Positions 1 to 64,000 of a stretch of 64,000 nt of DNA are shown piece by piece. How positions within the stretch are numbered: the first letter of the stretch is position 1; each line of letters opens with the position of its first letter. Below the pieces are notes generated by a model, which was not told the origin of the DNA, searched no databases, and was given only the letters and a program-made list of their open reading frames with translations. Both the position numbers and the translations under genes were made by a program. The stretch covers positions 124,001 to 188,000 of the forward strand of contig NZ_AOLN01000011.1 of the NCBI RefSeq assembly GCF_000337815.1. Reading direction: 5' to 3'. This stretch comes from Haloferax mucosum ATCC BAA-1512. GTDB taxonomy: Archaea > Halobacteriota > Halobacteria > Halobacteriales > Haloferacaceae.

Positions 1-35
1 CTCTTTTTTCACAATCGCCCGTTGTCGGAGACGCA

Positions 36-233
36 ATGGCAAAAATTCCGCTCGAACTACTCGGTACCGAGGTCGATACGGACGACCCCGGTGAATCTGC
101 ACAGAACCTCGGCTTCGCGGCCCTTGGCGTCACCCTGACGATGGGTGTCGTTGGAGCGGGCGCGTATCTGTTCAACATGGCCCGTGAGAAAGCAGGCGTC
201 GATGACAGTGACGTGTCGATTCCGGGGGTCTAA
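36..233 (+). CDS. Small single-pass membrane protein of the virus-like cassette
   Basis: This 65-aa protein has an acidic N-terminal segment, one hydrophobic helix at about residues 27-46 and a short charged tail. GGAG lies about 6 nt before the ATG. It ends 3 nt before the next gene, so the two are probably translated from one message. In SH1-like viruses a small virion membrane protein is encoded just ahead of the capsid genes, and this one could play that part. That role is inferred from position and size; I recognise no family. The gene in front of it lies outside the window. Confidence 0.7.
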   Translation: MAKIPLELLGTEVDTDDPGESAQNLGFAALGVTLTMGVVGAGAYLFNMAREKAGVDDSDVSIPGV

Positions 234-236
234 AGC

Positions 237-758
237 ATGGAGACACTCCGATACAATCCCGGTCTCATCAACGTCGGTAACGCACGCCCTATCAACGCCG
301 ATGACCTCGATAAGGTGACTCTCAAAGCAGGCACCGAGGTCCCCATCTACTCGAAGAAGGTCAAGAACGACAAACTCCTGTTCTGGGGTGCTGGCGGGAA
401 AGACCGCGAATCCGCAGACACGAAGTTCTTCTTCTGCGACCTCGTCGCAACCGGGAACGGCACCGGCACCGCCGGCGACGCCGTCCGAGGCGAACTTATC
501 GCCGTCATCACTGATTCCGACCAAGAGCGAGTAAAGGCAGAGTTCACGCTTGGCGACTTGGGTCACCTCGCGGACGCACGAACGTCTGACAACCCGATGC
601 CGGTGATGTACGCGCTCGCACCCTACGCGAAGCCCGGCCGTCATATCGAACTGCGCATCCGCGCGTCGAGTTCGTCCGACGGCGTCGAAATCGACAACAC
701 GGAGGACCCCGGCAACGCATCGAGCGCCCGGCTCTGGTACTCCCAGGTCTCGAACTGA
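237..758 (+). CDS. Putative capsid-type beta protein (173 aa)
   Basis: The protein has no signal peptide or membrane helix. It has many alternating hydrophobic stretches separated by Gly/Asp/Asn turns, as in a beta-barrel. Its length is near that of the roughly 185-residue single jelly-roll capsid protein VP7 of SH1-group viruses, and it directly follows a small membrane protein, the arrangement I recall for VP12-VP7. I infer major capsid protein, small type. No diagnostic motif is visible, so structure prediction would be needed to settle it. The ATG is 3 nt after the previous stop. Confidence 0.6.
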   Translation: METLRYNPGLINVGNARPINADDLDKVTLKAGTEVPIYSKKVKNDKLLFWGAGGKDRESADTKFFFCDLVATGNGTGTAGDAVRGELIAVITDSDQERVKAEFTLGDLGHLADARTSDNPMPVMYALAPYAKPGRHIELRIRASSSSDGVEIDNTEDPGNASSARLWYSQVSN

Positions 759-769
759 GGTTCACTACC

Positions 770-1177
770 ATGTCTTCAATTTTCAACAACCGTGTGAGCC
801 GCCGGTTTTCAGGCGATGTGAGTCCTGACGCAACCGAACGTGAAACCTTCGAGGTGTCCAAAGACGCCACTATCGAGAAGGTCACAACCCGGTTCTACCG
901 GGGGCCACAGCTCGACCTATCCATCCGTCCGTTCGTCGAGAGCGAAGAAGGGAGGGAGAGAGATATTGTCGATGTCATCGGCCGGGACGGGGTCGTTGGG
1001 GATAACGACGTGTTTCCCTTCCACGTTTCCGAACCTGTCGAACGTGGCGATGTTGTCGGCATCGAGGTCACGAACGCCGATGGTACGAACACGTACGATT
1101 ACAACGTTGACCTCGAACTCGACCGCGCTGGTGGGGTCTCTCGACTCTTGCCGAGCATCCTCCAGAGGTGGCTCTAA
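770..1177 (+). CDS. Putative second capsid or capsomer protein (135 aa)
   Basis: The protein is predicted to be beta-rich, with strands at about residues 34-60, 80-92 and 98-118 and short charged turns, and no membrane segment. The C-terminus is basic and hydrophobic. It follows the 173-aa protein by 11 nt, and its TAA shares one base with the next ATG (TAATG). A second jelly-roll protein beside the first is the rule in SH1/SNJ1-like virions, which build heterodimeric capsomers, but this protein is shorter than the 232-residue VP4 of SH1 relatives. Function is inferred from context. Confidence 0.55.
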   Translation: MSSIFNNRVSRRFSGDVSPDATERETFEVSKDATIEKVTTRFYRGPQLDLSIRPFVESEEGRERDIVDVIGRDGVVGDNDVFPFHVSEPVERGDVVGIEVTNADGTNTYDYNVDLELDRAGGVSRLLPSILQRWL

Positions 1178-1524
1178 TGGGGATTAAGCAGTTCAGCCAG
1201 CCGGTCAGCGGGACTGGCGGCCAGCCTGTTGCGACGAACGCGGCCGGAACCATCGAGACGGACAACTACGCCCACGGCGGCGGGTTCGACTTCGACGGGA
1301 GCACGTACCCTTACACGCTGAATCCGGCAGAGACGATTCAGGAACTCGTTATCACCATCGCGGGAAATATCACCGCACGCATCACCACGACCGGCGGCGA
1401 CACCTTCGACCTCAAGTTGGCTGGCGGCACCGGCACGTTCGACAAGTGGGAAATCGACTCGGTAGAATTCCGTGACCCGAACGGCACGAACTCGCGTATC
1501 GCAGGAGGATGGGCCGGTGAGTAA
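1177..1524 (+). CDS. Virus-like structural protein, beta-rich, unknown (115 aa)
   Basis: The ATG at 1177 overlaps the preceding TAA; the in-frame GTG at 1168 lies inside the previous gene and is less likely. The protein is rich in Gly and Thr with short strand-like segments (ITTTGGDTFDL) and no membrane helix. It carries no motif that I recognise. It overlaps the next gene by 8 nt, so both belong to one translationally coupled cassette. A minor capsid or spike component is plausible from position only. Confidence 0.6.
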   Translation: MGIKQFSQPVSGTGGQPVATNAAGTIETDNYAHGGGFDFDGSTYPYTLNPAETIQELVITIAGNITARITTTGGDTFDLKLAGGTGTFDKWEIDSVEFRDPNGTNSRIAGGWAGE

Positions 1525-1936
1525 CTGGCTGTCAGGCGAGGCCGGAAATCAGTGGACTGCCGAAGGCTCTGTCTTGTGGTCAAACCGCAACGCCACCGAC
1601 GGTATCGACTTTCAGGGCACGTCCACGTTTAACCAAGAATGGGTAACTGTCGCCAACGGAGTCGGCTGGCAACTGCCGACCACCTTCGGAGCCGTTCGTG
1701 TGCTCGTCGCGCACATCGACGGCTCGCGCGGCATCGACGGCATCCGCATCACAGACATCAGCGGCACGCAACACACCGTGACGAAACAGGGGTCCCACAC
1801 CGGCCGTTTCGTCTCGAACACGTGGCACATCATCCCAATCACGGCCGAGTCCATCGATAAAGTTGACCTGAGAATGAACAGCGGCGACACGATACAGAAG
1901 AATCGACTCGTCGAACTGCAAGTGGGGCACATCTAA
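1517..1936 (+). CDS. Virus-like structural protein, beta-rich, unknown (139 aa)
   Basis: I chose the GTG at 1517 because GGAGG at 1504-1508 sits 8 nt upstream. The longer reading from 1472 would overlap the previous gene by 53 nt. The protein is rich in Trp, Thr and Gly with a repeated strand-turn pattern and no membrane segment. With the preceding 115-aa protein it forms a pair of similar size and character. Two co-encoded beta proteins could form a heteromeric spike, as VP3/VP6 do in SH1, but I see no sequence evidence for that specific role. Confidence 0.6.
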   Translation: MSNWLSGEAGNQWTAEGSVLWSNRNATDGIDFQGTSTFNQEWVTVANGVGWQLPTTFGAVRVLVAHIDGSRGIDGIRITDISGTQHTVTKQGSHTGRFVSNTWHIIPITAESIDKVDLRMNSGDTIQKNRLVELQVGHI

Positions 1937-1938
1937 CA

Positions 1939-2568
1939 ATGGTATACATAGCACCAGACGACAGTCCGAGCGCCGGGGAGACTATCGACCCAAGAGAGGA
2001 GCTTACACCCGGTGAACAACTCGCAAACAACATAGGGGGCGGCGGTGGTGATGATGACGACGACCACGTGCCGTTCTCCGACCGTGACGACGATGGTAGC
2101 TCAACCGGCGGATACGGGTCGATAGACCATCCCAACGCGCCCGACCCCGGCAACTCCGAAAGCGGGATGCCCGGCGGTGGTGACCCCGCCGGTGACGTGA
2201 TATCGCCTGACCCGAACGAGAACACTGACGGCGACGAAGTGACCATCAACCCCGATGGCTCCGCGAGTATCGACCCTGACCGCGTGAGCGGTGGCTATGA
2301 CAGTGTAGACGAAATCGCCGAGCAGGTCGAAGCGACCCTTGGCGGCGGGTCGAACTCGCCGCAGGTCGCCGAAATCACCGCTCTCGAAGAGCAAATCCGC
2401 AACCTCCGCGAGCGGTTGTCGGGGATGGGTCAGGTCACGTCCGGGTCGTCTCCCTCGTCGCCATCCTTGACACCATCCTCGTCGAGGACCGCCGCAGTCG
2501 TCGCGGTCGTCGTGGCCGCGGTCGTCGCGGCCGTCGCCGCCGTCTCTGGAGGTGACTCGTCGGCATGA
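1939..2568 (+). CDS. C-terminally anchored virus-like protein with coiled coil (209 aa)
   Basis: The first 120 residues are acidic, rich in Gly, Asp and Pro, and probably disordered. A short coiled coil follows at about 143-162, then a Ser/Thr linker at 167-183 and one Ala/Val membrane helix at about 184-203 ending in a short polar tail. The architecture is that of a tail-anchored virion protein that could link capsid and internal membrane. Its helix and linker resemble those of the next gene product. The start is 2 nt after the previous stop, and the end overlaps the next ATG (ATGA). Confidence 0.7.
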   Translation: MVYIAPDDSPSAGETIDPREELTPGEQLANNIGGGGGDDDDDHVPFSDRDDDGSSTGGYGSIDHPNAPDPGNSESGMPGGGDPAGDVISPDPNENTDGDEVTINPDGSASIDPDRVSGGYDSVDEIAEQVEATLGGGSNSPQVAEITALEEQIRNLRERLSGMGQVTSGSSPSSPSLTPSSSRTAAVVAVVVAAVVAAVAAVSGGDSSA

Positions 2569-2957
2569 GTATCCTGCGCATCTCCGGCGATGACGCCGAC
2601 GGAGCGGGCTACACAGTCGATGTTGACGGTGACGTCGCCGGGTACAGCGGCATGGGAGCAAACGACGGACTGACCGACGACGGTGCGGCCGGTTACATCG
2701 GGTCAGGCACTGACCGGTGGGCGGTCTCAGGTTCCATCACAGACATTGACATCCCGGACCACGCCCGCGCCTATCTCGACGGCAAGCGCATCGACTTGTC
2801 GCGGTTCCGGTCGTCTTCGTCTTCGTCGTCCTCGACCGGCGGCGGGTCGTCGCCGCCGTCGCCCGCACCAACCACCCAGTCAGGTGGCTTCGGTCTCGTC
2901 GCGGTCGTCGCGGCCGCCGCCGCGGTCGTCGCCGCAATCATCTTCGGAGGTGACTAA
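2565..2957 (+). CDS. C-terminally anchored virus-like protein (130 aa)
   Basis: An N-terminal domain of about 80 residues, rich in Gly and Asp, is followed by a run of eight Ser, a Gly/Pro/Ser linker (83-107) and one membrane helix at about 109-127 composed almost only of Ala, Val and Ile. It is translationally coupled to the preceding gene by an ATGA overlap and followed 1 nt later by the next ATG. The linker-plus-anchor module is shared with the 209-aa neighbour, which suggests duplication or domain swapping. Likely a virion membrane protein; the family is unknown to me. Confidence 0.68.
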   Translation: MSILRISGDDADGAGYTVDVDGDVAGYSGMGANDGLTDDGAAGYIGSGTDRWAVSGSITDIDIPDHARAYLDGKRIDLSRFRSSSSSSSSTGGGSSPPSPAPTTQSGGFGLVAVVAAAAAVVAAIIFGGD

Positions 2958-2958
2958 G

Positions 2959-3345
2959 ATGGGGGGCGTGCTCGACGGCATCGGCAACACCATCGACCAA
3001 ATCACCACAGACCAAGGCGACCCCGGATGGGGACCGGACGATACCGAAGCCGCCCTAGACGGCATCGCCGGCTCGACGGACGAGTGGGTGTCGCGCAACC
3101 CGGTCACCGACGGCGCTATCGACCTCGTTTGGTCCGGCCACGACGGCGACTCTATCGACGTGTTCGGTCCCGGACTGTGGGGGTCGGAAGGGTCGGTCGT
3201 GGACGTTGTCGTGGACCGCGAGGGCGAGACCCACGGCGGCGAGACGACGACGAAGCTCATGCTCTTCGGCGCGGTCGCGCTCGTCGTCCTCTATCTCGTC
3301 CGGCCGCTCCTGACGGTCCTCGCCGAGGTGGTCGGCGGTGAGTGA
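2959..3345 (+). CDS. C-terminally anchored virus-like protein (128 aa)
   Basis: The ATG at 2959 follows the previous TAA by one base and has GGAGG about 10 nt upstream; longer readings lie inside the previous gene. Residues 1-95 are acidic and hydrophilic. One membrane helix spans about 99-122, near the C-terminus. This is the third consecutive protein with the same topology, although its helix is richer in Leu and less repetitive. It overlaps the next gene by 8 nt. Probably a minor virion membrane protein. Confidence 0.65.
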   Translation: MGGVLDGIGNTIDQITTDQGDPGWGPDDTEAALDGIAGSTDEWVSRNPVTDGAIDLVWSGHDGDSIDVFGPGLWGSEGSVVDVVVDREGETHGGETTTKLMLFGAVALVVLYLVRPLLTVLAEVVGGE

Positions 3346-3541
3346 GCTGACGGACCTGCTCTTGCAGACGACTGACCCGGTCGTGGCGCTCATGGTGATG
3401 GGCCTAGGCGCGCTCATCCTGTGGGTTTACCGCGACCTGCACGGCGACCTCGTCGTCATGCGCGGACGTGTACGCCGCATCGAGGATTGGGCTATCGCCA
3501 CCGACGGTGGTGTCGTCGAGGAGGACGACGATGGACGGTAG
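3338..3541 (+). CDS. Small membrane protein, holin-like size (67 aa)
   Basis: The GTG start at 3338 overlaps the previous stop by 8 nt, and the TAG overlaps the next gene by 11 nt. One strong membrane helix lies at about residues 13-31, followed by a basic segment and a highly acidic C-terminus. Size and position late in a structural cassette would fit a minor virion membrane protein or a lysis/egress factor, but no family is recognisable. Confidence 0.6.
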   Translation: MSELTDLLLQTTDPVVALMVMGLGALILWVYRDLHGDLVVMRGRVRRIEDWAIATDGGVVEEDDDGR

Positions 3542-3668
3542 TGTCACGCTCAGTCCGTTGGAATTTCTCGCAGTTGCGGCGCTCCCGCTCTCGGCGATTT
3601 CGGGAGTGCTGAAGGCACAGATACAGCGCCATTTCGGACAGGAAAAAAGAACCGCCGAGTCTTCCTAG
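3531..3668 (+). CDS. Very small membrane protein closing the cassette (45 aa)
   Basis: The ATG at 3531 lies inside the 3' end of the preceding gene. The protein has one hydrophobic segment at about residues 9-27, then a basic, polar C-terminus. Its TAG stop overlaps the stop of the converging regulator gene, so the two operons have no spacer between them. The continued tight overlap and the membrane helix support a real gene; its function is unknown. Confidence 0.55.
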   Translation: MDGSVTLSPLEFLAVAALPLSAISGVLKAQIQRHFGQEKRTAESS

Positions 3669-4111
3669 TTGCTCGTCGCCTTCGCCTTCGTCTCTGTCTT
3701 CGCTGTCGCTACTTCTTCAGGTCGGTAGACGATGATGTCGCCCCACTTGGGAGCGATATACCCACGTTGTTCGAGTGGTTTCAGGATGCGGCGGCGAACG
3801 GCTTCTTTCGGGATGCCCGCACGCTCGGCAACCTTTGAGATAGCAGTGCCCACATCGAGGCGACGACCGCTCGGGTCGTACGCTTCGGCAGTCCGTCGGA
3901 GTGCGATGTAACCGTCTCGGAGTGCTTCGTCTTCCGGGAGGTTGTCGTCTTCAGGTTCGTCGCGCACGGTTCGGGCGACTTCTTCCATGTGCGCCCGCAG
4001 GTCGTCACTCATTGACCCATCGAGGGCGTTGGTGTAGTCCTTTTTCAGGTTCTCATCGACCCGAACAGTGACCGTCGCACTGCCGCTACGGTCCGACTGC
4101 ATCCGGCTCAT
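3665..4111 (-). CDS. RHH plus winged-helix DNA-binding regulator (148 aa)
   Basis: Residues 11-48 fit a ribbon-helix-helix domain: a strand with alternating hydrophobics (ATVTVRV) followed by two helices. Residues 85-130 fit a winged helix, with helices around 88-98 and 101-115 and a wing ending at IIVYRPEE. An acidic linker joins them. Such a protein would be a repressor or switch regulator for the element. It is the last gene of a leftward operon and overlaps its upstream neighbour by ATGA. Its stop codon overlaps the stop of the converging cassette. Domain assignment is by eye. Confidence 0.72.
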   Translation of the reverse strand: MSRMQSDRSGSATVTVRVDENLKKDYTNALDGSMSDDLRAHMEEVARTVRDEPEDDNLPEDEALRDGYIALRRTAEAYDPSGRRLDVGTAISKVAERAGIPKEAVRRRILKPLEQRGYIAPKWGDIIVYRPEEVATAKTETKAKATSN

Positions 4112-4299
4112 TGTCCACCTCCGTACTGCACTGGTTTACACCCGTAATACGCAGACGGGGCGGCGATAGGGAGTATGGCAGTACGCCCCCCCGTGGTTGT
4201 ACGAAGCGGTCCCTTCTCGCGGGGGCGTGCGCGCCCGCGATAGCGTGGTAGCTGTTCGACTGTCGTTGTCGGTACGTTAGAGTGGATAGAACGGGTCAT
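4108..4299 (-). CDS. Small basic protein of unknown function (63 aa)
   Basis: It overlaps both neighbours by 4 nt (ATGA at each end), which is the main reason to believe it. The sequence is rich in Arg, Thr and Pro, with no membrane helix and one Cys. I recognise no family. Given the operon it may be a small nucleic-acid-binding accessory factor of the element, but nothing in the sequence proves this. Confidence 0.45.
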   Translation of the reverse strand: MTRSIHSNVPTTTVEQLPRYRGRARPREKGPLRTTTGGRTAILPIAAPSAYYGCKPVQYGGGQ

Positions 4300-4733
4300 A
4301 GCTGGCCCTCCGGTCGGCCGAAGACATGGCCGTCGTGTCCGGTTGGTGGTGCTTCGATGTGTTCGATGCGCCCGCCGTCAGTGGCGACTGCACTGTCGGT
4401 ACCGGCTCGCACAGACGAGAGTGGCGGGATGGTGATTCGACGACCGTTGAGGTCGGAGAGACCGACAAAGGCGGCTTGTCGGACGGTACAGAGGTGCGCA
4501 CAAGGCCCGTCGTTGTACTCGAATCCCTTCCCATCGCAGTACCCGAGGAATCGGCCGTGGTCCTCAACCAGTTCGACGTGATGGGCGTCTGCGCCGTCTG
4601 GCAGAGTGACGATGTGAGTTTCCGGACCGGTTGACTCGATAAGCGCGCCAACAGGTGCGGCGCGTTGCCACGATGTCGTCTCGGCGTCGCGTTCGGCTTC
4701 GAAATCGAGTGAGGCGAGGTCGTCGGGTCTCAC
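4296..4733 (-). CDS. SWIM-like zinc-finger protein (145 aa)
   Basis: The central part has C66, C78, H80 and C82 in the setting GYCDGKGFEYNDGPCAHL, which resembles the SWIM zinc finger (CxCxnCxH) of nucleic-acid- or protein-binding proteins. The first pair of Cys is not canonical, so the match is partial. The N-terminus is acidic and the C-terminus lacks motifs. The start is a GTG whose first bases form the stop of the 34-aa zinc ribbon gene (GTGA overlap). Haloviruses and plasmids often encode such proteins. A recombination or regulatory accessory role is inference. Confidence 0.65.
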   Translation of the reverse strand: MRPDDLASLDFEAERDAETTSWQRAAPVGALIESTGPETHIVTLPDGADAHHVELVEDHGRFLGYCDGKGFEYNDGPCAHLCTVRQAAFVGLSDLNGRRITIPPLSSVRAGTDSAVATDGGRIEHIEAPPTGHDGHVFGRPEGQL

Positions 4734-4834
4734 TGTCGCTCACCTCCGTGGCACTCGGGACAGACTCGACGCGGAAGACCGCCGCGACTCGTCGTTGTTT
4801 TCAGACGAGTCCCGCAGGTCGGGCAGTACCGCAT
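4730..4834 (-). CDS. 34-aa zinc ribbon protein
   Basis: A short ORF encodes a protein with two CPxC-type knuckles, CPTCG near the N-terminus and CPECH near the C-terminus, separated by a basic loop; this is a complete small zinc ribbon. It is coupled at both ends: its ATG overlaps the stop of the truncated upstream ORF (TGATG), and its TGA overlaps the GTG start of the SWIM-like gene. Such mini zinc ribbons are common in haloviruses and may bind nucleic acid or protein. Confidence 0.68.
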   Translation of the reverse strand: MRYCPTCGTRLKTTTSRGGLPRRVCPECHGGERQ

Positions 4835-5010
4835 CAGTCCAACCCCCCGAAATCACTCGATTCATCGACAGACAGCGATGTGCTGACTAACGGACCCTCG
4901 TCAATTCTCGATGGACGGGGTGTTTGTTCCGCCCTTTCAATTGCGAGATTTGTGTCTACGAGTGCTGTTGCTCTGGTTTGTGGAACCTTCGTAGACGAGT
5001 TAGAATTTGA
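4834..5010 (-). pseudogene. 3' part of an ORF cut at the tRNA-Ala junction
   Basis: The frame ending at TGA 4836-4834 is open for about 59 codons up to the tRNA gene. It stays open through the tRNA, meeting a stop just upstream of it, and has no ATG, GTG or TTG that could start it. The encoded tail is hydrophilic, rich in Ser, Thr and Asp (ending SSDFGGLD). Its stop overlaps the start of the zinc ribbon gene, as between true coupled genes. I read it as the end of a gene whose start lies at the other end of the integrated element. The sequence shows no recombinase Tyr motif. Confidence 0.5.
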
Positions 5011-5082
5011 TGGACTCGCGGGGATTTGAACCCCGGGCCTCTTCCTTGCGAAGGAAGCGATCTGCCACTGATCTACGAGCCC
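5011..5082 (-). tRNA. tRNA-Ala (anticodon CGC)
   Basis: The 72-nt cloverleaf is complete: acceptor GGGCTCG/CGAGTCC, D arm GATC/GATC, anticodon stem CTTCC/GGAAG with loop TTCGCAA (anticodon CGC, codon GCG), T arm CGGGG/CCCCG with loop TTCAAAT, and discriminator A. No CCA is encoded and there is no intron. The 3' end faces the virus-like element, so this gene is its presumed attachment site; integration left an intact tRNA. A TATA box lies about 30 nt upstream. Confidence 0.96.
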
Positions 5083-5106
5083 TCATTCCCACGGAGTTGT
5101 GGGATA

Positions 5107-5117
5107 CACTTATACCC
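5107..5117 (-). promoter_or_regulatory. TATA box of tRNA-Ala
   Basis: On the minus strand the sequence GGTATAAGT is centred about 30 nt ahead of the mature tRNA 5' end, the expected spacing for an archaeal promoter with a very short leader. Confidence 0.6.
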
Positions 5118-5304
5118 TATGTTTCGCTTGTGGCCGGGCATGCGATAGCATCCCGCGTGTCGGGTTTAGTGTGGCTACCGACACTCGAACTGTCACCGAC
5201 ACCGTACAGTCGATGCGCCGACGGTCCGCTCACACTGCTCATGTAGTATCGACGTATCGAATGGAAGGTGAGGTGACACGCGCCTTAGCGCTGACAGTCA
5301 GCTC

Positions 5305-5391
5305 GAGGGCAGAGCCCTCCGGACGCGCGCCTCGACAGCCGCGAGTGTGACGGGCGTTCCGTCACGAACGGTGTGTCCGAGAGACCGGACA
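5305..5391 (-). other. Three short hairpins downstream of rps10
   Basis: Three perfect inverted repeats follow the uS10 stop on the minus strand: 5374-5391 (6-bp arms TGTCCG/CGGACA), 5347-5365 (7-bp arms around a 5-nt loop) and 5305-5319 (GAGGGC/GCCCTC, 3-nt loop). They occupy most of the 320-nt stretch between uS10 and tRNA-Ala, in which I find no gene. They may stabilise or help define the 3' end of the mRNA. Archaeal termination usually depends on U-tracts, and none is prominent here. Confidence 0.4.
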
Positions 5392-5402
5392 GAGCCGTTT
5401 GC

Positions 5403-5711
5403 TTAGTCTTCGAGGACGATCTCGATGCTGACGTCGTTCGGAACCTGAACGCGCATCAGCTGGCGCAGAGCGCGTTCGTCAGCGTCGAGGTCGATGAGAC
5501 GCTTGTGGACGCGCATCTCCCAGTGCTCCCACGTAGCCGTCCCCTCGCCGTCAGGCGATTTTCGAGCGGGGATTTCGAGCGTCTTCGTGGGCAGCGGGAT
5601 CGGCCCGCTGAGGTTGACGCCCGTCTTGTTTGCGATCTCGCGGACGTCGTCGCAGATATCGTCGAGGTCTTCCGGACTCGTGCCGGCGAGCCGAACGCGT
5701 GCCTGTTGCAT
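5403..5711 (-). CDS. rps10: 30S ribosomal protein uS10
   Basis: This 102-aa protein is of normal length for archaeal uS10, with the conserved core GPIPLPTK and the segment around HKRLIDL. It is a small-subunit head protein. The start lies 3 nt from the stop of EF-1 alpha, the ancient tuf-rps10 pair, and the two are surely cotranscribed. It is the last gene of the leftward translation cluster before the tRNA and the integrated element. Confidence 0.98.
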
Positions 5712-5713
5712 CG

Positions 5714-6979
5714 TTATCGCTCGTTGACTTCGAGCACTTTGCCGGCCGCGATGGTCTGACCCATGTCACGGACAGCGAAGCTGCCGAGTTCCGGAATCTC
5801 GGAGGACGGCTCGATGCTGAGCGGCTTCTGCGGACGGACGGTCACGATAGCGGCGTCGCCGGACTTGATGAAGTCCGGGTTCTCCTCAGCAACCTCGCCC
5901 GACGCGGGGTCGAGCTTCTGGTCGATCGACTCGATGGTACACGCGACCTGCGCCGTGTGGGCGTGGAAGACCGGCGTGTAGCCAGCGGTGATGACCGAGG
6001 GGTGCTGCATGACGACGACCTGCGCCTGGAAGGTCTCTGCGACCTTCGGCGGGTCGTCAGCCGGGCCACAGACGTCGCCGCGGCGGATGTCGTCCTTGCC
6101 GACGCCACGGACGTTGAATCCGACGTTGTCGCCGGGACCCGCGCCATCGACTTCTTCGTGGTGCATCTCGACGGTCTTGACCTCGCCGCCGACGTCAGAG
6201 GGCTGGAAGCTCACGTTGTTGCCGGGGTTGAGGGTACCCGTCTCGATACGTCCAACAGGAACCGTACCGATGCCGGAGATGGTGTAAACGTCCTGGATGG
6301 GCAGGCGCAGCGGCGCGTCCGTCGGCGGCTGCGGTGCCGGCAGGTTGTTGAGTGCCTCAAGGAGGATGTCGTCATCGTACCAGGAGGTGTTGTCGGAGCG
6401 CTCGGCGATGTTGTCGCCCTCGAAGGCGGAAATCGGCACGAACGTCGCGTTGTCCGAGTCGAAGCGGACCTGCTTGAGGAGCTGGGTGACCTGCTCCTTG
6501 ACGTCGTTGTACTTGTCTTCGCTGTAATCGACGACGTCCATCTTGTTGACTGCGATGATGAGTTCGCCGATACCCAGGGTGCGGGCGAGGAAGACGTGCT
6601 CGCGGGTCTGCGGCGCGACACCGTCGTCGGCGGCGACGACGAGAACCGCGTTGTCAGCCTGCGAGGCACCGGTGATCATGTTCTTGACGAAGTCGCGGTG
6701 ACCAGGACAGTCAACGATGGTGAAGTAGAACTCGTCCGTGTCGAATTCCTGGTGGGCGATGTCGATGGTGACACCGCGCTCGCGCTCTTCTGCAAGGTTG
6801 TCCATGACGTAGGCGAATTCGAATCCGCCCTTGCCTTTCTCCTCGGCCTCTTCTCGGTGCTGCTCGATGACGTGCTCCGGGACGGAGCCGGTCTCGAACA
6901 GGAGTCGGCCGACGAGCGTACTCTTACCGTGGTCGACGTGGCCGATGATGGCCAGGTTCTGGTGGGGTTTGTCGCTCAT
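5714..6979 (-). CDS. tef1a: Translation elongation factor EF-1 alpha
   Basis: This GTPase delivers aminoacyl-tRNA to the ribosome. The 421-aa product begins [20 protein letters not shown], with the P-loop at about residues 13-21. The GTPase motifs DCPGHRDF and NKMD follow, then the two C-terminal beta-barrel domains, all of normal length. I took the ATG at 6979, which matches the family N-terminus; the upstream ATG at 6991 adds four unconserved residues. It is followed directly by rps10, and a TATA-like element lies about 55 nt upstream of the start. Confidence 0.98.
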
Positions 6980-7030
6980 TGGTGTATTCACGCGCTAAGG
7001 CGCTCTGTGGGGAGTGTTTTTGCTGAAACC

Positions 7031-7039
7031 CCTAAAACG
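7031..7039 (-). promoter_or_regulatory. Probable TATA box of the EF-1 alpha/uS10 unit
   Basis: The minus-strand element CGTTTTAGG is preceded by a purine-rich BRE-like stretch and would start transcription about 30 nt before the ATG. A second TATA-like site (GTTTAAAG, around 7139-7147) could act as a distal promoter. Both are judged by eye. Confidence 0.45.
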
Positions 7040-7169
7040 ATTTCGATACGCTCTACGAGCCGTCTAAGCGCCGTACTGCGATTTGCGGAACCATACCACA
7101 GTCACAAAATGAAGAACGATGATAGTCGTTGAAAGGCTTTAAACTGGTCCCTACGGGCCAGAGAACCCG

Positions 7170-8123
7170 TTACTCCAGCCGGGAAACGTCGGACAAAACG
7201 GCCGTTGCAGTCTCTGGACCGCCCGCGCCGCGGCCGCTAATGTTCAATTGACCAGCGTGTTGCGTCTCCAGTTGCACGATGTTTTGGGTCCCCGTCACGG
7301 CCAGCGTGGAGCCTTTCGGAACCAACCGCGGAGCTACGCGGACGCCATCGGCGGTCGCCTCGCCGATGAGGCGAACCGTGCGTCCGTCCTCCGCGGCGAG
7401 GTCGAGAGCCGTACCGGGGACGTTCCGGATTCCCTCGACACCGGCGTCGTCGAGACGGTATTCGGTGGCTTCATCGCTCAAGACGTTAGCGAGAATGACG
7501 AATTTGAGCGCGGCGTCGATGCCGTCTACGTCGAACGTCGGGTCCGCTTCGGCGACTCCGAGGTCTTGTGCCTCCGCGAGAACGTGCTCGTAGTCGAGTC
7601 CTTCTGCGGCCATGCGCGAGAGGATGAAGTTGGCCGTCCCGTTGAGGACGCCGCGCGCGGCAGTCACGTGTCCCGCGCCGAGATCGGAAATCGTCGAGAG
7701 GACCGGAATCGCGCCGCCGACGGTCGCTTCGAACTGGACGCGGCCCTCGCTTTCCGCTTCGAGGGCGCGCAAGTCGCCGTAGCGCTCGGCCACTGGGCCT
7801 TTGTTCGCCAAGACGACGTGGCGGTCGTCGAGCAACGCGCGTTCGACGTGCGAGAATCCCGGCTCGGCGTCGCCGAGCGTGGTCGGCGTCGCTTCGACGA
7901 GCACGTCGTAGTCAGTGTCGAACACCGCGGTCGGGTCGCCGTCGCCGACGACGCCCTCCCGTTCTTTGCGCGCGCGAACTGACTGAGAGTCCAATCCGTC
8001 CGGGTCGATGGCGGCCGATGCGGAGTCCGCGAACGCGACGACCTCGTGTCCGTACGTGTCCGCGAGGTCTAAAACAGAACCGCCGACGGCACCCGCGCCG
8101 AGGACGGCGAGTCGGAAACTCAT
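7170..8123 (-). CDS. hom: Homoserine dehydrogenase
   Basis: It reduces aspartate semialdehyde to homoserine on the way to threonine and methionine. The 317-aa protein starts with a Rossmann dinucleotide-binding motif (GAGAVGGSV). The family motif NKGPVA comes next, and the catalytic domain includes NGTANFILSRM and the segment around EADPTFDVDG. There is no C-terminal ACT domain; regulation is probably supplied by the separate ACT protein encoded immediately upstream, whose stop overlaps this ATG by 4 nt. The two form a natural unit. Confidence 0.95.
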   Translation of the reverse strand: MSFRLAVLGAGAVGGSVLDLADTYGHEVVAFADSASAAIDPDGLDSQSVRARKEREGVVGDGDPTAVFDTDYDVLVEATPTTLGDAEPGFSHVERALLDDRHVVLANKGPVAERYGDLRALEAESEGRVQFEATVGGAIPVLSTISDLGAGHVTAARGVLNGTANFILSRMAAEGLDYEHVLAEAQDLGVAEADPTFDVDGIDAALKFVILANVLSDEATEYRLDDAGVEGIRNVPGTALDLAAEDGRTVRLIGEATADGVRVAPRLVPKGSTLAVTGTQNIVQLETQHAGQLNISGRGAGGPETATAVLSDVSRLE

Positions 8124-8689
8124 GCCGACTCCTCCGTGAGCGGTTCGACGACGTGTAACTCCTTTTCGGCGGCGATGTCGCGGACGGCGGCGAGCGCCGC
8201 AGTGGTCTGTCCCGACCGCGCGGCGAGTCTGAGTCGCGCGCTGGACGTTTCTTTCGTCCCTGACGGTGCGGACAGCGAAACGTCCGTGACTGTCGCGTCT
8301 GCGGACTCCTCGATACGGTACAACGTGTCCGAGAGGTCAGAATCGACGAGGTCGCCGACGAGGATGAGCGTCACCTCCTCACCGAAATGCTCCGCACCGG
8401 CGCGGATGACGTTGACGCCAGCGTCCCGGAGCGCATCGACGATTCCCTCGAATCGGTCCGGCGGGCATTCGAGGTCAACTTCGACCGGAATGTGTCCTCG
8501 CGGGGTGAGGTTGCCGCGCTCGTGGAATATCGAGAGCAAATTACCCCCGTTTTCGGCGATAGGCTGGAGCGCGGCGAGGAGCTGACCAGGCTCATCGACG
8601 AGTTCGAGGCGGACAGTGTGCGGCTTGGGCATTTCGCCACCGCCGTCAGTCTCGGCGTCGCCCTCGCCGTCGAGGTTCTGCGCGCTCAT
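8120..8689 (-). CDS. ACT-domain amino-acid-binding protein
   Basis: The 189-aa product has an acidic N-terminal tail, an ACT domain at about residues 24-95 (RLELVDEPGQLL is a typical first strand and helix) and a second, ACT-like or unknown half. ACT domains bind amino acids and regulate metabolic enzymes. The start at 8689 has the strong site GGAGGTG about 5 nt upstream, and this ATG overlaps the stop of a small upstream ORF. Coupling to hom suggests a separate regulatory subunit sensing threonine or a related amino acid; the ligand is inference. Confidence 0.88.
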   Translation of the reverse strand: MSAQNLDGEGDAETDGGGEMPKPHTVRLELVDEPGQLLAALQPIAENGGNLLSIFHERGNLTPRGHIPVEVDLECPPDRFEGIVDALRDAGVNVIRAGAEHFGEEVTLILVGDLVDSDLSDTLYRIEESADATVTDVSLSAPSGTKETSSARLRLAARSGQTTAALAAVRDIAAEKELHVVEPLTEESA

Positions 8690-8793
8690 CGTCCCACCTC
8701 CGTGGGCCGTCCCGACAGTGTTGTCGGCGACGCGTGGCTCAGCCGTGGTTTCGCGTCGACGCACCAGGAGTCGGGAGACGTGCCCCTAGGCAT
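8686..8793 (-). CDS. Possible 35-aa leader ORF of the ACT-hom operon
   Basis: An ATG at 8793 lies where transcription should begin: a TATA box is centred about 27 nt upstream, as for haloarchaeal leaderless genes. The ORF runs 35 codons and ends in an ATGA overlap with the ACT gene start, whose ribosome site GGAGGTG lies inside the ORF. The peptide has four Thr and five Ser and no known domain. It may couple or attenuate translation of the operon. Its translation is inferred from layout only. Confidence 0.5.
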   Translation of the reverse strand: MPRGTSPDSWCVDAKPRLSHASPTTLSGRPTEVGR

Positions 8794-8816
8794 ATGTGTC
8801 CGTGATTCGGCCACGC

Positions 8817-8824
8817 GGTATAAG
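8817..8824 (-). promoter_or_regulatory. TATA box of the leader-ACT-hom operon
   Basis: CTTATACC on the minus strand is centred about 27 nt before the leader ATG at 8793. The 245 nt from here to the EF-2 stop contain no other gene that I can support. Confidence 0.55.
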
Positions 8825-9007
8825 CCTTCGTAGCCGACACAGTTTGCCGATGCCAACTGCGTGCTGACACATGTCATTCGACTATTGGGTCTCGACCATC
8901 GGCTACCGTGTACCGGGTACTGGTGTCGAGTATCGAGTATTTGGTCTCAGCGAAATCACGACCCACTGCCCGCGGGCCAATCGAGCAGTGCAGTCGCTGG
9001 GTGCGGG

Positions 9008-9022
9008 ATAAACGAAAGAAAG
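9008..9022 (-). terminator. T-rich terminator-like tract after EF-2
   Basis: About 17 nt after the EF-2 stop the coding strand reads CTTTCTTTCGTTTAT, a pyrimidine tract of the kind that ends haloarchaeal transcripts. Judged by eye. Confidence 0.4.
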
Positions 9023-9038
9023 CGCGGGTGTGCGCTCG

Positions 9039-11222
9039 TTAGATGTAGTCGATAGCCTGCGAGAGTTCGAGCTTCATACCCTTGCGCTCGCGGATTTCCA
9101 TGATCTTCTCGCGCTGGAGGTTGTCCGAGAGCACGCGGAAGCCGGCGTTCTCCGTGTTCCAAGAGGCGCGGCCTTCCGTCGCAGAACGGACGTCCGACGA
9201 GAAGCCGATCATCTCTTCGACGGGTGCGATACCCTCGATGACCATGAGGTCACCTTCCTGGTACATGTCGTCAACGCGGCCACGGCGACCCTGAATCTCG
9301 CCGGAGGCCGAGCCCATGTAGTCGGACGGAACGTCGATGCGGACGTTCTGGATGGGTTCGAGGAGCTTCACCTGACCCGCGATGAGCGAGCGGTGGACCG
9401 CGTCACGCGTCGCAGGGATGACCTGTGCGGGACCGCGGTGGATGGTGTCCTCGTGGAGCCTTGCGTCGTGAAGACGGAGGAGCGTCCCCTGAACGGGTTC
9501 CGCGGCGAGCGGACCGTCGTCGAGCGCCTCTTCGAGACCCTCGATGACGAGTTCCATCGTCTCGTTGAGGTGCTGAATACCCTTCGTGTCGTCGATGAGG
9601 ATGTTCGTCCCGTGGATGTGTTCGACGTTCTGGGACGTATCCTTGTCCATGCCGGCTTCCTGCAGTGCCTCACGGCGCTCCAGTTCGGGCATGTCCATCG
9701 AGACTTCGCCGAGCTTGATCGCGTCAACGATGTCCTGCGAGAGGGGTTCCGCCGTGATGTAGAACTTGTTGTGGCGGTTCGGGGAGACACCCTCGACTTC
9801 GTGAGACTCGCCCTGGACCTGCTCGCGGTAGACGACAATCGGCTCACCGGTGCGGACCGGGATACCCTGGTTGTCGCGGATACGCTGTGTGATGACTTCG
9901 AGGTGGAGTTCACCCTGACCGGAGATGAGGTGCTCGCCCGTGTCCTCGTTAATCTCGATGCGGATGGTCGGGTCTTCCTTTGCGACCTGCTGGAGCGTCT
10001 GGATGAGCTTCGGCAGGTCGTCCATGCGCTCTGCCTCGACGGACTTCGTGATGACAGGCTCGGAGATGTGTTCGATGGACTCGAACGGCGTCATCTCGAC
10101 GGACGAGACGGTGGAACCGGCGATAGCGTCACGGAGACCCGTGACGGCCGCGATGTTCCCTGCGGGGACACCGCGGTCGAGTTCCTCGCGCTCGCCACCC
10201 ATGAAGACACCGACGGACTGGACGCGGTTCTTGCCCGCGGTCCCGGAGACGTAGAGTTCCTGACCTTTGCGGATGGTACCGGAGAAGAGACGACCGGTTG
10301 CGATTTCGCCCGCGTGGGGGTCCATCGAGATGTCGGTCGCCATGAAGACGACTTCGCCGTCGTCATCGACTTCGCGCATCTGGCGCGCGAGGTCGGACTC
10401 GGAGTCACCACGCCAGACCGTCGGGATACGACGGGGCTGGGCGTCGAGCGGGTTGGGGAAGTGCTCTGCGACCATGTCGAGCACGACGTCCGAAAGCGGC
10501 GTGCGCTCGTGAAGTTCCTGACGGTTGCTCGCGCGTTCGAGTTCCATGATGTCGCCGAAGGAGATACCGGTCTCCTCCATCGACGGCATGGAGACGCCCC
10601 ACTTGTAGAGAGCGGACCCGAAGGCGACGGTCCCGTCTTCGACGGAGACAGTCCAGTCGTAGTCCTTCTCTTCAGTCATGCCCCGAATAAGCTCGTTGAC
10701 GTCGGAGATGACGTCTACGAGACGCTTCTGCATCTCCTCGGGACCTTCCTGCAGTTCGTTGATGAGGCGGTCAACCTTGTTGATGAACAGGGCCGGCTTG
10801 ACGCCTTCGCGGAGCGCCTGACGCAGGACCGTCTCGGTCTGCGGCATGGCACCCTCGACGGCGTCAACGACGACGAGTGCGCCGTCAACGGCACGCATCG
10901 CACGCGTCACGTCGCCACCGAAGTCAACGTGGCCCGGCGTGTCGATGAGGTTGATGAGATGGTTCTCATCTTCGTACTCGTGGGTCATCGAGACGTTTGC
11001 GGCGTCGATGGTGATACCGCGTTCCTGTTCGTCTTCCTTCGTGTCCATCGCAAGTTGCTGGCCAGCAGTCTCGTCAGAGATCATGCCCGCACCTGCGAGG
11101 AGATTGTCGGAGAGGGTCGTCTTACCGTGGTCAACGTGAGCGGCGATGGCGATATTCCGGATCTGTTCCGGCTTGTCCATCAGTTTCTCACATTCCTGGA
11201 CGATCTTCTTTCGTCGGCCCAT
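9039..11222 (-). CDS. fusA: Translation elongation factor EF-2
   Basis: This GTPase drives ribosomal translocation. The 727-aa protein, the usual haloarchaeal length, has the P-loop AHVDHGKTT at about residues 28-36, then DTPGHVDF and NKVDRL. In domain IV the segment [14 protein letters not shown] carries the histidine normally modified to diphthamide. I chose the ATG at 11222 because it gives the family N-terminus [11 protein letters not shown]; the open frame extends further upstream without conservation. It is transcribed alone, between the divergent metalloprotease-like gene and the hom unit. Confidence 0.98.
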
Positions 11223-11408
11223 TATACAGGGGTCTACCGGCAGGAGGGTCAAAAGAGTAGTGTTTTTGCCGAGCGGATTCGCCATTTTCAGCCGCCCTAC
11301 GGCCAGGGTATGAGCATTTTTGTCACGATAGTCAGACTGTCCGGTGTTCGTGGGTTCGTGGGCACCGGCGTAAGAGTCATGTCTATTGGTAACATTACTC
11401 AAATACGA

Positions 11409-12164
11409 ATGGACCTCCGAGTATTCGGGGGCGCACCGGCAGACCCGTTCTTGAGCGCCGCCGACCTGTTCGAAACCGAGTTCGAGCTTTCCTATCCAGT
11501 CTTCGTTCACGTGCGTGCGGACCCCGACTCGCGCACGTGGGCCGGTCACTATCAGGACCACCACGTCCTCAACATCTCGCGGCAGGCCGCGACCAGCGCG
11601 ATGGCGCGAGAACTCGCGCTTCACGAGTTGTCGCACATGGCACGAAACGAAGAGGGACACGTCTCGCACTACCAATCGACCCGAGAAGCCGTCTTCCTCG
11701 CCCTCGCAGGGCGAGCAGTCGAACGACGAAAGCTCGCACACTGCTACCAGATAGCTAATCACTGCAAGGACATCTACGCCGACGACCTGACGCTCGCGGT
11801 CGCGCCCGCGGACAAACTCGTTCAGTTCCTCGAATCGCAACTCGCGGCCGCACTCGCCGACAGACCGCAACCGACCGGTCGTCCGGGGTGGCAACTCGTT
11901 ACAAGCGGCTCCGACCCCGAGATTACGGCGGTGAACGCGGCGTTCGCACTCGCGTTAGTTGAGCGCCACGACCTCGTCGGCGCGGACCACCGGCTCTACG
12001 ACCTCGCGCACGCCGCGGCCGACGATGCGCCGTCCGTGTCTCTCGACACGTTCAAAGAACACTTCCGAACGCTCGCGGCGGACCCCTCGAAAAGCGAGTA
12101 CCGACGGACGCTCGTCGATGTCGTGAAACACTACGTCGTCGGCACCAACGTTGCCGCCGACTGA
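11409..12164 (+). CDS. Zinc-metalloprotease-like protein with HELSH motif
   Basis: The 251-aa protein has a clear HExxH motif (HELSH, about residues 72-76) within a helix, with further His and Glu residues in the next 20 positions. This resembles the haloarchaeal DUF5781 family as I recall it. No signal peptide or membrane helix is visible, so it acts in the cytosol. The ATG at 11409 begins the conserved part; an in-frame ATG at 11379 is an alternative. Whether it is an active protease is unknown. It is divergent from EF-2 and convergent with the sugar dehydrogenase gene. Confidence 0.8.
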
Positions 12165-12197
12165 GACGCTATCTGCATCGTGTTCACCGCACACCCA

Positions 12198-13604
12198 TCA
12201 TTCAGAGACCGGGACAACCCGCAGGATTCGGTCGTCGTTCGGACGCGGATACGTCACGTCGTCGCTTTCAGTCCGACCGTCGCGGTTCGACGTCGAAACG
12301 AGGAGCGACCCGTCCGGCGCTTGAGTCACGTCACGAATGCGACCGAGTTCGTCTTCGAGTCGTGAGTGCGCGACGGCGTCGTACGCGTCGTCCATCCACG
12401 GCGCGTCGAACGCCCTCCCCGAGTCCGCGCCGGAGAGGTCGCGTCCCGATTCGACGAGCGTGACGACGTTGAGTCGCTGTGAGCGGAGTCCGCCGACGAC
12501 GAGACGGTTTCGGAACCCATCGAACGACCCTGTGTAGAACACACAGCCCGGCGGTGCCCACGTCTTCGACCCGGTGTTGACGACTGGGCGAGCGAAATCG
12601 GAGTCGGCGTAGCCTTCCGCGTTGCGTTTCGTCGGGTCCATCGTCCCCCATCCGTAGTTGCCGCCGGCGACGAGGCGGTTTATTTCGTCCGCTCCGCCGG
12701 GTCCGTGTTCAGTGACGAGCGGCGTCCCATCCGGGAGCCACGTGAGCCCCTGCGGGTTCCGGTGACCGATAGTGTAGAGTCGCGGGTCGGCTTCCGGCCC
12801 GAAATCGGGGTTGTCGGACGGGGCGGTTCCGTCGGGTTCAAGTCGCAGAACCGACCCTGCGAGGTTCGTCGGGTCCGCCGCGGCCGTCTCTTCTGTCGCA
12901 TCGCCGGTCGTCATCCAGAGGTAGTTCGCCGGGCCGAACGCGACCCGACTGCCGTTGTGGACGTTCGCCCCCGGAATTCCCTCGATGAGAGTCGTCTCCG
13001 TCTCCGCCGGGTCGTCCGCAGTCACGTCGAAACACACCAGTCGATTGCGTGGGCCGTCGTCGGTGTCGTACGTGTAGGCGGCGTAGACGACCGGCACGTC
13101 TGGATACCGGGGGTGAACTGCGATTCCGAGCAACCCGCCTTCGCCACCAGCGGCCCACCAGCCGCCATCTTCACCGTGTGCGACCGACCCGGCGTCGATG
13201 ACGCGTTCGGTCTCGAACGACGTGTCGAGCGTGCCAGCACTGTAGCGGAGTATTCGACCGGGGCGCTCGGAGACGAACAGGTCTCCGTTGGGTGCAAACG
13301 TGACCTCCCACGGGATTTCGAGATTTTCGACGACTGGTTCGACGCGGAGGGCCGTCGGCGGCGACGACGGCGGCTCCCACGACTGCTCGGCCGCTGTCGG
13401 TTCGTGAGATGTCGAGAGGTCGTACCGCGCCGTAACCGGCGGCACTAGTGTCGGCGTCGCGGTGGTCGTCGGAGCCTGGTCGGTCGTCGGCGAGTCGGTT
13501 TCGCCCGGACCGGAAGAGCCGGAACGCAGACAGCCGGCGAGAGACCCAACACTACCAACACCGAGCGTCGCAAGAAGCGACCGCCTTGAGAGCCGTCGAG
13601 ACAT
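12198..13604 (-). CDS. Exported PQQ-dependent sugar dehydrogenase-type lipoprotein
   Basis: The 468-aa protein begins with a Tat signal (SRRSLLATLG) and a lipobox (LAGC), so it should be a lipoprotein on the outer face of the membrane. A Thr/Pro-rich linker precedes a six-bladed propeller of the soluble glucose/sorbosone dehydrogenase family. Family segments include PWEVTFAPNGDLFVSERPG, a blade with GLLGIAVHP, GHRNPQGLTW, TEHGPGGADE and GGNYGWG. The cofactor is normally PQQ and the substrate a sugar or aldose, but haloarchaeal substrates are unknown. No operon partners are nearby. Confidence 0.9.
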   Translation of the reverse strand: MSRRLSRRSLLATLGVGSVGSLAGCLRSGSSGPGETDSPTTDQAPTTTATPTLVPPVTARYDLSTSHEPTAAEQSWEPPSSPPTALRVEPVVENLEIPWEVTFAPNGDLFVSERPGRILRYSAGTLDTSFETERVIDAGSVAHGEDGGWWAAGGEGGLLGIAVHPRYPDVPVVYAAYTYDTDDGPRNRLVCFDVTADDPAETETTLIEGIPGANVHNGSRVAFGPANYLWMTTGDATEETAAADPTNLAGSVLRLEPDGTAPSDNPDFGPEADPRLYTIGHRNPQGLTWLPDGTPLVTEHGPGGADEINRLVAGGNYGWGTMDPTKRNAEGYADSDFARPVVNTGSKTWAPPGCVFYTGSFDGFRNRLVVGGLRSQRLNVVTLVESGRDLSGADSGRAFDAPWMDDAYDAVAHSRLEDELGRIRDVTQAPDGSLLVSTSNRDGRTESDDVTYPRPNDDRILRVVPVSE

Positions 13605-13690
13605 ACGAGAGACGTATTATCCAGATAGTATAAGCATCGTGGCAGTCTCGAAGAGCGTAACGTTGTCGGAGAGCGCGGCCGCTCGCCGGC

Positions 13691-13708
13691 GGGAAAACAA
13701 AGAGAAAT
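13691..13708 (-). terminator. T-rich terminator-like tract after rps7
   Basis: Just after the uS7 stop the coding strand reads ATTTCTCTTTGTTTTCCC, a U-rich 3' end suited to archaeal termination of the rps12-rps7 transcript. Confidence 0.45.
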
Positions 13709-13714
13709 GAGAGA

Positions 13715-14329
13715 TTACCGGGCCGCTTCTGCGACGCGCTCTTTCTCTTCTTTCTGCGAGATAGCGTACGTCTGAACGTCGTAGTCGGCCGCGCCGATAA
13801 GCTGCTGTGCGAGCGATTCGGCGGCGGTGGTCGTGGTCTTGTAGGAACCGCTGAGAGTACCCCGTGCGATGAATTTCAGTGCCTCGTCAACGCGGCGCTG
13901 AGGCGCAACGTCAACGGCCTGCGGGACCGAGATGCCACCGTACTTGAGACGGACGGTCTCCTCGCGGGGTCCGGCGTTCTCGACGGCACGGACGAGAACC
14001 TGAACCGGGTTCTCTTCGGAGCGCTCGTTGACGATTTCGAACGCTTCCTTGACGATTTTGCTCGTCTTCTGTTTGTGTCCCGTGTTGTCCTCCGTCTGCA
14101 TGAGACGGTTGATGAGACGCTCGACGATGCTTATCTCGGACTTCTGGAACTGCTTCGAGGCGTGACGTCCCATCGTGTGAGCGATAGGCGTCGCCTTGAT
14201 GTAGCGGCTCATGCTGGGGTCCGTGTATTCGATTTCGGACACTTCCCAGACGCCGAACAGAAGGGCGTTCTGCTTGGCTTCCTCGCTGCTGGCGGGAGAT
14301 TCGGGTTCGGGTGCGTCGCTTTCCGACAT
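13715..14329 (-). CDS. rps7: 30S ribosomal protein uS7
   Basis: This primary assembly protein of the small-subunit head has 204 aa, typical for Halobacteria, which carry an acidic N-terminal extension. Conserved parts include the segment with ERLINRLMQT and the VENAGPREETVRLKYGG stretch. It starts 2 nt after the rps12 stop and is cotranscribed with it. In the ancestral str order EF-2 follows directly; here two unrelated genes intervene. Confidence 0.98.
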   Translation of the reverse strand: MSESDAPEPESPASSEEAKQNALLFGVWEVSEIEYTDPSMSRYIKATPIAHTMGRHASKQFQKSEISIVERLINRLMQTEDNTGHKQKTSKIVKEAFEIVNERSEENPVQVLVRAVENAGPREETVRLKYGGISVPQAVDVAPQRRVDEALKFIARGTLSGSYKTTTTAAESLAQQLIGAADYDVQTYAISQKEEKERVAEAAR

Positions 14330-14331
14330 GG

Positions 14332-14760
14332 TTAGCGCACCGGTTTCTCTGCGTTACCGCGGACGAGTTCGATCATCGAGACGCCGTTGACCTTCTCGAC
14401 CTTGTAGTTGACACCCGAAAGGTCACCCATCGCACGACCCTTCGCACCACCGATACCAGCGATGGTCACTTCGTCGTGTTCGTCGATGAACGAGATTGCA
14501 CCGTCACCGGGACAGAAGGCGGTGACCTGCTTTCCGTTCTTGATGAGCTGAACACGGACGCATTTTCGGATTGCCGAGTTCGGCTGTTTTGCTTCGATAC
14601 CAACCTTTTCGAGGACGATGCCGCGACCCTGCGGGGCACCCTCGAGCGGGTCGGACTTCTTGCCGAGACCGCGCTCACGGCGCGCGTACTCAGAGTCGGA
14701 CCAGCGGCGTTTCTGCCGGTCCTGCTTGAGCTTGCGCGCGGCGTATTTGCCGTTTGCCAT
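14332..14760 (-). CDS. rps12: 30S ribosomal protein uS12
   Basis: This decoding-site protein has 142 aa, with the universally conserved region [15 protein letters not shown] and [15 protein letters not shown] near the C-terminus. The streptomycin-relevant lysine of the KQPNSAIRK motif is unchanged. The start codon lies at the predicted transcription start (leaderless), with a TATA box about 30 nt upstream. It heads the short rps12-rps7 operon. Confidence 0.98.
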
Positions 14761-14785
14761 AGTAAACGTGGATTCCAGATGGAGC

Positions 14786-14795
14786 TACTTAAGCC
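14786..14795 (-). promoter_or_regulatory. TATA box of rps12-rps7
   Basis: The minus-strand element GGCTTAAGTA is centred about 29 nt upstream of the rps12 ATG, implying a leaderless transcript. Confidence 0.5.
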
Positions 14796-14944
14796 TCCCT
14801 TTTCGAATCTCGGCGAGACGGATTCAGGAGCGATTAGCGACCCCTAAGGAGGAATCTGAGAGCGTTTCACCGATTGGAAATGACGGTTCCTCGTTGACGG
14901 AGAGGGACTGAACGGTCCGGAGAGAGTGTCGTTTCGACGGAGGG

Positions 14945-15826
14945 TCACTCAGCGACGAGGTCAACGTCGAGGCGGCCGCTGACCTCTCTTCCCGCGGCTG
15001 GGCCGAGCGTCAACCCCTCTTCGTCGAACCGCAACTTCACTCGCCGCCTGAACTGCGAGCGGACATCGACGAGGTTCACGTCCATCGGCGATTCGATCCA
15101 GAACTCCGCTTTAAGTCCCACAGAACCCCCCGCAAACTCGATGATACGCGACGTGGGGGCGGGGTCTTCTACCACCCGTTCGTCTTCGCGCGCGACCTCG
15201 GCGAGTTCCCGAAGAGCTAGTTCCACGTCGTCCGCATACGCCACGTCGATTCGTTCCGTGACCCGATACCGTTCGCGGCCGTACGGACGAACCAGTGCGT
15301 TCGTCGTGAGTTCGGTGTTCGGGACGGAGATAGTTTCGTTGTTGACGGTTCTGACGCGTGTGACCCGGAAATCGACTGCCTCGACCACGCCTTCGCCGCC
15401 GGGCCACGAAATCCAGTCGCCGACGTTGAAATCCGGGTCGGCGACGAGAAAGAAACCGCTGACGAGCGCGCCGATGACCTCTTGGCCGGCGACGCCGACG
15501 ACGAGCGTCAGCGCCGCGACGATGAGCGTGGTGTCGGTCAAAAGCGACCCGAATCCCGCGCCGACGACGCCGACAAGTGTCGCAACGACGACGACGAACG
15601 CGTGAGTGTACGTCCGAGTCGCGGTCTCTAACGTCGGATTGTTCTCGTTGCGAGCGCTGACGACGCTCGTGACTCCAGGAACGAAGACAAGTCGCCCGAA
15701 GAGGTAGACGAGTGCGGCCCCGACGACGAACCCCACGACCATACCGGCGGCGTCCTCGTACGTCGCAAGTCGGCTGACGTCGATTTGACCAACCGTGGCG
15801 ACGAAACGCTGTCGAAGCGAAAGCAT
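14945..15826 (-). CDS. MscS-family mechanosensitive channel
   Basis: The 293-aa membrane protein has about three helices (roughly 27-50, 70-95, 100-135); the last leads into the typical MscS segment ending VADPDFNVGDWI. The beta domain follows with GVVEAVDFRVTRVRT and PNTELTTN, and then a mixed alpha/beta C-terminus. Such channels release solutes on hypo-osmotic shock. I chose the ATG at 15826 because GAGGT lies just upstream; an ATG at 15853 adds nine residues. It is a single gene inserted between the nusA/rpo and rps12 parts of the ancestral cluster. Confidence 0.92.
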   Translation of the reverse strand: MLSLRQRFVATVGQIDVSRLATYEDAAGMVVGFVVGAALVYLFGRLVFVPGVTSVVSARNENNPTLETATRTYTHAFVVVVATLVGVVGAGFGSLLTDTTLIVAALTLVVGVAGQEVIGALVSGFFLVADPDFNVGDWISWPGGEGVVEAVDFRVTRVRTVNNETISVPNTELTTNALVRPYGRERYRVTERIDVAYADDVELALRELAEVAREDERVVEDPAPTSRIIEFAGGSVGLKAEFWIESPMDVNLVDVRSQFRRRVKLRFDEEGLTLGPAAGREVSGRLDVDLVAE

Positions 15827-15943
15827 GCCTACCTCGGTGCGCGCGGCGACCAAAAACGTGTGGCCGGTATCCGGCGACCGACTGACGATCGGGAACTGGG
15901 CGAATACTCGTAGTTTACTACATTCGAGAACGTATCAGGGACG

Positions 15944-17392
15944 ATGCCCGAGCAGTCGAACCCGACCGGAGCGGTCGGTCCTGCCTCCCGTCTCTCTCGA
16001 CGCCACCTCGTGAGGGGGCTTTGTGGACTCTCTCTTGTGAGCCTCGCTGGCTGTACGAGTTCGCCAGACGCCGAACCCACGGACACTGACGGCGATGGCG
16101 TCATCGACTCGGAGGATTACGCCCCCCGTGACGCGAACGTCTCCCGGCGGTTGGACCTCGAATCTGCGTCGGCGACGGGAACGGCGACGCCGACGCTCAC
16201 TGCGACACCGAAGGCGTCTCACACACCAACGCCAACGACACCCCCGACGCCGACCGCGACACCCACCACGACGCCGTCGTCACCGTCCGAGACGGAAGCG
16301 GAGTCAGAGACAGAGACCGACACGGACACGTCCAAAGCGATATCGTCGAACGCGCTCTCCGCGACGAATCCGGGCGTGTTCGACCGGCGTAACTACATCG
16401 CTCGGTACTCTCATCGAGGGGCCGAGGTCGTTCTCCGTACGGAGAGCGTCGATGGCTACGACGTTTCAGACAGAGACCTCACAGTCTCGCTCGTCGAGTT
16501 CCCGCGGGGTCGAGAGTTCACCCGCGAAACGACCTCTCTTTCGATACCCGACGGAGCGTCCTCCACGACGGAGACAGTCGGTATTACGTTTCCGAGCGCC
16601 GCCGAAGAGACCCGCGTCCACTACATTGCGGCGCTCGTTCCCGAGGGGACGTCGCTCGACGACGCGACCGCTGACGAGATAGACTTGATTGCGGAGACAG
16701 ACCCGTTCAGGTGGGACGCAGACCGGAAGGCGATTCGCAGAGACAAACCACCGACGTTGGCGGCAATCGGCGGCGAATCCGGAGACGGATACAGACGCGT
16801 CGAAGCCGAAGGCGTCTTCGACATCAGCATCGTCGGCCGAACAGCCGGCAGACAATGGGAAGCTCCGTTCTACGTGTACAAGAGCGCGTACATGCAGGCG
16901 GTGAACCGAGACCACGGGCGACGGCGACCAGAGTTCGTCCAATTCGAGATGCAAAGCGGCTTTATCGGCGGGTTTGCAAGCATCCTCGACGAGTTAGCGG
17001 TGTCGAACGGCTTCACGGAAAAACGGGAGACAGTCGAGTTCGTCATCGACTTCGTTCAGCGTCTTCCGTACGTTCCCGACGACGTTTCGACCGGGTTCGA
17101 CGACTTCACCAAGTTCAGCGTTGAGACGCTCGTCGGACTCGGCGGCGACTGCGAAGACACGAGTATCATGCTCGCCGGACTCCTCCAGAGCGAGCCATTC
17201 GGCTACGATATGGTTCTGATTCAACCGCCGGGACACATGGCCGTCGGCATCTACGGCACCGACCTTCCCGGCACGTACTGGACGCTCGACGACCGCGATT
17301 ACTACTACATCGAAACCACGGGCGAAGGCTGGGGAATCGGCGACATCCCGGACGAGTACAAGGACGACCGCGCATACGTCCACCAAGTCTGA
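15944..17392 (+). CDS. Tat lipoprotein with transglutaminase-like domain
   Basis: The 482-aa product has a twin-Arg signal (SRRHLVRGL) and a lipobox (LAGC). An acidic Ca-binding-type repeat (DTDGDGVIDSEDYAPRD) and a long Thr/Pro linker follow. The C-terminal third looks like a transglutaminase-like fold, with Cys402 in GGDCEDTS, His431 in PPGHMAVG and an Asp around 446-449 that could complete the triad. It should sit on the outer face of the membrane. A role in cell-surface protein processing or cross-linking is inference. It stands alone and divergent from mscS. Confidence 0.82.
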   Translation: MPEQSNPTGAVGPASRLSRRHLVRGLCGLSLVSLAGCTSSPDAEPTDTDGDGVIDSEDYAPRDANVSRRLDLESASATGTATPTLTATPKASHTPTPTTPPTPTATPTTTPSSPSETEAESETETDTDTSKAISSNALSATNPGVFDRRNYIARYSHRGAEVVLRTESVDGYDVSDRDLTVSLVEFPRGREFTRETTSLSIPDGASSTTETVGITFPSAAEETRVHYIAALVPEGTSLDDATADEIDLIAETDPFRWDADRKAIRRDKPPTLAAIGGESGDGYRRVEAEGVFDISIVGRTAGRQWEAPFYVYKSAYMQAVNRDHGRRRPEFVQFEMQSGFIGGFASILDELAVSNGFTEKRETVEFVIDFVQRLPYVPDDVSTGFDDFTKFSVETLVGLGGDCEDTSIMLAGLLQSEPFGYDMVLIQPPGHMAVGIYGTDLPGTYWTLDDRDYYYIETTGEGWGIGDIPDEYKDDRAYVHQV

Positions 17393-17523
17393 CAATCGTT
17401 GCGTTTTGTGATGAATCGTGATGCGCCGTACAATCGACTAAAGAAGCGCGGGATACTCGAATGGCGTTCAGTTCGTCGCTCGGCTTGTCATTCGAGTCGT
17501 CGTTCGGTTCGTTACCCGAATTG

Positions 17524-17545
17524 TAGATAGATAGATAGATAGATA
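17524..17545. repeat. TAGA tetranucleotide microsatellite
   Basis: Five and a half perfect TAGA units stand in the intergenic region between the lipoprotein gene and the nusA stop. This AT-rich run is conspicuous in a GC-rich genome. I see no gene in the surrounding 230 nt. Confidence 0.9.
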
Positions 17546-17625
17546 CATCGTATCGACGCAGAGCGACCGCTCGCGTGTCCGTGTTCAAACAAAAAGACGC
17601 GACGCCGCGAGAACGGTCGTCCTCG

Positions 17626-18045
17626 CTACGTCAATTTGATGTCGTCGATGCCGTAGTGGCGACGCGCCAGTTCGCGCGCGGTGTCGATGGTTTTTCCGCT
17701 CGAACCGATTGCGACGCCGCGGTCCGCTTCAGCGACTTCGACGTACGCGACAGTGTCGTTTTGCTCTGAGAGAGTCACGTGCCGGACGGCGGCCGGTGCG
17801 AGCGCGCTCGCAACGAACGCCTCTGGCGTGTCGGCGTCTTCGACCAGCTCGACCGACCGGTCGATTCGTCGTTCGACGGACTGGACTGTCCGCCCACCGG
17901 GACCGATGGCCGTCGCCATGTCACCCGCGGCGACGAGGAAGACGACCCGGTCGTCGAAGACCAGACAATCGTGGGCGGTCGCGCCGGTTTCGTCCTCGAA
18001 GAGGGCGATGAATCGACGGGCCGTGTCCGACAGCGTAACTTTCAT
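17626..18045 (-). CDS. nusA: NusA-like KH-domain transcription protein
   Basis: Archaeal NusA is the short form with two KH domains and no N-terminal or S1 domain. The 139-aa protein shows two GxxG loops (AIGPGGRTV and AIGSSGKTI) that bind RNA. It probably acts in elongation, termination or rRNA processing. It lies 2 nt after rpoA2, the standard place at the end of the archaeal rpo operon, and is certainly cotranscribed. Confidence 0.95.
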   Translation of the reverse strand: MKVTLSDTARRFIALFEDETGATAHDCLVFDDRVVFLVAAGDMATAIGPGGRTVQSVERRIDRSVELVEDADTPEAFVASALAPAAVRHVTLSEQNDTVAYVEVAEADRGVAIGSSGKTIDTARELARRHYGIDDIKLT

Positions 18046-18047
18046 TT

Positions 18048-19304
18048 TCAGTCGTCTGACGGCTCGGGTGCTGCGTTCGCGTCGGCATCTTGGACGTCGA
18101 GCGACCCCATCCGGAGGTCAACGTCGCCGGTACCGATTGCAATCGGCTTGCCGACGATGACGTTCTCGATGACGCCGTTGAGGTCGTCTTCTTCGCCGTG
18201 GATGGCGGCGTCGAGCAGGTGGTTGACCGTGACCTCGAATGCGGCGCGGGCGAGCACGGAGTCTTTCGACCCGGAGATACCGTGGCGACCGATGGACTCG
18301 ATAGTCCCGTCGTTGGTCATGATGTCTGCGACGAGCATCAGGTGTCGGATGTTCACGTCGTCGAGACCCTGCTCTTTGAGCGTGTTCATCGTTTCGTCGA
18401 TGATTGCCTCACGAGCGGCCTCGATGCCGAGTTGCTTGTGCACCTCGTGGATGTTGTTCGAGGTAGTGCGCGAAGCGTCCACACCTTCGATAGAGAGCAC
18501 GTCGCCGAAGGCCGACCCTTCGGTGTAGAGGACGAACTCTTCTGTTCCGTCGTCGTTCTGTTCCTTGCGGATGACGACGCGAGAGACCTCTTCGATACCC
18601 TTGAACACGATGTCGCGCAGTTCCTCGACGAGTTGGAGGAGGCGACGGTAACTCGGGCTTTCGGGACCGAATTCGATGAGCGTTCCCTCGCGGCGGGTCT
18701 TGACTCCGAGTGCGTCTTCGATGGTGTCTGCGATTTCGCTCGCAACGACGCCTTCGTCGTCGTAGGTCGGCCACCGTTCGAGAAGCGTCTCGTCGTTGAG
18801 GTTGACCTGAACCACCATGTCGGCGACGTTGGTCGAGATGTCACCGAGCGCCAGAATCTTCGTGGATTCGATGTTCCAGACGACTTGGTGAGCGAGGTCA
18901 CGGTTCTCGGCGTACTCACCGTCGAGGTAGACCGTCATCATCGGCGTGTCGGGCGTCTTCCGCGCGTCCACCAGTTCGATGAGACGCGGCAGGCCCTGCG
19001 TGACGTCGATTTCGGCGACGCCCGCGTAGTGGAACGTGTTCATCGTCATCTGCGTTCCCGGCTCACCGATAGACTGCGCTGAGACCGTCCCGACGGGGTC
19101 GAGCGGGTCAACGCGTGTCTCGAGATAGCGCGCCTCGACAGCCTGTGCGATTTCGCCGGCCTGTTCGAGGGTGACGCCCTCGCGGTCTTCGATGGTCTGG
19201 TAGATTCGACCCTTCAGGCGTCGAGACAGGTCTTTCGGCTCGACGACGTCGGCGATGTCTGCATCGACGTGTTCGTATTCGGAGATTACGGCGTTATCAG
19301 TCAT
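18048..19304 (-). CDS. rpoA2: DNA-directed RNA polymerase subunit A''
   Basis: This is the C-terminal part of the split largest subunit, 418 aa. The conserved segments [20 protein letters not shown] (trigger loop region) and [14 protein letters not shown] are intact. The ATG at 19304 lies within the end of rpoA1 (8-nt overlap), giving translational coupling; the ATG further upstream at 19334 would overlap more and is unconserved. No intein is present. Confidence 0.98.
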
Positions 19305-22227
19305 CGGATTCGACCCCCGCACGGGCGTCAACACGCGGTTCTGCGTGTTCGGAGAGGTTTGTCGGCGGTGCGCGTTCGCCGAGGAAGCGTTCTTTCTCCT
19401 CGGTCGATGTGAACTCCGCGTCGATGACGCGGTCGGCGATGTTATCGACGTCTATCGGCATCTCGTCGTCCGACGAGACCTTCACCGGACTCGTACCGTC
19501 TTCACCGAACTCGAACTGAACGATGGTTCCGGACGTGTCGCGGACGGACCCGTCGTACTGCGCTTCGAGTTCGGATAGCGCGTTGATGAGACGGCGCTGG
19601 AGGTATCCGGACTTCGAAGTACGAACTGCCGTGTCCACCAGCCCTTCGCGGCCACCCATCGCGTGGAAGAAGAACTCACGCGGGGTGAGACCGGCGCGGT
19701 AGGAGTTCTCGACGAAGCCGTGGGCCTCGGCCGAGAGGTCGCCTTTCTGGTAGTGGCTCAGAGTACGACCTTCGTAGCCGCGGTTGATTCGCTCGCCCCG
19801 AACTGCCTGCTGACCGACACAGCCGGCCATCTGGGTCAGGTTGAGCATGGATGCACGCGCACCGGACTTCGACATCACGACTGCCGGGTTGTCCTCTTCG
19901 AAGTGGTCCTCTGCGATTTCACCAGCAGAGTCACGTGCCTTTCCGAGACGCTGCATAATCTTCATTTCGAGCGTCTCATCGACCGAGCGACCCGGCAGTG
20001 ATTCGAGTTCGCCCGCCTCGTAGATTTCGATGAGTTCCTGAATCTTGTCGTAGGCGGCGTCGATGGCCTCGTCGACCTGCGCGGTCGCCTCGTCCGGAAT
20101 CGACTCGTCGTCGATACCGATAGACAGCCCGAAGTGCATGATTGCACGCATCGCAAGCGAGGCAATCTCGTTGATGAAGATGCGCGAGCGCGTCTTCGAG
20201 TAGTCCTTTGCGAGCACGTCTACAATCTCGCCACCGAAGGCACCGACGGCGTCTTCGTCGATGGTCCCCTCGACGAGTTGGCCGCCCTCGATGAGCACGG
20301 TGTCGCCGACCTTCGAGGTGAACTCCATGTCCAGGTCGTCGGGCAGGAGTTCGGAGAAGATCTGCTGGCCCGTCCAGTACGGGGTGCCGTCGTCGTCTTC
20401 GCCTGCGGGTTCGGGGAGCGTGTCCACGCGCGTCGCACGAAGCAGGTCGAGCGCCTGCGTCTCGACGAAATGCGGGTTGTCGTGCGTGAGCAGGTACGTT
20501 CCCGAAATGTGGTCCTGAATGGCTCCGATGATGTTCTCACCGAAGCGCGGCGAGAGAATCTGCTCTTGGACGCGCATGAGGACGCGCGCCTCGGCACGGG
20601 CCTCCTCGTTCTGGAGGGCGTGCATGTTCATCTCGTCGCCGTCGAAGTCTGCGTTGTACGGCGGGCAGACGACGGTGTTCAGGCGGAACGTCTTGTACGG
20701 CATCACGACGACTTCGTGTGCCATAATCGACATCCTGTGGAGCGATGGCTGTCGGTTGAAGATGACGATGTCACCATCGACGAGGTGTCGGTTGACCTCC
20801 CAACCGAGTTCGACTTTCTCTGCGAGTTCTTCGCAGTTCTTCTCTGTCACCTTCAGGCGACGACCGTCAGGGCGACGAACGTAGTTCGCGCCGGGGTGGC
20901 TCTCCGGCCCGTTACGGACGTACTGGCGAGCCTCGTCGATGTTGCGCTCGGTGACGTTCATCGTCTGGGTCATCTCCGTCGCAACGCGGTCCGGCACGCC
21001 GACCTCGTTGAGAGAAAGCGTCGGGTCCGGCGAGATGACGGTACGCGCGGAGAAGTTGACGCGCTTACCAGACAGAGAGCCGCGGAAGCGACCTTCCTTG
21101 CCTTTCAGGCGCTGGCTGAGCGTCTTGAGCGGGCGGCCGGAGCGGTGACGTGCCGGCGGCGTGCCCGAAATCTCGTTGTCGATGAACGTGGTGACGTGGT
21201 ACTGGAGGAGTTCCCACAGGTCCTCGATAATGAGTTGCGGGGCACCCGCCTCGCGGTTCTCCATGAACCGCTGGTTGATGCGGATGATGTCCACCAGTTT
21301 GTGGGTCAGGTCGTCCTCGGAGCGCTGGCCGTTGTCCAGCGTAATCGACGGGCGTGCCGTGACTGGCGGGACGGGGAGGACGGTCAGAATCATCCACTCG
21401 GGACGCGACCGGTCGGGGTCGATACCGAGCGTGATGAGGTCCTCGTCCGGGATGTCCTCGAACCAGTCGCGGATGTCCGAGGGCATCAGCTTGTTCATGT
21501 CCTCTTCGGTCAGGTCGAGGTCGAGCGCCTTTTCGAGCGCCTTGCGGTCGTCACCGACCGGTCGGAACTCGCCGGCGAGTACCTGATTGATGCGGTCGGC
21601 GTCGAGGCCGGTCTTGTCGGCGAGCACGACCGGGTCGATTCCCTCGTCGTCCTCGTCGTCGGGGTCCGGTTGCATCGCTTCGGCGATGCGCTCGGAGTAG
21701 TCCCCGGCGAGCACGTTCTGGACCTCGTAGTAGGTAGTCGGCTTCTCGTGTTTGATGTCGTGCTGGGGCGAGCCACAGTGCGGACAGCGGTGAGCCTTGC
21801 GGGCCTGCCGGACTGCCGACTTCATCACGTCGCTCCAGTCGTCGCCGAGTTCCTTCGTGCGACCGAGTTTGTCGTGGTACTCCTCTGCTTCTTCCTGCGT
21901 GAGCGCGAGACGACCGCACTCGCGGCACGTCGAGCGGAGCAGACGACGGATGAGCTTCGTGAATCCGACGTGGATGACGGGTGCGGCCAGTTCGATGTGA
22001 CCGAAGTGCCCGTTACACGACCCGGAGTGCTGGCCGCAGGTGCGGCACTGCAGACCGGGGTCGATGACGCCCAGACGCGGGTCCATGAGACCCATGTCGA
22101 TTGGGTAGCCGTCGTCGTCGTAGGTGTCCGCGGTGATGACCTTCGTCGCGGACATGTCTCGGTACGTCTCCGGGTCCATCAACCCGAACTGGATACTGCC
22201 GATTTCTTTGGGTGTCTGCATTGACAT
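19297..22227 (-). CDS. rpoA1: DNA-directed RNA polymerase subunit A'
   Basis: This is the N-terminal part of the largest subunit, 976 aa, including the catalytic Mg site [10 protein letters not shown]. An N-terminal zinc site has CRTC and CNGH (about residues 61-75), and a second Cys cluster is CREC with CPHC further on. The bridge-helix region around [18 protein letters not shown] is present. No intein interrupts the gene. It follows rpoB1 by 6 nt and overlaps rpoA2. Confidence 0.98.
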
Positions 22228-22233
22228 GTGTGG

Positions 22234-24063
22234 TTAGACCGCGTCCTTCAGTTCGATGCGCGGGCGTACGCCGAGCGCGACCATCTCGTCGAGAAGCAGT
22301 TTGAACGCGTAGCTGATCTCGATTTCGTGGATGTTGTCCTCGTCGCCAGTGACCGGGTCGTAGATGCGGCGCTGGTCGCGGTCTTCGACGGCGACCATGC
22401 CGGTGTCTGCGGAGATGTAGACGCTTTCCTTGTCGGAGGAGTCGAGCAGGCGCTCTTGGAGCACCATCGCGGCACCGTGTCCGATAACGGTGTCACGCTC
22501 CATCTCACCGAGACGAAGCCCACCCTCGCGGGCGCGACCTTCGGTCGGCTGACGGGTGAGCACCTGCACGGGACCGCGCGAGCGGGCGTGCAGTTTGTTG
22601 CTCACCATGTGGTACAGTTTGTGGTAGAAGATGATGCCGACGAAGATTTCGGCCTCGATCTTTTCGCCGGTGACACCGGAGTACATGACCTCCTTCCCGG
22701 AGGACATGAAGCCGCGGTCTTCCAGTGCGGAGCGAAGTTCCTGTTCGGACTCACCCTGGAACGCGGTCCCGTCTACGCGACGTCCTTCGAGTGCACCAAC
22801 CTTGCCGCCGAGCATCTCCAGCACGTGGCCGACCGTCATGCGCGACGGCAGTGCGTGCGGGTTGAGGACGAGGTCGGGGACGACGCCCTCTGCGGTAAAC
22901 GGCATGTCTTCTTGCGGAGCCAAGTGGCCCACGACACCCTTCTGTCCGTGTCGGGATGCGAACTTGTCGCCGAGTTCCGGGACCCGCTGGTCGCGGACGG
23001 ACACCTTGGCGAGTTTCGAGCCGTCTTCACCCTCCATCAGGGTGACGGTGTCCACGACACCGGATTCGCCGGAACGCATCGTGACGGAGGTCTCGCGGCG
23101 CTTCTGCGGCGAGAGTCCAGCCATGTCGTCGGGTTCTTCGAGGAACCGCGGCGGCGAGGTCTTTCCGAGAAGCACGGAGTTCTCGTCAACGACCGTCTCG
23201 GGATTGACGAGGCCGTCTTCGTCGAGGTGCGAGTACGCGTCTTCACCGCGCGCACCACGCACGTCCTGGGACGGAATCTCGAAGCGGTCTTCCTGCCCAC
23301 CGGGATAGCGGCGCTCTTCGCCTTCGTACGTACGGAAGAAGTGCGAACGAGCGAGGGCGCGTTCGACAGAGCCTTTGTTCATGACGAGCGCGTCCTCGAT
23401 GTTGAAGCCCTCGTAGGACATCACGGCGACCACGAAGTTCTGTGCGGCCGGTCGCTCGTCGAACCCAATCTGCTCTGTGGTCTGCGTTTTGACCATCGAG
23501 AGCTGTGGGTAATGCATGAGGTGCTGTCGCGTGTCGGGTCGAATCCGGTAGTTCGCCGCCGGAAGCCCGAGCGACTGCTTCATCATCCCTGCACCCATCG
23601 TAATACGCGGTGAAGCGTTGTGTTCCGGGTACGGAATCATCCCGGCACCGATACCGAAGATGAGTTGTGGGTCGATTTCGAGGTGCGTGTGGTCCTCGTT
23701 GATCTCGTCTTCATCGACCGCGACGTAGATGTCTTCTTCCTCTTCGGCGTCGATGAACTCGACGAGTCCTCGCTCGACGAGATCGTCGAAGTCGAGTTCG
23801 TCGTTGTCGAGCGCCTCGACGTGTTCGTCGCCGAGGAGTGGCTCGCCGTCTTCGACGACGATGAGCGGACGGCGGGCGCGACCGGCGTCCGCGTTGATGA
23901 TAACTTCGCGGGTTCGTTCCTTGATGGAAACGTTCACCATCTGACTGACGTCGCCGCGTCGGCGCGCCTCCCGGATCTGTGCCGCGAGTTGGTTGGGGTC
24001 GGGATGGGTCCCGACGAGACTACCGTTGACGTATACTTTCGCTTCTCGCTGTGCCTGAGCCAT
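22234..24063 (-). CDS. rpoB1: DNA-directed RNA polymerase subunit B'
   Basis: This is the C-terminal part of the split second-largest subunit, 609 aa. Conserved parts are the segment [15 protein letters not shown]-like (here [15 protein letters not shown]), [15 protein letters not shown] and the C-terminal region [14 protein letters not shown]. The ATG at 24063 gives the start [14 protein letters not shown]; the upstream ATG lies in rpoB2. The B subunit is split here, as in other Halobacteria and many methanogens. The start follows the rpoB2 stop by one base. Confidence 0.98.
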
Positions 24064-24064
24064 G

Positions 24065-25630
24065 TTAGTCGTCTGCGGGTGTGGCGTCGACGCTGTCGAT
24101 GCCGGGGATTCCCTCGACACCCATCGACGCAAGTTCTCGCTTTAGTGCCTGTTCGTCTTCGACGTTCTGGGAGAGTTCCATCGCCTGCGCGAAGTTCTTC
24201 ACCAGACCACAGTTCGGTCCCTCAGGAGTCTCTGAGGGGCAGATGCGACCCCACTGGGTCGCGTGCAGGTCGCGCGCCTCGAAGTGGGGCTGCGAGCGCG
24301 ACAGCGGACTCCGGAGACGACGCAGGTGCGACAGCACACCCATGTAGTCCGTCCGGTCTACGAGCTGAGAGACGCCGGAGCGGCCGCCCACCCAGTTCCC
24401 CGTCGCAATCGGGTGTTCGAGCCGCTCTGTGAGCACGTCGGAGCGGACGACAGTGTTCACCGTTAGGTTTCGATTACGCATGTTCGCGCGTTCGAGCTGG
24501 TACTTCACGTCGCGTGCCAGCTTGTTGAGCGCGGTCCGGAACAGGTCCTTCATCAGGTCACCGGAGACCTTGAGCCGCTTGTTGGCGTAGTGGTCCTTGT
24601 CGTCGGAGTCCCGACGCTGGAGTGCGAGTTCGAAACACGCCTCGGCCATGCGGCAGAGGTAGTACGCCTTGTTCATGCGCACTTCTTCTTCTTCGGCACC
24701 CTCCTCGTGGAGATGCGGCAGAAGGTAGCGGTCGATAACGTAGTTGGCGCGCTTGAGCTGGTAGTTCTTCCCCTGTCCGCCAGCAACGCGCTTGCCGAGC
24801 GCCTCGATGGCCTGTTCTTGGGTCTGAACCTCGGCCTCTTCGAGGTTTTCGAGCATGAACTTCACAATCTCGGGGTCGTCGGAGACGCGGTGAACGATCT
24901 CCTCGTCCGATTCGAGCCCGAGCGCACGCACAAGCGTCACGAAGTCAACGCTCCCCGAGACGGAGGGGAACGAGACTTCGAGCAGTCCTTCGCGGTTGCG
25001 TTCACAGAGAACGAGCGCGCGGTACCCGCGGCGCTGGCTGAACGTCTTTGCGACTTGAATCTCGTCGCCGTACTTCGTGTCGTACTCGGCGAGAATCTTG
25101 TTCGGAGCCAGGTCCTCGGAGGTCATGAGCACGCGCTCAGAACCGTTGACGATGAAATACCCACCGGGGTCAACGGGGTCCTCGCCGATTTCGACGAGGT
25201 CCTCGTCGGAGAGTTCTGCGATGTTACACTTCGAGGAGCCGACCATGATCGGCATCCGTCCGACCTTCGTCTCAGCGGTATCGACGACGACTTCCTCTTC
25301 TTCTTCGCCGCCGCGGACGATGGACATCTCCATGAACACGGGGGCGGAGTAGGTGATGTTGCGCAGGCGTGCTTCCTGTGGGAAGAGAAGTTCCTCGGAG
25401 CCGTCGGCCTCGCGGACACGGGGTGTCTCGACGCGGACGCCACCGAGTTCGACGTAGACCGGCTCTTCGCCCTCTTTGTCGCCAATGTCGGTCTCGATAG
25501 TGGCCTTTTCCTCGACGACATCCATCATGCCGCGTTCGAGGAACGCGTTGAAAGAGCGGAAGTGATGTTCAGCGAGCCGTTCTTCAGAGAAGTACTTGCG
25601 AGAGACCTCGCGTCGCGCTTGTCGATTCAT
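24065..25630 (-). CDS. rpoB2: DNA-directed RNA polymerase subunit B''
   Basis: This is the N-terminal part of the second-largest subunit, 521 aa. It includes [20 protein letters not shown] and the C-terminal segment [20 protein letters not shown], after which the split to B' occurs. Its start overlaps the rpoH stop by 4 nt. It is the second gene of the rpoH-B2-B1-A1-A2-nusA operon. Confidence 0.98.
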
Positions 25631-25854
25631 TCAATCACCAGTCGATATACGACTGCTTTGTCTGTCGTCCGCGAATTCCGAACGATCTTGATGACGTCGC
25701 CGGGCTCTGCGTCCTCGGGGAGCGCCGGGTCTTTCCTCTTGATCTTCGGGAGATTCGTCTTCTTGACGTTGTACTCCTGTAACACGTCCTCGACGGCCTC
25801 ATCGTCGAGAAGCGTGTGTTCCGGAACCAGTTTGTGTTGGCTTACGTCTACCAT
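25627..25854 (-). CDS. rpoH: DNA-directed RNA polymerase subunit H
   Basis: This 75-aa subunit equals the C-terminal domain of eukaryotic RPB5. The start at 25854 gives the archaeal form [16 protein letters not shown]. The C-terminal part has the family segment with [10 protein letters not shown] and ends in YRLVIE. It heads the rpo operon, with a TATA box about 70 nt ahead of the start. Confidence 0.97.
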
Positions 25855-25918
25855 GTATGGTGCTGCTGGGTGCTGGAAGAAGCTGTCACGGGATACTACG
25901 GCAGATTTCGGGAGCCAC

Positions 25919-25929
25919 CCATATAACAC
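25919..25929 (-). promoter_or_regulatory. Probable TATA box of the rpo operon
   Basis: TTATATGGG on the minus strand would start transcription about 40 nt before rpoH. Confidence 0.5.
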
Positions 25930-26016
25930 TTGCCAACTGCGTCGAAGAAAGGCAACGCTACCGGAGGTCACGCACCGAAGATGCGCGAGTCGTCACATAT
26001 TGGCATGGGGTATCTC

Positions 26017-26026
26017 AATATAAATG
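26017..26026 (+). promoter_or_regulatory. Candidate promoter of the tRNA-Asp genes
   Basis: AATATAAATG is the strongest TATA-like element before the first tRNA-Asp and would leave a leader of about 70 nt. A weaker element (TCTTATCTA, 26080-26088) would give a leader of about 12 nt and is the alternative. Confidence 0.45.
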
Positions 26027-26121
26027 TCTTCGGGGCAGGAATCGCGGTACCGCGGGCCATGGGCGTCGAAGATGGTAAGTCTTATCTACAAACCTCGGCT
26101 ACGAATGAGTGCAGACGGAGG

Positions 26122-26194
26122 GCCCGGGTGGTGTAGTGGCCCATCATACGACCCTGTCACGGTCGTGACGCGGGTTCAAATCCCGCCTCGGGCG
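26122..26194 (+). tRNA. tRNA-Asp (GTC), first copy
   Basis: The 73-nt gene has acceptor GCCCGGG/CTCGGGC, anticodon stem CGACC/GGTCG with loop CTGTCAC (anticodon GTC), T arm GCGGG/CCCGC with loop TTCAAAT, and discriminator G. There is no intron and no encoded CCA. An identical copy follows 29 nt downstream, probably in the same transcript. Confidence 0.96.
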
Positions 26195-26223
26195 CTCTCC
26201 GTACCGCAAACTCACTTCAGTAA

Positions 26224-26296
26224 GCCCGGGTGGTGTAGTGGCCCATCATACGACCCTGTCACGGTCGTGACGCGGGTTCAAATCCCGCCTCGGGCG
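26224..26296 (+). tRNA. tRNA-Asp (GTC), second identical copy
   Basis: Its sequence is the same as the first copy throughout the mature tRNA. The downstream flank CTTCT continues a 17-nt match to the partial third copy of the 3' end at 26478-26494, which marks this copy as the likely integration target. Confidence 0.96.
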
Positions 26297-26611
26297 CTTC
26301 TCTAATTTCCAACTTCCGAGCGAGGCGTCTCGTCGCCAAGCGACTAGTTGGAATGTGAAACCTCCGACAGAAGGATTTGAACCAAGGAGCGACGCGAGCG
26401 TCAGCAAGCAGAGCGACTGAGGTTCAAACCCGGCGAGGAAGAGCCTCGCCGACCTTCGCAAACTTCGGTTTGTTCAGTCCCGCCTCGGGCGCTTTTCCGA
26501 ACGTTACAGACCAAACGACGCGTCTCAGCGCGACGTGTTTCGACCGAAGTTCGTGTAACCGAGTCGAACTCGGACGGGTGAACTAATATTCCGTCAATCG
26601 ACAGACGAGAC
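26297..26611. other. Gene-free stretch with hairpins and fossil att site
   Basis: I find no convincing gene here. The stretch holds an outer inverted repeat (TTTGAACC 26376-26383 with GGTTCAAA 26421-26428), a hairpin GACGC-GA-GCGTC inside it, an 8-bp hairpin CGGCGAGG/CCTCGCCG (26431-26451), a TTCG-capped hairpin CAAAC/GTTTG (26459-26472), and then the repeated tRNA 3' end. It looks like the scar of a former integrated element. Confidence 0.55.
26478..26494 (+). repeat. Partial copy of the tRNA-Asp 3' end (probable att remnant)
   Basis: TCCCGCCTCGGGCGCTT repeats exactly the last T-arm bases, the acceptor strand and the 3' flank of the second tRNA-Asp (26283-26299). This is what integration into a tRNA 3' end leaves behind. 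Only about 180 nt separate the two copies. Confidence 0.7.
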
Positions 26612-26971
26612 ATGGCATACATCGCACACATACTCGCTCCAGCGGACTGGGAGACGTTCGAACAGACGGAGGAGTACCGCCCAGCGTCGCTCGACGAGCA
26701 GGGGTTCGTTCACTGCTCCAAACTGGGCCAGATAGTCGTCGTCGCCGACGTCGCACACGCACACCGCGACGAGTGGGTCCTCCTGTTGCTTGACGAGTCA
26801 CGACTCGAAGCACCCGTTCGATACGAAACGAACGAAGACGGCGGAAGCTCGTTCCCGCACGTCTACGGACCATTGACACTCGATGCAGTCGTCGATTCGT
26901 TCGACTTCGAACGAGACCAGACGGGCTTTCGGCTTCCGGAGGGCCTGCTAAACTACGAGTCCGTTCGATAG
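26612..26971 (+). CDS. DUF952 family protein
   Basis: The 119-aa protein carries the family hallmarks GFVHCS in the first half and FPHVYGPL in the second. DUF952 proteins are small cytosolic alpha/beta proteins related in fold to ADP-ribosyltransferase-like enzymes, with no settled function. The length is normal. It stands alone between the tRNA-Asp scar and the convergent crcB genes. Confidence 0.85.
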   Translation: MAYIAHILAPADWETFEQTEEYRPASLDEQGFVHCSKLGQIVVVADVAHAHRDEWVLLLLDESRLEAPVRYETNEDGGSSFPHVYGPLTLDAVVDSFDFERDQTGFRLPEGLLNYESVR

Positions 26972-26979
26972 GGAGGACG

Positions 26980-27336
26980 TTACCCGACGAGACCGCCCAT
27001 CACCCCACCAATCGCCACACCGACCAACGCCGCCAACAGCGTCCCGAACGCGTACCGGGCGGCAGTCCGATAGTCGCCGGCGTCGAGGAGTTCGGCGACG
27101 CCCACAGCAAACGACGAAAACGTCGTAAACGCACCGCAGAAACCGGTTCCAGCCAATGCCGCCACCGCGTCCCCGAAGGGAACGCTGACGATGAATCCGA
27201 GTGCGATACTTCCGAGCACGTTCACCGTTACCGTGCTCCATTTCCCGACGAGTTGCTGGTCTACGAGATGTCGTGAGAGTGCGCCAACCGTGCCACCGAC
27301 GCCGACGAGCACCGCAGAGACGAGTGAGAGGCTCAT
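26980..27336 (-). CDS. crcB: CrcB/Fluc fluoride channel subunit
   Basis: The 118-aa membrane protein has four helices and the family motifs GGTVGALSRHL and GTGFCGAFTTFSSFAVG; the latter holds the Phe and Ser/Thr residues lining the fluoride path. It exports fluoride. It overlaps the second crcB gene by 4 nt. Two different subunits in tandem suggest an antiparallel heterodimer, as in other organisms with paired genes. Confidence 0.93.
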   Translation of the reverse strand: MSLSLVSAVLVGVGGTVGALSRHLVDQQLVGKWSTVTVNVLGSIALGFIVSVPFGDAVAALAGTGFCGAFTTFSSFAVGVAELLDAGDYRTAARYAFGTLLAALVGVAIGGVMGGLVG

Positions 27337-27668
27337 CGTCGCCTCCCGACCGCGAGGCCAGCGGCCGCGGCCACGAATCCGAGTGTGTAGTTCGCGCCGA
27401 CGTTGGCCACGCCGCCCAGCATCGACAGCGATGCCGTCTGCACGGCGAAGGTGCTGTAGGTCGTAAACGACGAGAGCATTCCAGTGCCGAAGAGCAACTG
27501 CGCGCGCCGCGAGGAGACGCTGGTGATGAACGTCCCGAGTACGAAGCTTCCGACGACGTTCGCCGTGAGCGTTCCCCCTGCGCCGGGAACGACGAGCGAG
27601 ACGCCGTAGCGGAGCATCGCGCCGAGAAAGCCACCAGCGGCGACGAGCGCCAGTTCCGAACGGTCCAT
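27333..27668 (-). CDS. crcB: CrcB/Fluc fluoride channel subunit, partner
   Basis: The 111-aa paralogue has motifs GGFLGAMLRYGVS and FGTGMLSSFTTYSTFAV and four predicted helices. It is encoded first in the pair and overlaps its partner. It starts 21 nt after the stop of the ATPase gene, so all three may be cotranscribed. No room is left for a fluoride riboswitch directly ahead of it. Confidence 0.93.
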   Translation of the reverse strand: MDRSELALVAAGGFLGAMLRYGVSLVVPGAGGTLTANVVGSFVLGTFITSVSSRRAQLLFGTGMLSSFTTYSTFAVQTASLSMLGGVANVGANYTLGFVAAAAGLAVGRRR

Positions 27669-27689
27669 ACCAACCCCGACCCGGAGTGG

Positions 27690-28787
27690 CTACTCCATGG
27701 TTTCGGAAGCGTCGTCGGGGGCGACAGCAACTGGTGTCGAGCCTCTGTCGGGGGTCTGTCGAAGGCGAACCCGGACGTCGTGAACCGATTCGGTCGTGTC
27801 GTCAACGACGAGCGCGCATCCTCGCTCTCGGGGCAGTCGAGCGGTGAGCGATTCGTCGAAGTACGTCGGGTCGGCGGCGGCCATCGCCGACACGTCCGGC
27901 CCGGCAGTGAGGCGATGAACGATTCGGAGGTCGGCCTGCGAGACGGCCACCCCCGGAAGCGCAGATGGTCGCTGTGTCGCCAACACGAGACCGACACCCG
28001 GTGCGCGCCCACGCGTGAGAATAGTTCGAAGCGCCGGTTCGGCGACGCCAGCTGGTTCGTTACCTGAGCCTGCCGCCCGCGGCCCGTCGTCACCGCCGCT
28101 GACGAAAGCGTGAGCCTCATCGACGAGCACCCACGGGAGCCTGGCTACCGCGTCCGCAACTCGGACATCGTACAGACCGCGTGCGACGACGCGAACAACT
28201 GCGTTTGCCGGCGTTTCACCCATTCCCGAGAGGTCGAGCACGTCCGGAGTAGGCCCGCAGAGCGATTCCGGAGACAAACCATCTTCAGAAAACACACCCC
28301 ACGAGTCGGCGAGTACGAGATGGTTCGTCGCGGCCCGACGGGTTTCGGAAGCGGCGTCAGCGTCTTCGACAGCCGCGAGCATATCGGCGAGCGAGTCTTC
28401 GTCGGCCGCGAGTCGCCAGACGAGCGACCCAACCGGACCAGTCGGGTCGAGACCGAGCAGTTCGGGCCACGCGCTCGGCGGGAGCGCATCAGCCCGTACT
28501 GTCGGCGACTCGTGGACCGTCCCGTCTGCCGGTGCGTCTTCGAGACCGCCGAAGACGCCCATTGGGTCCACGACGACCGGTGCAACACCCTCGGCCTGAG
28601 CCAGCCCTTCGGCGACGACGCCGAGTGTGTGAGATTTCCCGCTCCCGCGTTTGCCGACGACGACGGCCGCGTGGGGACTGTTCACGTCAAGGCTGACGGG
28701 TGCGCCGTCACTGCCGTCGCGGGCGCGGTAGTTTCCGAGGTGACAGACTGGGCCAGGCTCGTCCGACGCGCGACCGATGATGTGCAT
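27690..28787 (-). CDS. HerA-like P-loop ATPase
   Basis: The 365-aa protein has a Walker A motif at about residues 45-52 (GKRGSGKS), a Walker B with DEAH (PWVLVDEAHAF) and a later segment with ILTRGRAPGVGLVLATQRPS. Both features are typical of the HerA/FtsK group of ATPases. It lacks membrane helices. Relatives are motor ATPases in DNA end processing, but isolated haloarchaeal members have no known role. Downstream lie the crcB genes. Confidence 0.8.
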   Translation of the reverse strand: MHIIGRASDEPGPVCHLGNYRARDGSDGAPVSLDVNSPHAAVVVGKRGSGKSHTLGVVAEGLAQAEGVAPVVVDPMGVFGGLEDAPADGTVHESPTVRADALPPSAWPELLGLDPTGPVGSLVWRLAADEDSLADMLAAVEDADAASETRRAATNHLVLADSWGVFSEDGLSPESLCGPTPDVLDLSGMGETPANAVVRVVARGLYDVRVADAVARLPWVLVDEAHAFVSGGDDGPRAAGSGNEPAGVAEPALRTILTRGRAPGVGLVLATQRPSALPGVAVSQADLRIVHRLTAGPDVSAMAAADPTYFDESLTARLPRERGCALVVDDTTESVHDVRVRLRQTPDRGSTPVAVAPDDASETME

Positions 28788-28830
28788 ACGCCGGGGTTGT
28801 CCCGTACTGTGACTTGAACCTCCGGACGAG

Positions 28831-28841
28831 GGTTTATATAC
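28831..28841 (+). promoter_or_regulatory. TATA box of the 148-aa exported protein gene
   Basis: GTTTATATAC is centred about 27 nt before the ATG at 28863, the spacing of a leaderless haloarchaeal gene. Confidence 0.65.
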
Positions 28842-28862
28842 GAATCCGCGGCCAGACGGGGT

Positions 28863-29309
28863 ATGTTCGATACGTTTCGGTCAGACACGCGAGCCATCGA
28901 AGGACTCCCAGTGCGACTCGTCGTCGCGCTCGTCGTCGGCGTCGCCAGTATGAGCGTCATGCTCAACATGCTCTCCGGCGTGCAGGGACTCGCCACCTCA
29001 GAACTCGACGTGAAACCGTCGCCGGACGTAGTCGGTCCCGGTGCGCAGGACCTCGATTTCACCGTCGTTGATCATAAAGGGAACCCTGTCGAGGGCGCGA
29101 CAGTTATCGTGAAATCGGGGACGGCAGACGTCGAAACGGTCGAAGCCGAGAAGACGGGCGGCGACGGGACGGTGAGTATAAATGTCGATGTTGACCTCGG
29201 CGCGAACCGCGAGGACGGGACGCTCGTTGTAGACGTGAAACCGCCGGCCGGAAGTTCGTTCGTTGACCGCAGAGAGAACACGAATATACTGGTCGTGCGG
29301 TCCAAGTGA
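28863..29309 (+). CDS. Membrane-anchored protein with Ig-like/carboxypeptidase-regulatory domain
   Basis: The 148-aa product has a charged N-terminus, one hydrophobic segment at about residues 16-38 and an outside domain resembling carboxypeptidase-regulatory or bacterial Ig-like folds (DHKGNPVEGATVIVKSG). The N-terminal layout resembles type IV pilin-like or archaellin-like signals, but I cannot confirm a processing site. A minor pilin or surface protein is possible. A leaderless promoter sits directly upstream. Confidence 0.75.
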   Translation: MFDTFRSDTRAIEGLPVRLVVALVVGVASMSVMLNMLSGVQGLATSELDVKPSPDVVGPGAQDLDFTVVDHKGNPVEGATVIVKSGTADVETVEAEKTGGDGTVSINVDVDLGANREDGTLVVDVKPPAGSSFVDRRENTNILVVRSK

Positions 29310-29332
29310 GAGCCGCGACGGAGCGCCCCGAC

Positions 29333-30601
29333 TTACCGCTCCGGATGCGTCGCCGCGTCGAAGCCGCCACGAACGAGCGGTTTTGCGATGTGACGTCGCG
29401 CACACGGCGGGACTTCGTACCACCCGAGTTCGAGGTCCCGTTCGACTGGACGCTTGATTTTCCCGGGCGCGTCAGTTCCGCACTCACGACACCGATAGCC
29501 TTGGTTTCGACCGGCGCTTTTCATCGTCCGACCACAGTCTGGACAGAGAGGCGTCGCCGGTTCTGTCCGGACCAGACTTCGGACTGCGAATTTCTCCAGT
29601 TTGAGCGTTCCGTCGGAGATTTCGCCGCAGACTGTAAGCTCGTCGCCGACTCGGAGCGCTCGAACCCGGTTTCGAAACCGTTTGGTCGGCTCGAAGGCGG
29701 CCATCGTAGCCGTCGCGCCGTCCGCTTCGAGCGCAAAAAAGACGTGCCCGCCGGTCCGCGTCTCGGGTGCCGAGGCGACGGTCCCTGTGACGCGGTACGC
29801 ACGACCGTCTCTGACGTTGCCGAGCGTTCCGTCCCGGAGATGTGCGTCGGTTCCTTGATTCGTGAGGAACGTCGCAGCACGGTCTACCGGCTCAGAATCG
29901 ATTCTTGCGGCAACTTCGCGGACAGTGCGATAGTCGTCGCCACGAATGCCGTGAAGAATCGGACCGGGTGCGTTGGGAACGCAGACCGCTTCGCCCTCTT
30001 CGCGGTCAACAGTATCCCACACCTCGGGATAGCCGACGTCCGCGGCCTCGAAGACGGAATCGAAGTCAACGTCTCGGGGCGTCCCGCACCGGTGGAACTC
30101 GCGGTACGAGATGTGTTCGTACGTCCACTCGTCGAAGGCGGCCCACGCGCCCACAGCGGCGAGCGCGCCGATTCGGCCGCGACCACCGTGCCAGCCGTCG
30201 GTCAGGAATCCGGAGTTCTCGGCGAGTGTAACCGCGTCGTCGATGTCGTGAAAGTCGCGGACAGCGTCGCGGGCGAAGTCGGCGACGGCGGACGAGACAG
30301 TGTCGGGAGACCCCGGCGCGACGACCAGTCCCGGACTGGTCCGCTCGTCGTCAACGACCGCCCAACGGTCGAGTTCGTCACACGCGAGGTCGAACGCAGT
30401 TCCGGCGGGGAGGTCGGTGTGAATCGCCAGTGCCGCGTTCCCGCGCGTCTTGTGTTCGACGGCCGGATTCAGTCGAACGAGCAGTCGTCGCTCGACGGTT
30501 CCGCCGTACGATTCGATAGCCTCGGCGACGAGGGTCGCAAGGTACGTCGTACACATCCCGAGCGTCCGGGAGTCGGTGTCGTCGAGGCCGATAACCGTCA
30601 T
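29333..30601 (-). CDS. tiaS: tRNA(Ile2) agmatinylcytidine synthetase TiaS
   Basis: TiaS attaches agmatine to C34 of tRNA-Ile(CAU) so that it reads AUA. The 422-aa protein begins with the family signature GLDDTDS and has RRLLVRLNPAVEHKTRGNAA and HGIRGDD-type segments. An OB-fold follows in the second half, and a C-terminal zinc ribbon has CPDC and CREC at about 353-372. The length is normal. It is convergent with the preceding gene and divergent from the HTH regulator. Confidence 0.95.
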   Translation of the reverse strand: MTVIGLDDTDSRTLGMCTTYLATLVAEAIESYGGTVERRLLVRLNPAVEHKTRGNAALAIHTDLPAGTAFDLACDELDRWAVVDDERTSPGLVVAPGSPDTVSSAVADFARDAVRDFHDIDDAVTLAENSGFLTDGWHGGRGRIGALAAVGAWAAFDEWTYEHISYREFHRCGTPRDVDFDSVFEAADVGYPEVWDTVDREEGEAVCVPNAPGPILHGIRGDDYRTVREVAARIDSEPVDRAATFLTNQGTDAHLRDGTLGNVRDGRAYRVTGTVASAPETRTGGHVFFALEADGATATMAAFEPTKRFRNRVRALRVGDELTVCGEISDGTLKLEKFAVRSLVRTEPATPLCPDCGRTMKSAGRNQGYRCRECGTDAPGKIKRPVERDLELGWYEVPPCARRHIAKPLVRGGFDAATHPER

Positions 30602-30648
30602 CGACGGAGGTTACCGGACGACGAAGTAACGCCTTTCGGGTCGGATAC

Positions 30649-30659
30649 GACTATATAAA
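30649..30659. promoter_or_regulatory. Strong TATA box between tiaS and the HTH gene
   Basis: ACTATATAAAT reads as a TATA box on both strands. On the minus strand it would start tiaS with a leader of about 27 nt. The plus-strand gene has its own closer element (GCTTTATGG, about 27 nt before its ATG). Confidence 0.5.
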
Positions 30660-30744
30660 TACGCCCCGAAGAACGGAGAGATGTCGGTGAGGGCGGCGAT
30701 ACGCGGGGAAAACGCTTTATGGGCCGAATCGCTTATTGCCCCCT

Positions 30745-31719
30745 ATGTCCCGGTCAGCGCTGGTTGGTAACGTCGCCGCGATGCTCCAAGACGCGGGCTT
30801 TGTCGTGAGCGACCGCATCGCCATCCGGCCGAAGAGCTTCGACCTCGCCGCCCGCAGAGGTGAGGACCTGTTGCTCCTCAAAATACTGGGGAATATCGAC
30901 GCGTTCGACGGCATTACCGGCTCTGAAATGCGGCGGTTGGGTTCGTATCTCGACGCGACGCCGCTCGTCGTCGGGCTTCGAACGCGAGACGAGGACCTCA
31001 AACCCGGAGTCGTCTACTTCCGTCACGGTGTGCCGGTGTTGAATCCGGACACCGCGATGGACATGTTCGTCGAGGAAGTTCCCCCGCTCATCTACGCCGC
31101 ACCCGGCGGCCTGTACGTCAGTCTCGACGGCGACATCCTCGCCGAAGAGCGAAAAGAACGCGGGTGGAGTCTCGGACAACTCGCAACCGAACTCGGCGTC
31201 TCGCGGCGAACCGTCTCGAAGTACGAAAGCGGCATGAACGCGAGTATCGAGGTCGCAATTCACCTCGAAGAGCTGTTCGATCGGCCCTTTTCGAACCCGG
31301 TCGATGTCCTCGAAGGTGCCGAAGACGTTCGAGACGCCGAACCGACGCCGGAAGACCCGGACGTTGACCCCGACGACGAACACGTCCTGTCGGTACTCAC
31401 CGAGGCGGGGTTCACCGTTCACCCGACCGCTCGCGCCCCGTTCAAAGCCGTGAGCGAAGACGCCGGTCGCCGACGGAAATCGAACGTCTTGACGGGCCAC
31501 TCGTCGTTCACCCGGAGCGCGGAAAAGCGAGCCCAAATCATGTCCTCGCTCGGGGAGATTACGCAGACTCGCTCGGTGTACTTCGTCAAAGAAAAACAGA
31601 AGCGCGAGTCGGTTGACGGGACCGGTATCGTCAGTTGCGAGGAACTCGCCGCAATCGACGACCCGGACGAAATCCGCGACCTGATTCGTGAGCGGACCCG
31701 CGACCCCGCCGAAATCTAA
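30745..31719 (+). CDS. Archaeal HTH-type transcriptional regulator
   Basis: The 324-aa protein has an N-terminal nuclease-like alpha/beta domain of unknown role. A Cro/C1-type helix-turn-helix follows at about 135-165 ([20 protein letters not shown], then [11 protein letters not shown]), and then a second alpha/beta domain. This is the conserved archaeal 'putative HTH-type transcriptional regulatory protein' family. I chose the ATG at 30745, which sits 28 nt after a TATA-like element (leaderless), over the TTG at 30736. Its target genes are unknown. Confidence 0.87.
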
Positions 31720-31790
31720 CGACGGGGAACCCCCGGTTTTTAGATCGTTCTGTGCCCCACGGGAGCGATTCGACCAGACGGTCGTGGGTC

Positions 31791-31893
31791 GTCAATCGTC
31801 GGCCGTCAGTTGTCAATCGCCAGCTGTCGGTTGTCGGTCGTCAATCGTTAGCCGTCAACTGTCGCCGTCAATCTCAATCGTCAGCCGTGTCGG
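31791..31893. repeat. Degenerate 21-bp repeats between convergent genes
   Basis: Four imperfect copies of a unit like GTCAATCGTCGGCCGTCAGTT stand at 31791, 31812, 31840 and about 31873. The spacing is not regular, and there are no unique spacers as in CRISPR. The 219-nt gap between the two gene ends contains nothing else that I can support. Confidence 0.65.
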
Positions 31894-31938
31894 TCGTTGG
31901 TCACCGCGCGGAGGCCGACGACAGAATTGAAAGGGGAG

Positions 31939-32193
31939 TTACGCGGCCGAGCCGTAGGTCGTTTCGAGATATTCGACGATATCGTCGCTTTCGGGCATGC
32001 CTTCGATACCGTGTTCTTCGTCTACGAGGACGGGTACACCGGTCTGTCCGCTGATTTCTTCGACTTCGGTTCGCTCGGCGTGCGCGCGAGGGACTATCCT
32101 CGACTCGTATTCGAGGTCGAGTTCGTCGAGTTTGGTCTTCACCTTGGCGCAGTACGGACAGCCGTCCAGTTCGTAGAGGATGAGGTCAGACAT
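31939..32193 (-). CDS. Glutaredoxin-like protein
   Basis: This 84-aa thioredoxin-fold protein has the redox motif CPYC at residues 12-15, a cis-Pro segment (TGVPVLVD) and the C-terminal helix after SDDIVEYL. It reduces disulfides or transfers electrons; in haloarchaea gamma-glutamylcysteine takes the place of glutathione. I chose the ATG at 32193; an in-frame ATG seven codons upstream is less conserved. It is a single gene. Confidence 0.93.
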   Translation of the reverse strand: MSDLILYELDGCPYCAKVKTKLDELDLEYESRIVPRAHAERTEVEEISGQTGVPVLVDEEHGIEGMPESDDIVEYLETTYGSAA

Positions 32194-32294
32194 CGGTCGG
32201 TCGTACGGATGCACGGATTATGAGTGCCGTGGTCTTGTGCGGTAGCAGTACATTGCTCCGAAAGGGGGCGAGAAAATAGAGAGGTCGGCACCCG

Positions 32295-33683
32295 CTACTC
32301 GCCGAGCAACCGCCGAAGCCCGTCGAGAATCCGGTGTCGCGCTACGAAGAGTTCGCCGCCGGTAGAGACGAGCCCCACACAACCGGCGCAGACAGCCCAA
32401 AAGAGGTCCCACGGCGTCATCCAAACCGGGCGGAGCCACGGCAGGAAGTGAGCTAATCGAGTCGAGATTCCGTTCATCGACTCTTCGAGCGGTGTTCCAG
32501 CGAACGTTGACTGGACCTCGTTGACGAAGCCGAAGCGCCCGCCTGCACCGGCAGTCATGTTCGAACTACCAGTAATCGGGTAGGTGCCGCTCGCGTTCAG
32601 GTCACGAATCGTCGGGCCGGACGATTCGTCTTCGTAGGCGACGCGCTCGGCGTCGTACGGTCCCCACGTCGCGTAGTACTCCCAGACGACCTCGCCGGTC
32701 GGCGTAATCTCTATCACGCGATGGTTGAGCGTATCGACGACGAGAGTGTTCCCGTTGGGGAGCCGGTCTGCATCGCGCGGCCAGTTGAGCGTGTTCGACC
32801 CGACCGACCACGTTCGAACCCACTCACCGTCTTCTCTTGCGTACTCGACGACGCGGTTGTTCCCGCTGTCGGCGACGAGCAGTGTGGGCGTGCCGTTGTC
32901 GCTCGTCAGCCAATCTGGGTTGTGCTGTTCGTTCAGGACACCGTAGTCGTCGTCGGCACCGAGGCGGTCGATGACCGCTTTCGTCTCCATGTCGATGATG
33001 ACCGCTTGGTCGAAGTTCCGCGGCGAGAGGAGGAGTCGCCCGTGACCGATGTAGTCAACGTCGTTGACGTGGCTCCAGTCGGCGTTGTAGCCGCCGTCGG
33101 TGTCGGCGGGGTAGTGGTTCTTGAAGTACCACTCCCACGTTATCTCCCCGCTCGTCCGGTTGTAGACGACGATTCGGTCGTCGCTTTCGTCCGCGGAGTC
33201 GTTCCACTCTCGCATGTTGGCGATGAGGAGTCTGTCCTCGCCGAAGGCGTCAACGTCGTGGGTGTCTTCCATGTCGAATCGGTGTTCCCAGACGCGTTCT
33301 TGGGTTTCCGGGTTCAGTTCGAAGACGACGGTGTCACCGCCACGCGGCGACGAAACGAGGAGATTTCCGTTCGAGAGCGGGTCGGCGTCGAAGAACCACG
33401 CACTGCCGCCGACGGAGTCGTTGTACGTCCACTGGAGGGTCCCGTGTTCACCGACGGAGACGACGCGGGCGGGCTTCTTGGGATTCGTATTTCCTTGGAA
33501 CGTGTACCCTTGGACGCTCACGATGGTCGAACCGTTGGCCGGACTACTGACGGTTCCCGGTGCTAAATTCGTCTGTTCTGCAGGGTCGTACGTCAGAGCG
33601 GAGACCGCAGACGGCGTGAGAAGGCCGACGATGAGGAGCAAAACGGCCCCACGGACGGCGAGCCGATTACGTGAAAGAGACAT
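32295..33683 (-). CDS. Membrane-anchored arylsulfotransferase (ASST)-like propeller protein
   Basis: The 462-aa product has an N-terminal signal or anchor helix (about residues 8-28), a beta-propeller with repeats of the type NGNTLVVDTLNHRV and TGEVVWEY, and a C-terminal membrane helix at about 425-445. The family is related to arylsulfotransferases, but the catalytic His needs an alignment; one candidate lies in DTHDVDAF. It acts outside the cell. The substrate is unknown. No operon partners are evident. Confidence 0.8.
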   Translation of the reverse strand: MSLSRNRLAVRGAVLLLIVGLLTPSAVSALTYDPAEQTNLAPGTVSSPANGSTIVSVQGYTFQGNTNPKKPARVVSVGEHGTLQWTYNDSVGGSAWFFDADPLSNGNLLVSSPRGGDTVVFELNPETQERVWEHRFDMEDTHDVDAFGEDRLLIANMREWNDSADESDDRIVVYNRTSGEITWEWYFKNHYPADTDGGYNADWSHVNDVDYIGHGRLLLSPRNFDQAVIIDMETKAVIDRLGADDDYGVLNEQHNPDWLTSDNGTPTLLVADSGNNRVVEYAREDGEWVRTWSVGSNTLNWPRDADRLPNGNTLVVDTLNHRVIEITPTGEVVWEYYATWGPYDAERVAYEDESSGPTIRDLNASGTYPITGSSNMTAGAGGRFGFVNEVQSTFAGTPLEESMNGISTRLAHFLPWLRPVWMTPWDLFWAVCAGCVGLVSTGGELFVARHRILDGLRRLLGE

Positions 33684-33776
33684 GCTACTCGGATACTGCG
33701 AAGTCTTCGTTCAATACTTTGTGAATCGTTCCGCGCCCGAGGAAAAATCGGGACGCCGAACCCCCGCCGCGCGGAA

Positions 33777-35252
33777 TCAGACCTGCGCTTGAAGCATTCC
33801 GGAGGTTCGGACGACGAAGTAGATGAGGAAGGCGACGGCGAGCGCCCACTGGCCCGCACTCACGTCGTCGTATTCGCCGGCGGCGACCTTCACGAGCGGG
33901 TACGAGATGATGCCCGACGCGATTCCGTAGGCGATGGAGTACGTAAAGGGCATGACGAGAATGGTCATCCCGGCCGGGATGGTGTGGGTGATGTCGTCCC
34001 ACGCGATGTCAACGACGTTCTGGAGCATCACGACGCCGATGACGACGAGTGCGATGTGCGACGCGTACAGCGGAACGGCGGTTGCGAGCGGAACGAGCGC
34101 CAGCGAGGCGAGGAAGAGAAGCGCGACGACGAGCGCCGTGAGACCGGTTCGACCGCCCTCTTCGACGCCCGCTGCGGACTCGATGTAGGTCGTGACAGTT
34201 GACGTCCCGAGTGCCGCGCCCGCGGTGGTGCCGACGGCGTCGGCCATGAGCGGTTTGTCGATGTCCGGGAGGTCACCGTTGTCGTCGAGGAAGCCAGCGA
34301 CCTGCCCGACGCCGACGAGCGTGCCGGCGGTGTCGAAGAAATCAACGAAGAAGAACGTGAAGACGATGAGGGCGAAACTGAACGCCTCGATATTACTGAA
34401 TCCGGAGACGAACGCGCCCGCAAGCGGTGTGATGTCGTAAGTTACGGCCGACCCCGTACCGGGGATGACGAGGTCAACTGCCCCGAGGGCAGGAAGGGAG
34501 ACCGATGTCGTCCCGGCCGCCACAACGAGGCCCGCATCGGGCGCAACGATACCGAACTGCGTCAGCACCCAGCCGAGCACGGTCGTCAGCGCGATACCGA
34601 GCAGAATCGAGCCCGGGACGTCCGCGGCGTACAGAATAAGCGTCGCAAAGAGACCGACGACGGCGACGATAGCAACCGGGTTCGACGCGAGATTGCCGAG
34701 CGTAACGAGCGTCGCCGTGTCGTCCACGACGATTCCCATCCCTTGCAGACCGATGATAGCCAAGAACAACCCGATACCGGTTCCGACGGCCATCTTGACG
34801 GGTTGCGGGAAGATTTTGATAATCGCCTCACGTGCCCCGATAGCGGTGAGGAGGATAAAGAGAAGCCCTTCGACGAACACGGCGGCGAGCGCCGTCTGCC
34901 ACGGGACGCCGAGCGCGCCGACGACCGTGAACGCGAAGAAGGCGTTCAACCCGAGTCCGGGGGCCTGCCCGAACGGTCGGTTGGCGTAGAACGCCATCGT
35001 GAGCGTCGCAATCGCGGCCGCGAGGAGCGTGACGACGACGAGCATCGCCTGTACCTCGCCAAACGAGTACCCGGGGATGCCGATGCCATCGGTGCCGGGG
35101 ATATTCGGATTCTCCGCGAGAATCGACGGGTTGACCACGACGATGTACGACATGGTCAAGAACGTCGTGATGCCCGCGAGAACCTCGGTCCTGACTGTGG
35201 ACCCGTGATTATGCACGTCGAAGTAGTTTGCGAGGGTTTCAGATAGCCCCAT
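33777..35252 (-). CDS. NCS2/AzgA-type nucleobase permease
   Basis: The 491-aa protein has about 12-14 membrane helices and the AzgA/PbuG signature features: the N-terminal GITTFLTMSYIVVVNP and FVDFFDTAGTLVGV in the middle. These proteins import hypoxanthine, guanine or adenine by proton symport; which base is transported is unknown. A TATA box (CCTTATGTG) is centred about 35 nt upstream, and an inverted repeat lies behind it. The neighbours, an HTH-PRTase regulator and pyrE, fit nucleobase salvage. Confidence 0.92.
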   Translation of the reverse strand: MGLSETLANYFDVHNHGSTVRTEVLAGITTFLTMSYIVVVNPSILAENPNIPGTDGIGIPGYSFGEVQAMLVVVTLLAAAIATLTMAFYANRPFGQAPGLGLNAFFAFTVVGALGVPWQTALAAVFVEGLLFILLTAIGAREAIIKIFPQPVKMAVGTGIGLFLAIIGLQGMGIVVDDTATLVTLGNLASNPVAIVAVVGLFATLILYAADVPGSILLGIALTTVLGWVLTQFGIVAPDAGLVVAAGTTSVSLPALGAVDLVIPGTGSAVTYDITPLAGAFVSGFSNIEAFSFALIVFTFFFVDFFDTAGTLVGVGQVAGFLDDNGDLPDIDKPLMADAVGTTAGAALGTSTVTTYIESAAGVEEGGRTGLTALVVALLFLASLALVPLATAVPLYASHIALVVIGVVMLQNVVDIAWDDITHTIPAGMTILVMPFTYSIAYGIASGIISYPLVKVAAGEYDDVSAGQWALAVAFLIYFVVRTSGMLQAQV

Positions 35253-35312
35253 GATGCACGACTAAGCATACCCCGTATTGCACACATAAGGATTACCATC
35301 CAGTCGGTGAGA

Positions 35313-35330
35313 ATATACACGAATGTGTAT
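35313..35330. promoter_or_regulatory. Inverted repeat upstream of the permease promoter
   Basis: ATACAC-GAAT-GTGTAT is a perfect 6-bp inverted repeat about 35 nt upstream of the permease TATA box. It resembles the ATAC/GTAT repeat in the promoter of the neighbouring regulator. Operator function is inference. Confidence 0.4.
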
Positions 35331-35500
35331 TAAACGAGTGATTCGAGAGAACCGACCAACATATAAGTGACTATTTTTGTCAACAGATATGTAGAAATAA
35401 TCGAATAATTGTTGTCTGAAAATCACGATGGTGGTGGCGTAAACGGCGACACCGAAACACGGCCAGCAGAACGTTCGTCCGCGATTCCGAAACGACGCGG

Positions 35501-36214
35501 TTATTCGAAGACGCTGAGTGCACCGACCGGCGCATCTGTGAGTTCGCGGGCGCGGTTCGTTCCCTCGTCGCCGACGGCGATGAGTGCGAAGACGCCAGCG
35601 ATGTTTGCGTCGCCTTGCAGGGCGATGTCCAAGAGGAGTTCCTGTGTCTCGCCGGAGCGGATGAGGTCGTCAACGACGAGCACGCGCTCGCCGGCGTCGA
35701 TTGCGCTCGCGGGGAGGTAGTAGGTCAGTTCGATACCCGAAGCGAGCCGCTGACGCGACTCGATGAAGTCCTCGACTGCGGTCTCTTTAGATTTCTTCGC
35801 GTACGCGAGACGCGCACCGAAGTAACTCGCCATCGCGGCACCGAGAGTGATACCGTCGGTCGCCGCGGTCAAAATAACGTCCGGACGTTCGAAGTTCAGC
35901 GTGTTCGCCGCGACGGGCGCGACGAGGTCGAGGAACGACTGGTCGAAGACGACGCCGGAGTTATCGACGTAGCCCTCGTCGTCGAAGCGGACGCGAGCCT
36001 CAAGCTCGTCAGCGAGCGCGTCGCGTCCGACACCTTCGACGACCTCGCGGGCGCGTTCGACACCGGGGAGAACGTGCCCGTTGACGTAGCGGTTGAGGTC
36101 GCCGGCCGGGAGACCAGTGAGTTCGGCCAGTTCGTCGTACGTCCGGGTCTCTTTGAGCATCCGGAGCACGGAAACGGCCTGCAACTGGAGTGCGGCCTTC
36201 TCTGCTCTGTTCAT
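35501..36214 (-). CDS. HTH-phosphoribosyltransferase-like transcription regulator (GfcR/PurR type)
   Basis: The 237-aa protein has an N-terminal helix-turn-helix (about residues 12-50, with TYDELAELTGLPAGDLNRYV) and a PRTase domain carrying a PRPP loop variant (VLVVDDLIRSGET). This layout is that of the GfcR and PurR families, in which the PRTase fold serves as a sensor rather than an enzyme. I chose the start MNRAEKAALQ. Beside a purine permease and pyrE, regulation of nucleobase uptake or synthesis is the likely job. An AATAC/GTATA repeat lies over its promoter, suggesting autoregulation. Confidence 0.85.
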   Translation of the reverse strand: MNRAEKAALQLQAVSVLRMLKETRTYDELAELTGLPAGDLNRYVNGHVLPGVERAREVVEGVGRDALADELEARVRFDDEGYVDNSGVVFDQSFLDLVAPVAANTLNFERPDVILTAATDGITLGAAMASYFGARLAYAKKSKETAVEDFIESRQRLASGIELTYYLPASAIDAGERVLVVDDLIRSGETQELLLDIALQGDANIAGVFALIAVGDEGTNRARELTDAPVGALSVFE

Positions 36215-36243
36215 GCCTTCGCCTTCGTACTTGCACAAAAATG

Positions 36244-36261
36244 AATACTTCGATTGTATAT
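36244..36261. promoter_or_regulatory. Inverted repeat over the regulator promoter
   Basis: AATAC-TTCGATT-GTATA overlaps the TATA-like element CATATACAA, about 40 nt before the regulator start on the minus strand. A bound repressor here would block its own promoter. Confidence 0.38.
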
Positions 36262-36288
36262 GGTGCGCGAATTAGTCACAAGCGTGTA

Positions 36289-36819
36289 TTAGCTGTCGGC
36301 GTCGGCGAGCAGGTCCTCGGCCGTGAGAAGCGACTGAAGTTCGATGTCGTGGTCGGCGAGCAGTTCTTCTGCGCCCTCTTGGCGGTCAACGACGACGATA
36401 ACGCGGTCGACGACTGCGCCGGCGTCGCGGAGCGCCTCCACGGCGTCAACGGCGCTTTGGCCGGTCGTCGCAATGTCTTCGAGAACGACGACGTGTTCGC
36501 CGTCTTCGAGTGCGCCTTCGATTCGCTTCGCCGTGCCGTACTCTTTGGCCTTCTTTCGGGCGATGACGTAGGGCTTCTCAGTCTCGACTGCCGTCGCGGC
36601 CACGAGCGGGACGGCACCGAGTGCGACGCCGGCGAGTTTCTCGTCGCCTTCGACGCGTTCTGCGAACGCTTCGGCGATGAGCTTCAGACATCGCGGGTCG
36701 GTCTCGAAGAGGTATTTATCAACGTAGTAGTTGCTCGTACCGCCGTGGGAGAGTTCGAATTCGCCGAACTGGACCGCGTCGGCGTCACGAAGCGCCTCGA
36801 TGAGTTCTGTGTTCGCCAT
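36289..36819 (-). CDS. pyrE: Orotate phosphoribosyltransferase
   Basis: It converts orotate and PRPP to OMP in pyrimidine synthesis. The 176-aa product has the N-terminal segment [20 protein letters not shown] and the PRPP loop [13 protein letters not shown]. The catalytic loop region around [15 protein letters not shown] holds the key Lys and Arg residues. It is the true enzyme, unlike the neighbouring HTH-PRTase, and corresponds to the gene used as pyrE2 in Haloferax genetics, judged from memory. Confidence 0.95.
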
Positions 36820-36921
36820 CTTGTTTCGATAGGATTCAGCGGGGCGCTTAAGCGGGTTGGTTCGACCCAGCGCCGCGGGAGCGACTGTCGAGGCCCTCCC
36901 GCGAGCGACTCCGAGACCCGA

Positions 36922-37464
36922 CTACCACGGTTCGTTTTTGAACCCGAGGGTGTAGGCGGCGACGTTGGTGACGACGTGCAAAATCGGCGTCATCACGATC
37001 ACGACCGCGAGGACGGGGAGCGTGAACGTCGCAGCGAACCATTCCGGGGCGGCGACGTACGCGAGTACGAGCGCGCCGACGACGAAGTCGAGTTGGTCGA
37101 GACCGGGGAACGCGGCACCACGTTCGCGGCCCGTTCGACGCTTCAGAAACGACGCGCCGATATCGCCGAGCATCGCGCCGAAGGCGAGACCGAATCCGGC
37201 GGCGACCGGGAACGTCGGGAGGTCCGTGCCCACCGCGCCCGAGAGCGTCGGTTCGACGGCGTTGAGACCGAGCGCGAGAAGCGTGCCGACGAGGGTCCCG
37301 GCGGCGGTTCCGCGCCACGTTTTCCCGTCTCCGAGGACGCGCCGACCACCCCACGTTCGGCCGCCGTCGATGGGGCGGCCGCCACCGGCGAGGACGGCGG
37401 CGTTGTTCGGCACATACGCAGGTAACATCGTCCAGAAGGCGGTAGCGATGAGAGAGACGACCAT
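36922..37464 (-). CDS. carS: CDP-archaeol synthase CarS
   Basis: CarS makes CDP-archaeol from digeranylgeranylglyceryl phosphate and CTP, the activated precursor of archaeal phospholipids. The 180-aa membrane protein has about five helices, the conserved cytosolic segment [16 protein letters not shown] and [14 protein letters not shown]. Length and motifs are normal. It is encoded 102 nt downstream of pyrE on the same strand. Confidence 0.95.
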
Positions 37465-37590
37465 ACGAATCCGTCCGAGGGGAGGAATGTAAGTCCCGAC
37501 GGTTCGTTTCGGACCGGGGCGGCGTCGTCGTCCGATTACGGTGCGCCGGGGATGATAACTCTGAATACCGGACGGTCGTTATCTTTCGTC

Positions 37591-38430
37591 ATGATTCCGC
37601 CCATTGCGAGCAAATTTGTCGCGGGAGAGGCCGCGGCAGGGGCACTCGACCACGCGCGCCAGATGAACGACGATGGCGTGGCAGTTATTCTGAATCTCCT
37701 CGGGGAGCACTACCACGAGCGCGGCCCGGCCGACGAGGACGCCGATACGTACGTCCAGTTGGTCGAAGACATCGCGTCGTCGGACCTCGACGCCTGTGTC
37801 TCGGTGAAGCCGTCGCAGATTGGTCTCGACGTCGGCGACGACGTATTCGTCGAGAACTATCGCCGAATCGCGGCGGCGGCCGACGAACACGGCGTCTTCC
37901 TTTGGTGCGATATGGAGGACCACGAGACGACCGACGTGACGCTCGACGCCTTCGAGGAGGTCGCCCGCGAGTTCGAAGGCGGCATGGGTCTGTGCGTGCA
38001 GGCGAACCTGAAGCGAACCCCCGACGACCTGAAGCGACTCGCCGACGTGCCGGGGAAGATTCGCCTCGTCAAGGGTGCGTACGACGAACCCGCGTCTATC
38101 GCGCACAAGGAGAAATCGAAGGTTGACGAGGTGTACAAGGAACTCTTGGAGTACCTCTTCCGGGAGTACGAAGGCGACATCGCCGTCGGAAGTCACGACC
38201 CGAAGATGATAGAATACGCGCGCGAACTCAGCGCGGAGTACGACCGCGACTACGAGATACAGATGCTCATGGGCGTGCGCGAGGACGCCCAGCGAAAACT
38301 CGCCGCCGACGGCGTCGAAGTCTGGCAGTACGCCCCCTACGGCGGAAAGTGGTTCCAGTACTTCTACCGTCGGGTCCGCGAGCGCAAAGAGAATCTGTTG
38401 TTCGCACTCCGCGCCGTCGTCGGAATCTAA
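37591..38430 (+). CDS. Proline dehydrogenase
   Basis: This FAD enzyme oxidises proline to pyrroline-5-carboxylate. The 279-aa single-domain form has RLVKGAYDEP, a histidine segment (GSHDPKMI) and the C-terminal signature YGGKWFQYFYRRVRER, which binds proline. I chose the ATG at 37591, since the family N-terminus begins MIPPIASKFVAG; the longer reading from 37552 is not conserved. No partner P5C dehydrogenase gene is nearby. Confidence 0.92.
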   Translation: MIPPIASKFVAGEAAAGALDHARQMNDDGVAVILNLLGEHYHERGPADEDADTYVQLVEDIASSDLDACVSVKPSQIGLDVGDDVFVENYRRIAAAADEHGVFLWCDMEDHETTDVTLDAFEEVAREFEGGMGLCVQANLKRTPDDLKRLADVPGKIRLVKGAYDEPASIAHKEKSKVDEVYKELLEYLFREYEGDIAVGSHDPKMIEYARELSAEYDRDYEIQMLMGVREDAQRKLAADGVEVWQYAPYGGKWFQYFYRRVRERKENLLFALRAVVGI

Positions 38431-38520
38431 GCTAGCCAAATCGGGGGGAGTCACTGCGACGCCACACCACGTGCGTACTAGAAATTCCCTTAACCCCTCG
38501 GGTTCACGTACCGAATATCA

Positions 38521-39162
38521 ATGTCCTCGTGGAGACGCGACTTCGCCAGCGGTCTTGTGGTCCTCGTCCCGCTCATCGTCATTCTGTACATTCTCACGAT
38601 TTTCTACAATAGTATCATCAAGATCCCCTATGTGACGAAGTTGCTCAAATTCAACGGGACGTACAATACCTACTCCGATGTATTCGGTTTCGTCGTCGCC
38701 ATCATCATCTTCCTCCTTCTCGTCCTGTCGGTGGGCTATCTCATGCGAACCACCGTCGGCCGCGTGCTCGAATCCGGCATCGACGCGGCAATGAACAAGG
38801 TCCCGCTCGTTCGAATCGTCTACAACGCGTCGAAACTCGCGGTCGAAACTGCACTTACCGGTACCGAAGACCTCCAGAAACCCGTCCGTCTCGAAACGTG
38901 GCCGGGGATTCGAATGACCGCGTTCAAGACCGGCAAGAAGACCGCCGATGGCAGGGAAATCATCTTCATGCCGACCGCGCCGAACATCACCACCGGGTTC
39001 GTCATGGAAGTTGACCCCGACGATATCGAGGAGACCGGCGAGAAGGTCGAAGAAGCCCTTACGCGTGTCCTTTCGGCCGGATTCGCCGAACAGGAAGGCG
39101 TCGATGAGTACGATATCGAAGTGACCGAAGAATCGACCGACGGGCAAGTTACGAACGAATAG
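38521..39162 (+). CDS. DUF502 membrane protein
   Basis: The 213-aa product has two membrane helices (about 11-33 and 55-80), the family segment GRVLESGIDAAMNKVPLVRI and a C-terminal soluble domain. DUF502 proteins occur in bacteria, plants and archaea; plant relatives are linked to membrane trafficking. The function in archaea is unknown. The start is leaderless or nearly so, with AT-rich sequence just upstream. Confidence 0.88.
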   Translation: MSSWRRDFASGLVVLVPLIVILYILTIFYNSIIKIPYVTKLLKFNGTYNTYSDVFGFVVAIIIFLLLVLSVGYLMRTTVGRVLESGIDAAMNKVPLVRIVYNASKLAVETALTGTEDLQKPVRLETWPGIRMTAFKTGKKTADGREIIFMPTAPNITTGFVMEVDPDDIEETGEKVEEALTRVLSAGFAEQEGVDEYDIEVTEESTDGQVTNE

Positions 39163-39246
39163 CCGGCGCTCGTCGAGGTCGTCATCTGTCACCCGTTGCT
39201 ATCGCGGTATCCCGTGTCGGCGTGAAAAAGTCGGTGTGCGACTGGA

Positions 39247-40185
39247 TTACTGCTCTTCGACGTAGGTGAACCACTCTTCGTGGTCGTCGGTACGACGCTC
39301 CACGAGGTCGAAGAAGGCGGTCTGGAGTTCTTCGGTGATAGGACCGCGCGTTCCCTCGCCGATGACGACGTTGTCAACCTTCCGGATGGGCGTCACTTCG
39401 GCGGCGCTACCGGTGAAGAACAGTTCGTCTGCGGTGTGGAGTTCGCCGCGGCTGATGACGGCGCTGTCATCGACTTCGTAGCCGCGCTCGCGGGCGAGCG
39501 TGATGACGGTGTCGCGGGTGATACCGTCGAGGATGCTCTGGGAGAGTCCGGGCGTGTAGAGCTTTCCGTCGCGGACCATGAAGATGTTCTCGCCGGGGCC
39601 TTCGGCGACGTTGCCCTCCTTGTTCAGGACGATTGCTTCGACGTAGCCGTTGCGGCGCGCTTCCTCACCGGCGAGAAGTGAGTTGACGTACAGGCCGGTC
39701 GTCTTCGCGTTCGTCGGAATCTGGCTGGAGGCGTGCTTGCGCCACGACGAGACCATCACGTCAACGCCGTTTTCGAGCGCTTCGTCGCCGAGGTACGCGC
39801 CCCACGGCCACGCGGCGATTGCGACGTCCGTCGGGTTGTCCTGCGGGCTAACGCCGAGCGAGTCGTAGCCGTAGTAAGCAATTGGACGGATGTAACAGCC
39901 ATCGAGGTCGTTACGTCGGACGACTTCAAGCGTCGCCTCGGTGAGTTCTTCGGGCGAGTACTCGATGTCCATGTCGTACGGCTTCGCCGAGTTGTAGAGC
40001 CGTTCGAGGTGTTCTTCCCAGCGGAAGATGGCCGGGCCGTGGTCGGTGTCGTAGGCGCGAACGCCCTCGAAAATACCCGTACCGTAGTGAAGTCCGTGTG
40101 TGAGGACGTGAATTTGCGCGTCGTCCCAGTCCACGTATTCGCCGTTCATCCAAATCGTGGACACGTCCATATCGTCGAATCCCAT
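39247..40185 (-). CDS. ilvE: Branched-chain amino acid aminotransferase
   Basis: This PLP enzyme transfers the amino group in the last step of valine, leucine and isoleucine synthesis. The 312-aa fold-IV protein has GLHYGTGIFEGVRAY near the N-terminus, the PLP lysine in the segment NAKTTGLYVNS (about K161) and LNKEGNVAEGPGENIF. Length is normal. It stands alone between DUF502 and the epimerase gene. Confidence 0.95.
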   Translation of the reverse strand: MGFDDMDVSTIWMNGEYVDWDDAQIHVLTHGLHYGTGIFEGVRAYDTDHGPAIFRWEEHLERLYNSAKPYDMDIEYSPEELTEATLEVVRRNDLDGCYIRPIAYYGYDSLGVSPQDNPTDVAIAAWPWGAYLGDEALENGVDVMVSSWRKHASSQIPTNAKTTGLYVNSLLAGEEARRNGYVEAIVLNKEGNVAEGPGENIFMVRDGKLYTPGLSQSILDGITRDTVITLARERGYEVDDSAVISRGELHTADELFFTGSAAEVTPIRKVDNVVIGEGTRGPITEELQTAFFDLVERRTDDHEEWFTYVEEQ

Positions 40186-40275
40186 GTACTGGCCTTCGGA
40201 GGCCCCCCTCTAAAATCATGACGAACCGGCCACGACGGCCCCGACGATTTTGTTTGCTCGCCGCCATATCCGCCT

Positions 40276-41166
40276 ATGGCTCTCGAATCTGTTGCCGTCA
40301 CGGGCGGAACCGGCCGACTCGGACCGACGGTTATCGCCCACCTCCGGGCGAACGGTTACGAGGTGACGAACCTCAGTCGCCACAGTGAATCGTCAGTTGC
40401 CGACCACGACTACCGGGTCAGCGCCTTGGACGCGGGCGACCTCGTGGGGACGCTCAGTTCGGTCGATGCCGACGCCATCGTCCACCTCGGAACCATCTCG
40501 ACGCCCGACCACGACCCGGGACACCGCGTCTTCGAGAGCAACGTCCAATCGACGTACGTCGTCCTCGAAGCGGCGGCCGCACTCGACATCGACACCGTCG
40601 TCATCGCGTCGAGTATGAGCGCCATCGGCGGCAGTTTCGAACCCGACCCCGCGCGAATCGACTATCTTCCGGTTGACGAAGCCCACAGGGAGACGCCGTC
40701 GAACCCCTACGGACTCGGAAAGTACATCGCCGAAGAAACCGCGGCGGGATTCGCGCGACGAGACGACGCGCCGACGACGACCGCCAGTCTTCGGTTCCCG
40801 TGGATGCCGAGCCAGGAGGAAGCGACGGTGACGTTCGCCGAACAGGACCGGTCGCTGTCCGGGCTCGAAGCGGCCGGATTTTTCCACACGGCGCGAAATA
40901 CGCTCTTTTCGTATCTCGGCCGCGAGGACGCGGCGAGACTGATTCGGCGGGCACTCGAAGCGGACTATGAGGGCCACGACGTGTTTTGGGCGGCCGCATC
41001 GGACACGTCTACGACGGTCGAATCCGCGACGCTCGCACGCGAAGTGTACCCTGACGCCGACGTTCGAGCGTCGCTTTCAGGCCACGAGTCGCTGGTCTCG
41101 ACGGCGAAAGCAAAACGGCGTCTCGGCTGGGAGCCGGAGTGGTCGTGGCGCGACGAACAGCAGTGA
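40276..41166 (+). CDS. NAD-dependent epimerase/dehydratase family protein
   Basis: The 296-aa extended short-chain dehydrogenase has the Rossmann motif GGTGRLGPTV at the N-terminus, an active-site Ser region (SSMSAIGG) and the YGLGK catalytic Tyr-Lys pair at about residues 155-159. Such enzymes act on nucleotide sugars or related compounds, or as reductases. The substrate cannot be told from the sequence. It is divergent from ilvE with a short promoter region between. Confidence 0.88.
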   Translation: MALESVAVTGGTGRLGPTVIAHLRANGYEVTNLSRHSESSVADHDYRVSALDAGDLVGTLSSVDADAIVHLGTISTPDHDPGHRVFESNVQSTYVVLEAAAALDIDTVVIASSMSAIGGSFEPDPARIDYLPVDEAHRETPSNPYGLGKYIAEETAAGFARRDDAPTTTASLRFPWMPSQEEATVTFAEQDRSLSGLEAAGFFHTARNTLFSYLGREDAARLIRRALEADYEGHDVFWAAASDTSTTVESATLAREVYPDADVRASLSGHESLVSTAKAKRRLGWEPEWSWRDEQQ

Positions 41167-41262
41167 ACTGCGGTGACAACAGTGACAACGGCGATAGTGG
41201 AAACAACAGCCGAAACGACAATAGCGTCGATAACAGCACTGAAAACGGACTAAACCGGCGAC

Positions 41263-41946
41263 TCAGACGAGACCGTCGAGGAGCAGGTCGCCATCGACGA
41301 ACGCGAGGTCGTGTCTGGCGGCGTAGTCGCGGGCGGCCGACTTCGAGAGCGCCGCGCCGGACTCGTCGTCGAGCATCTCGCAGACGACGACGGCAGGTGG
41401 AAGCGACGCCTCGTCGGCGAGCGCAAGCCCGAGTTCGGTGTGTCCCTGCCGGTCTTCGAGCAAGTTCGGCGCACCGCGGAGCAGGTGGACGTGCCCGGGC
41501 GCGCGGAACTCGCCGCCGAAGTCGGCGGCGTCGTACTCGCCGGCGCGAGTCGCTTCTGCGACGGGTGCGAGCCGGGAGATGGTCATCGCGCGGTCGCTGT
41601 CGGTGATACCAGTAAACGAGTCGCGGTGGTTCACCGTGAAGGAAAACGACGAGCGGGAGTCGTACGCGAGGTCCTGCGAAGTGGCCGCCGGATGGTCGAG
41701 GACGTCGTCCATGAACGGGAGCGAGAGCGTCTCAGCGACGTCACTTGGCAGGGCGACGCAGACGAGTCCACCGGCGTCGTTTCGCATCCGAGCCACGTCT
41801 GCGGGGCGAACTGCACCGGCCGGATAGACGATATCCGTCTCCCCCTCGCGGTCGTCGAAGTCGTGGATAAGTACCGGGTCGCCCGCGCGGAACGCGTCGA
41901 GGACGCGCGAAACGGCGCCGCGGTCGGTTTCCGCGGAGCGACTCAT
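41263..41946 (-). CDS. ribB: 3,4-dihydroxy-2-butanone-4-phosphate synthase
   Basis: RibB makes the four-carbon unit of riboflavin from ribulose 5-phosphate. The 227-aa protein has the metal/substrate motif [10 protein letters not shown] near residue 32, the segment GGLVCVALP and the C-terminal [10 protein letters not shown]. The start overlaps the end of rbkR by 4 nt, so both are translated from one message under the control of the riboflavin regulator itself. Confidence 0.96.
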
Positions 41947-42656
41947 TCGAACTCTGCCTCCTCGACGCGCACCGTAATCGTATCCCCGTCTGCGAGGTCG
42001 AGTTCGTCACGGAGTTTCTCCGGTGCGATAATCTCCAGTTGCGACTCGTCGTGGTGGGTTCGCTCGGGAACGATGATGTGTACGGGGTCGTAGGACGCGT
42101 CGCCGGCTTCGATGACGGCCGCATAGCACGTAGCCGGGCCAAAGGTTCGTTCGTCGTCTTCCCACCCGTCTATCGGGACCGCATCGAGAGCGGACATTCC
42201 CGCGCGGGTTCGAACGGCGTCGTCGTCGAGCGTGACGTTCAGCGTGCCGGGAAACGGTTCGTAGCCGAGTCGTTCGGTGAACTGCTCCATGTAGCCCGGA
42301 AGCGAGATGTAGTGGCGGCCTTCGCCCATCCCGCCGGTCACCTCACCTTCGAGGACGACGACCGAGGGCGTCTCGAAGATGCGACGGTAGTCCGCGTACT
42401 CGCGGCGAAGCGCCGACTCGCCGGCGTCGGTGATGGTTATCCACTGCCCGTCGGCGACGACTTCGCGGTCGATGAAGTCGGTCTCTTCGAGGCGTTGAAG
42501 GCGGCGCGACGCCGTCTGATTGGAGACGTCGAGCCGGTCAGCGAGGCCGGAACAAGAGACTTTGACCGGACCGGACCGGCCGCCGTCGAGCGCGACGAGT
42601 TTGAGGGTGGCCAACTCGTCGTACCCGACCGTCGCGGCGACTGCCGATTCTGACAT
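41943..42656 (-). CDS. rbkR: Bifunctional riboflavin kinase/transcription regulator RbkR
   Basis: The 237-aa protein has an N-terminal winged helix (about residues 10-85, with [20 protein letters not shown]) and a C-terminal CTP-dependent riboflavin kinase domain (DUF120; [28 protein letters not shown]). The family is known to make FMN and to regulate riboflavin genes. It is cotranscribed with ribB. A TATA box (CTTATGG) lies 28 nt before the start (leaderless), and a palindrome upstream may be its operator. Confidence 0.95.
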
Positions 42657-42679
42657 ACGTCACGCTTCGAACGCTCGTC

Positions 42680-42688
42680 CCATAAGCG
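42680..42688 (-). promoter_or_regulatory. TATA box of rbkR-ribB
   Basis: GCTTATGGG on the minus strand is centred 28 nt from the rbkR ATG, implying a leaderless transcript. Confidence 0.6.
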
Positions 42689-42702
42689 TATCGTAACTGA
42701 GA

Positions 42703-42724
42703 TTCACCTCATAAATGAGATGGT
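42703..42724. promoter_or_regulatory. Candidate RbkR operator palindrome
   Basis: CTCAT-AA-ATGAG (42708-42719) is a perfect inverted repeat whose arms extend imperfectly on both sides. It lies just upstream of the rbkR TATA box and BRE region. Binding by RbkR is inferred from the family's autoregulation. Confidence 0.42.
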
Positions 42725-42967
42725 TCGGAGATAGAGCCGACTGAATCGCGTATCCCCTCTTTCAATCGGGCACGGGTAAGTCCGTCGGTCAGGAGGGTTG
42801 AACTGAGCTGGACTGAGCGAGGCCGGATTAGGCTGGGTTGGAAAACTGCGGTGAGGTTAGTGGGAATGGTGGGCTGAGCTGGTAGAATGGTGGGAATGGT
42901 GGGCAAGAGGGGTGGAGCGGGAGAAGGAAACGGCGGGAGTGGGCTGTCCCGCGAGGGAAGGGCTAAT
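42720..42967. repeat. G-rich intergenic stretch with a 15-bp direct repeat
   Basis: Between rbkR and the small zinc protein gene the plus strand is unusually rich in G. GTGGGAATGGTGGGC occurs twice, at 42860-42874 and 42890-42904, exactly 30 nt apart. Variants of CTGAGCTGG also recur. Runs of three or more G could form a quadruplex. I see no gene here. Confidence 0.7.
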
Positions 42968-43120
42968 TCAGAGGGTCGAAGCCCTCCGCTCTGTGCTCAC
43001 TTGTGAGATACCCGCATTCGCCGAGCAACTTGGACACGCGTAGACGCGTCCTTCGTGGTCGCCGAAGACGCGGACGAAGTTACTCGATACGAACGCATCG
43101 CAGTGGTTGCATTGACTCAT
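42968..43120 (-). CDS. 50-aa haloarchaeal zinc-finger protein (DUF7563-like)
   Basis: The ORF encodes a protein with CNHC at residues 4-7 and CPSC at 29-32 separated by a beta-like stretch (FVRVFGDHEGRVYAC), the layout of the very common haloarchaeal mini zinc fingers. The tail is Ser/Thr-rich. A TATA-like element (AGTATATTG) lies about 55 nt upstream. The role is unknown; small zinc fingers of this type affect growth and biofilm in H. volcanii as a group. The family name is from memory. Confidence 0.75.
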   Translation of the reverse strand: MSQCNHCDAFVSSNFVRVFGDHEGRVYACPSCSANAGISQVSTERRASTL

Positions 43121-43347
43121 GGTGGGTGGGTGGCAGGTCGAACTGCCTTGATTTGAATGTGGACCGCTTACAATATACTACTATTACCTAACTAGTAAGG
43201 CATCAGTCGGCGACACCACGTCGCGGACGTTTCGGTCGAACCCCATTGGACGGTCCGAAATGGGGAGACGGACGTTCAGTCGAACACGGGTCAGCCCGTC
43301 CGGACGCTTCGGAAAGGCCTTTAGCCGCCTGCCGAGAAACCGCGTAC

Positions 43348-45111
43348 ATGTTCAGACAGTTCCGCGAGGAGGTCGAGACGGCGCTCTCTGCGGCGCTCTC
43401 GTCGCTCGACCTCCCCACCGACGACCTCGGGGTCGAGGAACCGCCGGAGGACGTACCCGCAACGCTCGCCTCCAGCGTCGCCTTCCGACTGGCGGGCGTC
43501 GTCGGCGCCGCGCCGCCGAAGATTGCAGTTGACATCGCCGAAGCGGTGTCAGTCGAGGGTTACGACTACCTCGACGCGGTCGATACCCAAGGTCCGTACG
43601 TCAACTTCCACGTGAACGATGCGTACTACGACGACACGCTCAAAGCCGCGGCCGACGACGTCGAGTACGGTCGCCTCCCTTCGACCGGCGACAGCGTCGT
43701 CGTCGAGCACACGAGCGCGAACCCGACCGGGCCGGTTCACGTCGGCCGCACCCGGAACCCCGTCATCGGCGACGCCGTCGCCAACCTACTGGATTTCGCC
43801 GGCAACGACGTTGACCGCCACTACTACGTGAACGACGCCGGTCGCCAGATGGCCGTCTTCACGTGGGCCTACGAGGCGTTCGACGAGGCTGACCTCGACG
43901 GCGAACCCGAGCGCGAACGCGTCGAGTACGACTTGGTTCGCTACTACCGCAAAGGCAACGCCTTCCTCGAATCGGCCGACCCCGAGGAAGTCGAGGCCGC
44001 CGAAGAGGAGATCACCGAAATTCTGCAGGGCATCGAAGCGGGCGACGAGGAGACGTACGCCCGCGTCGAGACCGTCGTCGATCAAGTGCTCGGCGGCATG
44101 CGCGAGTGCCTCCAGCGCCTTCCCGCGGAGTTCGACGAGTTCGTCAAAGAGACGCGCTTCATGTTCGACGGGAGCACCCGCGACCTCGCAGAACGCCTCA
44201 AGGAGACCGAAAACGCGGTCTACGAGGAAGACGCGTGGCAACTCGAACTCGACGACTACGGCTTCGAAAAGAACCTCGTCTTCCTCCGGTCGGACGACAC
44301 CTCGCTGTACACGACGCGCGACCTGGCTCACCACGAGTGGAAGTTCGACAACTACGATCGCGCCGTGACCGTCCTCGGCGAGGACCACAAGCTACAGGCC
44401 GGTCAACTCCGCGCCGCGCTCGACCTCCTCGGAAACGACACTGAAAAGCTCGAAAACGTCATCTACTCGTGGGTCAACCTCCCCGGCGGCGAGACGATGT
44501 CCACCCGCAAAGGGACGGGCGTCATGCTCGACGACCTCCTCGATGAGGCTATCTCGCGCGCCCGCGACGAAGTCGAGGTGCGCCTCGAAGGTCGCACCCG
44601 CGACGACGACCTTGACGAAGACGACATCGAACGCATCGCCCGACAGGTTGGTATCGGCGCGGTTCGCTACGACATCGTCTCGAAACAGCCGACGAAGACG
44701 ATTACCTTCGAGTGGGACCAGGCGCTCAACTTCGAGGCGCAGTCCGCGCCGTACATCCAGTACGTCCACGCCCGCTGTTGCGGCATCATCGACGAGGCGA
44801 CCACCGCCGGACTCGACGCCAGCGAAATCGACCCCGCGGTGCTCACGACCGACGCCGAGCGCGACCTGCTCCGGACGATTGCGCGGTTCCCCGCGGTCGT
44901 CGAAGCCGCGGCTGACGACCTCGAACCCCACACGATTGCGACGTTCGCCCGCGAACTCGCGGAAGTGTTCAACACCTTCTACCGCGAGTGCCCCGTGCTC
45001 GACGCCGACGAAGACGTCGGTGCCGCACGGCTTGCACTCGTCAAAGCGTCGCGGAACGCGGTTGCGAACACGCTCTCCATCATCGGCATCGAAGCGCCCG
45101 AGTCGATGTGA
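43348..45111 (+). CDS. argS: Arginyl-tRNA synthetase
   Basis: This class I enzyme charges tRNA-Arg. The 587-aa protein has the HIGH-type motif in the segment [15 protein letters not shown], the KMSKS-type loop [10 protein letters not shown] and the C-terminal DALR anticodon-binding domain. I chose the ATG at 43348, which gives the family start MFRQFREEV; the open frame runs 34 codons further upstream without conservation. It stands alone, with 227 nt free upstream. Confidence 0.97.
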
Positions 45112-45137
45112 CTGCGGGCTAAAACGTCTTTTTCGCG

Positions 45138-45275
45138 TTAGAATACGACCGGTAGTACCACGGTGCCGGAGATGAGCGACCCGCCGGTAGAGAGGACTGC
45201 GGCGGCACCGCCGCCGAGTGCGAGGACTAGGAACAACACGATCCACCAAAATGGGACGGACTCAGATTCTGCCAT
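45138..45275 (-). CDS. 45-aa membrane protein downstream of minD4
   Basis: The short ORF encodes a polar N-terminus (MAESESVP), a strong membrane helix at about residues 9-29 and a second hydrophobic stretch to the end (VVLPVVF). It begins 40 nt after the minD4 stop on the same strand and is probably cotranscribed. No family is recognised. Its regular composition and clean start argue for a real gene. Confidence 0.55.
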   Translation of the reverse strand: MAESESVPFWWIVLFLVLALGGGAAAVLSTGGSLISGTVVLPVVF

Positions 45276-45314
45276 AGGGGGCTTTCCGCAGACGCGAGTA
45301 AAAGGCCTTCCCGT

Positions 45315-47291
45315 TTAGCCGAGGAACCGACTGAAGAATCCCTTCTTCTTTTCGTCGCGTTCCTCGTCGTCGAACGAATCGACCTCTTCGACGAGCGAGG
45401 TGGTGTAGACGCCTTCTTCGTCGCCGTTGGCGTCCGCTTTGGGGGTGTCGTCGTCCGCGTGTTCGTCTTCGTCGGGACTCGGTTCTGCCTCGGCGACCAG
45501 CGGTTCGTCCGTGGTGTCCGGTGCGTCCTCGATTGGCGGCGCGTCGTCCACATCGTCAGTAGGTGCGTCGGCACCGGTTTCGACGACCGTCCTATCGGCC
45601 AGCTGGTCGTCTCGCCGGGGGTCGATATCTGAGGCGGGCGACTCGTCGGCGGGGGATTCACTCGTGTCCCCGTCGATGTCGGCGGCCAACGGGTCGTCAC
45701 TGACGAGCGTCTCGTCGGTTCCGAGCGCCGAAGCGTCGTCTTCGGCCATCAGCGAGGCATCTGCCGCGAGCGGGTCGTCCGCGGCGAGTGGGTCATCGCC
45801 GACATCCGAGGCGGGCGACTCGTCGGCGACGTCAGCGGCCAGCGGGTCAACGGTCTCCTCGACATCCGAGGCGACGTCGGCGTCGGACGCGTTCGCGGGG
45901 TCGGTGTCCGGCAGTTCTTTTTCTCCGGTCGAGACGCCGATAGCCGAATCTGACTCGCGTTCGTGCGCCGGCGACGGCTCGGCCGGCTCGGTCGGTTCGC
46001 CGCTGGAGAACGGAATCGAGCCGGCGATATCGTCTGTATCGGTGGTATCGACGGCGTCGTCGGTGTCAGTGGTGTCGGCTTTGGTGGTGTCCCCTTCGGC
46101 GTCAGGGGCGTTTGAATCGGGAGCCGACTCTGCCAGCGTCTCAGTCGGGAGCGAACCCGCGTCGGGAATGGCGTCAGATGCCGGTTCAGAACGAGACGGT
46201 GCCGACTCTGGTTCAGGGACCGAGTCTGCCATCTGCTCGGGAGGCGATTCGAGTTCCGACTCTGGTTCGAGTTCCGACTCGGATTCCGGTTTCGGCTCTG
46301 GTTCGGATTCGGAGTCTGGCGTGGTCGCCGACTCGGTGTCAGTTTGAGGAGTCGCAGAGTCGATTACTGCGTTCGTCTCCGAGTCCGCGCCCACGTCTGC
46401 TTCCGGGTCAGGGGTTGCTTCCGTGTCCGGTTTCGAATTTGCGTCCAGATCAACCGACTCAGTTGACGCGTTTTCCGACGTGTCGGAGTCGGAGGGTGCA
46501 GTGGACTCGGATTCGGCGTCCGAAATTGGCTCCGTATCAGTCGTCTCGTCTTCCGAATCGGACGTCGCAGGCGGGTCCGGAATCGGAACCGGTTTCCCCG
46601 TGAGCGCCTCCGCGAGCGCCCGGTAGCCCGCGGCCGCGATGCTGTCGGGTGTGCGCGCGACGACCGGAACCTGCGTGCTGAGTGCGTCGCGGATGGCCGG
46701 GTCCTCCGGTACGACCGCGATGACGCCGGCGTCGAGAGTCGAAGCGACGACGTCGGCGTTCGGACTCGACTGGTTGACTCTGGTGAGTACGACGCCGACC
46801 ATCTCGGCCCCGATTCGTTCGGCGAGTTGTCGAGTCTTTTCTGTGTCACCGAGAGCCTCGCGTTCCGTCGTCGAGACCAACACGACCTCGTCAGAGAGCT
46901 TCAGCGGGACGAAGGTGTCGTCGCTGAGGCCCGCGCCCGTGTCGATGATGACGATGTCGTGGTTCTCTTTGAGCGTCGAGATTACTGGGTCGAGTTCCGT
47001 CGCGTTCGCGCGGGCGAACGCCTCCAGCGCGTCCGACCCCGGAAGAACCGAGAGTCCCGTTGGTCCCTCGTAGATAGCTGATTCGACCGCCGTCTCTCCG
47101 GTGAGCACGTCGTGGAGCGTCGCCCCATCCGGCTCAACGCCGAGGGCACCAGCGAGATTCGGCATCCCGAGGTCACCGTCAACGACGACGACATCGTGAC
47201 CAGCCATCGAGAGGGTGGTCCCGAGGTTGGCCGTCGTTGTCGTCTTTCCAACCCCGCCTTTTGCGCTGGCAATTGCGTACACCCGTGCCAT
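45315..47291 (-). CDS. minD4: MinD-type ATPase with long disordered tail (MinD4-like)
   Basis: Residues 1-250 form a ParA/MinD ATPase with the deviant Walker A KGGVGKTTT (11-19) and the switch segment DTGAGLSDDT. About 390 residues of acidic, repetitive low-complexity sequence (Asp, Ser, Thr, Glu, Pro, with repeats like DPLAAD) follow, ending in a basic amphipathic tail KKKGFFSRFLG. This matches H. volcanii MinD4, which oscillates and positions archaella and chemosensory arrays; the match is from memory. I chose the start MARVYAIASAKGG; upstream codons are unconserved. Confidence 0.85.
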   Translation of the reverse strand: MARVYAIASAKGGVGKTTTTANLGTTLSMAGHDVVVVDGDLGMPNLAGALGVEPDGATLHDVLTGETAVESAIYEGPTGLSVLPGSDALEAFARANATELDPVISTLKENHDIVIIDTGAGLSDDTFVPLKLSDEVVLVSTTEREALGDTEKTRQLAERIGAEMVGVVLTRVNQSSPNADVVASTLDAGVIAVVPEDPAIRDALSTQVPVVARTPDSIAAAGYRALAEALTGKPVPIPDPPATSDSEDETTDTEPISDAESESTAPSDSDTSENASTESVDLDANSKPDTEATPDPEADVGADSETNAVIDSATPQTDTESATTPDSESEPEPKPESESELEPESELESPPEQMADSVPEPESAPSRSEPASDAIPDAGSLPTETLAESAPDSNAPDAEGDTTKADTTDTDDAVDTTDTDDIAGSIPFSSGEPTEPAEPSPAHERESDSAIGVSTGEKELPDTDPANASDADVASDVEETVDPLAADVADESPASDVGDDPLAADDPLAADASLMAEDDASALGTDETLVSDDPLAADIDGDTSESPADESPASDIDPRRDDQLADRTVVETGADAPTDDVDDAPPIEDAPDTTDEPLVAEAEPSPDEDEHADDDTPKADANGDEEGVYTTSLVEEVDSFDDEERDEKKKGFFSRFLG

Positions 47292-47421
47292 GATTCCAAC
47301 GTCGAAGTCCACCCATGACAGCCACATAAATGTTCGCCGACCGTTCTCGGTGTTGATTCGCGGTATCGTCCCGCGTGCACAGTCAAAGGTTACTTAGCCG
47401 CTGGCCGGACTAGGTTGGGTG

Positions 47422-48666
47422 ATGAGTAGCGACGCCGAGGAGCCGAGCGACGACCGCCGGAAGTACGAATTCAAGAAGGTCATCGAGGACCTCAGAGAGT
47501 ACGAAGGCTCAGGAACTCAGCTCGTCACCATCTATATCCCCGAAGACAAGCAGATATCTGACGTCGTCGAACACGTCATTACAGAGCACAGCGAAGCGTC
47601 TAACATTAAATCGAAGCAGACGCGGACGAACGTCCAAGACGCGCTTACGAGCATCAAAGACCGTCTCCGCTACTACGACACCTTCCCACCAGAACGCGGT
47701 ATCGTCATGTTCTCCGGTGCGGTCAACTCCGGTGGCGGCCAGACCGATATGGTCACGAAGGTACTCGAAAGTCCGCCAGAGCCGATTCAGTCGTTCCGGT
47801 ACCACTGCGACTCGAATTTCCTCACTGGGCCGCTCGAAGATATGCTCATGGACAAGGGCCTGTTCGGCCTCATCGTCCTCGACCGCCGCGAAGCCAACGT
47901 CGGGTGGCTGAAAGGCAAACGCGTCGAGCCGGTCAAGAGCGCCTCGTCGCTCGTTCCCGGGAAACAGCGCAAAGGTGGACAGTCCGCCCAGCGTTTCGCC
48001 CGTCTCCGCCTCGAAGCAATCGACAACTTCTATCAAGAAGTTGCTGGCATGGCGAACGACCTGTTCGTCCCACAACGCCACGATATGGACGGCATCCTCG
48101 TGGGCGGTCCCTCGCCGACGAAAGACGAGTTCCTCGATGGAGACTACCTCCACCACGAACTGCAGGACCTCGTCGTCGGGAAGTTCGACGTGGCGTACAC
48201 GGACGAGTCCGGCCTGTACGACCTCGTTGACGCCGGGCAGGACGCGCTGGCCGACCAAGAGGTCATCAAGGACAAAAAGCAGATGGAGGAGTTCTTCGAG
48301 AAACTCCACCGCGGAAACGAGTCCACCTACGGGTTCGAGGCGACGCGCAAGAACCTCGTGATGGGGTCGGTAGACCGCCTTCTCATCTCGGAGGACCTCC
48401 GAAAGGACGTGGCCATCTTCGACTGTGGGGGACAAGAGGAGCACGAACTCATCGACCACCGGCACAACACGCCGACACACGAGTGCGAAGACGGCTCGGA
48501 AGCCGAACTGCAGGAACGAGAAGACGTTATCGAGTTCTTGATGGACCTCGCAGACCAGCGCGGCACCGAGACGAAGTTCATCAGTACGGACTTCGAGAAG
48601 GGCGAACAGCTCTACGACGCGTTCGGCGGTATTGCGGGCATTCTCCGGTACTCGACCGGCATCTAA
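47422..48666 (+). CDS. prf1: Peptide chain release factor aRF1
   Basis: aRF1 reads all three stop codons and releases the peptide. The 414-aa protein has the NIKS stop-recognition motif at 61-64, the catalytic GGQ at 185-187 and the C-terminal domain with a haloarchaeal insertion. The ATG at 47422 lies about 27 nt after a TATA-like element (GTTACTTAG), i.e. leaderless; the GTG one codon before is the alternative. It is divergent from minD4. Confidence 0.96.
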   Translation: MSSDAEEPSDDRRKYEFKKVIEDLREYEGSGTQLVTIYIPEDKQISDVVEHVITEHSEASNIKSKQTRTNVQDALTSIKDRLRYYDTFPPERGIVMFSGAVNSGGGQTDMVTKVLESPPEPIQSFRYHCDSNFLTGPLEDMLMDKGLFGLIVLDRREANVGWLKGKRVEPVKSASSLVPGKQRKGGQSAQRFARLRLEAIDNFYQEVAGMANDLFVPQRHDMDGILVGGPSPTKDEFLDGDYLHHELQDLVVGKFDVAYTDESGLYDLVDAGQDALADQEVIKDKKQMEEFFEKLHRGNESTYGFEATRKNLVMGSVDRLLISEDLRKDVAIFDCGGQEEHELIDHRHNTPTHECEDGSEAELQEREDVIEFLMDLADQRGTETKFISTDFEKGEQLYDAFGGIAGILRYSTGI

Positions 48667-48805
48667 ACGACTCCTCCTCGGCGTTTTCGCGCACACAAGC
48701 GTGAGTCAGTGACAGTAACGACAATAGCGAAAAGGAGTAACAACAATAGCGAGAAGGTAGCGTCTCACCGAGAAGAGGAGACAGCGGTGTCCCGACGAGA
48801 ACGGC

Positions 48806-49189
48806 TTAGAGGAACGACTCTAACTGCGCCTGCCGCTGAGCGACGTCGAAGTGTGGGTCGGTCGCCTCCCGTTGCAGTCGGCCGAGCGTCAGTTGGACAT
48901 CGACACCCGACCGTTCGGCGAACTCCACACAATCTACGATTCCGGTCCGGTTCAACGCCAACGAATCGAGCAGGCTCACCAGCACCGCAATCGCGGCACC
49001 GCCGTCACCGAGCGGGACGACTCCCGCGAGAGGTCGGGATGCATCTTCTGTCGGGTGGCTATCGCTCGGGTGAACGCGGAGACAGTCGCTACACAGCGCG
49101 AGCGTCAGCGCCGCTTCCGGCGTGTACTCTTCGAGCGGTTCGGGAACCGAAAAGACGGCTTCCTCCCCGCCGCAGTCGGGACAGGACAT
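48806..49189 (-). CDS. DUF6276-type zinc-binding protein
   Basis: The 127-aa protein has CPDC at residues 3-6 and CSDC around 33-36, forming a zinc ribbon, then helices including the segment LVSLLDSLALNR. Haloarchaea carry this as a conserved small protein of unknown role; the family name is from memory. I chose the ATG at 49189 because the conserved part begins MSCPDCGG. It lies between aRF1 and the convergent end of the atp region, transcribed leftward. Confidence 0.75.
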   Translation of the reverse strand: MSCPDCGGEEAVFSVPEPLEEYTPEAALTLALCSDCLRVHPSDSHPTEDASRPLAGVVPLGDGGAAIAVLVSLLDSLALNRTGIVDCVEFAERSGVDVQLTLGRLQREATDPHFDVAQRQAQLESFL

Positions 49190-49285
49190 AGCGACCACTA
49201 CGCGGTACGACGATGAAAAATGGTCGGTACCCCGACCGAGAGACCCTCGATAGATATACCCGGAACGCTTCGTCCGTCGCGGAAG

Positions 49286-49954
49286 TTACGCGCTAGCCTC
49301 TTCGGCCGCCGCCCGCGCTTCCTTTTCTTCTTCTTCCTTCTTCGCCTTGATCTTCTTCAGACGGAAAATCTCCTCTCGCTCTTGTTCTTCGAGTTTCTGC
49401 TCGATGTACTCCTGGTTCTCGTACAGTTCGGGGAGCAGTTTGAATTCGAGCGCGTTGACGCGGCGCTTCGTCGTCTCGATCTCTTCGAGCATTTTCTTCA
49501 TCGCCGTCTCGACTTCCGCGGCGAGGATGATGGATTCGAGGAGTTCCTCGTAGGCGTCTGCGGCCTCATCGATGCGGGCGGAGGACCCGAGAAGTCCGTA
49601 GCCACGCTGGTCGAGCGTCTTTTTGACGCGTGAGGATTCGATCTGCGGGACGACGACGCCCATGATGTTTTTCGACTGCGTCGTAATCTCCGGGAATTCC
49701 TTCAGCGCGGCCGCCGCGCCGCGAACCGCCACGTCACCTTCCATGGCGCGAGCCATGTTGATGGTGTTCTGGGCGTGTTCGTAGTCCTGATTGAGGTTCG
49801 CCCGCACGTCCTGTGCCTGGTCGAGGATGTCCATGAACTCCATGATGAGACCGTCACGCTTCTGTTCGAGCGTGTCGTGGCCCCGCTCTGAGAGTTCGAT
49901 GCGATCCTCGATCGCCATCAAGTTCTTGCGGGTCGGCTTGACGTCTTCGGCCAT
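49286..49954 (-). CDS. atpD: A-type ATP synthase subunit D
   Basis: This is the central-stalk subunit that turns inside the A3B3 head. The 222-aa protein is almost all helical, with the family start [20 protein letters not shown], the segment [20 protein letters not shown] in the middle and a coiled coil at the C-terminus. It is separated from atpB by the LOV regulator gene; in most archaea it follows atpB directly. Confidence 0.95.
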
Positions 49955-50064
49955 CTTTGGCGGGGGTTGTTCGTCTGGGGTGTTAACCTTTTACTGTCTG
50001 GCCCGCCAGCCGCGGCGAAATTCGTCGGATTTCAGAATCGATGCGACGAACTCACGATGAGAGA

Positions 50065-52068
50065 CTACGTAAGACGGGTCTCGAAGAACCCGGAGACGAG
50101 TTTTCGCTCGGCCGCCCGCAGATGCTGGTGAAACGTCGCCCGTGAGATGTCCATCGACTCGGCGAGTTCGTCGCCCGTGACGCCGTGAGGCCACTCGAAA
50201 AAGCCGCCGAGGTACGCGAGTTGAAGCGCCGTGTGCTGTCTATCGGTGAGTTCCGCGCTGAGGCCGGAGACGAACTCACGAGGCGTCTGCGGCGGTGCCG
50301 AGCGCTCTTTGATGGCGCGGAGTTCGACGCCGTCGGCCGCGGCCTTCAGGTCGTCGAGTAACGCTCGTCCGACCGTTCGGTCGGGGACGACGGCGGTGAA
50401 CCGACAGCCGTTCGTGTCCGCATCGAGATCGAGTAATCGGCCACCCGCGTCCGCGACGAGGTGCGCGAGCGACCCCCGCGTGAACGTGATATCGTACAGT
50501 CCAACGTCGTCTCCGCGGGGGAGCCGTGAAATCGAAGCGATGCCGTCGGATTCGACTCCGACTCCGACTTCGTCGAGGTCGGTCGCCTCCGCCGTCGAAA
50601 CGAACAGGCTGAGCGTCCCGTCGTCGTGCGGCACCGCGCCTTCGTACGTGAGTTGGCACTCGGCGGCGGCCGCGAGCCGAACCAACGGTTGCGTTGGGTC
50701 GCTTACGTCTACATCGAGTTCGAGTACGTCGTCCGAGAGGAGCGACCGACGGCTCTCGAAGGCGTCGATAGCCGCACCGACTGCCCTCCCGAGCGTTCCG
50801 AGGACGACCGCCACCTCCTCATCCAGCGCGTCGATAGCCGTGTAGACGGTCAAAACGCCGTAGAGTGTCTCCCGGTGAACCAACGGAACCGCGATGGCCG
50901 ACAGGAACGGGAATCGGGCGTCGTCGCCAGACAGCCCCTCCGGGACCGCCCCGGACTGAACGGACCGCGTTCGGACGGCCCGAGCGGTCGGGTCGTCGGT
51001 GTCGTCGCGGGAGATTTCGATATGTTCGACCGACTCCGCGTCGATTCCGGCCCATTCGTTCGGGACGATTGTCGCTGGCGAGAGGTCGCAGTTTCCGACC
51101 CACGCGCAACCGAACTGTGCCGTCTCAGCGACTCGGCCGCAGACGGCGGCTTCGAGTTCCTGGCGCGTCTCGGCTCTGACGAGCGCGCCGGTCACGTCCT
51201 CTAGAAGTCCCTCGATGTGGTCGATGAGCGTCCTGAGCCGGGTGCGTTCTTCTTCCACCCGCGCGGCGTACTGTTCTGCGGCCGCTTCCGCGCGGACGCG
51301 CTCTGTGATGTCGGTCTGGAATCCGACGTAGTGCGTTACCTCGCCATCGGGGCCGCTCAAGGGTGCAACATCGACCCGGTTCCAGAACGATTCGCCGTCT
51401 TCGCGGTAGTTCAAGAGTTCTACGGACGCAGACTCCTCTGCATCGATGGCTCGCCGAAGTGCTGTGACCTGTTCGGGGTCCGTTTTCGGGCCTTGCAGAT
51501 AGCGACAGTTCCGCCCCAGCGCCGCGTCTTCAGAGTAACCGGTCATCGACTCGAACGCCTCGTTAACGTAGACGAGCGGCCGGTCCGGAAGCGAGCAATC
51601 GGCGATAGTGATGCCGACTGGCGCTTCGTCCATCGCCTGTTCTTTCAGGTTCTCGGTGATTCGGTCGGCCGCTTCCGTCCCGCGGCGTCGCCACGCGACG
51701 GCGCTCTGTACCCGGTCCGGAAGACGTTCGAAGAGGTTCGAATCAACGACCGGAACGACGTCGGACGCACCCGCGTCGCGTGCGTCCGCGTCCGAAAGTT
51801 GCCCCGTTTCGGGGACGACCGCAACGAGTGGCACCGCAGTCTCGCCGTGGAGTTGCTCGATAGCTTCTGAGCGGTCGGTCACGACGACGAGACAGTCTAT
51901 CGTGTCGTCGCCGAGTCGTCGCCGCGCGTCCGCGACTGACGACATCGTTTCGACCGACAGCGGAGAGAGACGACGTTCGAGTCGCTCGCGGTGCTCGTCG
52001 CCGACGACCGTGAGCACTCGGAGGTTCGGCGTCGGTTCGTTCATACGAGACACACTCGCTCCGCTCAT
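50065..52068 (-). CDS. LOV/PAS-GAF sensor with bacterio-opsin activator-type HTH
   Basis: The 667-aa protein has a receiver-like N-terminus (about 15-125, without a clear phosphorylation Asp triad) and a PAS domain with the LOV signature GRNCRYLQG, whose Cys188 would form the flavin adduct. A coiled coil, a GAF domain (about 300-430), the Bat-specific domain and a C-terminal HTH10 (GDELAESMDISRATFHQHLR) follow. It may be a blue-light or redox transcription regulator. An ATG eight codons downstream (52044) is an alternative start. It sits between atpB and atpD. Confidence 0.86.
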   Translation of the reverse strand: MSGASVSRMNEPTPNLRVLTVVGDEHRERLERRLSPLSVETMSSVADARRRLGDDTIDCLVVVTDRSEAIEQLHGETAVPLVAVVPETGQLSDADARDAGASDVVPVVDSNLFERLPDRVQSAVAWRRRGTEAADRITENLKEQAMDEAPVGITIADCSLPDRPLVYVNEAFESMTGYSEDAALGRNCRYLQGPKTDPEQVTALRRAIDAEESASVELLNYREDGESFWNRVDVAPLSGPDGEVTHYVGFQTDITERVRAEAAAEQYAARVEEERTRLRTLIDHIEGLLEDVTGALVRAETRQELEAAVCGRVAETAQFGCAWVGNCDLSPATIVPNEWAGIDAESVEHIEISRDDTDDPTARAVRTRSVQSGAVPEGLSGDDARFPFLSAIAVPLVHRETLYGVLTVYTAIDALDEEVAVVLGTLGRAVGAAIDAFESRRSLLSDDVLELDVDVSDPTQPLVRLAAAAECQLTYEGAVPHDDGTLSLFVSTAEATDLDEVGVGVESDGIASISRLPRGDDVGLYDITFTRGSLAHLVADAGGRLLDLDADTNGCRFTAVVPDRTVGRALLDDLKAAADGVELRAIKERSAPPQTPREFVSGLSAELTDRQHTALQLAYLGGFFEWPHGVTGDELAESMDISRATFHQHLRAAERKLVSGFFETRLT

Positions 52069-52146
52069 AAGGAGCTTCCCGAGCGGGCGCTCACAAACAG
52101 ATAAAGAGAAAATCGGAACCGAGTGCGAACGTGAGGGTCGCCGGAG

Positions 52147-53553
52147 TTAGGCTTCCGCTTCGGCAGTCTCGGCTTCTTCGCGGTAGTAGTCCTCGATGAG
52201 GTCTTCGTCGATACGGTTGAGTTCGGACTTCGGAAGCATCGACAGGAGGTCCCAGCCGATTTCGAGTGTGTTCTCGATAGAACGGTTCGAATCGAAGCCC
52301 TGGTTGACGAACTCAGCTTCGAATCGCTCGGCGAAGTCGAGGTACTTGTTGTCACGCTCGGAGAGCGCTTCACGACCGACAATGTTCACGAGGTCGCGGA
52401 GGTCTTCACCTTCTGCGTACGCCGCGTACATCTGGTCGGACACGTCGGCGTGGTCCTCGCGGGTGAGTCCCTCACCGATACCGTCGTCCATCAGCCGCGA
52501 GAGAGACGGAAGCGGGTTAATCGGCGGGCGGATACCCTGCGAGTTGAGGTCGCGGTCGATGTAGATCTGCCCTTCCGTAATGTATCCGGTCAGGTCAGGA
52601 ATCGGGTGCGTGTCGTCGTCACCCGGCATCGTGAGGATGGGAATCTGCGTGACAGACCCTTCGCGTCCCTCGATACGACCCGCACGCTCGTAGAGCTGTG
52701 CAAGGTCGGTGTACATGTAACCGGGGTAGCCACGGCGACCCGGAACCTCTTCGCGGGCCGCACCGATTTCGCGGAGTGCCTCACAGTAGTTCGTCATGTC
52801 CGTGAGGATGACGAGAACGTGGTAGTCCTTGTCGAACGCGAGGTACTCGGCGGTCGTCAGGGCGAGACGCGGCGTGACCGTCCGCTCGACTGCGGGGTCG
52901 TCCGCGAGGTTCGTGAAGACGACGGAGCGTTCGAGTGCGCCCGTGCGCTCGAAGTCTTCCATGAACTCGTTCGCCTCTTCCTGCGTGATACCCATCGCGC
53001 CGAAGACCACAGCGAATTCGGAGTCTTCGCCGCTTTCTTCGTCCTCAGGCACCGTCGCCTGACGAGCGATCTGGAGCGCGAGGTCGTTGTGGGGAAGTCC
53101 CGACGCAGAGAAGATGGGGAGCTTCTGTCCACGAACAAGAGTGTTCATGCCGTCGATGGCTGAGACGCCAGTCTGGATGAACTCCTCTGGGTACTCGCGG
53201 GAGTACGGGTTGATTGCCGCGCCGACGATGTCACGGCGTTCGTCGGGAACGATTTCGGGGCCGCCGTCGATCGGCTGGCCGGACCCGTCGAGCACGCGAC
53301 CGAGAAGGTCCTCGGTTACGGGCATCTTGAGGGTCTCACCGAGGAACTTGACGGACGCGTTCCTGTCGATACCGGTCGTGCCTTCGAACACCTGAATTGC
53401 GACGACGCCCTCGCTGGATTCGAGGACCTGTCCGCGCTTGGTTTCGCCTTGAGGAGTCTCGATTTCGACGATTTCGTCGTAGCCAATCGGCTCGTCAACC
53501 TCGGCGAACACCAGCGGGCCGCTGATTTCGGTGATAGTCTGGTATTCCTTCAT
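52147..53553 (-). CDS. atpB: A-type ATP synthase subunit B
   Basis: This is the non-catalytic nucleotide-binding subunit of the A3B3 head. The 468-aa protein begins [16 protein letters not shown] and contains [20 protein letters not shown] and [19 protein letters not shown], both family hallmarks. There is no P-loop, as expected. I chose the ATG at 53553, 4 nt after the atpA stop; longer readings lie inside atpA. Confidence 0.98.
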
Positions 53554-53557
53554 GGTC

Positions 53558-55318
53558 TCAGTACAGCTCGCGGAGTTGCTCAGTGATCTCTGCTTTGAGG
53601 TCCTCGATGTACGCATCCCAGTCTTCCTGCACACCGATGCGGTTCAGCCGGGGAGCCGCCTCGATGGACTGAATTTCCTCGACGGGGACGCCGGCTTCGA
53701 GCGCCTTGAACGCCTCGTCGTTGAATTTGTGGATTGCGGTGAGGATACCGTACGTCTTCTCGGGTTCGCAGTACGTGTCCGTCGGGTGGAACGCGTTCTG
53801 CTGGAGATACGCCTCACGGAGGTAGCGAGCGACTTCGAGCGTCAACTGCTGGTCCTCCGGCAGGGCGTCCTTACCGACGAGCTGAACGATTTCCTGAAGC
53901 TCACTCTCCTCGTCGAGCACGTCAACCGCCCACTGGCGCTCTTCGGGCCAGTCGTCCTGGACGTTTTCGACGAACCACGGGTCGAGTTGCTCTCGGTAGA
54001 GGGAGTACGACTCGTTCCAGTTAATCGCCGGGAAGTGCCGACGTTCTGCGAGGTCCGCGTCGAGTGCCCAGAACGTCTTCACGATACGCAGAGTGTTCTG
54101 CGTAACCGGCTCGGAGAAGTCGCCGCCCGGCGGCGAAACCGCGCCAATGACAGAGACGGAGCCTTCCTGACCGTTGACGGTCGTGAAGTAGCCTGCACGC
54201 TCGTAGAACTCGGAGAGACGCGCGGCGAGGTACGCGGGGTACCCCTCTTCGCCGGGCATCTCTTCGAGACGCGAGGAAATCTCGCGCATTGCCTCTGCCC
54301 ACCGGGAGGTGGAGTCGGCCATCAGCGCGACGTCGTAGCCCATGTCGCGGTAGTACTCCGCGATGGTGATTCCGGTGTAGATGCAGGATTCGCGGGCCGC
54401 CACGGGCATGTTGGACGTGTTCGCAATGAGCGACGTCCGCGCCATAAGCGGGTTGCCCGTCTTCGGGTCGTCGAGTTCCGGGAAGTCCTCGATTACCTCG
54501 GTCATCTCGTTACCGCGCTCACCACAGCCGACGTAGACGACGATGTCAGCGTCGGCCCACTTGGCGAGCTGGTGCTGTGTAACCGTCTTTCCGGACCCGA
54601 ACGGACCCGGAATCGCGGCCGTTCCGCCCTTTGCGATGGGGAACAGCCCGTCGAGGATGCGCTGACCGGAGACGAGCGGTTCGCGGGGCGTCTTCTTCTC
54701 CGCAGACGGACGCGCCTTCCGAACCGGCCACTCCTGGTGCATCGTGATTTCTTCGCCGTTGTCGAGTTCGACGACCGCCTCGGTGACGGAGAACTCGCCT
54801 GCTTCGGCGACGGCGACTTCGCCGCCTTCGAAGTCCGGCGGGACCATGACCTTGTGTTCGATGGTCACGGTTTCGGGAACGGTCCCGACGATGTCACCGG
54901 GGGCGACTTCGTCGCCTTCGGAGACCGTCGGTTCGAACTCCCATTTTTTCTCCAGGTCGATACCGGGTGCGTCGACACCGCGGTCGAGGTACGGCGAGTC
55001 CATCTTGGACTCGAGAACGTCCAGCGGGCGCTGGACACCGTCGTAGATGGCGTCCAGCATCCCGGGACCGAGGTCGACGGTTAGCGGTTCGCCCGTACTC
55101 TCGACGGGTTCGCCGGGACCGACACCGGAGGTCTCTTCGTACACCTGAATGGTCGTGAGGTCGCCCTCAATTTCGATGACCTCGCCCATTAGTCCTTCGT
55201 CGCCTACGTAGACGACGTCGTTCATACGGGCGTCGAGGCCACGGGCGGTCACGACCGGACCACTCACGCTTGCGATGACTCCGTCTTCACGAACGGAACC
55301 TTGTGTTGCCTGACTCAT
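53558..55318 (-). CDS. atpA: A-type ATP synthase subunit A (catalytic)
   Basis: This is the catalytic subunit, 586 aa, with the P-loop [11 protein letters not shown] and the arm domain insertion of the V/A type. The catalytic segment [18 protein letters not shown] and [15 protein letters not shown] are intact. No intein is present, although some archaeal atpA genes have one at the P-loop. It follows atpF by 6 nt. Confidence 0.98.
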
Positions 55319-55324
55319 GTTTGG

Positions 55325-55645
55325 TTATTCGTCCATCAGATCGATACCGATTGCTCTCTTGATCTGGTCGCGGAGACCGCTCGCACCACCGGAACCGCCG
55401 AGCGTCACGAGCGTTGGCTCGATGCTTCGCTCGACGGATTGGCGGGCGTTGCGCGAAAGGTGGTCGAGGTCGCGTTCGTGCATCACGATGATGCCGACGT
55501 CTTCGTCCTCGAGCGTGCGCATAACGGCCTCGTCGAGTGCTTCGTCCTTTTCTTCGTTCGGGACGTTTTCGAACTTACGGACGCCCGCAAGTCGGAACCC
55601 CGTGGTGAAGTCCGGACTGCCGATAACTGCGATTTCCTGGCTCAT
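55325..55645 (-). CDS. atpF: A-type ATP synthase subunit F
   Basis: The 106-aa alpha/beta protein of the central stalk begins MSQEIAVIGSPDFTTGFRLA, and its Rossmann-like core includes DVGIIVMHERDL. It overlaps atpC by 4 nt. It binds subunits D and B and may regulate ATP hydrolysis. Confidence 0.97.
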   Translation of the reverse strand: MSQEIAVIGSPDFTTGFRLAGVRKFENVPNEEKDEALDEAVMRTLEDEDVGIIVMHERDLDHLSRNARQSVERSIEPTLVTLGGSGGASGLRDQIKRAIGIDLMDE

Positions 55646-56688
55646 AGGATGACCAGCTCCTCCTCGATTGCATCGGGGCCGAGCCCTGCCTCGCGGCCAC
55701 GGGCAATCGCCCGGATGTTATCGACCTCGCGCTCCTTGGCGAGGATATACGAGACGATTGGGGTGACAGACAGCGGATACACGTGTCCGAGCGAGTCACC
55801 GTACTCTAAGAGTGCCGCGTCGAGGGCACGTTCGAATCCGATGAGGCTGTCTGCGTCTTCGAGGTCCGAAAGCGCCTTCGAGAGACGGTCACCGTATTGG
55901 CTGTCGCGTATCTTCGAGACCAGTTCGTCCGGACTGGTCGCCAGTGCCGCAAGTTCCGTCGCCCGGAACAGCGTTCCGCCCTCGATGAAGTAGTCAACCG
56001 GGTCGAGGTCAGCGCCACTGCGGGCGATTCGAAGCGCGTTGCGGGCGTTTCGGAAGTCGATTTCTGCTTTGAGGAATTCGCGGTACTGCTTGGCTTCTTC
56101 GCCGACGACCAGCCCTTCGAGCAGTCGCTCGTAGAAGGCGCGGTCAACCGCGTTTTCCAGGGGCACGAGAACGCCAACCTCTTCGTAATCCTCGTAGGCG
56201 GCCGCGAGGCCGTCTCCGAAGATCGTGCCGGAAAGGAGGTCAACGACTTCTTCGAGTTCGCTCGCATCAAGCAGACGCGAGAGAAGTTTGTCGTCGAACT
56301 CGCCGGCACGGATGAGGTCCGCTTCGACTTCATCGCGTGGCGCCTCGGAGTAGATACCACGGATGATGGTCTTGACGTTCCATGCGTCGAATTTGCGGAG
56401 GTACCGTGCGATGAGGTCGTAGAGGCGGCCACCTGCCCAGTCGAGGATGTCGTTGAACTGCTTCGCCAGATTCTGGTTCAGCGCGTACTCGATGAGGTCA
56501 ACACCGGAGAATCGACTCCCCAGCGCATTGATCTCGGTCTCGTACTCCGACTCCTCCATGAATCGGGCAATCTCGGCCGGCCCCATACGGACCAGTTTAC
56601 GGTACTCCTCGTCTCCGAACAGGGCACTGCGTCGCGCTCGAACACGAGCGATAACGTATTCCGGATTCGAGCCGCCTGCAGTGCTCAT
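55642..56688 (-). CDS. atpC: A-type ATP synthase subunit C
   Basis: This 348-aa helical subunit links the central stalk to the membrane ring (V-type subunit d homologue). It contains the family segments YVIARVRARRSALF, FDAWNVKTIIRGIYS and the C-terminal SVTPIVSYILAKEREVDNIR. It overlaps atpE and atpF by 4 nt each. Confidence 0.96.
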   Translation of the reverse strand: MSTAGGSNPEYVIARVRARRSALFGDEEYRKLVRMGPAEIARFMEESEYETEINALGSRFSGVDLIEYALNQNLAKQFNDILDWAGGRLYDLIARYLRKFDAWNVKTIIRGIYSEAPRDEVEADLIRAGEFDDKLLSRLLDASELEEVVDLLSGTIFGDGLAAAYEDYEEVGVLVPLENAVDRAFYERLLEGLVVGEEAKQYREFLKAEIDFRNARNALRIARSGADLDPVDYFIEGGTLFRATELAALATSPDELVSKIRDSQYGDRLSKALSDLEDADSLIGFERALDAALLEYGDSLGHVYPLSVTPIVSYILAKEREVDNIRAIARGREAGLGPDAIEEELVIL

Positions 56689-57269
56689 TGGTCGTCAAAC
56701 AGTCGCGTACTCACTTCTTTCAGGTTGTCCTCCCAGACTGTGTCGAGGACCGAGTCGAAGGTGTTGTTCACCCGAACACGCGAGTTCGCGCCTTCGACCA
56801 CGACGCCACCGAGGCAGTCGCGCTCACCGGCGACTTCGTACCCGTCGTAGTCGGCGAGGATGGTTTCGAGCATGTCAGCGTCCTCGTCACGGCCGTAGAC
56901 GCTCACTTCGTCTTCATCTTCGAACTCGACCGCGGCAGCATCGAGTAGCGAACGCGTAAGCTCTTCGCGGCGGTCGCCTTCGAACTCGGCAAGTTCGCGT
57001 TCGACCTGCTCGCGGACGCGCTGCAGGACGTCACGGCGTGCGCCGAGTCGTGCCTGCTTGGCTTCGAGCTTCGCACTGGAAAGCGCCTGTTCGCGCTCCC
57101 GTTCGATCTGCTGCTCGACGTCTGCCGTACGCGATTCGAGGATGTCTTCGGCATCGGCCTCGGCTTCGGCGATGATAGCGTCCGCCTGTTCTTGGCCGTC
57201 CTGCCTGATTTCCTCTGCGCGTGCGCGGGCTTCGTCTCGGATATCCTCAACGACGTTATCCAAACTCAT
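56685..57269 (-). CDS. atpE: A-type ATP synthase subunit E
   Basis: This is the peripheral-stalk subunit, 194 aa. The N-terminal half is a long coiled coil rich in Ala, Glu and Arg, and the C-terminal half is the globular head-binding domain with GGVVVEGANSRVRVNNTFDS. It pairs with subunit H to form the stalk. It begins 21 nt after the atpK stop. Confidence 0.96.
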   Translation of the reverse strand: MSLDNVVEDIRDEARARAEEIRQDGQEQADAIIAEAEADAEDILESRTADVEQQIEREREQALSSAKLEAKQARLGARRDVLQRVREQVERELAEFEGDRREELTRSLLDAAAVEFEDEDEVSVYGRDEDADMLETILADYDGYEVAGERDCLGGVVVEGANSRVRVNNTFDSVLDTVWEDNLKEVSTRLFDDQ

Positions 57270-57289
57270 AATGGGAAAGGGAGGGGTGC

Positions 57290-57547
57290 TTAGGCCGCGA
57301 AAACAACGACCAGTGCGAGGATGACGAGAGTTTCGGGGAGGACCGTAAGGATCAGCCCGTTGACGAAGAGACCCTCGTCCTCGGCGATGGCACCCATCGC
57401 AGCGGAACCGATACCACGCTCGGCGTATCCGGCTGCGAAGGCGGCGATACCGACCGAAAGGGCCGCCGCAGCGTCGGCGGTGATAGCGGGCGAGGAAGCG
57501 GCTTCACTCTGCAGTGCAGTCATGAGGGGTTCAATTGCTTCAATCAT
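57290..57547 (-). CDS. atpK: A-type ATP synthase rotor ring subunit K
   Basis: The 85-aa ring subunit has two membrane helices (about 27-48 and 62-85). The ion-binding carboxylate is Glu72 in the segment LTVLPETLVILAL. One hairpin per subunit is the usual haloarchaeal form. I chose the ATG at 57547 from the family start MIEAIEPL; the longer frame is not conserved. A TATA-like element lies upstream, so extra transcripts may start here to supply the many ring copies. Confidence 0.95.
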   Translation of the reverse strand: MIEAIEPLMTALQSEAASSPAITADAAAALSVGIAAFAAGYAERGIGSAAMGAIAEDEGLFVNGLILTVLPETLVILALVVVFAA

Positions 57548-57604
57548 TGTGTGTTCCTGAGTACCGGATTGTCGTCTCCGAACGTTCGTATGTGTTGCAA
57601 GCCT

Positions 57605-57615
57605 TCTCATAAAGG
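57605..57615 (-). promoter_or_regulatory. Candidate internal promoter before atpK
   Basis: CCTTTATGAG on the minus strand would start transcription about 38 nt before atpK. The 175-nt gap between atpI and atpK is the only large gap in the operon. Confidence 0.4.
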
Positions 57616-57722
57616 TTCCCAAAATAATCGGGTGAAATACGGCATTCGGGCGGCTGTCGTCGGTGATTCCGGGAGAGCCGTCGCTATCGAAGCGGTCGAT
57701 AAAGAAGGTACCGCCTGTTCAC

Positions 57723-59933
57723 TCAGTCTTCGGTCGTGAACTGACGGTCGTAGCCGAACGGTTCGTACTCGCGGCCACCGCCCTCGAAGAACTTGCCGAA
57801 GAACTCGACGTATTCGAGACGGACGGCTTGCAGACCCGCACTCGTGACACCGAGCGCGAGGACGACGATGTGGCCGACGACGAGGACGAGCAGTCCACCG
57901 ACGACGCCAGCCGCGCCGGAGTGGAACAGCCCGCCGAATAGGACGTTGGTCACTTCGTATCCGTGGTAACTCAGCGTTTCACCCGGAGCGAGCGCCGCCA
58001 CAGCGGTGGCGTCGGGCATTCCGCCGAGGCCGAAGTGCCACCCGCCGTGGTCGTCAACGTACACACCGAAGACGAGTAGGTTGACTGCGAACGCCATCGA
58101 CGCCTTAGCGATGAGGACAGCGCCGAGACGAGTGTACGACAGGACGTTCGAGAGCACGGCCGCGAACTCGGCGAGTTCAGCGGGCTCTGCCAGCGCCAGC
58201 AAGAGCGCACCGAATAGGTAGAGTCCGAATCCACCCCAGCCGACAGTGTACGAGAAGCCCGAGAAGCCGATCGGGAGAAGCCCGCCACTGGCGAACGTCG
58301 TGAACAGGAATTCGGGGGGAACACCACCGAGGGCATCACTGAAGACCCAAATCCACAGGCCGTTCAGCATGAGAATCCACGAACCGGTTTCGAGGATTGC
58401 CTCCTTCGCACCGTGGAGTTGCGACTTCTCGACGAAGTCGAAGATGTAGCCGACGTTCAGATGCAGGATACCGACGACGACGCTCACGGTGAGCCACGCG
58501 AGTGCCCACTCGGAGGTAGCCGGCGAGAGACCCTTCTCGATCGGCGGGTGAGACATGTGGAGCATGCCTTCCCAGAAGTACTCCGTGATGAGGTGGAATC
58601 CGAATATTTCCCCGTAGAGGATGCCGAATATCGTGGTGAAGATACCGGCCGCAATCGTCATCCCGCCCATACTCTTGAACGCGTCAGAGTCGAAGCTCGC
58701 GTAGAGGTAGTACCCGATAGCGGTGTAGATGAGACCGTATCCGAAGTCCCCGATCATGAACCCGAAGAACGCCGGGAACGTCAGGAAGAGGATAATGGTC
58801 GGGTCGAACTCGTGGTAGTTCGGTCGGTTGACCGCCTGCACGAGGAGTTCGAACGGCTTGACTGCGCCGCTGTTGTTCTGGATGACTGGCGGTTCATCAT
58901 CGGACATGACGACGGACCCGCCGTCGGTTGCGGCGGCGGTGCCACCACTTTCCGGAACCTCTTCGCGCGCGTGGTCGTGGCCATCGCGGGAGAACTCCGC
59001 GCGTTCGATTTCTTCGACATCGACGTGCTCGCCGACGATAGATTTCAGTTCGCTGGCGAAGCGATTGTAACGCTCGGTCGGAATCCAGCCTTCTGCGACG
59101 AAGGCGTTTTCGGTCGTCGCAAAGGACAACGGCGCTTCCGTCTTCTGGACGTCGATTGAGAGGCGCTCCTCGGCCGCGAGGAGGAACTCGCCTTCTTCGA
59201 CCGCGAGGTCGTGAAGTTCTGACTCGACGGTTTCGAGCTTCGATTCGAGCTCGCGCTTTCGCTGTTCAAGTTCGCGGATGTGGTCTTCCGGGCTTCCCGA
59301 AGCGTCCGGCACATCGAGCGTCGTGAACTCGACGCCGACGAGCGCGTCCGTGAGCGCCATTTCTGAGGCGTCCTCGACCGGGCGGCCGAAGATGGCGTGG
59401 GTGCGCTTGCCCGAGAAGATTTCGTACGCGTTGATGTCGGGCGAATCGACGACTGCGCGCTCGATGGCCTCGCGTTTGCCCTGTCCGACGACGACCTGCA
59501 GGGTGTCGTACCCCGAAAGCAGGTCGAGGTCGAGTCCGAGGTCAACGAACGGCTCCATCGCGTCGATTTCTTCGTCCACCGACCGGAGCTTGTTTTCGAG
59601 CTCGGAGCGGCGGTCGTCCAGTTCGTTGACCTCGGCCCGAATCTCTTCGAGCGGCTCGCCGAGTGCGTCGTCCGGGACGATGCGCTGGCGACCGGCGTCG
59701 GAATCTTCGACACCGAGGATACTCTTGAGCGAGCGAACGGTGACGAGTTTATCGGAGGCGCTCTCCGCGCCCTCGATGGGCGTCCCCGTCTCGAATCCGA
59801 ACTCCTCCTGCCACGAACCGTCGTACTCGGTGACGTGAAGCAGTCGGAGATCGTGGACAGTCTCGATGACCTCGGGCATGACGCCCTTCGAACCGGTCAC
59901 CGAGACCTTGCTCATTTGCTCAGGTCTGAGCAT
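57723..59933 (-). CDS. atpI: A-type ATP synthase subunit I (a subunit)
   Basis: This is the membrane stator through which protons reach the rotor ring. The 736-aa protein has a cytosolic N-terminal half with coiled coils and a C-terminal half with about eight membrane helices. The essential Arg is in the segment LSYTRLGAVLIA. I chose the ATG at 59933, inside the end of atpH (14-nt overlap) and preceded by GGAGG; the ATG at 59915 is an alternative. Confidence 0.96.
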   Translation of the reverse strand: MLRPEQMSKVSVTGSKGVMPEVIETVHDLRLLHVTEYDGSWQEEFGFETGTPIEGAESASDKLVTVRSLKSILGVEDSDAGRQRIVPDDALGEPLEEIRAEVNELDDRRSELENKLRSVDEEIDAMEPFVDLGLDLDLLSGYDTLQVVVGQGKREAIERAVVDSPDINAYEIFSGKRTHAIFGRPVEDASEMALTDALVGVEFTTLDVPDASGSPEDHIRELEQRKRELESKLETVESELHDLAVEEGEFLLAAEERLSIDVQKTEAPLSFATTENAFVAEGWIPTERYNRFASELKSIVGEHVDVEEIERAEFSRDGHDHAREEVPESGGTAAATDGGSVVMSDDEPPVIQNNSGAVKPFELLVQAVNRPNYHEFDPTIILFLTFPAFFGFMIGDFGYGLIYTAIGYYLYASFDSDAFKSMGGMTIAAGIFTTIFGILYGEIFGFHLITEYFWEGMLHMSHPPIEKGLSPATSEWALAWLTVSVVVGILHLNVGYIFDFVEKSQLHGAKEAILETGSWILMLNGLWIWVFSDALGGVPPEFLFTTFASGGLLPIGFSGFSYTVGWGGFGLYLFGALLLALAEPAELAEFAAVLSNVLSYTRLGAVLIAKASMAFAVNLLVFGVYVDDHGGWHFGLGGMPDATAVAALAPGETLSYHGYEVTNVLFGGLFHSGAAGVVGGLLVLVVGHIVVLALGVTSAGLQAVRLEYVEFFGKFFEGGGREYEPFGYDRQFTTED

Positions 59934-60252
59934 TAACCGCCTCCTCGAATTTGCCGATGGCGTACTCGACCGCGTCGTCGATGTGGTCTTCCGCCTCGGC
60001 GACCAGTTCGTCACGGGCTTCCTCGCCTTCTTCGAGGATGCGTTCCCGCTCCGTCTCTATCTCCGCGCGTCCCTCCTGCAGACGCTCGGCTTCGAGTTCG
60101 TCAGCCTCTTGTTCGGCCTCGGAGCGAATCTCATCGGCTTCGCGGCGCGCCTCCGCGACGAGCTCCTCACGTTTGGCCTCGGCCTCTTCAACGATGTCGT
60201 CGGCCTCCTGCTCGGCCGTTTTGATTCGTTCGAGAACCTCTTGTCTCGGCAT
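59920..60252 (-). CDS. atpH: A-type ATP synthase subunit H
   Basis: This 110-aa peripheral-stalk subunit is nearly all coiled coil (Glu, Ala, Arg-rich) with the start MPRQEVLERIKTAEQEAD. It partners subunit E and is the first gene of the atp operon. A TATA box about 35 nt ahead gives a leader of only a few nucleotides. Confidence 0.95.
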   Translation of the reverse strand: MPRQEVLERIKTAEQEADDIVEEAEAKREELVAEARREADEIRSEAEQEADELEAERLQEGRAEIETERERILEEGEEARDELVAEAEDHIDDAVEYAIGKFEEAVNAQT

Positions 60253-60280
60253 ACTCGTATCACAGGAACGTTGCACAAGC

Positions 60281-60291
60281 GCTGTATAAGG
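60281..60291 (-). promoter_or_regulatory. TATA box of the ATP synthase operon
   Basis: CCTTATACAG on the minus strand would start transcription about 8 nt before atpH. The divergent methyltransferase promoter lies in the same 156-nt region. Confidence 0.6.
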
Positions 60292-60408
60292 TGTTTGCGG
60301 AAAGTCTGTGACAGACATTCCAGAATGGCGAGATAAATCGCCCGTCCGAGTGCCGAACTGCGCCGCGAATCCGCACCGTTATCATCGGTGAGTCCTAATC
60401 CCGGCGCG

Positions 60409-61032
60409 ATGGGAGTCCTCGAAAACAAAGCGCGGGCCCGCCTGTTCTACAAGTACCTCTCGAAGGTGTACGACCAGGTGAACCCGTTCATCTGGAACGA
60501 GGAGATGCGCGACGAGGCGCTCGAAATGCTCGATATCGAGCAGGGAGACCGCGTTCTCGACGTCGGGTGCGGTACCGGCTTCGGGACCGAGGGACTGCTC
60601 CGCTACACCGACGACGTACACGGCCTCGACCAGAGCATCCACCAGATGCAGAAAGCGTGGAAGAAATTCGGCAAGAACGACGAAGTTCGGTTCTACCGCG
60701 GCGACGCCGAGCGTCTTCCTTTCGCCGACGACACGTTTGATGTCATCTGGTCGTCCGGGTCGATCGAATACTGGCCGAACCCGGTCGTCGCACTCGAAGA
60801 GTTCCGCCGAGTGGTGAAGCCCGGACACAAGGTACTCGTCGTCGGTCCCGACGACCCGAAATCCGGCGTCTTCCAAAAGCTCGCCGACGCAATCATGCTC
60901 TTCTACGACGAGGACGAAGCCGACCGAATGTTCGAAGCCGCTGGCTTCGTCGATATCGAACACCACATCCTCCAACGCCAGCCCGGTAGCCCGCGTGCCA
61001 TCGTGACCATCGCACGCGCGCCAGAGGAATAA
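60409..61032 (+). CDS. SAM-dependent methyltransferase resembling plant MPBQ/MSBQ type
   Basis: The 207-aa enzyme has the SAM motif VLDVGCGTGFG at about residues 49-59, then GDAERLPFADDTFD. The sequence YLSKVYDQVNPFIWNEEMRDEAL and GSIEYWPNP recall VTE3-type enzymes, which methylate prenylated quinols in plants and cyanobacteria. Haloarchaea contain methylated menaquinones, so a quinone-ring methylation step is a fair inference. I chose the start MGVLENKA. It is divergent from the atp operon. Confidence 0.85.
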   Translation: MGVLENKARARLFYKYLSKVYDQVNPFIWNEEMRDEALEMLDIEQGDRVLDVGCGTGFGTEGLLRYTDDVHGLDQSIHQMQKAWKKFGKNDEVRFYRGDAERLPFADDTFDVIWSSGSIEYWPNPVVALEEFRRVVKPGHKVLVVGPDDPKSGVFQKLADAIMLFYDEDEADRMFEAAGFVDIEHHILQRQPGSPRAIVTIARAPEE

Positions 61033-61136
61033 GTTCGGCCGCACGTTCTCACGGAGAGTCAGCCCGCGTTCTCACGGTCTCGGTCTCACAGTCCGGTCGC
61101 ACGTTCAGTAGCTTCTTGTCACCGACAGACGGGAGT

Positions 61137-61619
61137 CTACGAAGCCGTCGCTCGAAGCACCGCGACCGGCGTCTCGTCGTCGTAGACGCGAACGACTACC
61201 GACGACCCGGTCGTGATGTCGGGGTCGTTCGTCCCGGCGAGTTCGAGAGTCGCAAGCTCTCCGGCGGTCCACTCCGAATCGGCCGCCGCGTTGAACGGTC
61301 CTGTCGGTCCCGGTCGGAATCCCGTCGCCGAAAAGAATGGGACCGGCGGTTGGTGCGCGAGCGTCTCGCCATCGACCGAGATACGAACACTGAGTGTCGC
61401 CACGTCGAGCGGCGCACCGCCCTCGTGCGTTATCGAGAGTGTTTCGTCGGAGACCGAAAGCGACAGCGCCGTCGGTTGTGCCGGCGATGGGGACGACTCA
61501 GCGACCTCGAACGCGGCGACGCCGACGACGCCGGCAATGACGACGACGATGCCGACGAGAAGGACGCTCCCGATGAGAATAGAAGAGCCACGAGTCGAAC
61601 GGTGGAACTGACGGAACAT
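61137..61619 (-). CDS. Type IV pilin-like protein (DUF1628 type)
   Basis: The 160-aa protein has a short basic N-terminus, then a long hydrophobic segment at about residues 14-40 (SSILIGSVLLVGIVVVIAGV), and an exported beta-rich domain. This is the layout of haloarchaeal archaellin/type IV pilin N-terminal proteins. A prepilin peptidase site is likely just before the hydrophobic helix (TRGSS). It may be a minor pilin. It lies just downstream of another exported-protein gene. Confidence 0.78.
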   Translation of the reverse strand: MFRQFHRSTRGSSILIGSVLLVGIVVVIAGVVGVAAFEVAESSPSPAQPTALSLSVSDETLSITHEGGAPLDVATLSVRISVDGETLAHQPPVPFFSATGFRPGPTGPFNAAADSEWTAGELATLELAGTNDPDITTGSSVVVRVYDDETPVAVLRATAS

Positions 61620-61688
61620 CGAGAGTGTGTGGTCCCGGCATGCGATAAGAACGTTCGTCAGCGTCCGGGTCGATGATTCGAAACGCCG

Positions 61689-63017
61689 CTACGCCGGGAT
61701 TGGAGTCCCGGGAGTTGGTGCCGGTGTCGTCTCCCCGTCGGGCGTCGAGTTGGACTCCCCGGTCGTGTTCGTCGCAAGCCCGGGGATAGTCGTCGGCGAC
61801 GTGGTAAGGACGACCGCCGAGTTACCCTTGATGACGGTGATAGTGAACGTCTCAGACGGCGAGACGGTCCAAATCGTCCCGTCGGGACCGGTGTGTCCGA
61901 CCAGCGTGCTCTCTTGGCTAGCTTCGAGTCCAAGCGTCACGTTCGCATCGACCGGCGTGTCAGTCTCGGTCTCGTTCAACTGGATTCGGAGCGGACCGCC
62001 GGGATAGGTTCGATACGCCGTAAGCGAGAGACCGTCTTTAACCTCCGTCGTTGGCGTAGTCAGGGAGACACCCCTGAGCGGTCGGCGCTGGGTCTCTTTG
62101 AACACTTCTCCGCTTCCGGCGTCAACGTACGCCGCCAGTTGTCCGCTATTGTAATTGATGCGCACGCGATGGCTGTTGCCAGCGCTGATGACGTTCGTCC
62201 CGTTTTGAGCTGAACGGCTCGAATAGACGGCCGGGTAGTTGTCCGCGACGATACCGAGCGCGTCTTCGTACGTGACTGTGCTCCGGTCGCGGTCCCGGAG
62301 GTCGGCCCGGTACGCTTCGCGGATGTACTCGCCGTCCGCGACGACGCTGAGAACGACGCCAGTGTCGCTCGTTCGGACGGAAAACCGCGTCGGGTCCGAG
62401 CGCCCCGTCATGACGGCGACGGCGTGTTTTCTGACGGGACCGGTGAACGTGTCGAGTTCGCGTTCGAGCGCCGCAAGCCGAGCAGACTCGATAGAGAAAT
62501 CAGGCGTCTCAGTTGCGAGGCTACGAAGCTCGATACGGCGTTCGTTGAGACCGCGTGCTTCGGCGTCGATACGGGCGAGTTCGACGAGCAGTTCGCGTGC
62601 GGAGATTTGGTCGTCGTTGAACGCTTCTATGACCGACCGCTGTGTACTCTGGAGGGCGATAGCCCGCTGTTCGATGCGGTTTATTTCGTCGAGAATCAAC
62701 TGCTGGCGGATGCTGTCGTCGTTCGCCGACTCGATCCGCTCGATAGATGCGCCGGTTTGTATCTGCCCTCCGGATCTGAGCGCCGCGAAGTCGAGCGATG
62801 GGCCAAGGTCAACGTGTTGCGGCTCGACTGTCGCTTGCACGATAGCCGACTCGGGAATGTCGAGGACGCGAACCGTCTCGTTCGACACCTGTTGAGTCTG
62901 CGTGGGCGACGTCCCGTTGAGAGCCGGGGTCTGCCCCGAGACAGCGTCGGGACCGACCGCACCGAGAACCGGCGACGCCACCAGAAGAATGGCGAGGACG
63001 AACGGAAGGGCCTTCAT
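61689..63017 (-). CDS. Exported haloarchaeal protein of unknown function (DUF7096-like)
   Basis: The 442-aa protein has a signal peptide (about residues 1-20, ending around SPVLGAV), a helical/coiled region at about 90-180 (IEQRAIALQSTQRSVIEAF) and a C-terminal beta domain ending in a Pro/Thr-rich tail. No membrane anchor is visible at the C-terminus. I chose the start MKALPFVLA. The family name is from memory; the function is unknown. It runs leftward, 70 nt ahead of the pilin-like gene. Confidence 0.72.
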   Translation of the reverse strand: MKALPFVLAILLVASPVLGAVGPDAVSGQTPALNGTSPTQTQQVSNETVRVLDIPESAIVQATVEPQHVDLGPSLDFAALRSGGQIQTGASIERIESANDDSIRQQLILDEINRIEQRAIALQSTQRSVIEAFNDDQISARELLVELARIDAEARGLNERRIELRSLATETPDFSIESARLAALERELDTFTGPVRKHAVAVMTGRSDPTRFSVRTSDTGVVLSVVADGEYIREAYRADLRDRDRSTVTYEDALGIVADNYPAVYSSRSAQNGTNVISAGNSHRVRINYNSGQLAAYVDAGSGEVFKETQRRPLRGVSLTTPTTEVKDGLSLTAYRTYPGGPLRIQLNETETDTPVDANVTLGLEASQESTLVGHTGPDGTIWTVSPSETFTITVIKGNSAVVLTTSPTTIPGLATNTTGESNSTPDGETTPAPTPGTPIPA

Positions 63018-63212
63018 CGACGTTGGATACACGATGGCAGTACTAAAATGACCCTCTTACGAGTTGCCAGTCCACGAAACGGGCTGTGTCGAGACGCCCG
63101 TGGGGCCGACGTTTCGACTCAGTTACAAAATGCTAACAGTAACCAATAGCGACGGAACGCGGCGTTGAGTCGATGGAAAGCGTTTTCATCGCCGGACGAA
63201 ACGGATTCACGT

Positions 63213-64000
63213 ATGCGGAGTGTCGCCCTCATCGTTGTCCTCTCCCTCATCGTCGCCGGTGTTGCGGCACCAGTCTCGACAGCCGGCGCTGTCACAACCG
63301 ACACTCATAGCGCTGACACGGCGGCTCTCGACCGGACTCCTCTCGTCGCCCAACAATCGACGCTCGAACGGACGCCGAGGACCGAGATTCTCATCGAGCT
63401 ACAGAACGACCGGTCCGCCGATTGGCGCATCGAGATGTACTACGAACTCGACACGGAAAACGAGACGACGGCGTTCGAGGAGTTCGCGCGGCGGTACGAA
63501 CGAGGATCGGCGGACGTCGGTCTGGACGCCGACCTGTTCGAGCGGGTCAGCCAGACGGCCGAAACGCAGACTCAGCGGTCGATGACGATTCAGAACACCA
63601 CGCGGAGAGGATACGTCAAAAACGGGACGGGCGTGCTCGTTTTAACGTTTACGTGGACGAACTTCTTAGAGCAGACTGACCAAGGACTGCGCCTCGGAGA
63701 CGCGTTCGCCGCGGGGAACGGTGAGACGTGGGTGACGTCGCTTCGTTCGAACCAGAATCTCACCATCCAAAGCCCGCCGGGCTACACGGTCAACAGTACC
63801 AATCTCCCGCTGGAAAACCGGGCGCTCGTCATCGAAGGGCCGACGAGAATCGACTCGCCGGACCAGCTGGCGGTGACGTACGACTCGACCAGAGAGTTAC
63901 CGGTCGGACTCATCGGAGGCGGTACCGTCGCGGCCGTCGTGTTGATTGCGGGCCTGATTGTCTACCTGCGTCGCCGTCCGTCGGGCCGCGAGCGACCACA
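63213..64000 (+). CDS. Exported protein with C-terminal membrane anchor, cut by the window end
   Basis: The ATG at 63213 begins a signal peptide (MRSVALIVVLSLIVAGVAAP). The first 262 residues include a globular beta-rich domain with YYELDTENETTAFEEFARRY and GYTVNSTNLPLENRALVI. One membrane helix follows at about 233-255, then a basic segment LRRRPSGRERP at the edge. This resembles the haloarchaeal DUF7345 family as I recall it, here with a cytosolic tail still to come. The stop is outside the window. Confidence 0.75.
   Translation, partial: MRSVALIVVLSLIVAGVAAPVSTAGAVTTDTHSADTAALDRTPLVAQQSTLERTPRTEILIELQNDRSADWRIEMYYELDTENETTAFEEFARRYERGSADVGLDADLFERVSQTAETQTQRSMTIQNTTRRGYVKNGTGVLVLTFTWTNFLEQTDQGLRLGDAFAAGNGETWVTSLRSNQNLTIQSPPGYTVNSTNLPLENRALVIEGPTRIDSPDQLAVTYDSTRELPVGLIGGGTVAAVVLIAGLIVYLRRRPSGRERP

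Follow-up and report, generated by a model that had tools for sequence, protein, structure and literature searches.

Features of the Halopanivirales, the vertical single-jelly-roll viruses, include an FtsK/HerA-type packaging ATPase, two single-jelly-roll major capsid proteins (MCPs), small and large, a single-jelly-roll penton and an icosahedral virion lined by an internal membrane. The Simuloviridae (SNJ1, HJIV1 and NVIV1) have circular genomes of 16-19 kb, two jelly-roll MCPs and a VP9-type penton, and the Sphaerolipoviridae (SH1, HHIV-2 and HCIV-1) have linear genomes of 30 kb and the MCPs VP4 and VP7. The locus described here resembles both groups but differs in size, at 10,965 bp, in carrying no MCP pair and in having a penton-like protein of another type, which we call A2. 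The provirus ArcVen-P3 of Archaeoglobus veneficus likewise combines an FtsK-like ATPase with only one capsid-type gene (PMC4158269). Its capsid protein resembles VP16, a small MCP, whereas our candidate leans weakly to the large MCP, as judged from separate comparisons. From ArcVen-P3, Makarova et al. proposed a one-capsid-protein ancestor in 2014, reading it as a simpler state (PMC4158269); we found no later paper on the one-capsid-protein state of ArcVen-P3 in the literature searched.

A further system comes from the genus itself. Dyall-Smith, Pfeiffer and co-workers (2021) assembled Halfvol2, a circular genome of 12,275 bp, from an Hfx. volcanii virus stock; it is found in tRNA-Ala, encodes ten membrane proteins and was described as representing a novel group, probably with a lipid envelope, and the available text of that report names no capsid protein (PMC7911831). 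Compared by description rather than by sequence, our element probably belongs with the Halfvol2 group: shared are the genus, integration in tRNA-Ala (CGC in our case), a genome of similar size (12.3 kb and circular in Halfvol2, with siblings of up to 12.1 kb here), many membrane proteins and the lack of a match to known viruses.

The window, the 64-kb stretch of DNA that was analysed, corresponds to C11:124001-188000 of a 3.37-Mb draft genome of Haloferax mucosum, and coordinates are those of the window unless prefixed C11 (Table 1). As the first-pass annotation reported, ten same-strand ORFs at 36-3668, each touching or overlapping the next, encode proteins of 65, 173, 135, 115, 139, 209, 130, 128, 67 and 45 aa, and their grouping also holds: a short membrane protein, then four that are soluble and five with a membrane helix. 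Hydropathy analysis places no membrane helix in the proteins of 173 (A1), 135 (A2), 115 (A3) and 139 aa and a single one in each of the remaining six; that of the 65-aa protein lies mid-protein. The tail anchors that had been assigned to four or five of these proteins are borne out for those of 209, 130 and 128 aa only, as the helix of the 67- and 45-aa proteins lies near the N-terminus. The order of the core genes is kept in 10 other haloarchaeal loci. Because homologous operons occur elsewhere and the dN/dS values of about 0.1-0.37 indicate purifying selection, the cassette is not a chance arrangement and its genes are real and selected. It makes up roughly one third of a larger element, whose divergent ATPase operon lies just left of the window. 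SH1 and HHIV-2 show the same divergent layout, with the ATPase operon on one strand and a membrane-protein gene and the capsid genes on the other; by position alone, without a sequence match, the 65-aa gene takes the place of VP12 in those viruses.

Table 1. Features of the proviral element and its flanks (window coordinates unless prefixed C11).
Feature	Position	Strand	Remarks
Integrase, predicted, tyrosine type	C11:118114-119115	-	left flank
Second short tyrosine recombinase, 194 aa, catalytic domain only	C11:120962-121546 (L008:10962-11546)	-	inside element
P-loop ATPase, FtsK/HerA-type, packaging type	C11:122220-122837	-	left flank
149-aa protein, zinc-ribbon-like protein, 60-aa membrane protein	left of window	-	
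65-aa membrane protein, first gene of virion operon	36..233	+	membrane helix; 7 other loci have homologues
A1, 173 aa, candidate for the sole MCP	237..758	+	11 loci without MCP pair; beta-rich model; profile partner
A2, 135 aa, modelled as a penton-like single jelly roll	770..1177	+	model; 6h82_b match; position of homologues
A3, 115 aa, conserved soluble protein	1177..1524	+	9 of 11 family loci and L045/L046
139-aa variable soluble protein, candidate vertex/spike	1517..1936	+	suggested by variability
209-aa tail-anchored protein	1939..2568	+	C-terminal membrane helix; homologues in L043, L044, L020
130-aa tail-anchored protein	2565..2957	+	C-terminal membrane helix
128-aa tail-anchored protein	2959..3345	+	C-terminal membrane helix; cluster common to 8 other loci, including SNJ1-type provirus L047
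67-aa protein	3338..3541	+	N-terminal membrane helix; homologues in L018, L023, L043-L046
45-aa protein	3531..3668	+	N-terminal membrane helix; weak coding score
148-aa ribbon-helix-helix/winged-helix-like regulator candidate	3665..4111	-	weak Pfam matches (RelB, HTH families)
145-aa Cys/His motif protein beside attR	4296..4733	-	homologues in L019-L021, L025, L045-L047
attR core and tRNA-Ala (CGC), integration site, right element end	5010..5082	-	tRNA at 5011-5082; core repeat at C11:118045

The ends of the element were determined computationally. The att core ATGGACTCGCGGGG lies at C11:118045 and again at the 3' end of the tRNA-Ala gene (C11:129010, window 5010), and in four sister genomes (L071, L072, L073 and L077) the flank is joined to the tRNA with the insert absent, giving the empty site. 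Together the core repeats and empty sites define a provirus of 10,965 bp, from about -5954 to 5010 in the window, of which the cassette is the right part. The same tRNA carries elements of 10.8-12.1 kb in four other Haloferax genomes. A packaging-type ATPase and a predicted integrase, for which the first-pass annotation had pointed to the left flank, are both encoded there. The regulator candidate right of the cassette is 86% identical in L020 and has homologues in L045/L046. No Rep gene was recognised in the window element. The short second recombinase is kept in L020, L025, L047, L086 and L088. Just outside the element lies an extra att-like core (C11:117963, L008:7963), and C11:116537-116629 (L008:6537-6629) retains part of what was once a duplicate of the gene for the 67-aa membrane protein, at 80% identity; the two look like debris of an earlier insertion. 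CRISPR spacers were considered as the source of short self-matches in this genome and rejected, as the matches do not lie in spacer-repeat arrays.

Relatives of A1 were found in 7 of 294 other genomes of the order in a first search, and a profile of A2 extended the set by two close loci in Haloferax and by three proviruses of greater distance. The resulting family comprises 11 loci with measured lengths of 10.8-12.1 kb, integrated and episomal, in Haloferax, Halobacterium, Halomarina and Natrinema; named relatives within the genus are Haloferax marisrubri, Hfx. elongans and Haloferax sp. Q22. Three members are stand-alone contigs and at least two are circular episomes. L022 (also L049) is the circular Halobacterium litoreum plasmid unnamed1 (NZ_CP089467.1; 11,599 bp), whose genes are annotated only as hypothetical; L018, of about 12.0 kb, has a 48-bp terminal overlap, and L024 measures 11,562 bp. 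Both L018 and L022 carry a gene homologous to that for the rolling-circle (HUH) RepA of SNJ1 (49% identity over 438 columns), a Simuloviridae feature that was not recognised in the window element. The NZ_CP089467.1 plasmid is an episomal form of this virus family, and in PLSDB it was the only match to the A2 query and to the A1 query from L022. One A2 profile match, in G242 (E 8.8e-4), was rejected as a false positive that sits among cellular genes. A conserved protein of 130-155 aa (phrog_2095), whose E-x-K motif is reminiscent of PD-(D/E)XK nucleases, occurs at L022:2808-3266, L020:7351-7803 and in 8 more loci, and was not found in the window element. Six further haloarchaeal proviruses (L085-L088, L045 and L046) carry an MCP pair of the SNJ1/SH1 type and their own ATPase type; they form a second group, for which no phage-collection record was noted.

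The suggestion of a divergent or new virus group fits the searches. The INPHARED phage collection held no match for A1, A2, A3 or the ATPase, and no relative was confirmed in IMG/VR with A1 of the window and of three further loci, an A1 alignment, an A3 homologue and the ATPase as queries; the novelty of the group as such was already reported for the probably related induced provirus Halfvol2 (PMC7911831).

An ATPase of the packaging type ties the element to icosahedral viruses. In hhalign comparisons its profile matched that of the P23-77 packaging ATPase at 97%, its SH1 counterpart at 95% and, more weakly, that of SNJ1 at 70%, placing it in the superfamily found in the Simuloviridae, and it has an HMM match to the HHIV-2 ATPase (E 3e-4). 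Two related ATPase types (97%) substitute for each other between elements.

The second link is A2. Its AlphaFold model is an eight-stranded barrel (pLDDT 85) whose PDB matches are generally jelly-roll and beta-sandwich domains, among them 6h82_b at TM-scores of 0.52/0.52. That chain is gene 22 of HHIV-2, whose product is the penton (PMC6414509). The jelly roll sought in the first-pass annotation among the soluble proteins, with HHIV-2 as the comparison, is therefore found in the model of at least one of them. Homologues of A2 in L045/L046 and L047 (98.5% and 97.8%, hhalign) follow two MCP genes and a small gene with a C-terminal membrane helix, the MCPs of L047 being of the SNJ1 type (99.9% and 100%). 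In L085-L088, four proviruses with an ATPase and MCP pair of the L045/L046 type, a VP9-type penton gene takes the place of A2, and A2 and VP9 never co-occur among the loci and genomes compared. As modelled, A2 is a penton-like single jelly roll, and its homologues occupy the penton position. PDB sequence searches with profiles of A1, A2 and A3 gave no match.

These data bear on whether the virion has an icosahedral shell at all. The many membrane proteins and the small circular genome would suit a pleomorphic, lipid-enveloped virus that consists of a membrane vesicle with the soluble beta proteins as its surface or matrix components. This is close to the 2021 reading of Halfvol2, which was taken to be lipid enveloped (PMC7911831), and the Pleolipoviridae too are small temperate haloarchaeal viruses at tRNA genes. 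We consider it unlikely, as the ATPase is of the packaging type and related to those of icosahedral viruses, A2 homologues occur in proviruses with a full MCP pair, and neither A1-A3 nor the ATPase has a relative in the phage collection. PHROG and phage records likewise gave no match for A1-A3 and no PHROG function for the membrane proteins, in searches that used the proteins of the element as queries.

For the shell itself, A1 is the candidate. A1 is present in 11 of 11 family loci, none of which has a small or large MCP by profile HMMs that detect both in 10 other genomes; conversely, seven proviruses and SNJ1, HJIV1 and NVIV1 have the pair and lack A1. The two single-jelly-roll MCPs of the Halopanivirales are thus missing from the family, and A1 directly precedes the penton gene, where relatives carry their MCPs. 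The A1 model is beta-rich (pLDDT 82, pTM 0.80). Its Foldseek matches in the PDB are weak, all with E above 0.001 and TM-scores below 0.5, although the top 50 include many viral jelly rolls, such as birnavirus VP2 and, weakly, P23-77 VP16 and VP17; matches to a viral structure library were weak and mixed. The modelled fold is probably, not firmly, a jelly roll. By sequence, A1 does not match any known MCP significantly, and its profile gave nothing useful against small MCPs, SH1 and P23-77 MCPs or VP9 pentons. When its profile was compared with 72 families, the large MCP of the L045-type proviruses came first with a score of 28; the runner-up reached 21, and the best shuffled score was 21.5 in controls with 120 shuffled targets and 60 shuffled queries. 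The match covers residues 13-54 (42 residues) at an hhalign probability of only 15%, a likeness that is suggestive rather than proof. Overall, A1 fairly probably substitutes for the usual small and large MCP pair as the sole major capsid protein.

A shell of two proteins, in which A1 and A2 (or A3) form hetero-capsomers like VP7/VP4 and another gene supplies the penton, would fit the adjacency and conservation of A1, A2 and A3 and the modelled jelly roll of A2. It appears improbable in view of L045/L046, where homologues of A2 and A3 stand beside a complete MCP pair, as does that of A2 in L047. Because A2 lies beside a complete pair, in the place of the VP9 penton of L085-L088, it is not the second MCP in L045-L047. 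The same co-occurrence led us to drop the reading of all four soluble proteins as capsid proteins. That claim of the first-pass annotation was wrong, and the best assignment is A1 as major capsid protein, A2 as penton, A3 as a conserved protein and the 139-aa protein as a variable vertex candidate. A3, found in nine of the 11 family loci and in L045/L046, accompanies A2 and has no PDB or Pfam match. For the 139-aa protein no homologue was found in other loci, even in close relatives, where its place is taken by genes of other lengths and sequences; because of this variability it is probably a receptor-binding vertex or spike protein.

The lack of a standard MCP in all 11 loci, together with a small genome that has its own ATPase and penton-like gene, might instead indicate a satellite or capsid parasite that borrows the shell of an SNJ1/SH1-type helper. 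This seems distinctly unlikely, since no member lacks A1, whose gene immediately precedes that of the penton, in the MCP place of relatives, and no helper virus is known in Haloferax. An integrative plasmid with a few captured virus genes and no virion is very improbable: plasmid forms do exist, one with a standard plasmid record, but the operon of ten virion-type genes is intact, selected and joined by a packaging-type ATPase, and the plasmid forms encode the RepA of SNJ1, a virus that is itself episomal (PMC12642351).

That the element is a temperate virus with a packaging ATPase and a penton-like protein is very likely. With moderate confidence, we read the region as the virion operon of a temperate dsDNA virus of about 11 kb in a Haloferax tRNA-Ala gene, with A1 as its sole major capsid protein and A2 as its penton. 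With A2 as the penton and A1 in place of the missing MCP pair, the element therefore appears to be a variant of the vertical single-jelly-roll viruses with only one major capsid protein. We infer an icosahedral virion with an inner membrane and an active provirus. In the proposed cycle, the tyrosine integrase would insert the virus into the tRNA-Ala gene, and excision and circularisation would be followed by expression of the two divergent operons, that of the ATPase and that of the virion proteins. The small and tail-anchored membrane proteins would form a vesicle of host lipid, which A1 would tile as the only major capsid protein; the A2 jelly roll would occupy the five-fold vertices and bear the variable spike protein. 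Packaging of the genome would be driven by the FtsK/HerA-type ATPase as a pump.

Already known were the novelty of the Halfvol2 group (PMC7911831) and the proposal of a one-capsid ancestor (PMC4158269). The present analysis adds an assignment of the capsid proteins, connects the element to SNJ1/SH1-type viruses by way of its ATPase and penton and the RepA of its relatives, and shows how large the family is and which hosts it has. On balance, and by a narrow preference, these loci probably represent a haloarchaeal family of temperate viruses with genomes of about 11 kb and a membrane-lined shell made of a single vertical jelly-roll MCP and a penton, the simplest form of an otherwise two-MCP lineage and one with culturable hosts. 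The 'unassigned' Halfvol2 group would thereby gain a likely place. Vertical single-jelly-roll viruses are regarded as close to where the double-jelly-roll viruses (PRD1, adenovirus and giant viruses) arose, and the intact genes in strains of the model genus Haloferax, together with the circular Halobacterium litoreum plasmid, make the one-capsid question testable.
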